Source of the DNA: Echinarachnius parma
Lineage: Eukaryota; Echinodermata; Echinoidea; Clypeasteroida; Echinarachniidae
DNA length: 64,000 nucleotides
Assembly: GCA_037951105.1 (NCBI GenBank)
Contig: JBAMJV010007480.1
Span: forward strand, 1 to 64,000
Direction of reading: 5' to 3'
Shown here: positions 1-64,000 of the stretch, one piece after another
Layout of the letters: each line of letters starts with the position of its first letter
Position numbering within the stretch: the first letter of the stretch is position 1
Made by a program: the position numbers and the translations under genes
Notes under the pieces: generated by a model
Seen by the model: only the letters and a program-made list of their open reading frames with translations
Databases searched by the model: none
What the model was told of the DNA's origin: nothing

Positions 1-330
1 ATAATTAATTAAATTTAATTTGAATTTATACTATTATTTCTTCAAGAAGCATGTCAAGAAAAGATGCAATTCTAAGCTACACCAATGCCACATTCACATT
101 TTTACTCATCTTATCTGGCTCTCTAGATTGTATTTAGTTAACGTAATCAAGATTTATTTTTTGCTGTGTTTATTTTATATCAGCATTCCTTTACATGTAA
201 AGTCTCAAGAACCAATCCTTGCAATAGGTCCCTGATTTCAATAACAAGTTTCCTGATTCTAACAGTACCTTGCTGCATTTCATCACACAGTGCTCACCTA
301 GGCTATCTGACAGATATACGATAACCCCCC

Positions 331-548
331 AGGTTTCGATCCTCGGTGATCCTCCCTGCCGATTTACAGCTCATCACTCATCACCACAGATAAGACAAGA
401 TACGACCACTCTTCGGCTAGTCTTGCTTCCAAGCCTCCAAGGTTTGAATCCTCAGTGATCCTCCCTGCCGTTTTACAGCTCATCAACTCATCACCACAGA
501 TAAGACAAGATACGACCACTCCTCGGCTAGTCTTGCTTCCAAGCCTTC
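331..548. repeat. 109-bp tandem duplication
   Basis: Two copies of about 109 bp starting AGGTTTCGATCCTCGGTGAT and AGGTTTGAATCCTCAGTGAT. The rest of 1-1430 shows only an inverted pair around 580-725 (TTGTTGTAAATGTCCATTAT and complement) and nothing gene-like. Confidence 0.8.
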
Positions 549-1429
549 CCTTATCACTTAATTTTTACTTCTGGGACCCCCGTTTAATACAAATTTTCCA
601 ATTGTTGTAAATGTCCATTATTGTAACTAGTAGATCATCAGCCAATTCACCATGCAGCATTGCAACTGTACCATGGTAGTTACAATAATTGGACACTAAC
701 AACAATTGCACAAGTTTTATGGAAACAGAGCCTTGGTCACTTCTGCCCTGACTAATATCCTGCTAGGACTGGAAGCTAGGCTACTATTGACTCTCATCAT
801 TTTTCACTAGGGAGCTATTGTTTTTTGTTTGTTTAGAACATGGATGTCAACATGCCAATGTCATGATTAAAGGACAAACAAACTAGGGCAAACCATTGGC
901 TTTTTTTTATTATCAGAGACTGAATCATTCATTTCAATGCGACTCACATTGGCAATGCACATTTGCAACTCAGTGGGCTACTCTGTGGAAAACAACAGTA
1001 AAACTAAACAGACTACATGCATACATACATGTAGATTCCCACATCAGATATTACTCCTACAATACTTCTTGATGGGCTTTCTTTAATGATACACAAAACA
1101 TGCTCAATCTCCAAAAGTATCCCCAAACCTTTCTTGTTTGAAATAAAAAGCCCCCTGACTGCATGGTGCAAAACCTTTGAGACAATAAAACTTGTCATCA
1201 TATCTCAAACCTTTCTGCATTTTATCAAAACTTGTACAGAATCTGTCTATCAATATCGAGTTACATATCATAATATACCCCATGACAGAAGATTTCTTTT
1301 TCGTTTTTACAAAAACTTTATGGAAACTTTCCATTTCCAATTGTGTTGTTTTGTTTATATTGCGTGACAACTTGAACCACTAGTCTATATCCCATGACAT
1401 ATAAACCCAGATTGCATACCTTTTACTCA

Positions 1430-1700
1430 TGAGCAAAACCCAGATATATTTTTAATGACAAATAAACACCCGATTATTATCATTTTATATCAAGTTTTGT
1501 CTCGTGAAATAGTCCAGTTGTGATGAAATCAAACATCTTTCATGTATGATTAAAACCTAGATATTTGTTTAATGACGAATAAACAACAGTTCTATTATCT
1601 TAAGTTTTGTCTAGATAGCAAATAATCCAGTTTCAATGAAAACAAGGAGCCAGATATTCATATCACCTTTTGTCTGGTGAATAATCCAGTTAAAAAAACA
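1430..1700. repeat. Degenerate tandem repeat, about 130-bp unit
   Basis: Three diverged copies containing AAACC(C/T)AGATAT, AATGACRAATAAAC and AAGTTTTGTCT. A 26-bp C tract follows further on (2116-2141). No gene is seen to 2590. Confidence 0.6.
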
Positions 1701-2589
1701 AAATATAGAGATTCAAAGATAATTACTTCAGGAACTGTCACCTCCCATACGAATGTTCCGTGTCACTCAGCGAGTACGGAACATCCAAGAACCACCCACA
1801 AACTGTCATTTTAAAAGACAAAGGCTATTGAGATTGTCATTATTGTTCAGCATCTCCATCTCAATGATTGAAATTACCATTTTTATCAGTGAAAAAAATT
1901 GTATAGGGGCTCAGGGCGATTTAGCCCTAAAAATGCCAAAGAGAGACCTCAAATAAATCTTTAAAATGCTCTGAACAAATTTCAGAGTTTTATTCTAAGG
2001 CAGACAAGATTTCAAAGTAGCCCCCCAATAATACACTTTATTTTGTTTAACCTGGTTTTTATTTGTTGTAGCACAGTTGGGCAAGTAAAAACAAATTTGT
2101 GTAATTTTAGCTCTTCCCCCCCCCCCCCCCCCCCCCCCCCCAATAAAAGAACCCTGCTCTTCGGTTTAAGCCAGTTCTCAAAATGCTGCAGGAATAAGCG
2201 TTTTAATACATTGAAAGACTGTAGCTTGAAATATAACTTCTTTTTTTTCTTCATATCTCCAGAGACACAACATAAAATGTAATAAGACCTTCTCAAGACT
2301 TGACAATTCTGTTGGTCTCATGACATTTGTCCCCACTCCCTACGAGTTTATGAAATCCCCATAGACTTTGTACACAACCCACTCGGTTCACGTGGTCAAG
2401 GGGTTAACGCATTCATGTGAGCCATGTTCCTTTGGTCCACATAGCTTCGTTCCTTTGGGTTTACGGAATAAAATAGAAGTATGGGTGGCCGAACCAAATT
2501 AACGCTCCTGAAAACATCCATACTTACATGAATGTTAGTATATTCCACTATTTTGCAGACATATATTTGTTCATACCACTAACCCAAGC

Positions 2590-2880
2590 CTCCACACAAA
2601 AATTTGTCTGCACTTGCCCGAATAGCCCATTCGGGTAAGTAAAATTATACATTTTGAAATTGTACTTGCCCCAATATAAAAATTTACTTGCCCTCTTAGT
2701 TTGAGATGAGATTCACACATGCAAAATTACATTGTTCTCTTGTAGTTGCACAATTATTTAGTTGCCCGATCGGGCAAGCAAACAAGACAAGACAAAGCAA
2801 GACAAATTTTACTTGCCCTACACCAATTTCTACTTGCCCCGGGCAAGCGGGCAAGTGCTAGTGGCGAGCCCTGACTAACC
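2590..2880. repeat. GGGCAAG dispersed repeat with TTGCCCGATCGGGCAA
   Basis: Several ACTTGCCC motifs and the palindrome TTGCCCGATCGGGCAA (2762-2777), ending GGGCAAGTGCTAGTGGCGAG. Same family as 8720-8950, 15060-15290, 18180-18520, 26345-26655, 41210-41412, 49466-49806 and 60272-60530. Confidence 0.7.
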
Positions 2881-3049
2881 CCACCCCCTGATAAGGTTAT
2901 TACAGTTAAACTTGTGTATAGCGACCACCTGACGGAAACAAGAAAAGTGGTCACTGTAGACAGGTGGTGTCTTTAGATAGGTTCCATGGTTTTACTCCTC
3001 AAGGGACCACTAATGATCATAAATACATATGAACCTCAACAATTCATTA

Positions 3050-3910
3050 TGTGACTTAGGTCCGTTTTAATGCAAGGAGGTCACATGTCTAGAACAAGGG
3101 TCAATGAACTTTGACCATGGCACTCTTAGGGTTAAAATGTATTGTACACTCTTGCCCAAAAGCTAAGAGGGGGAATACCCAAAGGTTCAATATACCTTGA
3201 CCCCCATTTATTTAGAAGTTGAACTTGCAGGCTTGATATATAAACCGAACAAAGAACCACCATAAGACAGTATACTTATAAATAGCGATAATAACAAATC
3301 TGCATTTTGCATTTGTAAGGGGAAGAACATGAGACAAAAACAGTGTCTTGAAATGTTTTCCGTCCGTGCGGTTGGCCTGCAAATAAAATTATCATAATGT
3401 ACTTGTATTGGAAGACTAGTGTATACCGCATACAAAATTAATGAATAGTTAGTTGTATGTGTGTGGTACATGTTCCAAGTATTTGAGAGTGTGTTTGTGT
3501 ATGTGTGCGTGCGCGTGAGCGTGTGTGCGCGCGCGCGTGTGTGTGTGTGTATGTGTATGCTTGTGTGTGTGCATGTGTGTTTTACTACTCTTTTTGTCCA
3601 GGGAGGTCACATGTACGGTACTAGGGGGAAACCCCCAAAGTGTCATTGAACTTTGACCCCCTTCTCGCCTAGCTTCATGAACTTGAGAATGGAGATGAAC
3701 TGAAGTAAGCAACAAAGAAACCACCATGCCTGGGCAGTGGGCACACTCAGCGGTAAAACAATCTGCTTTATGCATTCGCATGAAAAAGCGGGACAAAAAT
3801 AGCACCTTGAAATGTATTCTGTCTGGTAACGTGGGCAGAGAGAATTATCATGATGCATATGCAACAAGACATGTGTTATATATTGTGGGTTCATGTACGA
3901 GGAATGCATA
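3050..3910. repeat. Two-copy duplication flanking a GT/GC microsatellite
   Basis: About 3050-3450 and 3590-3910 share GGAGGTCACATGT, TTGAACTTTGACCCCC and CACCTTGAAATGT-type stretches. Between them (3480-3590) is a TG/CG-rich simple repeat. Open frames on both strands here are artefacts of the repeat. Confidence 0.65.
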
Positions 3911-4079
3911 ATACATGTTTTTCCTATTTGAATTAAAATGCATGCCAGCTTTCAGATGCGTGTTTGCGTGTTCACACATGTTTGTGTATTTGCACCCCTA
4001 GCGTTTGAAATTGAATGTCAATATTCTATATTCGAAGGGCATTAATTATTAAGAAAATTTCCAACAAAGCAGACACAGC

Positions 4080-5420
4080 TATGCTTCACTCAAGTTCACC
4101 CGGCATCACTGTCGACAGGTGACCTCTATAGACAGGTTCCATAGAATTATTTTCTCTGCTGGGGATCATCTTTGGTGGCCACTATATGCAAGTTTGCTGC
4201 TATAGACAGGTGGCCCAGGGCTACGACAGGTGTGACTGTATAGTACCTTCATTTGATTAAAATCACTTTCTACTCTCTCATTAGTGGGTCCTCAGGTCGT
4301 TTTGTCAATCATACATTTACAACACCTTTGAAACTACCGATCAATAGATCAGTACAGGCAGGTTGGCTGCTATAGACAGGTGGCCACTAAGACAGGCGTG
4401 TTTGTACTTGCATTTGATTATAATTACTTTCATCTGTGTTGTCAGTTTGTCGCCGGTCGTTTAGTCGGTCACACATTTCATAAACACCTTTGAAACTGCC
4501 GATCAATACGACCAACAGCAGAAGTATTCTTTGCACTAACCATTCATGATGGCTGAGTGGAACGACTGCATCTAATTCAAATCACAATCCTGCCAGTTGG
4601 TAGGTAGGTCGGATGTAAAATCTCTCAGAACATATTGATCAATAGCGCCGATCAGGGAGAATATTCTTTGCACTAGCCGTGCATATGATGTCAGTGGTGT
4701 ATAAGGTGTTCTGACTGATTGGGGGGGGGGGGGGATACATGAATTATTGGGGGGGGGGCACACTCTATGTATTTTTAAAATTTTATAAAGGATTTCCCCT
4801 TATGTTTTTTTTTTTTTTTTTGGTCAAATTAATGGGGGCATAACCCCCCCCCCCCCCTTGATGGTGCTGCATGTGGTGTGTGTGTGTGTGTGTGTACACC
4901 TGTATGTGATGAATGACTGCATTTAATTCAAATCACAAATCCTCTGTCTTGTCGTTTGAGCACTCATTGGCGGAAGACTATATATGAAGAGTGAAACAAC
5001 CCAATTCAAATCAAGTCTGTCTTATAGTCAGATTTTTATTGTGGACCAATTGGTCATTCAGTCAATAAGACATTTATAACACCTTTTGAATTATGGATCG
5101 ATAGAGCTAACCATGAATACATTTTTTAGTTTGCCATGCAAAATTACAAATTACCTATCACACTTCCCAGTCTTTTTTGTTGATATAAGGTTCAGCCATT
5201 CAAAAAGTCATTACTTGTGGGGAAAAAGCTTGGAAATTATGGATCGATAGCTCCTATACCGTCTATATGAAACTGTCTTTGCACTTGACATAGACGTACA
5301 CAACCATACTATTGCAGCCTCAATTATTATGCATAAATTCCTCCTCTTACTCTCCCAGTCAGTTTCTTGTACGGTCATTTGGTTTGTTGTAAATACAAAG
5401 TCTTCATATTATGAATCATA
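4080..5420. repeat. Degenerate tandem region with G/C tracts
   Basis: Recurring AACACCTTTGAAACT, CCGATCAATA, TTCTTTGCACTA and AATTCAAATCACAA motifs at intervals of about 150-300 bp. Poly-G (about 4720, 4750), poly-C (about 4845) and a TG run (about 4875) interrupt it. CTATAGACAGGTGGCC motifs link its start to a Tc1-like MITE. Confidence 0.5.
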
Positions 5421-5698
5421 TGTGACTGGATATAGCAAAACCCTGCACTTGTAAGTAAAAATAAATATTTCTGATTTTCAAGCCAAATTTAAAAGAGCCT
5501 GAACACAAGCTTTCATTAGATGCCTTCTTTTAAAACATCGGACAAGAATTGGCAAAGATATGATCGTTTCAATTTTTTATAAACATACGTCTTTTTATTA
5601 TACACACATTACAGTGTATGTTGAACTTAAAATTGCCATTTCTTCCAAACATGAATTATCGACAAGTGCAAGGTTTTGCTATATTATATCCAGTCACA
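5421..5698. mobile_element. MITE family D
   Basis: Ends TGTGACTGGATATAGCAAAA and GCTATATTATATCCAGTCACA; see 56032-56284 and 58919-59067. Confidence 0.75.
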
Positions 5699-6409
5699 TT
5701 ATAATAACTCAAAGGATGAAATTTCTTTCTTTGCGCTACATGTATTTAACCATGCATGTGTTGTTTTTGTATCAAAAAAATAATAATAATGTAAGTAGTT
5801 GCTTGGATGTGGAGGTGCATTGGAAAAATGAGTCGCAAGGGATGTGACAAGCATGGATGAAAGAATTTTGTGACGTAAAAAGGGGGAAAAACGAAATGCA
5901 TCGAGACAAATTTGTGTACTTTTGTGTTTGTGCATGCTGGAGGGGTAGAAATCAATCTTGGGGAAAATTTTCCATATTTTCGAGCCGGCTGTTTTTTTAA
6001 TGAAAAAAATATATGAACTTTTCTGCTCCTTGTTCATGAGCAAATGCTTACAGTTGGCCGAAGTGCAAATTGTAATGAACTTGCCAGCCTAAAATGTCAA
6101 CTAACCCCCCAAAATTAATTACTAAAATAATTGATACTGCACTCTTTTTTCTTACAAAGTAATACCATTAATATACAAAAACAAATGGATCAATTTCAAG
6201 TTCATTTCTTAATATGGAAAATGGAATAGATCACAACAGGCCTACTATTAACACATTCAGGACTGGTCCCCAAAATACACTGGCTGGGGTCTATGGAGAA
6301 TGCATGTTATACAACAATCAAATTGTCTTCCAAGGGTTAATAAATGCATCAACGGATCAAGCAATGTACGAGCCAGCCTCTTGTTCGATTACGTGAATCA
6401 ATAAAGGTT

Positions 6410-6650
6410 GCGCATCAATATGACACCGTCCCGTCACATATGGTTATATGCACAACAAGCGACACACATCGATATAATACCATCATTTTTTTTTAGAAAC
6501 ACGTTGACGGAACCTCCGTACATCAATATAACACCACCCCCTATACATCGTAACAGACTTGGGAGAAGCTATGCATCAATATAATACCGTCCCATCAGAC
6601 GACAATATATGCTGGATATTCCCCGCACATCGATATCACACCGTCGGCGT
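6410..6650. repeat. CATCAATATAATACCGTCCC minisatellite
   Basis: Five imperfect CATC(A/G)ATATAA(T/C)ACC(G/A) motifs at about 50-60 bp spacing. From 6800 to 10600 I see AT-rich sequence without a supported gene, apart from a GGGCAAG repeat trace (8720-8950) and a GGACCGAGACCGA repeat (9150-9290). Confidence 0.6.
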
Positions 6651-9600
6651 CCCGTTACCTTGTAACGCGCTCTACTTGTTCAAGGCGATGCGCTCGCACC
6701 GATCTATTGCACCAAGGTGTTGCTTCACGCTGCGACAGCGTTGTATTAACAAACTCGTATCGCGAAGCAACTAGGCTTCTTGGCTCGTTCCATTGTGCCT
6801 TTATAGGGTGAAAAGGTCAGAGGGACAACAGAATATGGCAACTCAATGTTATACTTGTAGTACTAGTAGGTGTATCAAAATTATATTTTGTTGAAGTGCA
6901 TTATTTTGTGTGTGTATTATACTCATTTTCACAATAATTTTGTCCTCATATCAAAATAGTATTTTCATATTCATAACGATTGAAAACTCCAGCTTCATTA
7001 TTGATGATAATATCTTCATTCACATATAATGACCATTTCCACACATATCAAATTCTAAGGAATCAAAACCTTGACCTTTTTCTTCCCCCACAGAAAGGGA
7101 ATTGAATGAGGTATATATGATTATGGAAATATGCCAATATTGAGAAATTTGCAGACTTTGTATTGAAAATGTTCATCTCGTAGAATACACTGACTTAGAA
7201 TGGGCAATAAAATTCTGCTTTCACACCTTTGGCCATTGCAATACAAGGTACACACACACCTAGTTGTTGTTTTTCTTTAAAATTTATCAAATAGATGCAA
7301 ATTGAAGTTTATCTATTCGAAAGATTCTATATATCACAAAAATAAAAAATTCTTATTTAGAAACTTTTAAAAACAAATTGATATCATATATATTTTTGTC
7401 CTTCATTGTCCTTCATTTTGTTCTTCATAAACAAAAAATTAAATCACAATCTGATTCTGATAAAAATACAAATACAAATATATTTCTCGTTCAAATATTC
7501 CTAGTTGTACATCAATCAATAAAGCTGTTATGGGCTCAATGTGTAATATGATTCTGTCATTAACTCAATGTGAAAAGAACTTTTCAGCAAACAATTAAAA
7601 CAATTTTGCAGCAATTCATGGTCAATTTCATGTGTTTCATCCGTCTACACTCTAAATAACAAATTGGGAAGCTGTGTCAATATTGAGGCAATATACACAT
7701 TGATAGAATACCAAATATTGCAATTTATATTTCTATATACTGTAATTATGTTGTATAGATGAGTCAAATATATCACATTATGTCTATTATTTAATTGAAA
7801 TATGCTATTAAAACACAGATATTGATCTTCTAGACACTGACAATTCCTTCAATGAAATTTAATTACATGTAACCCAATATAAAACTGTCTACAGGCTCAA
7901 TATTTCTTAAACTCAATTACATTTGACATTAACCCGCTGTGGACTGTTTCTGAAAATACTCTGGTTGATATTACATAAATGCGTTGATATTGTTTCAATA
8001 AGTCCATGAATTTATATTACGATACATAATTTAATTCAGTATATAAGAAGTTATAAGAAACAGCTGTTAAATATATTAATTACATAATTCATAATTAGGC
8101 ATTCAACACCATGGAATGGTGCATATTGTATGTATACATGTACAACGGTATGTATGGGAAAACCTTGAATTTCGGAAGTCAGTACAGTTTGTAAAACCAG
8201 AATGCATATTATATTTATTAATTTGATTTCAATTCCAGATTAAACAAACAAGTACTGCACAAATTTCCCCAATTACATTAATAGTGCCGATTGAGAAAAT
8301 TGCTCATAATTTCTAATTATCACGCTGCCTCTGGTGTTTAATGTATATCCCCCAATAATGTATGCGACCCCTAGGCAAATTCTGTAATTGAAAATACATC
8401 GCTACACTAATTTGCGAACATGCAACTGCGGAGACGGGGTAAATTACGACTAATATGCCGTTGATTTGATCAACATAATTACACTCTCGCTCCAAAGAGA
8501 ACAAGAATATTGTGCGCTGCGCAACGGAGGCACGTTTTATAGAGAAGTGCAGTAACTAATGACATACAAATCACATAATGGCGTTAGAATTAAACATAGA
8601 TGAGCTGCAATAACAGGGACTGTAATATGCTGTGCGCACTGCAGCGTTGATCAGGAATGCTCAGCCTTATACAACGAGCCTCCACACTCAATTTTGTCTC
8701 TTACTGGCCTGTCTGAGCAAGTTAAATCATGAATTTGCACACTTTACTCGGCCAAACAGATTGTTTACTTACCCCAAACCAATGCAAAATATAATATCCT
8801 GCTTGCTTCTAGATGAGATATACTTTTAAGTATTTTTTCTCTTGTAGTCAGGTGATCAGGCAACCAAACTAGATGATTTTAAATTGGTTAATTACTCAAC
8901 ATCAATTGATTCTTGCCCCAGGCAATCTGGCAAGGGCTAGTATCAAGCCCTGCATACAAGTACATCTCACTCAAACCTTGATCAAAATTGGTTTTAGTAT
9001 ATGGATGAGTCTTGACATGAAGGAATATAAGATTCTCTTAATCTGTTATTCTTGGTTTGATAATCTACATGTAGTTGCCTGTTGCATGTAGTTATCATTG
9101 AACCCAGGGCTAATAGATGGTACACAAAGTTGCAATTTTCTTCATCATCTACAGGCCCGTAGCCAGGATTTTTCAAGGGAGGGGGGGTGTAATTTACCAA
9201 AATGGGACCGAGACCGAATGTGGCTGAGACCGAGACGACTGGTTGAGGAGTAGTGTAAGGGGGGGCGGGGTGGGGGTTCGTCAACAAGTGGACCTTTGAT
9301 CTTCTAAGCATCTATTAACCCTTTTTTGTATTACCTCCCCGGGGTTGGACAAATGTAGTAGGGAACAGGTTAGATTTGACATTCCTATCAACAGGCATGC
9401 TTGGGAAAAACTGTAAAACAAAAGCAGTACATGTATCATATATGTCCATTGATAAAATACAGGTAAATTAAATACAGAAGCACCAGACAATGGAAATTTC
9501 ATCTAATTAATTCAGACAGCAAGACAATTTCATATTTTCATTAGAGACAATATTCTCCTTCAAATGTCAATTCTTGAGGGAAATTGATGTACATGTAATA

Positions 9601-10604
9601 ATGCGTGCTTCTCTCTTCTCGCTACTAACAAAAATGACAGTTTCCAGACAATTGGGAAGAGAACATTTGATACGGCTCTAGAGGAATTTCCCCCTCCTGT
9701 CAAGTTGAAAAGTACATTCCCTTCTTTACATCTATTTACTGTTCTATTGAACTTTTTCATTTTCAATTACATCATAGCTTTTTCTCAATTCAGCATACAC
9801 ATAAAGAAATTATTTATAAAATAATTATAATATATTTGCAGACATATCCAGACTCAAAGGGGAGATTTTGGTTGAATGAAGATCCATGGCAAAGTATATC
9901 TAGCATACAAGCTCAAACATAATCTGGTCGGCAGGGATCACTGGATAATTCATGTTGTATACCAGAATCAAATTGTCTGCAATGGCTGGCATTGACAAAA
10001 GCGGTTAAGCCTCAAACATTTATGTTCAAAATGCCTAAACTTTAAGAAGCAGTTCATGTTCATTCATCTCTCATTTATAGAATAAGAATAGGAAACTATC
10101 CGTTGAAACAAGTTTTTACAAATTACAAATTATGTTGTAAAATTGATTAAATCAAGAAGTTACAAATATGTTTATGGGAGGAAGTGTGTATCACCAAATG
10201 GCTACACTTGCTTACATGCCATAGAAATACAAATTGCTAAACAAATATTTAAGATAAAGCAAAAATATGTCCATGTGTAATGCATTAATGTAAATATTCA
10301 CAAAAGATCATTCAATACAGTAAACAAACTCTTCTACCAGCCAAAGGTAAATAAATAAAACGTTGATCTACAGTCACTTTTTGCAAATGAAGATTAAGTG
10401 CAATATAAGATGACCCATTTATACGTGTACATGTACATGATATACAGTCATAACCAGAGAGAAAAATGTACCCCTCAGTCCCATGTGCCTCTTTCTGTGT
10501 AAGCAACCCGATATCCCACAAGTGACAGATAGCACGGTTTAACCAGGCTAAGATATGCAGTTCTGGAAGACGGCAGTCGGTTTTATATGGCAATTAGCAT
10601 ATAA

Positions 10605-10890
10605 TCTCGAGAAAGTAAAGGGCACTAAAGTCACTTTTGTCATTTCAGAGACAATCATGTTTAAAGTTTTGGAGCCTTCTAGAAACCCAATATAGCTGTG
10701 TTTTAATTTTGTTTGAATATTCCCAAAATTAGAAATAATAATTTTATCAGAAAATTTCACATCACTTAAAGAAGACTCTGACCTACAAGATGGTATGCAA
10801 GAACTCTTTTAAAACCAAAATAGACATAACGCCCTTCCCACTCTCATCCGACGTTATTATGCGTTGAGTGGTGATAGGGCGTTAAAAGCC
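10605..10890. repeat. Dispersed repeat shared with 24850-25110
   Basis: Both copies carry AAAGGGC(A/G)CTAA near one end and GATGGTATGC followed by an ACGCCC(TT) stretch near the other. No coding potential is seen. Confidence 0.5.
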
Positions 10891-11089
10891 GACTCTGAGA
10901 CCTAACATGGTTTTTATGGGGAGATTTAGAGACCTTTTGCTACTCAAATTACAGCTAAATATTCAGTTTGAAGTGAACCTGACTGTTCGAAGACGGGAAA
11001 GCCCACTTGAGCTCAGGAATCTGCGAGAGGACAGATGAAAAACGATCCGCGAAAAAAACACCAATGGTACATGTAGATTGCTTGGCAAT

Positions 11090-11735
11090 TTGGTCCACTT
11101 TCAACTGTTAAGTGTAAGGGGTCTAGAGAGGGGTAACAGGTGACTGTGTACCCTCCTCTTGATTGGTGTGGGGAATTAAGAGGGGGTAGGATTTTGTTAA
11201 TAGTGGATTGATAGAAAGCGATCAGAGAACATCAGATAGTGGATTACTTCTGTCCACTTCTAACTGTGAGGGGATATGGAGAGGGGTAAATGGTTGTATG
11301 CTCTTCTCTTCATTGGCGTGAGGGATTAAAAGGGGGTAGGATTTTGCTAGTGGATTGGTAGGAAGCCATCAGAGAAAGTCAGCTATACTGGATTACTTAG
11401 TCATTCTATCTACTTTCAACTGTGAGGGGTTGTGGAGAGGGGTAAATGGTTGTATGCTCTTCTCTTGATCGGCGTGAGGGATTAAAAGGGGGTAGGATTT
11501 TGCTAGTGGATTGGTAGGAAGCCATCAAAGAAAATCAGCTTTACTGGATTACTTAGTCATTCGGTCCACTTCTAACTGTGAGGGGTTACGGAGAGGGGGA
11601 ATGAGATGTTGGGGATATAGAGTAGGATTTTTTTTATTGCGTTGATAGAAAGCCATCAGAGAAAATCAGCTATACCGGATTACTTAGTCGTACAGTTCAC
11701 TTCTAACTGTGAGGGGGTAGAGAGGGGTGCAACTT
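11090..11735. repeat. About 150-bp tandem repeat, four to five units
   Basis: Units contain CTAACTGTGAGGGG, GAGAGGGGTAAATGG, AGGGGGTAGGATTTTG and AGCCATCAGAGAAAATCAGC. A 152-codon frame starts inside and runs on to 12100; it lacks any recognisable motif. Confidence 0.85.
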
Positions 11736-12589
11736 GGATAGCCAAGCATTTCGGTCCTCATGTAAAAGTGATGGATGAGCTGGGTGTTCAAACAGGTTTT
11801 TGGTTTTCTGAACAGTTTGGAGGTAAAGAGATAGGACCACTCAGCAGTAGGGTCTCCTCCGTCTTACTTTTTATGGTAAAGAGGGGGTTCAACCAGGTAT
11901 TTTATCTGTCTGATTCTCTAGAAGAGTGGGGCTGTATGAAGAGGTCTCAGATAGCTCGGCAACTTAGATCTCCATTTTACTCTTCATCAAGGGCTCAACG
12001 AACTTCACCCTCAAGACAGTTGACCCATTGCCTGTATGATGCTTGTGGGCACTGCATTAACTTTATGGGGAATGTGAGATCAACAAAGATAACAGGTTAA
12101 GAAATTGTGAAAAGGACCTGACATCATGAGCGTCTCTTAAGGAATTGAGATAGGTGGCATGACCACCTGTGCCCCCTTTACCTTAAGGATTTGAATTGGA
12201 AGTGGAATCCAATGATGGGAGGATGTGGTAGATGCATTTGGATTTAGGGGTATCAGCGGGTATCAGGGGGTATTAAAGGTAGGAAGATGATGATGGGGGA
12301 CAACAAAGGGGGGGGAGGGGATGATAAATGAAACAGGAAAGTTTATCTATGTTCTCATTACTTTGTTCCTTTTAAACAAGTACAATTAATTGTTCTTGCT
12401 GAACTTCATTATTCTGCCACATACTTCTAGCATTCCTGTCAAAGTGCCACTATCCATTTATTCCCCATGCTCAATTATATTTGACATAAAGTCATCACAT
12501 GCATAGCACAAATGTGTAAATTCAGCTGCCCCAGTCTATATGTACAATCCATAAGACACTTCCTTTTTTTGATGAAAATTTAGTCATTC

Positions 12590-14220
12590 AGTGACAATTT
12601 TCCGCTGTTAGAACAGTGTGCAACATAGATACCGGTCATCATATCTTAGCTCTGTGTATCATTAGCTGCCCTTGTGCACACAGAATGCGAGAACTTTCTC
12701 CTTTAGATATGAAACAACTGCCACTCAAAAGAGTCATAAATTGTTATGGATGTCAAATAAAATGGCCCAAATGACACTTTGATAAGTATTACTGCAAATA
12801 AAGAATTGAATTCCTTTACTCTGAATCCATTTCCATCCTGAAATTTGATAAAATGTCTACAAGACTGATATATTTTTGTGCTTTTTCAACAATGTGTATT
12901 CCACAAAAATGGTGGGAAAAAGATGGAAAAAGTGCTAATCTTCCCATAGAAACGGTATCGAAATGAAGTGTGCAACATCATTTCTGCATATAGATACAGG
13001 TCATCATAACTTTGCTCTGAGTTTAATCAGATGCCCCTGTGCAAACAGTCTTCCCCTTTAGAGATGAAATAACTGCCACTCAAAAGTGTAATCAAATGTC
13101 ATGGATGTCAAATAGAAGGGCAAAATGACACTCTGAGTAAGTCAAAATTAAAATTGAATTCCCTTACACCAGATTAATTTCTGTCCTGAAATTCCATAAC
13201 ATGTCTAAAATGGTGGGAAAAGGATGGAAAAAAGTGATAATTTTCCCATAGAAACGGTGTACAAAATGAAGAGAAAATATCGTCATAAAAACAGTGTGCG
13301 ACTTCATTTCAGAATATAGATACAGGTCATCATAACTTTGCTAGAGACATCAGCTGCCCTTGTGCACACAGAATGCAAGAACTTTCTCCATTAGATATGA
13401 AATAACTGACACTCAAGAGAGTCATAAAATTTCATGGATGTCAAATAGAAGGGCAAAATGACACTATGAATGAGGTAAAATTAAAATTGAACATCTTTTC
13501 ATCCGACAAATTTCTGTCCTGAAATTCCATAAAATGTCTAAAAGGCTAATATATATTTGTGTTGTCAACATTGTTTATTCCACAAAACTGGTGGGAAAAA
13601 GATGGAAATAAAAGTGATAAATTTCCCATAGAAACGGTTCGCAAAATGAAGTGAAAATATCCTCATAAAAACAGTGTGTGACTTCATATCGGAATATAGA
13701 TACAGGTCATCATAACTTTGCTCTGAGTTTAATCAGATGCCCCAGTGCAAACAGTCTTCCCCTTTAGAGATGAAATAACTGACACTCAAAAGTGTAATCA
13801 AATGTCATGGATGTCAAATAAAAGGGCAAAATGACACTCTGAGTAAGTCAAAATTAAAATTGAATTCCCTTACACCAGATTAATTTCTGTCCTGAAATTC
13901 CATAACATGTCTAAAATGGTGGGAAAAGGATGATAATTTTCCCATAGAAACGGTGTACAAAATGAAGAGAAAATATCGTCATAAAAACAGTGTGTGACTT
14001 TATCGGAATATATACAACTATAGATACAGGTCATCATAACTTTGCTCATGTGTATAATCAGATGCCCCTGTACAAACAGTCTTCCCCTTTAGAGATGAAA
14101 TAACTGACACTCAAAAGTGTAATAAAGTGTCATGGGTGTCAAATAAAAATGGCAAAATGACATTTAGACAATTAGATTATAATTCCTTTACATCAAATCA
14201 ATTTCTATCCTGAAATTCAA
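12590..14220. repeat. About 350-bp tandem repeat, five units
   Basis: Units start near GATACAGGTCATCATAACTT (about 12630, 12990, 13318, 13698, 14023). They share TAGAGATGAAATAACTGACA, GGATGTCAAATA, GTGGGAAAA(A/G)GATGG and CCCATAGAAACGGT. Spacing varies from 315 to 380 bp through internal deletions. Confidence 0.85.
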
Positions 14221-14299
14221 AGAATGGTCCATGGGACTTATTAGGTGCTTTCAACTCTATTTAGTCCATAATAATTTTGCCCCCTTTTATTAGGTACTA

Positions 14300-14495
14300 T
14301 ACAGTCAAACCTGCTCTAGCGACCACCTGTATATTAAGACCACCTGGGTATAGAGACCACTAATTTCAGCTCCTTAAATGCAGTTTACATGTAAATGAAC
14401 ATGTCTATTTTATAGCACCACCTGCTTAATAAAGACCACCATTTCTGTTTCCCCTGGGTGGTCTTTGTAAACAGACCTTGTATGACTGTACATGT
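14300..14495. mobile_element. Tc1/mariner-like MITE with CAGTCAAACCTG end
   Basis: ACAGTCAAACCTGCTCTAGC at left and TTGTATGACTGTA at right, with GACCACCTG motifs inside. Fragments at 2905-3000 and 4090-4240 carry the same GACCACCT/GACAGGTGG words. Confidence 0.6.
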
Positions 14496-15059
14496 AGGAC
14501 ATCATCACTTTGCAAAGTGTATTATGATCAGCTGTTCCTTTCAAATAATTTAATCTCCAAGCCGTATCTTCTTTAGATATAAAATCATTGCCAATAATTT
14601 TCATAGAGTTACTTCAGAAAAAAAAAATCCTCTGGTAAAATTCCACTGGGTTTTATACAAATAATTGTTCAAATACCAGTCTGTTTGAATGTTTTTTTTT
14701 TTTAAATAGTATAATAGATTTTTTTCCCCCCCACAGTTTCATCATTACTATCTACATAAGATGTGAACACATTCAAAGATGTCAGATATATGGTCTAAAT
14801 GACATTTTTATCTGCATTTATGTTTGACCCAGCTAGAGTTTCAAATCCATTTTTTTAACATAGAATTTCCTAATTAGGTGTTTAATACACTATACTAAAT
14901 CAAATATCCTTTCCAGTACTCTTTTTGTTTCTCAAGAAAGTGCACACTTTTGTCAAATTTGTGTACACTAAGTTTAGTCAGACGTCTCTGTGTTACGGCT
15001 TACGCTTTTCATAACTTTCATAACAAAGCCTGATAATAATTTAGTTTTCATATACATAC

Positions 15060-15290
15060 TTATCTCACTAGCACTTGCCCTATTGCCCGGGGCAAGTAAA
15101 AATTGATGTCAGACAAGGACATTTTCATAAATGACCTAGTTTGGTTGCCCGATAAGGCAACTAAATTGGTCTAGAAGCGGGCAAAAATATTTTCTGTTTG
15201 GGCAAGTAAAATTTGTTATGATTTTAAGTTATGATTTTACTTGCCCAAAGGGGGCAGGTAGGGAAAATAGTTAGTGAGGAGGCTATAGAA
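15060..15290. repeat. GGGCAAG dispersed repeat
   Basis: GCCCTATTGCCCGGGGCAAG, TTGCCCGATAAGGCAA and TTTACTTGCCCAAAGG. Confidence 0.65.
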
Positions 15291-15544
15291 TTGCCTATCC
15301 ATTTGAGTTTAGTGAATTAAACAGGCACGTTACTTCTTAGTCCTACCAAGCTTCTATTTATTTGTAGGTGGGGGGGGGGGGATTAATTTTCTGACAACAT
15401 CTCATGTGACAAAAAGGTCATTGAAGTCAAATATGATCACATATCATTCACTACCAACCCATGAAATATACAAGGATAACTTATATACATCAAGACTTCA
15501 ACTTAGCACGTTTCAAGCTTCAAAAAACGTCAATAAAAACTCCA

Positions 15545-15817
15545 GGGGGTGTTTCACAAAGATCCCAAGATGAACTTAACACTAAGTTGGACTTAAAAAT
15601 TATGGAAAGCCATTTGAATCAAGAGCCCAAATGGGAATATTTTGAATTCCACAAAATTTCTCATCAATAACTTGAAATCTCTTTGATAAAAGAAAATGTT
15701 TATGATCTTTATCAAAATTGTAGGCTCTGTTTAAAGAAGTAGTTTAACAAAGAAACTAATGGCTTTCCATAAAGATTTTCCATAAAGCTTTCCACTGAGT
15801 CTTTGTCAAACACCCCA
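15545..15817. mobile_element. Long inverted-repeat element, copy of 50256-50586
   Basis: GGGGGTGTTTCACAAAGATC at left and CTTTGTCAAACACCCCAC at right, with TTATGGAAAGCCA and TGGCTTTCCATAA internal. Confidence 0.75.
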
Positions 15818-15984
15818 CAGGTAAAACTCAACTGCATGGACCCTGGAATGTGATGGGTACTGACAGTTGACCTACCAATCGGAGCGCATCCGCCGCCCCA
15901 CCAAGCACAGTCGTTTTCTTTTAATCAGCGGCCCGACAGTCTCAGCACAGCTGTAAAAATTAGAATCGGTGTCGCTTTCATGAT

Positions 15985-16265
15985 CCCCCACCCCCAGTCC
16001 GTCATCCAGGCTCAATATTTCTGCTTAATGTGAACTAGTTTTGATGTCACTCTCAACTTTGGCAACCCATGATCTCCCTTAAACAGAATAAATTGAACCG
16101 TTTTACCTTGTGTGATCGACAAGCAGATACTGGCTGAATTAGTGTAGGTGTCACTTACAAAAATTCCCCACCCCCATCGTCCTTGGTATTCAGGCTTAAT
16201 ATTTTGTGCTCCATTTTGAACTAGTTTTGATGTCACTGTTAATTTTGCCAACCCACTAACATCCT
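15985..16265. repeat. Two-copy repeat, about 180 bp
   Basis: GAACTAGTTTTGATGTCACT occurs at about 16032 and 16219, each after CCCCACCCCCA and CAGGCT(C/T)AATATTT. Confidence 0.75.
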
Positions 16266-16689
16266 CAAACAGACTATTTCAAACTGAATCATTATACATG
16301 TGTTACCAATTGAAATGCTTTGATTTGACTTGCCTAAATGGGCCATGAAGGTAAAATGTTGAAAGTCTCCTGTTGTCTAAGGTAACACCCCACAGCGTCT
16401 GTTCCACCTGCCTGAGATGGTAATGACATTCTATTGATTACCACTGAGTTTCATTATGGTTTAATCAGCGCCCATCTCAGCTGTGAGATGGTAATGATAA
16501 TAACCTCATGATTGGAAGGTATGCGCACTCTACCAATCTTGCCACACCAATCTTACCACTGAGTTTCATTATGTTTAAATCAGTGCCCAATCTCAGCTGT
16601 CAAACCAGCCGTAACCTTAGAAATGTTTAGAAAAAGTTGTTCAATTTACATAGAACCCATAAATACTTTATCTATTCTGAAGCCATAGC

Positions 16690-17475
16690 ATTCACAGAAA
16701 TCTGTCAAACTTGCAATGATGTTTCTAATCAACTTCCTGCCTTTCCCTTGTTCAAATGTTGATGACGATATTAGTTGAATCACAGAGTTTCACATTCGTA
16801 CAATGTACAATGTCAGAAATCTCTTGCATACATTCTCCAAAGGAAAAAAACATCTCAATTTCCCTGGAACCTGAAGATGTTATCTCAATTTCTTTCTTTT
16901 TTTATCAGTTGCTGACACAGTTGTCAAACTTGAGATGACATTTTCTCATCAACTTCATCCCATCCTTTCTCCAAATGTTGAAGACGATACTGGTTGAATC
17001 ACTGAGTTTCGCATGAAATGCGTCAACGTATTTAGTCAGAGGTTTCTAGCAGGCAGAAGGAAGTCAAGAAGTATCTCAATTTACGACGGAACTGAAGATG
17101 TAATCTCAATTTATTTCTTTTTGATCAGCTGCTGACACAGAAAAATGTCAAATTTGCAATGACATTTTCTCATCAACTTCACCCATTCCTTTCTCCAAAC
17201 GTTGAAGACGATATTGGTTGAATCACTGAGTTTTGCATGAAATGTGTTTTTTCAAATTTAGTCAAAGGTTTATTGCAGGCAGTAAGAAGTCAAGAAGTAT
17301 CTCAATTCACGAGGAACCTGAAGATGTTATCTCTTTTTTTGTTCATCAATTGCCGACACAGAAAAGAGTCAAACTTGCGATGACGTTTCTCATCGACTTT
17401 TGTCATCAACTTTACCCCTCCCTTTCTCCAAACGTTGAATACAATACTGGTTGAATCACAGAATTTTTCATGAAA
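16690..17475. repeat. About 235-bp tandem repeat, three to four units
   Basis: Shared words TTGAAGACGATA(C/T)TGGTTG, CTGAAGATGT(T/A)ATCTCAATT and TTGC(A/C)GACACAGAAAA. Frames inside are by-products. Confidence 0.8.
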
Positions 17476-17692
17476 TGCGTAAAAACGTACGTTGCCCTAG
17501 ATCATTATCTGTTCTCCTCTTACATAGGATGTCCTGAAGATATATGTTATCTTTTGTCTCTCTTACGTGTTAAAATTTTACTCAATAACTTTCGTTTTCT
17601 GGTCGGTCAATAAAAAGAAGGAGGGCTTAGGGTAATTAAGTCCTAAAACTGTCAGAAAGAGCTCTGGTGATAATTTCCCTTCAATCCCCGTA

Positions 17693-18144
17693 TTCACACA
17701 CAAAATTTTCAGCCCTTAATCATGACTAAAGAATCAGCAGCTGACTATAGAATCAGCTTCTCATTAAAAATTCGTGTGTCTGAACGCTTACTAACGAAAC
17801 GACGTATCGTTAGTGATGACTAACGAAACGCAGGTTTTAACGTCGTTTCATACGAGAGCTGACTATAGAATCACGCTCATTTTGTGTGTGAACAAGGATT
17901 TCTCGCTTAATCATGGTTCGCTATACGACTCGTAACTAACTGGGCGTGGCTTAACGTGAACGTTCGCGCACACAGGGCCCTAGGGGGGCCCTAGGGAGAC
18001 CTGGTGTTCGATGCACCTGGAAGCCACCTGGAAGCCAGTTGTTGTGGAATTACGGCTTGGTGTGTGTGAACGTTTGGTTTAATCATGATTCTTTAGTCAT
18101 GATTCTTTAGTCATGATTAAGGGATGAAAATGTTTGTGTGTGAA
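17693..18144. mobile_element. 452-bp element with 44-bp inverted ends
   Basis: Left 17693-17736 (TTCACACACAAAATTTTCAG and on) complements right 18101-18144 with a few mismatches. The interior holds ACTAACGAAACG inverted pairs and a GGGCCCTAGGGGGGCCCTAG stretch. The target duplication is unclear. Confidence 0.8.
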
Positions 18145-18179
18145 CATGCTGTACATGGCATATTTCCCATCTACAAGCA

Positions 18180-18520
18180 AATGCAGGGCTCTACACTACC
18201 GTAAACCGCCCGGGGCAACTTTGGCCACTTTTTGAGAAGGATGTATTTTCGTCAAGTCTTACTCTTTAGAACTAATTTCTGATTTTATACATTACCCCAT
18301 AAGAATATATTTGAAACAATAAAGAAATTTGTTCTAAAAAGTGAGGCTTGATGACCATACATTCATCTTTTAAAAAAAATTCATTATCTAAGTGAAATTA
18401 TGTTAGTGGTCCGATAAGTAATGTAGATTTTCAAACTGAAAATCACCCATCAAAAGTTCAGAGAAAGTTATTCTACATTCACAACCAGGCAACTAGCCAA
18501 AAAGTGAGTGAGGAGTGCGT
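18180..18520. repeat. GGGCAAG-family derivative
   Basis: CAGGGCTCTACACTACCG, CGCCCGGGGCAACTTTGGCC and AGGCAACTAGCC. From 18520 to 21700 no supported feature is seen; the sequence is AT-rich and apparently unique. Confidence 0.45.
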
Positions 18521-21500
18521 TTCAGTATTTTAGTACGTTAGTCAGGTTTGATAAGTAACAAACACTACTTGCCAGATTTGGTAACACTGTGAACTACTAA
18601 ATATAAAGGTGGAACCGAATTTCAAAGGCCTTTATATATTTCATCATGAAAAACACCCACTCTTTGCCTTACTTATTGCTATTATTGTAGCATAAAATCA
18701 TAAAAACATTTTGACTTTGAAGAAATGTATGAAATCTAAAGAAAAAAGAAAAAAATCAGACATTAAAGCTGTGAAGCAATGAAACAGAAAATCAGAAAAG
18801 CTCACCATGAGATTTAAAATATAAAAATACTTTTTATCTCCAAGCTGTTTTGAGATTTACGCCACATTGTGCCAGTTAATTGCATTTTAATTTTCAAAAG
18901 AAATAACTCATTAATCAAATAAAATAACAAATATGAAACACTAACAGATCCAGAGATTGTAATGAGAAACCTAGCAATTTTTAAGATATCTATTTAATCT
19001 TTTGTCTGAACTGCCCGTCCGGGACACAAAAGGACAAAGCAAATACAGAATGAATGTGACATTAATGACCCAACTTCGTGTAACATACTGTATGTAACTA
19101 TTTGCTGTTACAATTTTATGTAATCTCATAATCGGCAATAAAACCCACAAAGAACATACAACGTGCAAAGATAAATATTAGCATTTACAACAAGCCGTTG
19201 AACTTGGCTTGTTACTTTAACGCTTTCTTCTGTCAAAAAGATGAGATTTTAATCTTAATTACCCCTTTCATGCCTTGGGTATTTCACATTTAGTATCTTT
19301 CACCCTTTAGATAACCTCAGACAATGCAAAAGAACTTTAAGTATGGCATCATGAAAGGCGTGAATGAATGTGCGGCTGCATTGATTAATTGCTAAAAGTC
19401 GCTGCTGTATTGCTTTCAAAAACTCAGCGCAACAATAACTTGAATGAATCAAGATGATTTATTACATTCAGTATTCAGGTAGCTTTATAACTATTCACAA
19501 AGAGGCCCCTTATCCATACTGTAATATTAGTTTAACAGATTTTTACCACAGGCAAAAATATCTAGTAAGTACTGTTGAAATAGATCCATAACATTTAAAA
19601 TGTTTAAACTATCTTAATGATAATCTTTATAAAATTGTATGGATCCAAACCTTCTTTATCATTAGAAATCAACACTGAATCATACATTTTATTTAGCGTG
19701 AGAGAATTACCATTACTTTTAAATAACTTGTCAGTTGAACTGGATCTACAACTTTTAAAATGTCTCAATCTTCAAAAACTTTATTTCCCATTCAAAATCG
19801 CCTCGTTACATTAAATTTTGACAACAAATCACACATTTCAGTAATATGGTGAGCAAATTATAACCATTTTGAAATAACTTTTCAGCTAAAAATGTTTCTA
19901 TATTTTTAGTGTCAGATTAATAATTTGAAATGAGTCAACACTCAACATCATTATCTTTAACCCACTCTCGCCAACTAGGCACTGCACTTTGCAGACTTTG
20001 TATATAATACAAGCCATCCAAGCTTTCTCATAAGCCAAAGAGTTAAATGCCTACTTGGTATTGTAGTTTGCATCATAGACATATAAAATACAGGGCACAC
20101 TACCTTCTCATAGGCCAAAGGGCTAGTTGCTTATAAATAGAGAGAAATCAAGTACGCTTTGTGGAGATTGAATTTGAAATTGATGTATGGTCGTAGCAGA
20201 CGAGCGCTTAATGTACAAACATCTATTCTACCCTGGGTACCTAGAAATGGGGGAAAAAACTGAAGTCCTGTTAAGGAATACAAATAAGACACCTCAAAAA
20301 AAAAAAGACTGTAAAAGGAGAGAAAATTTATAAGCAGACTATGAAAGATTATTTGGGGAACATAAAAAGATCAATGTTGAATTGATTTGTGTCGCTCTCT
20401 GTACACTCAAGGTAATACGCCTGGAACCATTTTCTGCTCAATTCAAATCTTGTTGCTTTGTAGCGCTTTCAATCCTCTCTGCGGATTTTGTATAGCCTAC
20501 GACTACTACGTGCAGCGTACGAGATTCTTGGAGATGCTATCAAGAAATTTTCAAGATCAAATCAAGTAGGGCTAGGGGAGCTTAAATTGGTAGATGGATT
20601 TTTGCTGATGTTCATGGATGCTTTAAATGTTCCTCCACAAACGCGTTTGTATAACAAAATGTTGTGTTTTTTATCCCAATTCCCAATGTTTCACGAGTAC
20701 CAATAACAGTGCAATAAAAATGTTCTTCAAGATCAAGATTCTCTTCAAGATAAAACAAAATCAAATCGTCTTCAATTCATGAAATGCATCTTTAGCCAGA
20801 CAAAAGGGGGATCGGCACAAGGTCCATATGTTTTTCTTTATCACATTCAAGACATTTGTAGTCCAAACTGAAAGGGTCGTTACAACCTTGTGTTCAAAGA
20901 AGATTTTGTTGATATCCCTGGATGGCTTTTTGAAGGTTGTAAACACTCGGCCAGATCGACAGCCAAATTGAGTACCGATCACCAATGAGTGTCCCAGGAT
21001 TTGCTTTGGGCGGGTAAAAGCTCATCTAGGATGGTTATGGTGATGTCACTAGATGGCATTTTGAACGAATCAACTCGAAAAAGAAAAAAAAACAATATGA
21101 AGTTGTCTTTTTTGCTCTTTGATTTTTCCTCCCGCTTCACAAGATCAAGATATTACTAGTTCCAATGGAGGAGGGCATTACAAGCTGTAGGATATGATGG
21201 TGCCATTGGAACATTTCTTGAATTGTTAGATGCTCACAACTTCATACAGACAAATTGAGTGCTGATGCACATTCGTGGATACAAATATTTTCTCCTTTCA
21301 AAATCAAGGTCTCTTTGTTTTTGTTCTGTTTTTAATAGTGCCCTTATCTGAAAAAGCTTAGATTCAATTTATATTGTAAACAATTTAAAAAGGAGAATTG
21401 GCAGCAATTGGCTGGATAGATTTGTATTATTTGCATTCAGAGTATCAACATGAAAATAATGTAAAGATATTTTGATTTTGTCTGAGGCCAATCATGTCAA

Positions 21501-21714
21501 AGATCCATGAATCCCAAATAAACAAATAATAAATGTAATGCTATGTAACTATTAAAAATGCTTATTTATTTTTTATTTGCAAGCATGTAAACGCCTCTCA
21601 ACCAGTTAAAAAAGGTCTGCTTTAATCAGACAGTTTTCCTTCCAGCCGATCAGGTACCATTTATCACATATCAGATATATATAATGCGACAATAAAATCA
21701 CAAGCCATAACTAA

Positions 21715-22060
21715 TCCATACTGACAAGTCCAAATTTAAATGAGCTGACATGTGCCAAATAAAGACATGAAATAACGTAAATTGTAAATAAATAGACTTG
21801 TCCTATTTATTTCCAATCGTTGCACACGAGTATGAAATTTGTATGCATGCATTTCTTGTTATTTAGGTCATCTCTTATAAATGTTAACAAGTCAATTAGA
21901 TGAACTTTGAAACACCTGCCATCCGCCAAATATAAAAAATGTAAAAAGGAAATAACGTATTGTAAACAGGCAGCCTTTTTGTTGTTGTTTGCATATTCCT
22001 TGGTTTCAAGTCATTGCACATGATCAGTTTTGAATATATTATGCAAAAAGGGAATACTTT
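21715..22060. repeat. Degenerate duplication, about 200 bp
   Basis: Both halves carry AAATAACGTA(A/T), a TGTAAA(T/C)A(A/G) stretch and TCGTTGCACA/TCATTGCACA. A GGGGGCTAAGGGCGACTTTG dispersed repeat follows at 22200-22330, with relatives at about 1905, 17610 and 27650. Confidence 0.45.
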
Positions 22061-23224
22061 AAATCCCTTTTTGTTTGCCTTTAGTTTGGCTTCAAAACAC
22101 TGGACATTTTAGTGTGAATTATATTAGTTTTTCTTAAATGCTATTGTTCTACGGAAGAAAAAAAAAAGTACTGCAATGAGAGTTCCAGAGTAGGAAATAC
22201 ACGGGGGCTAAGGGCGACTTTGCCCCCTAATTTTCAAAATAGCACCCTGAAATGAGTAGGTATCCCCATTATGTGAAATATATTGTGATATCCATCAGAT
22301 TGAAAAAGTAGCCCCCTAAAATTAAAAATGTATTCTTTCCTTGGAGTGTTCATGTCCAGCTTACAACAATTGTATGCCAGTTCTACAAACAAACAAACAC
22401 AAATTCTAAAGAGCTACCGGCCAACCCAACAAGCATTAGAAATAAACTCTCATACACTCTCGGAAGCTGGGTGGGATGGAGGGGCGTCCTAGAAATATAT
22501 ACATGCTAATCCTTCGTTTTGCTCACCGAATCGTTGACCGAATCGTTAACCGAATCTTGTCTTAGTTGTACTGTAATCCTGTAAGGTAACATTGCTTACA
22601 GGACTGTAATCATTTTCATGGCACGCTCTCGTGATCAAAGCCGGGAGATGCGGGAAGGATGTAAATCTGAAATTGGATTTTCATTTACATTCTGTTTCGT
22701 TTAACTGTTTCCCTACCAACAATAATTTTGTATGTGTATACTTGAAATTCAGATGCTCGACTTCATCTCTATTTCGTGTGTGTGCATTTATTTGCTTATT
22801 AGGGCAATACACTCAAATTCAATAATGGGATTATGAGTTGGCAACGCTTTTACTAGTTATGATGATATAAAGGCAAACATTCTTTGATATATTTGATTCT
22901 GTTGAGTCCATGTCCCACACACTACAAACAGGATTGTTAAAGGCAGACTTTTTTTTATTAAAGCTTTTAACAAAAAATTGATCTTACACTGTATGTGCTT
23001 ATCTTAAATGTTATGTTAAAACAAAAATTATTCAGAAAAGAAAAAATTATTTAAAGATTCCTTGATATGTAATGTGGGAATAAATATGAAAGGCATCATT
23101 TGTACGGTGAAAATTTTCCAAAACTAGCGTATAATATTATAAAATATATTTTTAAACAAAACTTAGCACATGAACTTGGATCTTTTACAGTGTTATGACC
23201 ACATTCATTGTTCTCCATGGAGTT

Positions 23225-23356
23225 GTGATGCATTTTTGTTGGTGCGCAACATAATTGCACGGGTTTGACCTGTACCTGATGATCAAGGGTAATAATAATG
23301 CGCTTAGAAACACTGTAATAAGGGCTATATGTAATTTATTATTATTATTATTTATT
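23225..23356 (+). repeat. SINE 3' fragment with ATT tail
   Basis: TGCACGGGTTTGACCTGTAC, GGGTAATAATAATGCGCTTA and a TTATTATTATTATT tail match the 3' half of 60661-61357. Confidence 0.65.
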
Positions 23357-23944
23357 CATCTAGGTAATTGTAGCATTGACAGGCCTGAGCATTGATGATT
23401 CAATGATGCAGCTACATGTAGTTCTAACCAAACACAAGCCAAATAGACACAAGCTCCAGTCATTCAGGTGATAATGTACATTTACAAAAACTACTTTAAT
23501 ACACAGAAGACATCATTTATAAGACACATTATGCTTATCACGATCATCTATGCCTGAAGAATTAGGGTAATATTTTTTCGGGTACACAACTACACTTATC
23601 TTGCCATGCACATATTTGTACAATGTTTGTTTGTCAGTCTTGGGCTTTGTCTATGTATGTAAAATAGCAATGTTTCAACAAAAAAAGGGAAAATATATCT
23701 GCAGGTAATAATGCCATACTTTTTCTTATTTTTTACAATTTGAAACATGAATATAAAGGAAGTATTCTGCTATGTCGTGTTAACTTTGCCTCAAGTCCTG
23801 CACACTGTATGTAATTAATATACATCATAGCAGGATGGTTGTACTGGAAAGATTTCATAATGGGAATCAGAATTACTGCACATATATCTATTTCCATCAG
23901 CATTCATAAATTTTGTCAAAATACATCAGGGCAGTCCCATAATC

Positions 23945-24260
23945 AAGATCCTTCATTTTCCACTAAGTAATTGAGAGATTTGCCAAGTAGCAATGACGAT
24001 CCAGTGAAGTAAGTAATATGATTAGTTTATGTATGCAGATAAATCAATGGATTTATCTGTTCGCTTCTTTTGAATTTCTAAAATACAGGTAAGATTTTAC
24101 ATTCAAATTCAACTTTGTCTTAGTTCATTTCCCGTTAAGTAATTAATGGAAGGATTTACTAAGTAGCAATGACAATCCAATGAGGGAAATAAGTATGTTT
24201 ATTCAATGAATGCAGATAAATCAATTCATTTTATCCGTCCACTTGTTTAGAATTCCAAAA
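23945..24260. repeat. Two-copy repeat, about 180 bp
   Basis: AAGTAGCAATGACGATCCA and AAGTAGCAATGACAATCCAA, each followed by GCAGATAAATCAAT. From 24260 to 25600 only the dispersed repeat at 24850-25110 was recognised. Confidence 0.7.
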
Positions 24261-25759
24261 ACACTGCTCACATTTTACAATCATTGTCAGTTATTTAACC
24301 TAGATGTAAATGAGAAACTGGTGTATTAATTCTATAAGAATTAAAGAATCTAGTAGGAAGCTTATTTGGTTATATTTCAAAATGACAGTGAATCAAATTT
24401 TAAATTAATTTTAATTGAAAACGGTTCTTCAGTCAATATACATTATGCCATGGTTATTTTATACACCTTTTCTCACTACCTGATCCATTTATGTTTTAGA
24501 AACTGTTAACCCCATGACTACAGGAACCGGGTGGGTTGTGTACAGTCTATGGGGAGTTCAGAATTTGTATGGAATGGATTAATTCTGTCATTTAGCGTCT
24601 GACAAACATTCTGGTAGGATCGAAAGCCAAGGCCCCATACAAATTCTCATTTTGTTTAATGTTTTCTAATTTATAACTCTTTGTATAAAATGCATATTGG
24701 GATTTTGTGCCATGTGCCATTTAGGCCTTGTGGCTTGATTCTATCAATTTTATCAAATAAAGCAGAATTGAATTTGAAGGATTAATACTGGATTGCACAA
24801 ACAAAAGCCAGCTTGGCAAAATGAAAGAATGGCGTATAAAATTGTCATTTTGTTGTTTGAGAAAGAGAAGGGCGCTAAGCCCCTTTTTGTACTTCAGAGA
24901 TAATATGTTTGGGAGTCTTGTATAAACCTCATCTTTAATTGTAGATAAATTTTTCAAAAATCATTAATAATTATTATCTGAAAATCTATCATCACATAGA
25001 AAAGGCTGTGATCTATACTTGATGGTATGCTGAACTAAAAAAATAGCAACAACAAAAATGACTAAACGCCCTTTTCCCTCTCACTCTTACCCAACGATTT
25101 TATGAAGTAGTCGCAATATCTCCAACATTAAATTAACCCAAGGTCATATCATGGAGCAAAAAAGACAAAGTCAAGGTCAAGATTTTTCATAAAAAGCTGA
25201 AATCTAAGGAAAAAGCACAAGATACAAATGTATCTGTTCTCTATGAAAGAGTTGCATCAAATAATTCTATGCACAGTGTTGGCTTAGAAAATACTCAAAA
25301 AGAAATGATCTCTGTTTGCTAGACACTGCTGCGTAAACATTTGAGGGGAAATCTTCTCTTCAAAAAGTTTACCTAACTAAAGGAATATTTGTGTCGATAA
25401 AGTTTCCACTTTGAATATCAAACTTACCAAGAGACGTGTTAATAACAGGACAGACAAAGAGTTTGTCTTGATATTGTTCCAATTTCCAAGCGTGCTGAGT
25501 AATCTTCACTTCAAATAGTTGACCTCTGAAAATATTTTCTTCAACAAAGCATCTACTTTAAGATTTTATCAACTCGAGGAGAAGTGCTAATAAGAGTCAA
25601 TAGGAGAAACAAACACTCCAGTTTGTCGTTATTTTGTTATTTCATTCCCTCTAAATGAAGCGTGCGAATCGCGACGCACGAGTACAAACACACACTACAA
25701 TCAAGCGCAAACACAGACGACAAACACAAGAAATAAAGTTCAAAATATTCTTACTCACC

Positions 25760-26182
25760 TCAAGTAACAAGCGCTTTAACTTCACAATTTTCTGCTTGCA
25801 ATCGCCAGGTTAAGTCCACATAAATTTGGCCTGCTTGTCATCAGGAAAGGTGACGCGAAAATTGTTCCGATTATCGACGCTACACGTTTCAAGTCCGTAC
25901 CATTCCGGCTGATCCTCAATATGACCACACGGCTCTGAACGAAATGATGGCTCGTATCGCCACCACCTCGATGCATATGCCCCAAAAAAGATCACAACTC
26001 AACAGATCATCACTTCATTTGTGCAAATGAATCCCTGGATACATAAAGGTAAGGTCCTTGACTTTGGACTACAGTTGTCGGTATTGTTCACGAATAGATC
26101 TTTACGAGGATGGGATTATCGCGATGACACGCGGCACGGCGCAACAATCGAAAATCGGCAGTGATCGATGTCCCATTAACCT
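25760..26182 (-). other. Possible minus-strand exon or 5' leader, uncertain
   Basis: On the minus strand a pyrimidine tract ends CCTTTTCAG just before 26180, and CTTGAG followed by GTGAGTAAG marks a good donor near 25760. The interval is richer in CpG than its surroundings and I see no repeat in it. A 61-codon frame (25810-25995, containing SRWWRYEPSFRSEPCG) has no ATG start and stops before the donor. I do not recognise a protein. It could be a non-coding leader exon or chance. Confidence 0.2.
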
Positions 26183-26344
26183 GAAAAGGAAAATGGAGAG
26201 AGAAAGGCAATAAATCAAACCTGCTCAATGCTGAAAAACTAATTGATGCAAATGAATACTGTTCGCTGTTCCATGACCGTAACCCTATTCAATTCCATCA
26301 GTGCAAATAGTAGGGGGTTTAATCAGGCGATTGAATAGAACCTG

Positions 26345-26655
26345 TATGCGACACTTGACACTAGCACTTGCCCCGAAACATTGATGTTGGGCAAGTAAAA
26401 GGTCACAAAAGTCGAGTTTAGTGGCCCGATCGGGCAACTAGATTTTTCAAACTGAATGAGAAAATTGTGTGTTTGATCATGACGATTAAACCTGAATAAA
26501 GGATATATGTACGATTACAATGAATAGTAGACAGCTGACAGCTTACCAATGAAATAGACAGTTTAGGCCGTTTTGGGCCACCACAAATTGAGAGGAATTA
26601 TTCTACTAGCCCAACTGGGCCACAAGCATAAACAGTTTAGTGCGGAGCCCTGCTA
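26345..26655. repeat. GGGCAAG dispersed repeat, fairly complete
   Basis: CACTTGCCCCGAAACATTGA, GGCCCGATCGGGCAACTAG, TTTTGGGCCACC and AGTGCGGAGCCCTG. Confidence 0.7.
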
Positions 26656-26674
26656 TGTGATCAATGCAAACAAT

Positions 26675-26870
26675 GTATGCAAGCTGGGAGTGAGTTCACA
26701 CTTGGTTCAATTTTCAGAAACATGTAAATCTCAAATGAAAATACAATGACATGTGAACACAAGCCCTACTTTATGATCAATGTAAAATGAGTATGCAGGC
26801 TGGGAGTGAGTTCACACATGTAAATCTCAAATGAAAATACAATGACATGTGAACACAAACCCACAGTAAC
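26675..26870. repeat. About 105-bp two-copy repeat
   Basis: GCTGGGAGTGAGTTCACAC and CAATGACATGTGAACACAA each occur twice. Confidence 0.8.
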
Positions 26871-27929
26871 AATTTAATTTAGATGTTTAATCCTCTCCTT
26901 CCCTCATATGAAGTTATTGCCAACGGATGCTAGTTCATCTTATTAAAGGATTACTGTCATGTATCTAGTGGGGTAGTCCCACTGCAGCTTATCTCTTTCC
27001 ATTTCCTACTCCGACCAAAATGTGGCTAAATGGTAGCAAAATTTCCATCCATGTCCCATCCGACCAAAACGTATGCCCTCAGCATCCGCCTACAGTTACC
27101 TTCCGTGCACTTAAATTGTCCAGTCGTTAAATTGCGATCCGTTTCATGTTCGTGTTTTCCGATGTCTGCTTGTTTTACGCAAAACGGAGCCCAAAAGTAT
27201 CTTACTAGTCCATTCCGAACTTGATCTGCATCATTTTGTTTCCAACCAGTATTCTGCTAGTTCCTTCCAGATGTCAAATGGATAGGAAACTTTCATTCCT
27301 CTCTCATTTTGTACCAGATGTAAATATGCAATTTCATATAGGAAGGACATACATGTACATGTACAGTAAAATTTACGATCATACAAACTGCAAAGGTAGT
27401 ACATGTACATGTAGTATTCAAGCAAGATACAGTATTTTCAGTTTCAGAATCTAATATTGGGAACCAAATTCAATCAAGGACGATTCACACTTGCAAGTCA
27501 ACAAACACGGAAAAGAACAAACATGTACACCGCCCTAACCATAAAAGAAGTTTCAGTGCAATCAAAAAATGTACTTGTCCAATTTGCCACCAAACGCAGG
27601 AATACCACACAATGTAGTTGTAAGAACCTCGTTGAGCAATATTGCTCAGACCTGAGGCCGATTTAGCCCCCAAAATGCAAACAAAAAAGTGCCCTTCAAA
27701 ACCATAAAACAGCCCCCTAAAATGTATCACAGTATTCAATGTATAATACAATTCCGAAAGCTATTTCAAATCAGGCAAGCTTGAAAAGTAGTCCGAAGAT
27801 ATAACTTTATTTTTCCCCCAATTGTAGAGACAATTTCCAAACCAATATTTCACTCCCAAACTAGATAAAGGGAGTGCTCATGGCTCTATCAAAGAATACC
27901 GGTTCGCTATCATCACAAAAGACTATTGA

Positions 27930-28400
27930 ATGACAACAACCCAAAGAGAAGAAATATATACCAAGAAATGAGCAAAGGGAGGAAAAAGAACAGTAAAGGG
28001 AGGGGATGAAATTATTTAAACAACACGATAAAGGAAAAAGGGGAAGAAACAAAGAATAATCGAGAAGTGAAAAGAGAAAATCAACAAAGAAACCAAGGTA
28101 TGATTTTACAACTAGGAATATGTAAATAATGAGGTGAGGGGAGGAGAAATTAGAAAAATTATACAAGAACCAAAAATAGCGAGGAAAGTAGAAGGAAAAT
28201 CAATAAAAGAAAGGGTGGTACAAATAAAAAATAAATAAATTAAAAAAAGGAAAAATAAGAGGTGAGGGGAGGGGAAAATAGAAGTCATACTAACCAAAAA
28301 TAGTGAGTATTACAAGAAGAAAGAAGATCAACAAAGAAACCTAAAGGAAACAAATATAAACATAAAAAAGAGGTGAGAGAGTGGACATTAGAAACTAACC
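27930..28400. repeat. Purine-rich degenerate tandem repeat
   Basis: The + strand is largely A and G. GAGGTGAGGGGAGG, ACCAAAAATAG(C/T)GAG and GATCAACAAAGAAACC words recur at about 120-130 bp. From 28400 to 30230 no supported gene is seen. Confidence 0.65.
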
Positions 28401-30234
28401 AACGAACTTACCAAAAAAGGATACAGAGGCAAAAGAAACAAATCTTAGGAATAAAAAAAAAGAAAGAAATCCAGTGCCACTGGCTGGCCAATTTTTAGGG
28501 TACCAAGTTTTGCGACTCCGGTCGACCTCGCAACAAAGCGGTCGGTGCGTTTCACACAATACCCGCTGACAGGGGTTTACTATCAAAGCAGGAGAGGCGC
28601 CTTTTTGCAAAAGAGACGAGTTCTTTGACTCGCAATTTGTGTCGCGGAAGAAAGGCGAGAACAGGAGATTGATGAAAGCAAAAGAAATAAATCAATGTAG
28701 TAATATTCTTCAGGCCGATTCTTTCTTTTTTTTCCCCAAAAATTGAAATACCCGGTTCTTCTATGGTCCTCAAGAGTTCAAATACCCAAGCATTCATTCT
28801 TCGCATGTACACACTATTTCTTCTTTTTTGTGCCCATCTAGCATCTGACACAATTTTTGTTTTCTTCAAAAAGCCTGGTTTATGATTCAAAAGCTGATAA
28901 TCTATTGAATTGAAATATATCCAATATGAATCCCTATTCATATTGAGTCTGCTTTGTAAAGAACAGAAAAAATAGACCCTAAAGGGAAAGATTACGATTT
29001 AAAGGATTTCATATCTTTACTCAGGTATTAGAGAGACAGCGGAGCTTACGCCTACAACGCTGGTGCAAGATAGACAAAAGCTGACCTACACTCTCTGTCA
29101 AATCATTTGAAAAGGCTTGATGAAATTATTCATACTGGTGTCTCTAAAATAAAGCCCTTGATTGTCCATATGGATATATTTCCTCTGCTATCAATCAAAA
29201 TTCAAAATTTTGAACAATTCTATTAAAACTATCTTTTATCAAAATGCTGAATCCATATCACCTGTATACACTGGGTCAGAACTTTTTGGCAAACTCAATA
29301 GGGCTTACTATTGACCCATTCTAAAGACACACAATATAAACTGTCGTATTGTCTATTGTGAGAGGGACACAGCTCTATTAAAATCGATTCAAGATTCAGA
29401 AACAAAATACAATGAAAAACAAAGGATTTGGGCAAAAATATGGGTCAACTGGCCAGAAGCTATCCCAAAAATTGACCACAGATGGACTGAGAAAATAGAG
29501 AGTGGTCAAGTGTGGACATTTATCTGACTGCTTCTAGCATCAATTAACCTATTCAAGACAAAAAGCTACAATTTCTAGCCAATAGAATTATTTTAATTTC
29601 CAGACAGAACTCAATTGAATTCTTTCTTTTTTTTAATTGTTGGTTTATCAAAAGTATTTATTCCGTTGTTTTTTTTACACTAGGATTAACTATTCTGTTT
29701 TGTTGCTATATGTTTGCTTATAAACCAAAATAATTTCCCAATCTTAATAACATTATGAATCATAGAATGTTACAGTGAAATAAATAGTGGAATTGTTTTG
29801 AGTCAAAAACATGAAATTGGAAAATGCGCTCAGGAATATTGTCTATTCTTGTTATTGTTTCTATTTAATTGACAAGGTACATGTATATAACAGCATGTAT
29901 TTTATGAAATGTCCTCCTAACCCACCACCACATGTACCCACAAATGTGCAAAAGCATCGAAGACTCCTTTTTTCCAAGAATAAATAAAAAATTCATGAAA
30001 TATTCATAATTTCATGTAATATTCATAGTTCACAATATTGTCTCAATAGTGTTCAAATATTGTATCAAAATGAAGAAATAAAAAGAATTGAGACAATAAG
30101 GAAGACTCCCCAGCAAGTTACATTATTCCTGACGTCAAAGGAAGAGCATCACAAGAAATGGGTCATGCAAACATTTATGTTGTGCACAAATTAGGTTGAG
30201 GAAAATAAAAATCAATAACAAGAAGGTGGATTGA

Positions 30235-30400
30235 AGTAGCTCTACATCTAGAGACAAACATAGGCGTATCTGGTGGGAGGAAGGCTGGGGCTGAAGCCCC
30301 CCCCCCCCCCCCCCCCTCCCCCCACCCCATGCCACAAAAAGTTTTTTTAATATTTGGGACAAAAGGCAACTCAAATTCGGGCTAAACTGCATCCATTTTG
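30235..30400. repeat. Poly-C tract repeat
   Basis: GGGGCTGAAG followed by about 20 C (30297-30316). The same kind of G/C tract is repeated at 2116, 4720, 36182, 44105, 57135 and 57294. Confidence 0.6.
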
Positions 30401-31146
30401 GGCAAACTCATATCTTATTCGGCAAAGACCTTAGTCCCCCTAGCACAAACGTGCCCCTATTACACAGATGCTTACATTTAAGAAAGTTTACAAAATTAAA
30501 GAAAAACACAATGTGAAGTCAGGTGTAGGCATGATATTTTTAGTTGAAAATATTTATCATAACAACATTTAATGTTTATTCAATGTAAAATAAGGGCACA
30601 GAACTCTAAAGAAATATGGATTGTTCTTATTTGTTAATTTGTTCAATTTGTTTTTCCCTATTTTCCATGCGCTTATTAAACTGGATTTCTGGATCGTGCC
30701 CATTATTCACGGATGATAGTATGGAACTACCATAAATACATTTACAAGATTTGCGTCTACATAGTTTACTTCTTACAATTTAAAATTGCCATACAAAGGT
30801 AAATTTTCCTTTTGCATCACCAAATAAAAAGGTTCCTTCACCCAAGAATATTGTGCATAACAAATATATAGCTGAAGCAAATATCAGAGGAGTGTTTTGC
30901 AAAGAAGCAATTGTTATTTCGCAAATTACATTGATTGAACAAAAAGATAAATGAGGATTACTTTTGACATTTTATGGACATGTTTGTTTCAATCTTGCCA
31001 TTTCCAGTGAAGGAAGATTACTTAAATATATCAATGCAATTATATGTTTGACAAGACTATTACCAAATTTGTCATGTTGAATCATATTTGAAATGCCATT
31101 GCTTTATGATCATTAAAAATTCATATCAAAGGAGCTCTTTGTAAGC

Positions 31147-32716
31147 GGGCAAGTCCAAGCTATTTTGTAGGCATAACGCGTGGGACATCAGAGCGAAAAA
31201 GAGTGCTTACTCTTATAAGAAATATTGAAACACCAATTTGTTTGACATTTTAGATACTTTGGAGCAAATTTTATCAAATGCCAAAAAAAAAAATTGAAAT
31301 CCTCCATGCATAAATAATTTATGCGACTTTATGCTAGCATCACGCGTGGGACCAGAGAAAGTTGGTATTTTAAAACTTTGAATTTGAATGTGAATTCCTC
31401 TGAATTTATATACAATTTCAAAACATATTTGGTATGGTCTTAATGTGCATCTTGTGCTCTACCAATATATGAAATTTCATCATCTCAAAACTGAAGAGTT
31501 TCACACAGGGTCGATTTGAAAAAAAATTGCATTGTCACGCGTGGGACATGCAACGCGTGGGACATTTTTCTGCCATGCGTTTTACATAGGCCCGCCCAAA
31601 ATGTGCCCTTATTATAGATATTTCAAGTATTTGAGCTTGGAAAATACTCATTTTTTGCAAAAGTGTTCTTTATGTCATTTCTTAACAATATATATTTTTT
31701 TAAGTTGCAAAACCTAATTTTTTCCTTATGTATTTCTTTGTTTTGGGAAATTCTTATGTATTTCTTTGTTTTTCAACTTCCATTTTTACATCTTTTTTTT
31801 AATGAAATCAATTATTCACCATTGTCAAACAGTTATTGGCCTAAAACAATTTATTTGCAGTGATTACAATGAGAAATAATTGAGTTTTTATAAATTGATG
31901 AAAAAACATTATTTTCCATAGGATTTGTACATAAATCACAAAATCATGCAATTTCTGGAATGACTTCCACTTGAAAAAGTCATGTGACTTTGTGAGGGTA
32001 TAGTTGTTCGTCATAAATTTGGTCTTAAAAGTTGCGCAAGACTTCAGAGAAAATACTTGTAAAGTTGCGGGCCAATATCTTTGTGCGTTGCGAAATTATT
32101 GTGTATTTGCCAATTGGCCAAAACAAGATTTTAAAAAACCCATTGCTTTACTGTACAGATTGCCCCACGCGTTACAAAATGTCCCACGCGTGACAAAATC
32201 TAATTGTAGAATTATGCTAATAAGGTAAATGTCATTAACTTTTGTTGCTATGTTATGGATGTCCCCCAAGGTAAATTAGAACTTTGTAGAGTTTCAGAAA
32301 AATAAACCTCTCGATTAAGGAGAAATCAAAACAATAGGATGTAAAAATATAACGCGTGGGACATGCTAATTTTGGAACGCATCTAATTTGCATATTAATT
32401 GAGATAACAAGCTGAAAATCATAATCCAACTACCTTCTTGTAATGACTTCAGGTCAAGCCAGTAATAAATAAAGAATTATTACAAGTATTTTAAATATGA
32501 TTAGATTTGTCTTTAATTCAGATGTCCCACGCGTTATGCTGATTTACATATTATGCAAATATATTTGATTATTACTACTTATTGGAGACACGCTTTAAAT
32601 TTTTGTTTTCAAATTATTAAAATTTAATATCTTAGCTTTAAAATGACATCAAGTGTCACTTGATTGGGTGAAGATGAAAATTCACCCCCTTGGGACCAAT
32701 TACCTTGGACTTGCCC
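31147..32716. mobile_element. Element with eight ACGCGTGGGAC motifs
   Basis: The outer inverted pair GGGCAAGTCCAAG (31147-31159) and CTTGGACTTGCCC (32704-32716) encloses an inner 19-bp perfect pair, GCATAACGCGTGGGACATC (31171-31189) and its complement (32521-32539). Further motif copies: + at 31342, 31537, 31553 and 32352; - at 32163 and 32179. There is no coding frame of note. It may be a non-autonomous transposon with many protein-binding sites. Confidence 0.55.
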
Positions 32717-33789
32717 AAGCACAGAAGAGTATATATTTATAGTAGATGCGCTATAGAAATGTTCTTCTTATTATTCATTACTCATACATGTAGTTTCAAG
32801 TACAGAACTTAGAAATAATCTTTACAGATAGAAGAGGGAACACTTTAAAATTTCAATTATTTGTTCGCAAATCTAGCTCGAAATTGCCGCAATTATTGTG
32901 GGTGACACGATCGAACAAAGACCATTCGTTCATCGTTCATCGAGGGTCATTAAAACCACCTCACCGAGACAGATTATTCATATTTCTGTCACAGATTTAT
33001 CTCTTTTATCTAATCATGTTGAACTCATTCCCTACTAGATTGTGCAATTCTCATTGAGATAATACAGGGCCCACCGGGTTCCTGTAGGCAATGGCATTTG
33101 AATATTTTGGAAGAAAACTTTTTGTAAGTTTATCCTAGTGCTTGTAATGAGCATCAATCATGCACAATGTATGAATAATGCTTGGCATTCTGATACAGTA
33201 TCTAATTGTGAAGCAATCCATTTGGAAATGATACTCATGGCAGGTTTCTTCACCATTAAAGTGAATTCCAAAGTCTAACATTATTTTAGACATTTTTTTT
33301 AAATTTTAACAAAATGAGACAAGCATTTATTCTTCAAATGTATACAATATTTTGTGTTAATAACATTGATCAAGTTGTGTATAGCTTTGATAAAAAAATT
33401 AATCAAAATATTAATGTATCTCATGTGATATTTCATTTCAAACTGTTCGTGAAACCCAGTAAAAGTCATAAATTAAGTTTTTCAGAAATCTACAACATTC
33501 CTTTACAACTGGGACAAAAGACATCTTTTGCATGCAAGACAACTTTAGCTTGACAGTTTCCAAAAATGTGTTTTCTGACTTGCCAATTTGTGTAAGATTG
33601 CCCGAAAACAAAGCTTTCTTACCCAAATTGTTTACATAAGAAAAGGAGCACTCAGTTTGTCACTGCCATCATGAGCATTTAAGAGAAATCAATGAGTTAC
33701 ATACAAAAAGAAAGAGTATCATTATGGTAAGTAACCCCATAAAGTAATACATGGCCAGATCATATACTGTAATAAGTCAATGTGATTGC

Positions 33790-33857
33790 TACAGTGTGGT
33801 AATGCAAAGGTTAATGGTGCGCTATATAAGTAGCCACCATTATTATTATTATTGCAG
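33790..33857 (+). repeat. SINE 3' end fragment
   Basis: GGTGCGCTATATAAGTAGCC then an ATTATTATT tail. The rest of 32720-34610 is unannotated AT-rich sequence. Confidence 0.55.
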
Positions 33858-34617
33858 TCTGCATCATTTAAGAGGCTCATTTGGGGAAGGATTTAATATA
33901 GTACACTTGTACACTTGTACACTTAATAAAGTACACTTGTTAAAGAAGCATGAGAGGAAATGGCCACAGGGATAAATTGCCCCCTTGTCTTATAAAGTGG
34001 TGTCAATTTTTCTCCTCCATCAACATCGACCCTGCTAAATTTGAGTCTGTCTTGAGTGCTATCAAATTGACCCAACACTACATGTGTATGCAGCATGTGT
34101 AGGTACATTCCGACCCCTGGGTTATCCGGTTATCCGGCCACGTCTAAACCAGTTCCCATTTGGATAAGCAATTTGGCAGGGTCTGGAAAACTATGCTCCA
34201 AGATATCATTTTTATGAAGTTCAGTAGAGTTTATGCATCTTTTTCTATGTTTATTTGTGGATATGTTTATTAGTATTATGTAATTGAAAATAAAACACAA
34301 GTTTTTTTGTGCTGTAAAACATGATCTTGCCAGAAGATTTACGATCATACAATCAACTGATTGATCAATAATGGATTGTATAACCAATTAATTGATTTTA
34401 CTACTAAATTAATCAATTGATTCCATGATTAATGGTAAATTCTATGAGGCGTTGTTTTACTATATAATGCTATGGACATTTTATTTCATAGGCAATATGT
34501 CATAGCAATTGTACATTATATACTGTATTATATCAACAAAAAGAAACAAGGTATGTTCAATGCCTGCTTCATGTCATGGCATAACTAGATGGATCTTCGA
34601 CTGCGCGCAGTCGAAAA

Positions 34618-35556
34618 TTATGCCTCCGCTATGACGCAATTTTCAATATCAAGCCCAAAATAACGTGCACTGAAATTTTGTTTTTTTCATATATATATTT
34701 TGAGTTCTGTGACCTTGACCTATGTAGACCCCAAACTTTGATGGCTACATTGGCCCAAGAATATTCAGGTACCAAGTTAGATTGAAATCTGACATTCAGG
34801 TCTTGAGATTTTGTCATTACAAGCCATTTTTGCATATATATTGAGTCATGTGACCTTGACCTTTGACCTCATGGCCCCCCAAACCTAATCCAATCATTGC
34901 CACCCGATGTGTATGTAACTCATTCCAAGTTTGAAATTGATCCGTCAAACGGTTCTTGAGATATCGTGAGAAGGATGCTTTTTTGCACATATATTGAGTC
35001 CTGCGACCTTGACCTTTCACCTCATGAACCCCAAAATCTAATCAGATCATTGTCACCCCAATATGTACACTCATACCAAGTTTGAAATTGATCCATCAAC
35101 CGGTTCTAGAGATATCGCGAGAATAAGGCATTTTTGCACATATATTGAGTCCTGTGACCTTGACCTTTGACCTCATGAACCCCAAAATCTAATCAGATCA
35201 TTGTCTCCCCAATATATACACTCATACCAAGTTTGAATTTGATCTGTCAACTGGTTCTGGAGATATCGCGAGAACGAGGCATTTTAAAACATATATTGAG
35301 TCATGTGACCTTGACCTTTGACCTCATGAACCCCCAAATCTAATCAGATCATTGTCACCCCAATATGTACACTCATACCAAGTTTGAAATTGATCCGTCA
35401 ACCGGTTCTTGAGATATCGCGAGAACGAAAACGGGACGTACGTACGGACGGACGGACGTACGTACGGACGGACGGACGGACAACCCGAAAACATAATGCC
35501 TCCGGCCACTTCGTTGGCGGAGGCATAATCCGGCCACTTCGTTGGCGGAGGCATAA
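34618..35556. repeat. Element with TTATGCCTCCGC ends and a 150-bp array
   Basis: The ends are complementary (TTATGCCTCCGC at 34618; GCGGAGGCATAA at 35545). Five units of about 150 bp carry TGACCTTGACCTTTGACCT (exact at 34851, 35155 and 35306), ACCAAGTTTGAAATTGATCC and GAGATATCGCGAGAA. A (GGAC)n/(GTAC)n tract lies at 35434-35481. Confidence 0.8.
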
Positions 35557-35924
35557 AAAACAAAATCTTGAACCTGAAATAGAGTACAGTTCAGGGAAAT
35601 TCCAATATTGGAACGACAGATACACATAAAAATATATATGCAATTTGCAAACAGCAGAACAGCCATTTTATTATGAAATCTATGAAATTGAAATTTGATT
35701 GGAATGCTGTTTTGCACAGAAGAACACATGTGCCTACCTTGTTACACTGGAAGAAGAAAATAAAACACATGTATGCATTATGAACCTGTTTGTGTACCAA
35801 TACCAGTCAAAGCTAACCGAAATATGTTGAAAAGGTCAAATAAATTAGGAATATCCTGTCTTTCTGATGAAATTTCAATTGATTTTCTGTGTTCTGTGTC
35901 CCTGTACTACAAACGGCCTTCATC

Positions 35925-36480
35925 TTTCAGCTATTCAACATGTTGATAAATGCCTAGGCATGATTTCCCCTCCCCATTATTTAAACACTTGTTTATGTTT
36001 AGTTTAAATATCAAGTGCAAGAAATTTAATGACAAAAATTAATCTTTCCACACCGTTCATCTTTCAGCTATTCCACATCTTGATATTGCGCCCATGCACA
36101 ATGTCCTCCTTCCCACTAAAACACTTAAGTTAAATTGTTTAAATTCAGTATTAAAATGCACAGTATGCATACATTATATATCCCCCCCCCCCCCCCCCCC
36201 CGAGGACAAAACTAATAAAATGTCATTTAAAAATACCCAGCTCAAGAAATTGAATGAACAAATTTAATCTTTCCACACAGTTCATCTTTCAGCCATTCAA
36301 CATCTTGATAATGCTTCCTATTGCACAACTTCCTACTAAAACACTTTGTGTGATTTATAATTATGTTTTGTTTTTAGTCTAAATGTATACATTGCCCGAG
36401 GACAAAACTTATTACATTTTCATTGAAGTACATGTACCAAGTGCAAGAAATTTAATAAAAGAAATTAAACTTTACACACC
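35925..36480. repeat. Tandem repeat, about 170-235-bp unit, three copies
   Basis: TTCATCTTTCAGC(T/C)ATTC(A/C)ACAT, AATCTTTCCACAC and CGAGGACAAAACT recur. A C tract sits at 36182-36201. Confidence 0.75.
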
Positions 36481-37109
36481 TGCTAAAAAAAAGGAAAACA
36501 CAACTCTACATGTTGACAAATTAAATTGTGGAATGGTATTACAAATTATACTTATTCAACTATGTGTCACTCAATGCATGTGTTCCTTTTTTAAATCGTG
36601 TGAAGAATGTCTTAATAATACTTTTGTTAAAGATATGAAAATAATCTACCCTGCATTGAACTCTTCAGGAACCTCATATGGGGGCTCATTATGCAATTTG
36701 GGGGGCTAAATTCTCCTGAGCCCCCTGTTTTCCCTGTAAAAGAGTATAATCAATATTAGTTAAAAACTCTTTATTTTAAAGCAATAACTTGTATAAACAT
36801 ATCTTTTTACTAAGTTCTGCAGTTATTGTATAACCAATACTATATTACTTAAGTCTTGTTTAAACAACAATATTTATTGGGGGGAAAAATTAGTTCTATT
36901 TCGCTTCATTATTAAACAAGACATGTACATTGAAGGCAATCTTCATCTAGATACAAAATTTGAAACATAAATTCCTACCCCTCCCTCTCAAAAAATTACT
37001 TTAAATACTGTTTGAACTAATAAAAACAGCTTTTGAAAAGAAAAAACCTTTAGGGCAGATTTGGGTGGCATTTCAATGAAAATGCAATTTCCTATTACTA
37101 ACCAAATAC

Positions 37110-38240
37110 CTATGGAAACTTGGTGCACCATGTATTAACGCTATTGAGATTAAAATATTTAAGTGGGACCGAAAATTTAGAGAGTGATAGCTTTAAAAAA
37201 AAGGGTGCACTTGAAATGTGGCGTCTCTACCAACAATGGCACCACCTGAAGATGATCAGAATAACACTTGAGGTACGATCTGACCACTTTCTTACACCAA
37301 CGAGCAAAGATCCTTGCTTTTCATGGAAACTGTTCACTCTTAACAAAATAGAAACTTGGTGTGATGTTATAGATGCTATTGGGATTAAAGCGATCCATTA
37401 ACTTTGTAAGATTTTTCCAAAAGTGGAACTTGAGACTACCTTACTCATATCATTGTAAGAATCTTCTGAATGATATGTGAAAGTTTCATAGAAAATGAAT
37501 GCTGTGTTCTATAGCGAACAAGTGAAAAATTGATGTTAGATTTTATCCCTGAGCGTTTGCGCGAAGTATCCAAATTTCTGATTCTTTGTCTACAATTGGA
37601 ACGCATTCCAGAACGCTTTTCAGTTCAATCGTAAATATCTCCATAATAAGGAAGACATGTGAAAAATCAAAACCCATTTCATTCTCCTGTTACTGTAAGC
37701 CAAACAACAAAGTACAGGAACAGTGTGAAAGTTCCAAGTGATGTTGGTTGAATTTGACAAAATTAGTGGATCACTTTAAAACATCTTTAGAAGAGGAAAT
37801 TAGTTAACTGAAGTTCAGAGAGGGATATAGCCAAAAAATAGGAACATTAAATGCGGTCTCTACCCTATAACAATGAAACCACCAGAAGATGATCAGAATA
37901 ACACCACTTGAGATAGATCTGATCTCAACACCGAAGATCCTTGCTTTGGATGGAATCTGTTCACTCCTAGCAAAAAGAGAACTTGGTATGAAATTAAAGC
38001 TGCTAATATTGGGATTAAAGTATTAAAGAGGGGATGAGTTGACTGAAAATTTAGAGAGTGCTAGCTAAAAAGGGGGCACTTGAATTATGGCGTCTCTACC
38101 AACAATAAAAGCACCAGAAGATGATCAGAATAACACTTGAGATAGATCCGACCACTTTCTTACACCAATGAGCTAAGCACCTTGCTTTGCAAGGTTACCT
38201 CTTCACTCCTAACAAAATGGAAACTTAGCCAAAACTATCA
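37110..38240. repeat. Degenerate tandem repeat
   Basis: CCAGAAGATGATCAGAATAA (also CCTGAAG...), GGCGTCTCTACCAACAAT, GATCCTTGCTTT and AACAAAATRGAAACTT recur three times. From 38240 to 39640 nothing is recognised. Confidence 0.7.
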
Positions 38241-39654
38241 TTATTACTTGCCAAGAGGTCTTCTGAAGGAGTTAAGCTCATCAATTACAGACCAGTTTAA
38301 TACAGGCTTATAATCCAAACAATTCACAAATAGCTCACTATACGTATACCATGGCATTTTTAAAGCCCTATTCACCACTTTGGGATACCACACTAAAACT
38401 TGCAAGACTTGGAAAACCCTGGCCTCTAAATAATTCAAAATTACAATGGTTGCAAATGATATTTTCAAGGTGGTGCAGTAAATAGTATGGATTTTGTTTT
38501 ATAGCATTAGAGGATTATCTGCGAAAAAATCTGTCCCATCGTAATCGATAATCTATGTTAAACTAATCATGCATTATTCAACTGCGTGTAAATGTTCTAT
38601 CAAGGGGAAATATTATTGTTCTTTTTAAAAAAATAGTATTTATACAACAAAATGATTACTCATGATTTGGTCTTACAATAGCCATGGGTCTAGTCTTTGA
38701 ATACACATATATTCTATATGTTGATAAGTATGTTTGTTTATATGACATAGCAAGTACAAAAATTAATGCACTTTATTTATTGATAAAAATATATCCTTTA
38801 AAAACTAGGCATAGATCTTTAATTCTAAATCTACGATATTGGATAAGTGCATGGCTCAGATAGATACTGGGTACCCCAATTGTTACATTTTAGTGGAATA
38901 TTAAAGTTGATGTACAGTCTACAAACAATATCTGCTAATGTTCAGTATACTTCAAAGTGATGCCATGTGAAATTTCAGACCTACAGTGGCTTGCGTAAGA
39001 AAGTTACAAGCAGTCACACACACCCTATGCACTTTGTTGCATATACTAATGGATATGCTCATAACGGACAGACACAAAAAAAATGTCTCACAGAAACTCC
39101 CTTTATAGTAAGTGTTCCTAATGTTAGATTCAATCCAACTGTTTCGTATTTGTTTTGCAGTTATTCTCAAACATAATTACCAATACATGGGACTTGTATC
39201 ATTCCTAACGGTTTGGCTATGGATTACAATGATTTTGTTCTTCCCTTCGGACACGATGCGTTATGAGCGTGACACCGTATTTCTTCGCGGCTTACCCGTA
39301 AAGGGAAACCTTGAATAGCATAAATTATTATCTTGTTAGAAAGTCATGAACCACTACTCTCGCGATATCGATAAATCGCACTCAATATCACTCCTCAAGA
39401 AAAGAGACAATGAGACAAACATTTGCTTTATTCACATGTAACATTTTATTGAGGTGGAAAATAAGATTTTTTCATTTAAAATCATTCTCAAGTCCACAGA
39501 AGTCGGAAGTGATTGTCAAAGTTCGTCCTCACAGCTTCTACTGGTCCCTGTGTGTGGATATATAGTCTTACATACCTTCCTCATAGCCCCTAGCCTAAGA
39601 ATGTTCAGGATTATTCCTGTGTGGGATAAAACTTGCTAAAGCTTCAAATCAATA

Positions 39655-39930
39655 TAAAATGTGAACAGGATTTACAGTTAAGTTTTTAGTAAGGCAAAGG
39701 TGTGAAATAAGATTAACTTAATAATAATTTAAGTGGCTACAAGGATTAAACTTGGATAATCTTTCTAAGATCCATCTTATAGAAATCTCAATAGAAATGG
39801 TGAATTGGATTTACAGTAAGCTTTTGGTTAATAAGGCAAAGGTGTGATAAAACATTAAACACTACTGTCGGAATAACAGGATGATAGTCAAATGGCTGCA
39901 TAGATTACACTTGGATAATCCCTCGTAATT
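39655..39930. repeat. About 135-bp two-copy repeat
   Basis: GGATTTACAGT(T)AAG, AAGGCAAAGGTGTGA and ACACTTGGATAATC/AAACTTGGATAATC occur twice. Confidence 0.75.
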
Positions 39931-40012
39931 GATCTTCAAATCCCATAAAGGGATTAAGTCACAAGTGCAAGATCATCATCTTGCAAAGTTGATAAGTATT
40001 AGAGTGACCACA

Positions 40013-40160
40013 GCCCTGTTGCAAAAACAGATACAATCAAATGTAAGACGGATCATGTGTTCTAAATGCGCAATTCTGATTGGTCGGAACACGGCAAAGT
40101 TTCTGACTTACAATTAATTGTAACTAAACAATCGATTGTATCTCTTTCTGCAATGGTGCC
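40013..40160. mobile_element. MITE family A, diverged copy
   Basis: CCTGTTGCAAAAACAGATAC at left and GATTGTATCTCTTTCTGCAA at right; see 61764-61929. Confidence 0.75.
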
Positions 40161-40195
40161 AAGGAGTGATCACATCTTAATTGTAACTTCTAATA

Positions 40196-40418
40196 GCCCG
40201 GTCACATATCAACGGATGCTCAAACGGATGTCAAACGGAGAGCTAAATTTTCCATCCGTTCTATACGTTTCTTGTCCGTTCCTTGTCCGGTGATGTATGT
40301 TGTTCTATGTTTTGTACATGAAGCAATGGAGACGACTTTCATCACCGGATAATTTAATTTCGCAAATTGTCTATTCGTTGGGAATACGTTTCCGATATCC
40401 GTTGATATCTGACCGGGC
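40196..40418. mobile_element. MITE with GCCCGGTCA ends
   Basis: GCCCGGTCACATATCAACGG at left complements CCGTTGATATCTGACCGGGC at right, with ATCCGTT/AACGGAT motifs inside. Confidence 0.8.
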
Positions 40419-40559
40419 CATAAGTACTGTATCTGAAACTACAAGTTGTTCAGTTTATGCAGAAACGTGAGCGGAAAAATCTGATATACATGAAGTACCA
40501 ACCTTCCACAGTCTGTACAGTGGGATGAGCCAGTATATGTAACAGATTTTAAAAAGCGT

Positions 40560-41245
40560 TTCAAAATATAATATTTTCCATGAATTCAGCTCAGAGTCAA
40601 AGCATTTGATATACATGTATCAACACTGATTCACTTCAAATTATAATATTTTCTATGAACTCAACTCACGGAGTCAAAGCATTTGATATATACAGTGTAT
40701 CCACACTGATTGGAAAGTTGCAAAACATAATCACTCACAGCATCCCAGTCACGGACACAAGGCGATTGATAAAACACATCGTGGGTAGAACCCAGCGTTC
40801 TTAAAGCTAGATTGTTGCAGTAATAGAAGATGACAGTTTGCTACAGTTTGCAATCGTCTGGAGAGTATCAGAGGTTAACACATGGTTTAGGAAGAAAACA
40901 CGCAAAAGTTTACTCCCCAAATTTGGTTGATCTTCAAATTCAATTCTGTCCAAATTTAAACATAACTTCAGAAAACAGCATTCTCAGAGCTAGATTGCTA
41001 CAGTAACTGAAGATGACAGTTTGCTATAGTTTGCAATTGGCTGACGAGTATCAAAGCTTAACATGTGGTTGAGTGAGATAGCACACAACAGTTTTCTCCA
41101 CAAATTTTGAAGCAATACAACTGATTTTCTAGATCAATTCTGCCCAAATTCAAACATCGCACCAGAACTCAGCATTCTCAGAGCTAGATTGTCGCAGTAC
41201 TAACAGAAAATTATAGTTTGCAATGTCATGCTTCATCTATAATCA
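40560..41245. repeat. Two adjoining tandem arrays
   Basis: First, two copies of about 105 bp (GAGTCAAAGCATTTGATATA). Then three copies of about 185-195 bp (AGAGCTAGATTG(C/T), GATGACAGTTTGCTA, CAAATT(C/T)AAACAT). A GGGCAAG-family repeat follows to 41412, then a G-rich stretch at 41461-41515. Confidence 0.75.
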
Positions 41246-42536
41246 CAGGTTTGATAAGGAAAGAGTGATATTTTGAATAGTAAATAGTTTTACTCATGAA
41301 ATAAACTTTTCGGGCCAGTAAATTTTTCTTTCGGGCCACCAGAAAAGGGGAAGAAATTATTACACTTGCCCAACTGGGCCACTGACAAAAAAGGTAAGTG
41401 TGGAGCCCTGCATATATTCATTTAGTTATATCGGACATTCATTCTTATTTCTGGGCAGAACCCTAAGAGAGGGTGGGTTTGGGGGAGGGGGGAGGGGGGG
41501 GGGGGGGTGGGGGTAAGACATGCCACAATGAGAATTAGGGCCAAAGTGCACAATTAATTTACTTATCTGTGATTTTCTCACCTGTAAATATTAATGAAAG
41601 TCTACTTACCGGAAACTACCCCCGCCTTCAGACTATTTACAAATTCAAAATGCTTCCATTCTATAAAATTCACAGCTCTTCTCAGACCAACATTCCTGCA
41701 AGGAGCTTCCAAAAGGCGACAGATTAAGCAAACTGGACTCGACCATGCATGTATCAAAGGTGACTGACTTACTACACATACATGGAGTAAAAGATTCAAA
41801 ACCACAATCTAGGTTTTAAATGTAGATTTCCGATTAATACAAAAAAGAAATGAATGGAGAATGGGCTGTCTTCCGCATCGATACACATCAATGAAACGGT
41901 TCTAGGACTACTACCCCCTGGACAACCACCCCCCGGACGATTACCCCCTGGACAACTACCCCCCTAGGACAATTACCCCCCGGACAACTACCACCCGGAC
42001 AATTACCCCCCTAGGACAATTACCCCCCAAGACAATTACCACCCAAGACAATTACCCCCCAAGACAACTACCCCCCAAGACAATTACCCCCCAAGACAAT
42101 TACCCCCCAAGACAATTACCCCCCAAGACAACTACCCCCCAAGACAACTACCCCCCGGACAATTACCCCCCGGACAACTACCCCCCGGACAACTACCCCC
42201 CGGACTATTACCCCCCGGACAACTACCCCCCGGACAACTACCCCCCGGACTATTACCCCCCGGACTACTACCCCCCGGACAATTACCCCCCGGACTATTA
42301 CCCCCCGGACAACTACCCCCCGGACAACTACCCCCCGGACTACTACCCCCCGGACTACTACCCCCCAGACAATTACCCCCCCCCCCCCCCCCCCCCCCCT
42401 CCCCAAAGACAATTACCCCCCAAGACAAAATATGTGACCGCTCAGGCCGGTGTCCTGGATTTTTCAAGGGGGTGGGTTTGGGCTTTGGGGGTGCGTATTT
42501 GCAAAAACGGGACCAAGACCACTGGTTGAGTCGTGT

Positions 42537-42569
<33 letters not shown>

Positions 42570-42585
42570 GGTCCGTCGCTGATTT

Positions 42586-43049
42586 GGGTGCGCTTCGTTA
42601 TTCCGAAGGTTCGTTATTCCGAGGGTTCGTTATTCCGAAGGTTCGCTATTCCTAAAATGAAATCGGGTTCGTTAATCCGAAAATGAATTTGGGTTTGTTA
42701 TAATGCTATAATTTCATATAAAGAGATAAAATAAACTTAAATGTTTGATTGGTCTGGCCAAGGGAGGGAAAGGGGGAGGGGTATGCTTAGTGCAGGCTGT
42801 AAATTAAATAAACAAAACACAAATTATAGTATTATAACAAACCCGATTTAATTTTCGGATTAACGAACCCTATTTTATTTTCGGACTAATGAACCTTCGG
42901 AATAACGAACCCGATTTTGTTTTCGGATAAACGAACCTTCGGAATAACGAACCCGATTTCGTTTTAGGAATAGAGAACCTTCGGAATAACGAACCTTCGG
43001 AATAACTGAACCTTCGGAATAACAGACCTTCGGAATAACGGAGTGTAAC
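42586..43049. mobile_element. 464-bp foldback element with TTCGGAATAACGAACC repeats
   Basis: The left part carries GTTCGTTATTCCGAAG units and the right part their complement. A 9-bp direct repeat CGCTGATTT flanks it (42577-42585, 43050-43058). It is nested inside the larger foldback. Confidence 0.8.
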
Positions 43050-43920
43050 CGCTGATTTAGACCACTGTTTTAGTTTTGTAAGCAGGGAGTTGGGGTCGTC
43101 AAATGTCAAATGGATCGATCGCTGCCCGAGACCGAGAACGATGAAAAGTGGACCTTTCTGAATGTGGGGTGTACGCACCCAACGCACCCCCATGCTATGG
43201 GACTGCCAATGCACGAATATATACTGCAGACATCGTACGATATCCCAATCCGAAATGTAGGTAAAAAGAATGTGCGACATCCGGTGCATTTGTGACCTAG
43301 GCATATCACATGTTGATTGTGTTTGTATAGTTCCCACGCTCTAGTTTACCGTGTACCGAGCCTTCGCGCAGTTCCTGGAATTATGTTATTTATAACCGTT
43401 TTGTTGCATAATGTTGTTTAATTATAATAAAGCTCACTTGCCACATTGACTCCAAGAACGAAAGTATTGTCTACCGTATTCCTTGCTCCCGAATCTCAAA
43501 ATAAACATTTTCTATATGTTTTTTGGCCAATTTCGTAAGCTTTTCATTCGTTTCAATAAGTGTGTCATTCAATTTCACGAAATTGAGCTGAAGGCTTGCA
43601 ATTTTGGTTCAAAATTGCATTATGTTCATACGATTTAGCTCTTCGATCAAGTGATTTACCACTTTTAGCATTCAATTTTAAAAAACACGCTATTTGCATC
43701 CAATCGCGCCAACGGATTTCCCGGAGGGCGGTATTACGTTATCACGAATTTACTCGAAATCGAAATACGTTTTAAATCGAATGCAAACAAAATGTTTCCG
43801 AAATCCGAATGATCAATATATTGAATTCTAATGCTAAAAAACGATTTTGAACTACTAAATACAACTTCGGTAACAAAATTGGCGAAATTGAATGCACACA
43901 ATGCACCCGAAGGACGGGAA

Positions 43921-43962
43921 GGGGGGGGGGGGGGGCATGCCTCCCCCCCCCCCCCCCCCCCC
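43921..43962. repeat. G15-CATGCCT-C20 tract
   Basis: A run of 15 G followed by CATGCCT and 20 C. It can fold as a hairpin, and each strand could form a G-quadruplex or i-motif. Confidence 0.85.
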
Positions 43963-44997
43963 ATACCTTTGAAAGTGGAGGTGATTGTCCCTCCCACTTT
44001 TTAATATGCATACATTATGTATGTTTGATTCCAAAGCTTGAACTACGTATATAATATTACTGTCTAGGGTATGCACCAAATCGCTCCACTACCTCGCAGT
44101 TGTGCCCCCCCCCCCCCCCCCCCCATCTGTTGACCCTCGCTACGCCACTGGTCTTAAGGGAAGATGACTTGAGGTAATTGTCTTGGGGGTAATTGTCTTG
44201 GAGTTTAATTGTCCAGGGGTTATTGTCCTTCCTTCAAGCTTTTGCTTTGCCGACTTCCCATATTTCCAGTTTTATTGATCATTCTACAATATATATTTTT
44301 GATTTTACTCCGTCATATCTATGTTACAATGCAATATTAATTTTGTACTCGAATACTTTGTAATTTTGATATTATTGGAAATAAAATGAAATGAAATATT
44401 GTCCAGGGGGTAGTCGACCGGGGGGTAATTATCTTGGGGGTAATTTTCCGGGGGGGGGGGGTAGTGTTTTGGGGGTAGTTGTCTTGGGGGATAGTTGTCC
44501 AGGGGGTAGTTGTCCGGGGGGTAATTGTCCGGGGGGTAGTTGTCTGGGGGGTAGTTGTCCGGGGGGTAATTGTCCGGGGGTAGTAGTCCGGGGGGTAGTA
44601 GTCCGGGGGGTAGTAGTCCGGGGGGTAGTTGTCCGGGGGGTAGTTGTCCGGGGGGTAATAGTCCGGGGGGTAATTGTCCGGGGGGTAGTTGTCCGGGGGG
44701 TAGTTGTCCGGGGGGTAATTGTCCGGGGGGTAGTTGTCTTGGGGGGTAGTTGTCTTGGGGGGTAATTGTCTTGGGGGGTAATTGTCTTGGGGGGTAATTG
44801 TCTTGGGGGGTAATTGTCTTGGGGGGTAATTGTCTTGGGGGGTAGTTGTCTTGGGGGGTAATTGTCTTGGGGGGTAATTGTCCTAGGGGGGTAATTGTCC
44901 GGGTGGTAGTTGTCCGGGGGGTAATTGTCCTAGGGGGGTAGTTGTCCGGGGGGTAATCGTCCGGGGGGTGGTTGTCCAGGGGGTAGTAGTCCGGACA

Positions 44998-45640
44998 CGG
45001 AAAATGCCATTTGTTTCAATATTATTGTATGGGTATATTCGTTTTTATGTCTTATGATATGGCGTTATGGAGGGTAATATATAAACACCCGAGGTTGTGA
45101 AATATTATGTATGTGAGCGAGCGGAGCGAGCTTGACAATTTTAGCAATTTCACATCGGAAAATTGCCATTTGTTTCAATATTGTTGTATGGGTATATTCG
45201 TGTTATGTGTTATGATATGGCGTTATGAAGGGTTATATATAAACACCCGAGGTTGTGAAATATTATGTATGTGAGCGAGCGGAGCGAGCTTGACAATTTT
45301 AACAATTTCACATCGGAAAATTGCCATTTGTTTCAATATTATTGTATGGGTATATTCGTGTTATGTGTTATGATATGGCGTTATGAAGGGTTATATACAT
45401 GTATAAACACTCGAGGTTGTGAAATATTATGTATGCGAGCGAGCGGAGCGATCTTGACAATTTTAACAATTTCACATCGGAAAATTGCCATTTGTTTCAA
45501 TATTATTGTATGGGTATATTCGTGTTATGTCTTATGATATGGCGTTATGAAGGGTAATATAATAAACACCCGAGATTGTGAAATATTTTGTATGCGAGCG
45601 AGCGGAGCGAGCTTGGAAATTTGAGCAATTTCACATCGGC
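44998..45640. repeat. 158-bp satellite, four units
   Basis: Units start CGGAAAATTGCCATTTGTTT at 44998, 45156, 45314 and 45478 (periods 158, 158, 164). Each contains TATAAACACCCGAGG and GAGCGAGCGGAGCGAGC. It abuts the right arm of the foldback element. Confidence 0.9.
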
Positions 45641-45694
45641 AAATCCCAAAATCCCGGAGAAAATGAGGGAGAAAAGAGGGGAAAGGAATAAATG

Positions 45695-45795
45695 AAAAAA
45701 GGGACCCATGTCTAAGGTTGTTTTTTTTTTAATGGGACCCATGTCTAAGGATTTTGTTTATGAAAAGGGGACCCACGTCTAAGGATCTTTCTTGA
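45695..45795. repeat. Short triplicate GGGACCCATGTCTAAGG
   Basis: Three copies of GGGACCCATGTCTAAGG or the GGGACCCACGTCTAAGG variant, spaced by about 35-40 bp, at the upstream edge of the TXNDC5 flank. Confidence 0.8.
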
Positions 45796-45799
45796 AAAA

Positions 45800-46210
45800 G
45801 TCACTCTTCCCAGCGGCACATCCCCGTATACCCATCGTGATCATACTAGTACCCCCCTCCGGGCATATTTATTCACCACGCACGCGCACCACCAGTTTCA
45901 CTGAGTTGATCACACACGTGTCACCTGATATGTGGCTTTATGGTATCGCGTGACTAGTCTTAACCGATGCTGATGAAGTTATGGCTTAGTTACCGATTAC
46001 AAGTTTAGCTCTGTGAGTATCTTAATTTGTTTAGGTGCATGTAATAATTTAATTACATTGTTATCAATCAATCATATAATTTTTGTTATTGTTACAAAAA
46101 TCTTTTTGACACATTAAGAATATTATGATGGCAGCCTAGCGCCTTGAAGAGAGAAAAACGGGTCGATTTTTGCAAAGAGCGTACAAAGTCAAAGTCGAAC
46201 CGAGACAAAA
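45800..46210 (+). promoter_or_regulatory. TXNDC5 upstream flank and 5'UTR (boundaries unknown)
   Basis: Repeat-poor, CpG-richer sequence between the 45.0-45.8 kb arrays and the start codon. It holds an E-box-like ACACGTGT (about 45914) and a CCACG pentamer (about 45876). No TATA box or transcription start can be assigned with confidence. A five-codon upstream ORF (ATG ATG GCA GCC TAG, 46125-46139) would lie in the leader if transcription starts upstream of it. Confidence 0.4.
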
Positions 46211-46377
46211 ATGAAGGCCCCTAAGACTAAGTATATTACCGTTTTGGTAATTTGTATCAGCTTTGGAGGAGTAATTTCCGAAGGAGATGAAAACCCTGCT
46301 GACAGGCTTTATGACACCGCTACATTCGAACAGAATATTGGCACCAAGGATCATTTTGTCAAGTTCTTCGCGCCGTG
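46211..46377 (+). CDS. TXNDC5: TXNDC5 exon 1: signal peptide and start of Trx domain 1
   Basis: Encodes residues 1-55 and two bases of Trp56. The start ATG sits in GACAAAAATGA, with A at -3. It is followed by a basic n-region (MKAPKTK) and a hydrophobic core, then SEGDE, where cleavage is likely after about residue 23. The exon ends FFAPW just before the CXXC motif. The donor is GTAAGT at 46378, and the exon ends after codon position 2. Confidence 0.92.
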
Positions 46378-49300
46378 GTAAGTTGAATTAATTCTTGAAA
46401 TGTTGTGAGCGTGTGCGAAATCGGATACGCTGGTGATTTTGTATACAATATAATAAATAGTTACATGTTCGTTTTCCTACACACATAAAACAGAATGAAA
46501 TCCGGGTCAATGTATGTTTTCTCTGTGAGGCTATTTAGAGACTGAGATTGAAGTGGTGGACTGATCTGGGCTTAACTGCAGAATACCCCACCACTCGACT
46601 ATGGGGGTCGTGGGTTTGCCCACATCTACTAGTAAATAGGTCCAGTGAACTGGACCATTTACACGCAACATATAGGAACTCGTGTATGCATCATGTACCT
46701 GCCCGACATTATCGGTGTCAACTCCACATTCCACATTCATAACACATTGTATACAAACACTGCTGTACACGACATATTAAGTCGTGTTTTCATTTAGCAT
46801 TTGCTGCTTTTCAATGGTTAAATTACTTACAAATGTTAATGTCTTTTCGTCAGTTGTTGACTCCTACCCGAAGCTCGGCCATCTTTGAAGAAGTGAAGCT
46901 ACGACGCGCCCACCGCGCCCGCCTACGGTGATCATAAGCTAACCGTATAGTAAACAAGCTGCACTGGGGAACAATAGCACGCACGGACGTGCTTAGCCTT
47001 CACACAAGCTGTATACTCTTTTTTCTGAAAGAGGGCGCTAAACACGTACACATATTAAAATCTGCGCAACATTTTTAGAAACCACGGAGTAGATCAAAAC
47101 AAATAAAAAACATCTGGAAAGAAGAATAATGAACCTTTTTTGGCGTCATGTATCTAGCAAGCGCTAGTAACGTTCCTGTGCGATTCTTGTCAATAGATGG
47201 CTCACTGTTTTTATGTACATTTTTATTCAGTGTACATGTGGAACACGTTTCGGGGTGTGCTGGAACTTACTCATTTTTTTCCAGAGAAAAAGAGCTCAAA
47301 TGCCAGGAAAGTGAAGAGAAAGGACAACAAAAATAGCATATTTGGTATGTATAGTAGTTTAACTTTATTAATTTCTACAACATTCACCACCAACACCACT
47401 GTCAAAACCAAAATAGCAACACATACTTGTTGCACGGGCTTGAACATGTTGTCAAATAAGGTGCACTTATAACCAATGCTAATTGACCTATGTGTGGGTT
47501 TGCCAACGCCAACGCGCTTTTATCCCTGATCTGTAGAATTTTGGGCATAGATAGATGGTCAAGGAATAAGAAAGTAATGACTGTTTTTCTGTTTCTGTAT
47601 TATACTTATACTAGCACCAGCACTACCACCTATAACTCAAGTGAACGCTAGCGCGGAGCGCTAGCGTTCAAGGTCGGGCTGATAGTGCCCCCGAATTGAT
47701 GATCTAATGTGCACAATAAGTGTGCTTAAAATTATACATATGATACGGTACTTACCACCGATTAGATGATACATATGTGATGCAACTAGCTATGGGGTGG
47801 ATCAGAATGATGATTTTTCGCTCCATTCCGCATCAAAATGAGTGATTTATGCACATCATCGACTTCTATCTGTGTTGTATCGCGACTTCTGAACGATCGA
47901 TTACCGTACGACCACTAAACGCGCGAGTCAGATCTGCCGTCTATTCGGCGGGCGCGGTACTTGAAAAGTTGAATGGAGACCGTTCGCGCGATCATCGATC
48001 GTTCAGAAGTCGCGATACAACACAGATAGAAGTCGAGGAGGTGCATAAATCACTCATTTTGATGCGGAATGGAGCGAAAAATCATCATTCTGATCCACCC
48101 CATAGTTGCATCACATATGTATCATCTAATCGGTGGTAAGTACCGTATCATATGTATAATTTTAAGCACACTTATTGTGCACATTAGATCATAAATTCGG
48201 GGGCAATATCAGCCCGACCTTGAACGCTAGCGCTCCGCGCTAGCGTTCACTTGAGTTATACCACCTATAACGTTTGTGTATAGCATACTGAATCACATTG
48301 CCGTAAGTGCGTTATTTTTTCGCTCGGCGGACAATTGTTTGTGCGAGGGGTGTTGGCGAATTCACTTTGACCCAGTTGACAATGAGTTGTTAATGGTTAC
48401 GACCGGACGCTAGCGGTATAGAACAATGGCACCACGTAGTGTGCGGCGCCATGTGTAACATACAAAGTATTTTACACATAAGTACAGGTATGCTTACTAG
48501 TCTACAAATTTTAATGGATCATATTCATAATTGATTAATACGGACAAAATAACTTTAACCCCTTCCCATTACGTTTTCAGAGAGTCAGAGATGGGAGCCG
48601 AGTTTTCCCGGTTCTGAGGAAAGCCTATTACTTGCTAATTCAAATGACATTTTTGTCCCTTCTAATTCTTGCAAGTGCCAAATAAATGGCTTATGTTATA
48701 TTGAAAGACTGAGTCTGATCTGTGATTTGTCCCCCTAAAAATCAAATTTTTATTGCAGGAATTCAATAGATTCCCCGGTACATTTTGCATTAAAATTAGA
48801 AAAAATATTTCTTGCTCTCATGCTAGATTTTCACTTCACTGGGCCCATATCACTTGCCCTCATGTGCGTGCTAGTATGATCATTGACCAGCAAACAAATG
48901 CTGTATAGGCTATAGCCTCTAGTCTAGGTCTAGGAGATCTAGGTTGAATAGAAGGCTAGAAGCGAAATACAATGCCATGGTCATGCAGATAGTGATAATT
49001 TCTTTTGTGCGTGCCTATGTGGTAGCTTGACTGGTCCATAAAAAATATCTTACTAAATACGTCTTGGGTCTAATTAGAAATAGAATTTCTTTACTCTTTT
49101 TAGGCTAGTTAACTATAAATGACGCATTCTTTCATTTATTTATTTGGACATACCTGTCATATTTTTGTGCATGTATGGAATGTCAGCACTAGCATATTAG
49201 TGGAGAAGTGTGTTAGTTGGCAGTTCTGTTTTTGTTAAATTTGTACAGGTGTGGGCACTGCAAGAAGCTGGCACCAGTCTGGACCAAACTGAGTGAGAAG

Positions 49301-52300
49301 TACAACACAGCTGAAGATAGCCTGGTCACCATAGCAAGGGTTAGTAAGAAAATAAGAGTACATTATTTCATGTATTTTGTATCACTCTGTCGCAATGAAT
49401 CGTGGCAAATGATTCCAGGCACTTGATATGAAACTGCTGCCGCGAGTGCATGTATCAGTACTGACAGGGCTCCACACTTACATTTTTTGTCAGTGGCCCG
49501 GTCAGTCCAGGAAAATAATTTCTTCCCCTTTTCTGGTGGCCCGAAAGAAAAATTTACTGGCCCGAAAAATTTAATTTCATGAATAAACTTTTTACTAGGG
49601 TTAGTTACTATTCAAAATATCACTCTTACCTGATCAAACCAGTGATTATAAATGAAGCATGACATGGAAGAAAACAAGATTTTCTAATTTTGTCAATGTC
49701 GGGTTTTAAATCTGCTTGCCCGATCGGGCCACCAAAATATGACTTTTATACCGTTTTGCTGGCCCGAAGTGCAATTTCAGCGGGCCAGTGCGAGTGTTGA
49801 GCCCTGCAGTACATATAATATCCGCATTGGGCACATCGAGACATCAGGCCCCATATTCATGAAAACCCGCTAGCTTAGTTCATTGCGAAGTGTATTTTAG
49901 ATGTGCAGTTTAACAGTTTTCCTAGCCCCCAACTAGGATTGGCTGGGTAAGCTTTATGAACTCACTATTAGTTAACCCTAGTTAGCAACTAAAATATATT
50001 TTGTTTAATTCGTAGCCACATCATCCAAAATGAACAGAATGAAGCAAGGAATTAATCTAGTGGGCTTTCATGAATATAGGCCCATGTGCTATAGCACGGG
50101 CCAATAATTGGCTTTGGGGATAAATTTGTGAAATCTTTAACCAGGTGCTGAAGAAATAGATATTATATTTGTGGAGCAGTAATTGGGTGCAATTATCCAT
50201 TGAATGCAGATCTCCGCAAGGATGTAAGTTGTTTTGTGGTGCCTTTTAATCACCAGGAGGGTGTTTCACAAAGTTAATCTTAGCACTAAGATGGTCTAAA
50301 ATATTATGGAAAGCCACTAGTGTCTTGAAACAGTTTTGTAAAAGTTATGTTTAAATGCATAAAATGTTGATCAAATCATATATCAAAGAGATTCATGATC
50401 TTCACATAAAATTCATGAAATTTCTTTGATAATTAGAAAATATATATGATTTGAATCAACATTTTATGCATTTCAACATAACTTTTACAAAACTGTTTCA
50501 AGACACTAATGGCTTTCCATAACATTTAAGACCATCTTAGTGCTAAGATCAACTTAGGAATTTAGGATCTTTGTAAAACACCCCCCAGGCCCCCGTTGCA
50601 AAAAGAGATACAATCAATGGTAAGTTACAATTGATTTGTGCATCTTGAATACATGATCTGACTTACAATTAATGGCAACTTAAAGGGGTAGTTTAGTTTT
50701 GGTAAGGCTGAACTTAAGTAGCTAAAACCTGCACAGTAACATTATAAACTAATAGTTATAACTCCACCATGCTCGAAAGGTATACAAAATTACAAACGAC
50801 TACCGTATTTGTCGGTGTATTAACCGCATGGTTTTCCCGACGGAATTACCGGCGAAAACGGGGATGCGGTTTGTACACGGAGATAGGGAAAATTGCACGA
50901 AAATCCCCACTAGCACAACACAGCATGAAACACTATGCGTGGAACTGTAGTGAACGCTAGAAGACAAAACAAAACATCAATCACGATAGGATGATCGCTA
51001 ATTTCAGTCAAATCACGTCTGCACGCTTTTTTTCCCCACCACTTGCAAACGTACGATCGCAATTTTTCATCTCCAAAAAGAGCTTAGAATTTACTATTTT
51101 CAAGGGTAGATTTAACCAAATCTGAACTTGTAAGAAGGAATAAACATATCAAGGTACAGTTTTTTCATCTATTATTTGATTCCTGTTTTGTTTTGTCTTT
51201 GTCTTCTAGCGTTCACTACAGTCCCATGCATAGTGTTCCGTGTTTTGTTTTCTGGTAAGCTCAACAGACAACAAATGTTACGGATTGATCGGGGAAGGGG
51301 CTCATAATTTCCTTAATGTGCTTCAGAGACTTCAGTAAATTGAAGTATATTTCATAGACCAAAACTCTCTGGAAAAGAAGAATGTTTTTTCTTACTCTCG
51401 GCACATTTTGACCATCCAAAAATCAAGAATTATACTATCAAATAATTTTTTTTTCATGGAAAACCCCCCAAAGTTAGGGATGCGGTTAATACACCGGAGC
51501 GGGTAATACACCGACAAATACGGTAAGTAAAAAGCCTGTTATCATTCAAAAAGAGCCATTCAAACACAAGAGGGCGCTTTTTTAAAAGGCATTGGTTTCA
51601 ACCATTTTTCATACAAAATTATGCATGTGATGTTTTATTGATATATAATGATTAAATAGCGAGATCATCAACAACTATTAAAAAACGCTTTTGAAAATTT
51701 TTGAAAAAGTGCAAGCATTTTTAAATTTTTTTCTAAAAATCATCTAATTATTTGGGCCCCAAATAATTATAAGATCAGATATATTTATTGATATTTCAGC
51801 CGTTTCTGGGTCGATTTTGACCAAATAAAGTTTATTCTGCCATTAAAATTGCATGTTCTCTCAAATTCGACATTCAGTTTTTCATTACCTCACAAAACAA
51901 TTGTGATGTGCAGCGCCCTCTCTACCAAAACTAAACTACCCCTTTAAAATCGATTGTATCTCTTTCTGCAACAGGGCCCTGATGTCCCAACTTCATGTTG
52001 AAAAAATTGGGCATCAGGACTATCTGGAATGAAAATTATATACTGGTAATATCGGATGCTTCTGTATGCCGATATCGCCGCAGTTATGAAAACTGTTTTA
52101 TGGGCATGTCCCTAAACATGCAAAGTTACTTATTCAACATAGCATGGTTGACTAAGAACCACAAAACATGCATAATCAGCCAATGTTTATGGAAATTTCT
52201 GAATAATGTTGTCTGTTGTTAAATGCCAAAGTTCTTTATTCAGGTTGACTGTACAGAAGAGACCAAGCTGTGCTCAGACCATGGTGTCTCGGGCTACCCA

Positions 52301-55300
52301 ACCTTCAAGGCTCAAGCTCTACAGGCAAGACCAGGAACCGGTCAACTAAAGACCGCAAAACCCACAAAATAGGCCTATCTCTATGAAAATGTATTTCTGA
52401 ATAAAGCATTCCATCGTTTAATCTTTTTTTTATAAACTAGGTTGACTGTACTGAAGAGACAAAGCTGTACTCAGACCATGGTGTGACTGGCTACCCAACC
52501 CTCAAGCTCTACAGGCAAGACCAGGAACTAGTCAACTAAAAACCACTATGAAAATGTATTTCTGAAAGCATTCTGTCGTTTTATCTTTTTTTTATATAAA
52601 CTAGGTTGACTGTACTGAAGAGACAAAGCTGTGCTCGGACCATGGTGTGACTGGCTACCCAACCCTCAAGCTCAACAGGCAAGACCAGGAACCGTCAACT
52701 ATAAACCACAAAATAGGCCTATCTCTATGAAAATGTATTTTTGAATAAAGCATTCTGTTGTTTTATCTTTCTGTATTCAGGTTGACTGTACTGAAGAGAC
52801 CAAGCTGTACTCAGATCATGGTGTGACTGGCTACCCAACCCTCAGGCTCTACAGGCAAGACCAGGAACCGGTCAACTAAAAAACGCAAAACCCACAAAAT
52901 AGGCCTATCTCTATGAAAAATGTATTTCTGAATAAAGCATTCTGTTGTTTTATCTTTTTTTATAAACTAGGTTGACTGTACTGAAGAGACGAAGCTGTGC
53001 TCGGACCATGGTGTGACCGGCTACCCAACCCTCAAGCTCTACAGGCAAGACCAGGAACCGGTCAAGTACAAGGGAAAGAGAGACTTGGAGGCCCTTGATA
53101 AGTTCGTCCAGGATGAACTGAACCCACAGGTACGGCTAATACTTGCTCTTTCCATCTTGTTATAGAGTACAGAAGCCACGACGTCATAAAAATCCTTTTT
53201 TTGAATTTTCAAATTTGAACTTCATTTTCCGAAAGAGCATACAAAATAATGTCCAAGTACCAAAAATCGATTGAATATGTTTAGTATTGGCTGAGATATG
53301 CCCATCCGAATTAATTTTGTGTCAATAGGCAATCAGTGTTATAGTGGTCTGGTTTATAACTTTATGAACCAGAGCACTATAACACTGATTGCCCATTGAA
53401 GTAAAATTCTTTCGGATGGTTATATCTCAGCCAATACTTCACATATTCAATTGATTTTCGGTATTTGGACATTATTTGTTATGCTCTTTCGGAAAATGAA
53501 GTTCAAATTTGAAAATTCGAAAAATAGATTTTTGATGACATCACACTTCACCACTCTATAGAGGCAAATATTTGACCAGAACCGGTAACTATTTTCTCCC
53601 AGTAAAAACACTTAAACGGACTTAGTAACATTGTCCGAATCCTCAAAATTCAATTGGAATTCTAGCAGTTCCCTCATTGTATTTGTATTAGCAATAAAAG
53701 CATGGGACAGGTTTCGGTTTTTCAAATTTCCCTTTTGTTAAAAAGATATTTACGATTGAAGTGTTAAAAGGTTAAACTATCCACTGGACCATCAAAATCG
53801 TGTACAAAGTGAGGGCAATGAGTTAGTAAATATCACTTTGCATTTTTGCTCATTGCTCGGCCATATAACTTGAAATTTTCACACAACACCCAGTGAACAT
53901 ATCAGATAACAACAATATACATGTACATTGTATCAATCATTCATCACTTTTTGCACATGTCAACAAAGTTACTAGATCCCTTTTATACCACAATCAAAGA
54001 GCAGTGTTGATAAATCAATGTACCTGTGGTGTGATGTGGTGACACAGGATTGGTAGGGCACATGCTTTTCAATAATGGGATCCCGAGACCATTGTCTGCG
54101 AAATTCGTACCCGTCGTAATAATTATAAAGCATGCAAAATGCCTCCTTGAGGCTCCTTGCGGCACAAAGTGTTGTCAGAACCCGACGGTTGATTAAGAAA
54201 CTCCATGTGCACGTCATCTAAAGGTTTTATAAAAACATGCGTCGATTTTGTATAAGCATTGCGGCGTAACAATTTGGTCACGATTTTCGCAAGACACGTA
54301 CCATAACTGTCTAAGCGCATGCGCACTTGCGACTGGGTACGGATTTAGCACTACACCGGAAGGAGGTGAAATCCTCTATGTCAATAATATTCTCAATGCG
54401 CATGAGCTGCTCGGAAGGAATACTTCCCAGGGAGTGGAGATCGTGCCTACAGTGCAAGCTGACATTGTGTCCTATGCCTGGGGTAATCATAGAGTAAAGC
54501 GCTAAGAGATTTTATTATCATCTGACTTAGTAAAATATGTGTCATTGATTGGCTAAACACAGTCACATGATTGCCATGTCAGTTTTAACTGTTACATGGC
54601 AGATGCACTGTTCACCGCATGACGCACGCTGCAAAAGAGATTGTATTATGACCTCACAATGAGAACCAAAGCTATGTTGTTTTTGATGCATGAATGTGTA
54701 TATTTTAGCCCCTGGATTTAGTCAGATGATAAAACAGTTAACTTTGTAGTCGGGGAAAATCATGGAATGTTCCACTCCTCAGGATTTTAAATGCTATTTT
54801 GTGTAGAAATCTTCCCTCAATAGCATTTAAAATCCCTCGGAGTGGAACATTCCGTGCTATTCCGTCCACCACCAATTTGATATTGAATCATGTAAGGCGA
54901 TATATTAATCAAATTATTCCTTTTTATCCTGCAGGAGGCAGAGGTTCCCCAACCTCCCGAAGCCAAGCAAGGTCTCTACGAGCTGACCGAAACCAACTTC
55001 AAGGACCACGTTGCCAAGGGCAGCCACTTTGTCAAGTTCTATGCACCGTGGTGCGGCCACTGCAAGCGTCTCGCACCTGTATGGGAGCAACTTGCCCTAG
55101 GATTCCAACATAGCGACATTGTGACCATTGCAAAGGTATATGCCGGTGAAATTAGGGATTAGGGATGTTTAGCACCATCAGTTCCTGTAAAATTGTATTC
55201 TTTAATTTTTAGGTTTAATGCAAGTTAAATGCAAGTGAGCCTCTAAAATTAACTGTGGTAGCTGTGCACATGGAATTTTATTGCGTTTTATACCAAAAGT

Positions 55301-58300
55301 GAGTTCAATCTTACGATGATAGTATGGTCGGTCATCCAGCATAGAAGCAGCTTGTAAACCTTAGGTTATGCTTTGCCTTGAGGATTGATGTTGTGCTCTT
55401 CACCTAAGTATCATTTTTAATTACCTCTAGAGTAACTTGTTGCCATTACTGTATACCAGTTCTTTGCATTATAATCTAGTATGATATATTGTATGTTTCC
55501 TATAATTTGTTTATCATTTGTAATGTTTTTTTTACTCTGTGAATTCACTTGCAATTTAGCTTTATTGTCTATAATAGTTGAAATAAATGAATAACAATCA
55601 TAATAATGGACAAGACAAACATTGTAATTGCTGCTCTCTACCGAGGTGTATAAATGGGGACCCGGTAGGAGGTGAAAGCCTATGTGTGAAGGATCTTCTC
55701 AATGCCCATGAGCCGCTTGGAAGGAATGCTCCCCAGGGAGTGGAGATTGTGCACACAATGTGTGCTGGTTTGCATTGTATCCTGTGACCGGGATATTATC
55801 ACTGTAAAGCGCTTAGAGATGATTATCGATCATATTAGGCGCTATATAAACCAAGTATATTATTATTATTATTATTATTATTTTAATTGACTTGGTTTAT
55901 TGTTTTGTTGCCCAGGTTGACTGCACTGCGCACAGGGCTGTCTGTGAACGCTTTGAGGTCAAAGGTTATCCAACACTCAAGTTCATCAAGGATGGAGAAG
56001 CGGTATGTATGACACTGTGATGCAAAGTATTTGTGACCGGCTATAGCAAAACCCGGCACTTGTCGGTAAAAATCAAAATGTAGATGTTCATACCATTACA
56101 AAGGCCTCATTACAAGCTTTCATTTGATCCTTTGTTCGAACTAATTCGTCAATAATTGGCGAAGATATGATTATTTCAATTTTACAATCATAGGTCTTAT
56201 ACACACATTGTGTGAACTTAAAATGCCCATTTCTTTGAAAGATGAATTACCGACAATTGCCGGGTTTTGCTATAGCAGGTCACATTTGTATGTAAAGTAT
56301 TTGCCTCGCCAACAAAGTGACCAGAGGTGCTGGCCCGGATTCACAAAGGAGGTTTATACAAACCATGGTTTAAATGGTCTACATCTATGGAGTGCTGCTC
56401 ATAGACAAGTAAAACAATTTATAATTTCTTATAATATGGCTGTTAGTGCTTGCTAACCAGCAAATTTCACAAAGGAGGTTTTTACAAACCATGGTTTAAA
56501 CCATGGTTTACATCTATGGAGTGCTGCTCGTAGACAAGTAAAACAATTTATAATTTCTAATGATATGACTATTAGTGCTTGCTAACCAGCAATGTTCACC
56601 ATTTGAGAAGACAAAAATGTATATGGTGCATTTAGTAAAGGTGTACCATCAGCATTGTTAACAAGTAAGGAGGTTACATTCTTTCTCCATCAGTTTATTA
56701 ATGGCACTCCATAGATGTAGACCATGGATGAACCATGGTTTGTACAAACCTCCTTCGTGAATCCTAGATATGTTTTCAGGCAGTCCGTCCGTAGGGACAT
56801 AGGTACCTCTGTCCATCCTGTTTATCTTTCTTGCGGTATCTTGAGAACAAGTAAATGGATCAATATCAAACTTGGTATGAATGTACATATCAGTGGACAA
56901 TGATCAGGTTAGATTTGGGGGTCATGCACTCAAAGGTTGACTGAATACTGCTTGAGCGATTACCATCATACTCAAATTAATACAATAGATTCAGTCTATG
57001 TCAACTTGGGCTTGATGGTGACAGTCACAGACCCATCTAGTTTCCCCGGTTGATTCTTAGAGGAAAGACTGTGACCCATTGAGTATGTTACCAAGATGAC
57101 TAGACACAATGACAAGGGGGGAGCAAAGGTCCACCCCCCCCCCCCCCCCCCCCACCACCCCTAACAATTAAGATAAGAAAGAGGTGGTTAATTCTAGTTG
57201 TTAATCTTTATTTCTAGGTTGATTCTTACAGGGGAGGTCACGACCACCTATCACTCAATGAGTATGTCAATAAGATGACCAAGAGAACGATGAGGGGGGG
57301 GGGGGGGGGGGGCTGGGAAGCTGCACCCCTCTCCCCACCAAAAGATAGATTAGATAGAAGAACTTAAAAAGTCTATGGGGATTTCAGAAACTCAAAGGGA
57401 ACAGGTTAATGGTGGTCAATGATGATATTTTGGGGTTTTTCCAGGTTGATGCCTACAGGGGAGGCCGTGACCACCTAGCGCTCAAGGAGTATGTGACCAA
57501 GATGACCGCGAGCAGCGGCGAGGCTGCACCCCCTGCCCCTCAGAAGGAGGAGAAGGTAGATGCTGCTGCCCCTGCTGGAGAGGAACCAGTTGCCTCTGAT
57601 TCAAAGGTATACATATGTATCACCTATTGGAATTATTTGTTATTATAGTCTTAAATTCAACCCTAAAAACTGTGCTTTAGAATTAAATTCATGGGTTGAA
57701 TTTCACACTCCATATTGGTTATTCCTAATGAAGGGTTTAAATGCACAAAAAAAAACACTAAAACCAATTTGGCTACTGTGAGATGATTGTGATGAATCCT
57801 GCTGGAAAAGAAAGACATTATTATAAAGGTAATGTGTCATATTATTACATGCATTGGTAGGCCATGAGTAATGTATCATTTTTAAATGGTTGGTGGGTGG
57901 GCAAGGGGGGCGAGGCTGCACCCCCTGCCCCTCAGGAGGAGGAGAAGGTAGATGCTGCTGCCCCGGCTGGAGGGGAACCAGTTGCCTCTGATTCAAAGTT
58001 ATGCATATATACACCACCTTTTGGCCCTCCTTCTCATTAGGGGCTTAAAATCACCCCTAAAAGATGTGTTTTAGAATTGGTAATTCTAAAAGAAGGATTA
58101 AAATTTTTAAAAAACAATAGGAAACAATTTGAGTGAGAAACAAATTAAAACAAAAACAAAATATCTGCTAGTTTACCTTGCTGTGCAATGAGTAAGGTAT
58201 CATTTAAAAGAGGGGGCAAGGAACTCGCTAAAGAGGAGAAGGTAGATGTGGCTAACCCTGCTGTTGAAGAACCAGTTACCTCTGATTTTAAGGTTTGCAC

Positions 58301-61300
58301 ATAACCAGGGCTCAACACTGCTGCCTTCTTGGCCAGGGGCCGGTAAAATTGCACCTTGGGCCAGCAAATAAAAAGGGATGGAAGTCGTGTTATTTAATCT
58401 TTTCTTTCAGGTTTATTTTTACAGGGGAGGTGGTGACCACATATCACTCAAAGAGTATGCCACAAGGTTGACTTAAAAATAGCCGTTAGAGGGGATTTTG
58501 AATTCAAACTTAGAGGGGATTTTGATGTAAAATGTGACGTTGGGCCAGCAAAAAAGGTGGATGGAAGTCATGTTTTGAAGGCCCCATTGGGCAACTAGAC
58601 TAAGAAAATTGAAAGTAACTGTCAGAAAAAATCTTGCATTCTTCTATGTCATCAAAGGCAATAAGAGTTTGAAAATAAGTCAGTTTGCATATTTAAGCAC
58701 GAGAAAATGTTTGTTTGGGCCACCAAAAAAGGAAAGGAAATTATTTTATTGGACAGTCAGAGCTACAAGCAAAGAAAGTTAGTTTGCCCATCCCAGCACA
58801 TTTACTTTAACAAGATACTGTGCCCCACGTCTTGGCCAGTCCTTTCACAATTATCAAAATACTATACTGTAGCTTTATGTGTTAGTATATTCACAGAAGT
58901 GATTGTTAATATATAATTACAACTGGATATTGCAAAACCATGCATATGTCGGTAAGAAGGCGGAAGAAGGCGTCAAAAGAAAGCTTGTGATGAGGCCTTT
59001 CTCATGGCTAGAAAATCAAAATTGTGATCATTACCGACACGTGCAGGGTCCGGCTATATCCAGTCACAATTACTAAACTTTTTGAATATTCATTTTCCCC
59101 TTGTTTTATTTGTTCTAGGTTGTAGTTCTGACCGGGGATAACTTCCAAGCAGAGGTCTCATCCGGGACTACATTCATCAAATTCTATGCTCCATGGTAAG
59201 ATTATTTTGTGCAGTATTGAGTTACGCATAAAGACTAAAAGTGTTTGGGGGGTTTTTTTTAACAAATAATATTTTTACCTAGCGATAATTTGCAGGGTCC
59301 TATATTCACTCTCAACAGTCAGAAAATTATATTGCTACTGTGTTATAGTACAATCAGGGCTCAACACCATACCTGCCAATGGTTCAGATTTAATCTGAAT
59401 ATTCAGATTTTCTGAATATTTAGGACAGTAACAATCTGAATACAGTCAACTTCGCGTAAGTCGATCTTGACGGGACCATGTGAAACACATCGACTTAGGC
59501 GATATTCGACTTGCGCGTAAGTCGAAGAAAATCCTACTATACTACGCGATGCACGCGCGTGGTACGTGTACGTCTTCGTGACATTCGTTATGCGAGCATG
59601 CATTGAAGGACGCTACCGGTACCGTACGGTGTACGTATGGGGAGAAAAGGGAGAGCAAGAGAGAGAGGTGCGAGATAAGAACAGAGGATCTAGGAGCGTC
59701 AGATCAGTGCGTTGGCAGTGCAGTGCGCAATCGGTAACACATTGGGGTTTAGTTCGAGCAAGGAGTAAAAATAACTTCTTGCTTCGAATTACGCGATGCA
59801 AATTTCATGTTTTGCTTTGAAAGTGTGTCGGGAATTTGATCGACTTAGGCGATAATTCGACTTACAAAAATCGACTTATGCAGAAGAATAACACACGCAA
59901 GTGTATGACGATAAATCAGGACTATTTATAATCATCGACTTACACGATTATTCGATATATGCGACTTCGACTTACGCGGAGTTGACTGTATATCAGATTT
60001 TTCAAATTTTCATTTTTCATTTTTAAATAAATTTTTTCTTTTTTAGTATTAGTTTACAATTTTCTACCCATATTCTATATCCATGTTACGCCCAGTGTGC
60101 TATTTTTCAGCCAAAGTTGGCTTGTTGTATCATGTACTGCGATTTGAGAGTTCACGTGTCGCCAAAACCCCTGCAGTGGCGCTGCCCCTTGACCCCGATG
60201 GGGGCTCCGCCCCCAGACCCACGCAAAGGGTTCAGATTTCTTATTTTCAAATGTTGGCAGGTATGCAACACTACACTTGCCCGGGGCAAAATTGATGTGG
60301 GGCAGGTAAAGTTACATAAATGGTCTAGTTTGGTTGCCCGATTAGGCAAGTAACATTTTTGTTCAATTACAAAAGAAAAAATGTAATTCGTTAACCCGTT
60401 GCTTATGGGAACTGGGTAGGCTATGTACAAAGTCTATGGGGACTTCAGAATCTCGAAGTATGACTTTACTTGCCCAATAGGGCCAGTAGAGACTAGAGAG
60501 AAAAGTTTAAATGTGGAGGCTCGCTACAATGTTCACTGTTCAGAAAAAATCCAACTCATTCTGAGAAGATCATCTCACTTTTGGTCAGTATGATCCAATC
60601 CAATTATCGTCAAATTAAGATAAAAGATTATGTCTTTGCTTTTTCAAGTATAAATAATACTGTGGAAGCGGTGTGGCAAGATTGGTAGAGCGCTTGCTTT
60701 CAGATCGTGAGATCCCAAGTTCGAACCCAGACCACTCCGTTTGTACTTTAGCAAGGCATTTAAAGGGACTTAGTAACATTGTCCAAATCCTCAAAATAAA
60801 TTTTTCATTCTAGCGGTTCCCACATACCTTGTTGTATTCGTATTAACAATAAAATCATGGGACAGGTTTTGTTTTTTCAAATTTCCCTTTCGTTACAAAG
60901 ATATGTACGATCGAAGTATTCAGATAAGAAAACTCTTCTGTGTACAAAGTGAGTGCAATGAGTTATTGAATATCACTTTGCATTTTCGCTCATTACTTGG
61001 CCATGCAATGTCCATTTGACTTGAAATTTTCACACAATACCCTGTGTACATATGAGATAACAATAATATACATTGCATTAACCATTCATCACTTTTTGCA
61101 CATGTCAACAAAGTTACTAGATCCCTTTAATCCACATTGCTGCTCTCTACCCAGGTGTATAAATGGGTACCTGGTCTGGTGAAAATTAGCTTGGTGCACT
61201 AATATGGTTGCCCGCGGCTAGTATGCTCCCTGGGGAGTTGAGAATGTGTACAAGATAATTGTGCGGGTCTGAACTGTACCAAATAACCAGGGATAATAAT

Positions 61301-62793
61301 AAGTGCTTAGAGGCTGTTCTGCATTAGGTGCTATACAAATACGATCTATTATTATTAATACTTGCTTTTGTGAATGTCTATTCCTCAGGTGCCCTCACTG
61401 TAAGAGCCTCGCCCCTGTATGGGACGAGCTTGCCCAGAAGTTTGATCACATGGCCGATGCCAAGGTCGCCAAGGTGGATTGCACCGTAGCAAAGGAGCTG
61501 TGCCAGAAACATGAGGTATGTACAGAATCCCATCTACTTGATGTTTATTGATCAGTTGCCATCTTTTTCAGAGACCTGCCTCTTTCTAGTGTCAGCTTGT
61601 TCATCAGTTTGATCACATGGCAAATGTAAAGGCTACAAAGGAACTTTGCCAGAAAGTTTTGTCACATGGCTAGTGTGGAAGTTCATAGGTAGCCAAGGTG
61701 GATTGCACGGTTGGAAAGGAACCGTGCCAGAAATACGAGGTAAGTAGAGTATCCCATAGACCAGGGCCCCGTTGCAGAAAGAGATACAATCGATTGTAAG
61801 TTACGATTGATCATAAGTCAGAAAATGTACGCGTTTCAACCAATCAGATTTGCGCATCTAGAACATGTGATCTGACTTACGCTTAATTGCAACTTACAAT
61901 CGATTGTATCTCTTTCTGCAACGGGGCCCAGATGTTTCTTTCACAGTTGCCCTTGTTGTCAGAGACTGGATCCTGTCTGTCTAGGATGAGCTGGCTAATA
62001 ATGTTGTCAAGTTGGTACCAGAAACAAGAGAAGATTCGACCCAGTCATATCACCCTACTCAAAACTACGAAAAGTGTTTTATTTTTATATACGACATGCA
62101 ATCTTGACACACCCTAACCCAAGTACTTTTGGGGGGCCAGTCGTGAAAGTGCTAACGTTTCTTGCTTAGTTTTTTTTCAAATATTGACGTTAAACTCTTG
62201 GAATTTTCTTGATCACATTTTAAGAAAAAATCATATTAAGATGTGTGATTGGACTAAGGGTTAACTATGTTTCAAGTAAATAGAAAACAAATCAGGTTTT
62301 ATACATGTTTGCATTTGTTTCACTCTACGTGCAGAGCCGTGTTTAACCAACACTACTCCTATTCCAGACTGGCCAGACAACCTCCAAATACCCAAAACAG
62401 AGCTTTCATTCATGAAACTCTTTATTACACGTTAATTCAATTTTGTGTAGTTCTATGGTTTAATACTGGGTCCTCTTTAGGTATTACAAACTGCAAAACT
62501 TGATTTCTTTTTACTTCATAATAATGTTTTTTTTTATTAAACAATCCAAAACTGTTTGATAGCAGGCATAACATCTACATGTGTAAACCCAGCCCATGAT
62601 AATTGTTATGGTTTGTTTTTGTATCTCTTAGAATATGTTTCCTTTCAATTTGTCTTTGTGTATGCAGATCCGTGGCTACCCAACACTGCTTCTATTCCAG
62701 AACGGCCAGATGGCTGAGAAACATGCTGGCCCCAGAACTCTCATCGACCTGGAGAAATTCCTGACCTCAAAACTACCAAAGACGGAGCTTTAA
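46211..62793 (+). CDS. TXNDC5: TXNDC5/ERp46-like protein disulfide isomerase, whole gene (9 exons)
   Basis: Thiol-disulfide oxidoreductase of the ER lumen that introduces and rearranges disulfides in folding secretory proteins (family knowledge). Joined exons: 46211-46377, 49249-49339, 52971-53129, 54935-55135, 55916-56002, 57445-57606, 59119-59195, 61389-61515, 62668-62793. They give 1197 nt, 398 residues plus stop, close to the vertebrate length of about 430. A hydrophobic signal peptide covers about residues 1-23. Three thioredoxin domains have active sites WCGHC (56-60), WCGHC (178-182) and WCPHC (315-319), each followed by a VDCT strand and a GYPT cis-proline loop (103-106, 223-226, 360-363). 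An acidic Ala/Pro-rich linker covers about 256-289. The protein ends in KTEL, a KDEL-like ER-retrieval signal. Three domains in this order plus the linker distinguish it from PDIA3/PDIA4/PDIA6. All introns are GT-AG. Many dead exon copies lie in the introns. Confidence 0.93.
47632..48259. mobile_element. 628-bp hairpin (foldback) element in intron 1
   Basis: Arms 47632-47901 and 47994-48259 are near-perfect reverse complements around a loop of about 92 bp. The termini read ATAACTCAAGTGAACGCTAG and its complement, each with an internal GCTAGCGC palindrome. The flanks are a 7-bp direct repeat ACCACCT (47625-47631, 48260-48266), a probable target-site duplication. Open frames inside are by-products. 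It carries no transposase. Confidence 0.85.
49249..49339 (+). CDS. TXNDC5: TXNDC5 exon 2: catalytic CGHC of domain 1
   Basis: Begins after TTGTACAG and completes the split Trp codon to give [12 protein letters not shown]. It continues to VTIAR at the donor GTTAGT. It ends in phase 0, so it can join any exon 3 copy that starts GTTGAC. Confidence 0.92.
49466..49806 (-). repeat. GGGCAAG/GGGCCAG dispersed repeat, intron 2
   Basis: Begins AGGGCTCCACACTTACATTT and ends GTTGAGCCCTG, with GCCCGATCGGGCC inside. It is similar to 41210-41412, 26345-26655 and 58305-58800. The class is not recognised. Confidence 0.6.
49848..50083. mobile_element. Short inverted-repeat element, intron 2
   Basis: Ends are complementary: GGCCCCATATTCATGAAAAC at 49848 and CTTTCATGAATATAGGCCC at the right end. 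There is no coding capacity; it looks like a MITE. Confidence 0.65.
50256..50586. mobile_element. Long inverted-repeat element, intron 2
   Basis: The two halves are complementary over most of their length (GGGTGTTTCACAAAG at left, CTTTGTAAAACACCCCCC at right, with TTATGGAAAGCCA internal). A related copy lies at 15545-15817. Confidence 0.75.
50684..51943. mobile_element. TTAA-flanked element B inside MITE A
   Basis: Terminal repeats AGGGGTAGTTTAGTTTTGGT and its complement are flanked by TTAA (50680-50683, 51944-51947). This is the target duplication typical of piggyBac-class transposons. No transposase frame is seen. Confidence 0.8.
50803..51523. mobile_element. TA-flanked element C inside element B
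   Basis: Termini CCGTATTTGTCGGTGTATTA and its complement are flanked by TA, as for Tc1/mariner/pogo elements. A second inverted pair (about 50932-50985 and 51176-51240, sharing CTAGCGTTCACTACAGT on one arm) lies inside. It is non-coding. Confidence 0.75.
52244..52345 (+). pseudogene. TXNDC5 exon 3 dead copy 1
   Basis: Starts after TTATTCAG with GTTGACTGTACAGAAGAG. A 7-bp insertion after CCAACC shifts the frame, and homology to exon 3 stops at GGTCAA. The tail then matches that of the other truncated copies, including AATAAA at 52400-52405. The acceptor is kept and no donor is evident. Confidence 0.85.
52441..52539 (+). pseudogene. TXNDC5 exon 3 dead copy 2
   Basis: In frame from GTTGAC to a TAA at 52537-52539 (ends ELVN then stop). 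One Cys of exon 3 (LCSDHG) is Tyr here (LYSDHG). The second half of the exon is missing, and the AATAAA of copies 1, 3 and 4 is lost by a small deletion. The acceptor is kept. Confidence 0.85.
52605..52698 (+). pseudogene. TXNDC5 exon 3 dead copy 3
   Basis: Keeps [15 protein letters not shown] but reads Asn for Tyr (LKLN). It has lost one G near the breakpoint (ACCGTCAAC), shifting the frame. AATAAA is at 52744-52749. Acceptor ATAAACTAG. Confidence 0.85.
52781..52879 (+). pseudogene. TXNDC5 exon 3 dead copy 4
   Basis: Open from GTTGAC to an in-frame TAA at 52877-52879 (QDQEPVN then stop), with LYSDHG instead of LCSDHG. AATAAA is at 52931-52936. Splicing exon 2 to this copy would give a 118-residue protein lacking the end of the thioredoxin fold and the ER-retrieval signal. 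Confidence 0.85.
52971..53129 (+). CDS. TXNDC5: TXNDC5 exon 3 (intact copy): second half of Trx domain 1
   Basis: 53 codons, [20 protein letters not shown] onward to the helix ending DELNPQ. Of five tandem copies this is the only one that stays open past the sequence GACCAGGAACCGGTCAA and reaches a donor (GTACGG at 53130). It therefore must supply the functional mRNA. The acceptor is ATAAACTAG. Confidence 0.92.
53161..53560. mobile_element. 400-bp foldback in intron 3
   Basis: Arms of about 190 bp are near reverse complements (ends TATAGAGTA and ACTCTATA; centre GGCAATCAGTGTTATAGTGG and complement) with a loop of only about 12 bp. It starts 31 bp after the exon 3 donor. Confidence 0.8.
53616..53981. 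mobile_element. TTAA-type MITE, intron 3
   Basis: Starts after TTAA with ACGGACTTAGTAACATTGTC and ends AAGTTACTAGATCCCT. It is the same family as 60764-61126. The right TTAA is mutated to TTTA. Confidence 0.7.
54000..54510 (+). repeat. Decayed tRNA-derived SINE, intron 3
   Basis: A degenerate tRNA-like head (GGATTGGTAGGGCACATGCT) lies at about 54047. A body segment (GGAGGTGAAATCCTC... CAGGGAGTGGAGATCGTGCC... TAAAGCGCTAAGAGA) resembles 55626-55885. Its 3' end (GGCGATATATTAATCAAATT) appears at about 54895, so about 375 bp at 54511-54885 were inserted. Confidence 0.55.
54935..55135 (+). CDS. TXNDC5: TXNDC5 exon 4: linker and first half of Trx domain 2
   Basis: 67 codons. A Pro/Glu-rich linker ([12 protein letters not shown]) leads into [10 protein letters not shown] and the active site [14 protein letters not shown], ending IVTIAK. 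Unlike domains 1 and 3, no intron splits the active-site Trp. Acceptor CCTGCAG, donor GTATAT. Confidence 0.93.
55626..55885 (+). repeat. SINE body with ATT-repeat tail, upstream of exon 5
   Basis: Contains GCTGCTCTCTACCGAGGTGT, GGCGCTATATAAACC and a (TAT)n tail ending about 30 bp before the exon 5 acceptor. It is the same family as 60661-61357 and 23225-23356. Confidence 0.7.
55916..56002 (+). CDS. TXNDC5: TXNDC5 exon 5: VDCT/GYPT part of Trx domain 2
   Basis: 29 codons, [20 protein letters not shown] then LKFIKDGEA. Acceptor TTGCCCAG, donor GTATGT, phase 0 at both ends. The ATT-repeat tail of a SINE ends about 30 bp upstream of the acceptor. Confidence 0.93.
56032..56284. mobile_element. 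MITE family D, intron 5
   Basis: Terminal repeats TGTGACCGGCTATAGCAAAA and TTTTGCTATAGCAGGTCACA. Related copies are at 5421-5698 and 58919-59067. Confidence 0.75.
56336..56765. mobile_element. Inverted-repeat element with internal duplication, intron 5
   Basis: GGATTCACAAAGGAGGTTTA at left and AAACCTCCTTCGTGAATCC at right. A 130-bp internal segment (CAAACCATGGTTTAAA... GCTTGCTAACCAGC) is present twice. The distal flank (56766-56935) resembles one unit of the 34.7-35.4 kb array in reverse. Confidence 0.65.
57049..57120 (+). pseudogene. TXNDC5 exon 6 head, decayed copy A
   Basis: GTTGATTCTTAGAGGAAAG and the following bases align with the start of exon 6 but carry an early TAG and deletions. 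The copy runs into a G tract and then a long C tract (about 57136-57153). Confidence 0.7.
57218..57293 (+). pseudogene. TXNDC5 exon 6 head, decayed copy B
   Basis: After TTTCTAG it reads [20 protein letters not shown], close to exon 6. It then meets a run of about 19 G in place of the linker start, with no donor. The acceptor is intact but the copy is a dead end. Confidence 0.8.
57445..57606 (+). CDS. TXNDC5: TXNDC5 exon 6: end of domain 2 and acidic linker
   Basis: 54 codons. [20 protein letters not shown] closes the thioredoxin fold. A low-complexity linker rich in Ala, Pro, Glu and Lys follows ([10 protein letters not shown]... EEPVASDSK). Acceptor TTTTTCCAG, donor GTATAC. Degenerate copies of the first half lie upstream and downstream, and copies of the second half lie downstream. 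Confidence 0.92.
57911..57998 (+). pseudogene. TXNDC5 exon 6 tail, copy 2
   Basis: Nearly identical to the linker-coding second half of exon 6 (EAAPPAPQ... to ASDSK), but the donor has changed (AAAGTTATG). The flanking intron is also repeated, so the duplicated unit is about 330-380 bp of exon tail plus intron. Confidence 0.8.
58233..58292 (+). pseudogene. TXNDC5 exon 6 tail, copy 3
   Basis: More diverged third copy (GAGGAGAAGGTAGATGTGGC onward to GATTTTAAG followed by GTTTGC). It is preceded by the same TATCATTTAAAAGAGGGGGC intron stretch that precedes copy 2. Confidence 0.7.
58305..58800. repeat. GGGCCAG dispersed repeat, intron 6
   Basis: AGGGCTCAACACTGCTGCC, repeated TTGGGCCAGCAAA and CCCCATTGGGCAACTAG match the dispersed GGGCAAG family. 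Dead exon 6 copy C lies within it. Confidence 0.5.
58411..58474 (+). pseudogene. TXNDC5 exon 6 head, decayed copy C
   Basis: After a good acceptor (TTTCTTTCAG) it reads [20 protein letters not shown], then T and a stop. It sits inside a GGGCCAG-type dispersed repeat and shows similarity only to the first 21 codons of exon 6. Confidence 0.8.
58919..59067. mobile_element. MITE family D, short copy, intron 6
   Basis: ACTGGATATTGCAAAACC at left and GGCTATATCCAGTCACA at right, 51 bp before exon 7. It is shorter than the 250-280-bp copies. Confidence 0.65.
59119..59195 (+). CDS. TXNDC5: TXNDC5 exon 7: start of Trx domain 3
   Basis: [20 protein letters not shown] then KFYAP and two bases of Trp315. 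Acceptor TTGTTCTAG, donor GTAAGA. It ends in the same codon position as exon 1, exactly before the CXXC motif, matching the domain 1 gene structure. Confidence 0.92.
59368..60265. mobile_element. CATACCTGCCAA-ended element, intron 7
   Basis: Perfect 12-bp ends CATACCTGCCAA/TTGGCAGGTATG are flanked by a 6-bp direct repeat CAACAC (59362-59367, 60266-60271). It has inserted into a GGGCAAG repeat whose halves continue on each side. It contains the pogo-like element at 59443-59988. Confidence 0.8.
59443..59988. mobile_element. pogo/Tc1-like non-autonomous element
   Basis: Ends CAGTCAACTTCGCGTAAGTC and CTTACGCGGAGTTGACTG, flanked by TA. CGACTTA-type motifs recur near both ends. The inner frames are not transposase. 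Confidence 0.8.
60661..61357 (+). repeat. tRNA-derived SINE split by a TTAA element
   Basis: Pol III-like A box TGGCAAGATTGG (60674-60685) and B box GTTCGAACCC (60719-60728) are followed by the body (CCACATTGCTGCTCTCTACC) and an ATT tail. The 363-bp insert at 60764-61126 separates head and body. Confidence 0.8.
60764..61126. mobile_element. TTAA-type MITE inside the SINE
   Basis: Ends AGGGACTTAGTAACATTG and AAGTTACTAGATCCCT, with TTAA on both sides (60760-60763, 61127-61130). Confidence 0.85.
61389..61515 (+). CDS. TXNDC5: TXNDC5 exon 8: CPHC active site of domain 3
   Basis: Completes Trp315, then [34 protein letters not shown] and donor GTATGT. The active site is CPHC rather than CGHC. Proline here is known from bacterial DsbA and one PDIA5 domain, and tends to make the disulfide more oxidising (family knowledge). 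Acceptor TTCCTCAG. Confidence 0.92.
61556..61740 (+). pseudogene. TXNDC5 exon 8, decayed copy 1
   Basis: TTGCCATCTTTTTCAGAGAC through TTTGATCACATGG aligns with exon 8. After an internal rearrangement, [16 protein letters not shown] followed by a perfect GTAAGT donor (61741) matches its end. The middle is broken, so it is not a usable exon. Confidence 0.75.
61764..61929. mobile_element. MITE family A, uninterrupted copy
   Basis: 166 bp with about 40-bp ends (GGGCCCCGTTGCAGAAAGAG and its complement). It separates two dead exon 8 copies. Another copy lies at 40013-40160. Confidence 0.85.
61947..62011 (+). pseudogene. TXNDC5 exon 8, decayed copy 2
   Basis: After TTTCACAG, TTGCCCTTGTTGTCAGAGAC and GATGAGCTGGC resemble the start of exon 8, with frame-breaking changes. 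It directly follows an inserted inverted-repeat element (61764-61929). Confidence 0.6.
62335..62412 (+). pseudogene. TXNDC5 exon 9, decayed copy
   Basis: After TACGTGCAG, AGCCGTGTTTAACCAACACT and ATTCCAGACTGGCCAGA match the start of exon 9. The middle is deleted and the end (CCAAAACAGAGCTTT) matches the KTEL-coding end. Confidence 0.75.
62668..62793 (+). CDS. TXNDC5: TXNDC5 exon 9: end of domain 3, KTEL and stop
   Basis: [20 protein letters not shown], then a C-terminal helix ending SKLPKTEL and TAA at 62791. The GYPT cis-proline loop of domain 3 opens the exon. KTEL replaces the usual KDEL; such variants can still bind the KDEL receptor in other proteins (general knowledge). Acceptor GTATGCAG. 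Confidence 0.93.
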   Translation: MRGYPTLLLFQNGQMAEKHAGPRTLIDLEKFLTSKLPKTEL

Positions 62794-62945
62794 ATTTGTT
62801 TCCTGTCATTTGTCTTTTTTTTTCTATTACATGGTAAGCAGGGCACTACAAAAAGAAATAGCTTTATATTTGTGTTCTGCTATTTGTAATTTGTGTGTGT
62901 GTTTCTATATGGTAAGTAGGACACAACAACTTCTTGAACCCAAAG
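62794..62945 (+). other. TXNDC5 3' flank / start of 3'UTR
   Basis: The sequence just after the stop is repeated imperfectly: the AGCTTTAAATTTGT...TCTATTACATGGTAAG segment recurs at about 62865 and, more weakly, at about 63345. No AATAAA was seen between the stop and 64000, so the polyadenylation site could not be placed. This hints at small tandem duplication even in the UTR. Confidence 0.5.
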
Positions 62946-63330
62946 CAGGGGTGTGAGACCTCCGATTTTCTGCAGAATTCCGATTTTTTACCTCAAACAG
63001 CAATCTTCATTTTCCGCTTATTTTTAATTTCTAATTTCCGATTATTTTGAGTATTAGCACTCAATGGTTTAGCATATTTTGATGACATATCGAGTGCTAC
63101 AGTGTACAACGTTCAAATTTCGTATTTAGCACATGCGGAAATCGCACACCTGAACAAACACACGCCTGTGCTATACCTATACCCATAGCGCTAGCATGCA
63201 CACCGCCGAGTGACACGGCTGCATCGAGCCTTGAAACCCGGCGTGGCCTAAGGTAAGGGACTTCGCGCACACTTTTCATTTCAGATTTTTTCAGATTTTT
63301 GTTTTCAATCTTGCTCTCACACCCCTGCCA
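62946..63330. repeat. Element with GGGGTGTGAGA ends
   Basis: GGGGTGTGAGACCTCCGATT at left and TCTCACACCCC at right, with TCAGATTTTTTCAGATTTTT near the right end. It lies downstream of the gene. Confidence 0.55.
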
Positions 63331-63464
63331 AAGTAACAGAAGCAGAACTTTGAATGATTTTCCTGCCTGTTGTCTCCATGTTAATCAATATGTAACAGTA
63401 GGGTGGCTCAGATCATAGAGCTTGTCAAGCGCAGACCCACTTTGGCGAGTCAACTTTTACCACA

Positions 63465-63767
63465 GTGAAAACGACACTTGCAAGGGCAGGTGAATATACC
63501 TTGCCCCAATACAGGTATATTTCACTTGCCAAAAAAGCAGGTGAATTCACATGCCCCAAAACAGGTGTTTTTCACTTGCCAAAAGGCAGTTCAATTTCAC
63601 TTGCCCCAAAGCAGTTGAATTGCACTTGCCCCAAAACAGGTGTATTCCACTTGCCAAAAGAGCAGTTGAATTTCACTTGCCCTAAAACAGGTGTATGTCA
63701 CTTGCCCAAAAGCAGGTGTATTTCACTTGCCCAAAGGCAGATCAATTTCTCTTGCCCAGATTTGTAA
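63465..63767 (+). repeat. Minisatellite of CACTTGCCCAAAAGCAGGTG-type units
   Basis: About ten imperfect units of 27-33 bp built on ACTTGCC...AAAGCAGGTGTATTTC. A 100-codon open frame with a repeating FHLPK/CPKTGV peptide results from the unit structure. It has no other sign of being a gene. Confidence 0.75.
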
Positions 63768-64000
63768 TGGTAATTTTGTTAGATTTTGCTTCCCAGATTC
63801 GTGCAAAAACTTTTGTGGTCCCACCTTCCCCATCCAACACCCTCCTGATGATAAATATATGGTCTCAGTGATTAATTGATATAATTGTTTACTAATTTGA
63901 TTGTCGGAATTTATCCACAAAAAAATATAACATTTAGATATTTTAATTGATATATACATGTTAAGTGGGGTTATGGTATAAAGTAACAAATTGTAATCAA

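Follow-up and report, generated by a model that had tools for sequence, protein, structure and literature searches.

What does it mean for a gene to carry the start of one of its exons five times over, with four of the five copies cut off at the same point? This question is raised by a gene in the window, by which we mean the whole 64-kb stretch of DNA that was analysed. Nine predicted coding exons of this gene, with borders set from reading frame and GT-AG alone, join into one open frame (Table 1), and translation of the joined exons gives a predicted protein of 398 amino acids. Three thioredoxin stretches were found in this protein (Pfam Thioredoxin, E 4.3e-92), the sites CGHC, CGHC and CPHC can be read in the joined frame, and the C terminus is KTEL, which we take to be an ER-retrieval-like end. 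Moreover, the TXNDC5 chain PDB 8eky_M, the sole sequence at E<=1e-60, matches the predicted protein over residues 24-392 with an E value of 1e-123. On the strength of this best match over most of the length, the three domains, the CxxC sites and the KTEL end, the predicted gene is TXNDC5 (ERp46). Its intron 2 runs for ~3.6 kb up to the intact exon 3, and its intron 3 for ~1.8 kb.

To locate the copies of exon 3 we used a repeat search and blastn across the 64-kb window. These gave the same five exon 3 starts as the original prediction: 52244, 52441, 52605, 52781 and 52971. In the repeat search the five copies measured 117 nt, with spacings of 197, 164, 176 and 190; ungapped identity to copy 2 was 65% for copy 1, which carries a 7-bp insertion, and then 89%, 88% and 93% for the remaining copies in order. 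By blastn (E<=1), the duplicated part of exon 3 matched the five places in the array and one further stretch of 12 nt in the window (E 0.68), and the 3' part of exon 3 gave a single match within the window. The fifth copy (at 52971) alone is complete and reaches the exon 3 donor; copies 1-4 end before that donor. As had been claimed, the sequence of all four switches at one common point, GGTCA(A), where copy 3 also lacks one G.

The sequence that follows this switch had been described as a common non-exonic tail. A common tail is indeed present, but it is a duplicate of the 3' end of intron 2; upstream of copy 1, at 52151-52243, this intron end is present in an older form. Aligned to this older form, tails T1, T3 and T4 scored 36, 31 and 42, values reached by 0 of 300 shuffles in each case, and tail T2, which has a deletion, scored 18, a match that is not significant (reached by 74 of 300 shuffles). 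The array unit thus described, 163-194 bp in length, combines ~94 bp from the end of intron 2 with the first ~100 bp of exon 3; five such units lie head to tail, and all five align across both the intron part and the exon part. (Note that unit boundaries were set by eye from the alignments.) Judged from these alignments, the array is a local head-to-tail duplication of a ~190-bp segment across the intron 2/exon 3 boundary. Independent, convergent truncation of four copies at one point was rejected, because the tail is the end of intron 2 and the units align throughout. The features noted in the copies, namely the truncation, the tail, the TAA, the AATAAA and the acceptor, coincide because they belong to one duplicated segment with one junction, GGTCA/ACTAA.

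Table 1 Predicted features of the TXNDC5 gene, its exon 3 array and its partial exon copies
Feature	Position	Strand	Description
TXNDC5 gene	46211-62793	+	nine predicted coding exons
E1	46211-46377	+	predicted
E2	49249-49339	+	predicted
Unit 1	52151-52344	+	oldest intron 2 3' end (52151-52243) and copy 1 (52244-52344), with 7-bp insertion frameshift
Unit 2	52345-52534	+	intron 2 end (tail of copy 1), AATAAA at 52400, and copy 2 from 52441
Unit 3	52535-52697	+	shortened intron 2 end, AATAAA lost, TAA of copy 2 at 52537, and copy 3 from 52605, with 1-base deletion
Unit 4	52698-52874	+	intron 2 end, AATAAA at 52744, and copy 4 from 52781; top-scoring acceptor of the array
Unit 5	52875-53064	+	intron 2 end, AATAAA at 52931, TAA of copy 4 at 52877, and start of intact exon 3 (52971, on to 53129)
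E3 (intact exon 3)	52971-53129	+	predicted
Exon 3 donor, CAG/GTACGG	53130-53135	+	score 3.9, best of 46 GTs in 52244-53135; next 1.9
E4	54935-55135	+	predicted
E5	55916-56002	+	predicted
E6 (linker exon)	57445-57606	+	predicted
E6 partial copies	57218-57280, 57909-57998, 58230-58287, 58420-58472	+	donor GT changed to TT in 57909-57998; intact E6 lies among them
E7	59119-59195	+	predicted
E8	61389-61515	+	predicted
E8 partial copies	61594-61632, 61687-61739	+	
E9 start, partial copy	62337-62377	+	
E9	62668-62793	+	predicted

The first duplication would have joined two short, imperfectly matching sites, GGTCAAGTAC in the exon and GGTTGACTAA in the intron. These breakpoints are alike at 6 of 10 bases, which 1.6% of 20,000 random exon/intron placements equal, for a register that was picked by eye afterwards. 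Unequal exchange would later have expanded and reshuffled the units, and the truncated copies 1-4 would be without function, decaying, and spliced out within intron 2. We think it highly probable that this is its history: the five-unit duplication was followed by the decay of functionless truncated copies that are removed with intron 2. The original prediction had left the choice between dead debris and a set of poison or terminal exons; debris fits better, and we found no support for a regulatory role. An error of assembly, in the array itself or in the number of its copies, is very improbable. Units 2-5 differ pairwise by ~5-18% plus indels, which makes simple stutter unlikely, and similar arrays are found elsewhere in the window.

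Same-strand copies within 1.2 kb (E<1e-5) were found for 126 of 455 tiles of 280 nt across the window. By hand count, 27 clusters of same-strand local copies lie in the 64 kb (some of these are short-period arrays), and six further arrays in the window have periods of 110-224 bp. The exon 3 array is one among many local duplications in the window. Tiles with a local copy made up 9 of 26 in exons, with the exon 3 array itself counted among these, 20 of 94 elsewhere in the gene and 97 of 335 outside the gene; the comparison of exons with the surroundings of the gene lends no support to the idea that exons are favoured targets of duplication. Partial copies of E6, E8 and E9 were located by blastn with rough exon coordinates (Table 1). 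Note that these partial copies, too, have decayed. A mobile element as the source of the tail was set aside, the best match of the tail in the window outside the array having an E value of 0.18. None of 4227 known RNA families reached its gathering score in the window, and the exon 3 protein had no match in a plasmid collection. A search of the literature by title turned up no description of a TXNDC5 exon 3 array, although we make no claim that it is absent from print.

A poison cassette exon introduces a stop and is flanked by an acceptor and a donor, and an alternative last exon has an acceptor, an open frame to a stop, and a poly(A) signal. The copies resemble such exons in outline, in that acceptor, stop and AATAAA are present, and they might be used in splicing, either as poison acceptors or as short last exons, so that the protein would end in domain 1 or decay would be triggered, lowering TXNDC5 output. 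Consistent with what had been predicted, every copy has a splice acceptor: AG/GTTGAC is kept in 5 of 5 copies, together with a pyrimidine-rich stretch. On consensus weights that were not fitted (used for acceptors and donors alike), the acceptors of copies 1-5 score 6.6, 8.9, 8.9, 13.7 and 8.9, copy 5 being the intact exon, and the acceptor of E8 scores 6.6. These values, set against 8.9 for the intact exon, would suit alternative last or poison exons, and the acceptor of copy 4 outscoring that of the intact exon, 13.7 vs 8.9, speaks against debris. The chance of keeping the AG in 4 of 4 copies without selection is 0.43-0.66 at 5-10% divergence, and thus its retention needs no selection.

The reading frames and poly(A) signals bear on the same reading. 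Copies 2 and 4 are open from exon 2 to a TAA, as claimed, and when joined to exons 1-2 encode 118 amino acids that end at 52537 and 52877, respectively. Copy 1 (+7) is frameshifted, with a stop at 52370 and 128 amino acids when so joined, and copy 3 (-1) is likewise frameshifted, with a stop at 52728 and 127 amino acids. The three copies with the reported AATAAA are copies 1, 3 and 4, each of which has it in its tail, and its presence there favours the alternative last exon. That of copy 4 lies 54 nt beyond the stop; the tail of copy 2 has none, and the next AATAAA lies 207 nt beyond the stop of that copy. Of the copies that had each been likened to a small alternative last exon, only copy 4 (1 of 4) brings together acceptor, open frame and own AATAAA; copies 1 and 3 are frameshifted. 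Moreover, AATAAA is common in the gene: the + strand, 16,290 bases with the array included, holds 15 AATAAA and 9 ATTAAA. (The oldest intron 2 end, at 52151-52243, has AATAAT where units 2, 4 and 5 have AATAAA.) In copies 2 and 4, LCS has become LYS, a change from Cys to Tyr at a cysteine that, by alignment, is kept in 3 of 3 domains of the solved TXNDC5 chain. Two of four copies being frameshifted and the two open ones lacking this conserved Cys, the state of the copies fits debris.

A poison exon also has a donor, and the exon 3 donor has no copy in the array. Within copies 2-4 there are GTs that score 1.9, as compared with 3.9 for the exon 3 donor and 0.8 for the E6 donor, which is weaker than any other donor predicted in the gene; since these GTs outscore the E6 donor, short stop-shifting exons would be possible. 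However, a GT that scores 1.9 is also present in the intact exon 3, at 53011, where its use would break the gene. (Recursive splicing through the AG/GT at the start of exon 3 was set aside by eye, GTTGAC being a poor donor.) The features that recall poison or alternative last exons were inherited as one duplicated block, and all three are together in copy 4 only. On this evidence we regard such a role for the copies as very unlikely. Instead, the acceptor closest upstream of the sole exon 3 donor is the one at 52971, at the head of the intact copy, and under exon definition the donor should be paired with it. Where flanking introns are long, the splice sites closest to each other across the exon are preferred, according to PMC9225289; if this carries over to this animal, as we infer, the long introns on either side (3.6 and 1.8 kb) would let exon definition favour the intact copy.

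We next consider divergence within the array. Between units 2-5, pairwise differences run from 4/65 to 15/84 in the intron part, with 2-5 gap events, and from 5/94 to 8/92 in the exon part, with 0-1 gap events. Variable columns number 11/92 in the exon part vs 12/62 in the intron part (p 0.25), and in the truncated units 2-4 alone they number 12/62 in the intron part vs 10/92 in the exon part (p 0.16). The exon part of units 2-5 thus tends to appear less changed than the intron part, without significance; once copy 1 is added, the counts are 27/58 for the intron vs 14/92 for the exon (p<0.001). Relative to the intact exon, copies 1-4 carry 1/72, 2/72, 1/70 and 2/72 non-synonymous and 5/21, 4/21, 2/20 and 4/21 synonymous changes, for pN/pS values of 0.06, 0.15, 0.14 and 0.15. 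That amino-acid changes in the exon parts are so few is an observation against debris, and it would favour alternative last or poison exons. The same ratio is 0.25, 0.67, 0.39 and 0.34 in the four partial copies of E6, 0.16 (3/40.3 to 5/10.7) and 0.35 (5/29.7 to 3/6.3) in those of E8, and 0.27 (3/28.7 to 4/10.3) in that of E9. Partial exon copies of TXNDC5 thus generally have a pN/pS below 1, with the exon 3 array showing the smallest values. Low values in copies 1-4 may in part be expected, because the intact exon's own lineage would gain mainly synonymous changes; exchange between units, if it took place, would lower amino-acid changes further.

Compared with unit 5, copy 1 is changed at 30/91 sites in its intron part, as opposed to 6/94 in its exon part; this much smaller divergence of its exon part is a further observation against debris. 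All six exon changes lie in the first 48 nt, and five are synonymous and one non-synonymous (with the 7-base insertion left out). In a simulation of a copy dead since the split, which takes omega 0.05 for the intact exon, P(N<=1) was 0.0000-0.0008 at K>=0.29, 0.006-0.009 at K=0.20 and 0.06-0.08 at K=0.12. These findings suggest that the exon part of copy 1 either exchanged later with the intact exon or was coding for part of its past. The second of these would make copy 1 a relic of an older coding exon 3, for example a mutually exclusive exon or a piece of a second copy of the gene, that was later cut down by exchange within the array. The contrast between a diverged intron part and an exon part with a single non-synonymous change is in keeping with this, as is a pN/pS of 0.06 vs 0.16-0.67 in the seven partial copies of E6, E8 and E9. 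However, the numbers are small (given six changes, P(N<=1) is ~0.035 under a dead-copy model), conversion by the intact exon accounts for them equally well, a frameshift is present in copy 1, which also ends before the exon 3 donor, and copy 1 is not unique, as the ratios of copies 2-4 are also low (0.14-0.15). We consider the relic rather unlikely. Note that it concerns the past and is compatible with copy 1 being debris now.

Mutually exclusive duplicated exons, as described in PMC5740500, resemble the array in that similar exon sequences stand side by side in one gene. Such exons are sought there by similar length and same frame, whereas the TXNDC5 copies are truncated and two are frameshifted; we rejected this identity for the copies, which end before the exon 3 donor in all cases and are out of frame in 2 of 4. 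With its head-to-tail, diverging units and single junction, the array is like intron-exon border tandem repeats. It differs from ordinary local tandem repeats in that part of a coding exon is included and the intact exon closes the array on the right. The array is also like intron gain by duplication of proto-splice sites, where local tandem duplication multiplies splice-site sequence. In that system the duplicated element is a proto-splice site inside a coding exon and the outcome is a new intron, whereas in TXNDC5 an existing acceptor has been multiplied within an old intron, with no new intron in evidence. Small tandem duplications are frequent in Drosophila, with a median of 367 nt (Emerson et al., as cited in the intron-gain paper).

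If the copies are debris, the array is of little importance in itself. It does carry a caution, namely that a stop, a tail and a poly(A) motif common to the copies of an array can all stem from one duplication. A role that would change with its length is conceivable: as a copy-number-variable series of competing acceptors, each unit could divert transcripts to truncated, decaying messages, so that the length of the array would tune TXNDC5 and vary between individuals, a proposal to which we give very little credence. Reed and Maniatis in 1986 reportedly built test genes with duplicated splice sites, in which competing acceptors were followed by full or truncated exon sequence; the TXNDC5 array differs from these in being a natural arrangement. 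Four acceptors (6.6, 8.9, 8.9 and 13.7) precede the true one (8.9), which alone is closely followed by the exon 3 donor. The array is thus a clean natural layout for the choice that splicing makes, by exon or by first acceptor.

Within copy 1 of the exon 3 array in the predicted TXNDC5 gene (unit 52151-52344), the intron part is far more diverged than the exon part, and the changes in the exon part are for the most part synonymous. The linker exon E6 is surrounded by four partial copies (within 57218-58472), one of which carries TT in place of the donor GT. Copies of coding exons E8 and E9 are listed in the table, together with two arrays of a 15-bp unit, which lie in opposite orientation.

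Partial exon copies and 15-bp unit arrays in the window
Feature	Position	Copies
Array of 15-bp unit GGACAACTACCCCCC	41905-42381	31
Array of 15-bp unit TTGTCCGGGGGGTAG	44399-44994	38.5
Partial copies of E8, decayed	61594-61739	
Partial copy of E9, decayed	62337-62377	

Intron 3 contains a near-palindromic fold-back element (53188-53533) that starts 58 nt downstream of the exon 3 donor and consists of two arms of 172 nt each, 88% complementary and separated by a spacer of 2 nt; as read by eye, its immediate left flank is TATAGAGT and its immediate right flank ACTCTATA. A hairpin-like sequence is present in the last intron (61776-61930), with ends that by eye are GGGCCC and agatacaatcgatt, and visual inspection also found an end resembling that of this sequence in intron 2, near the exon 3 array (approximately 51950-51982).
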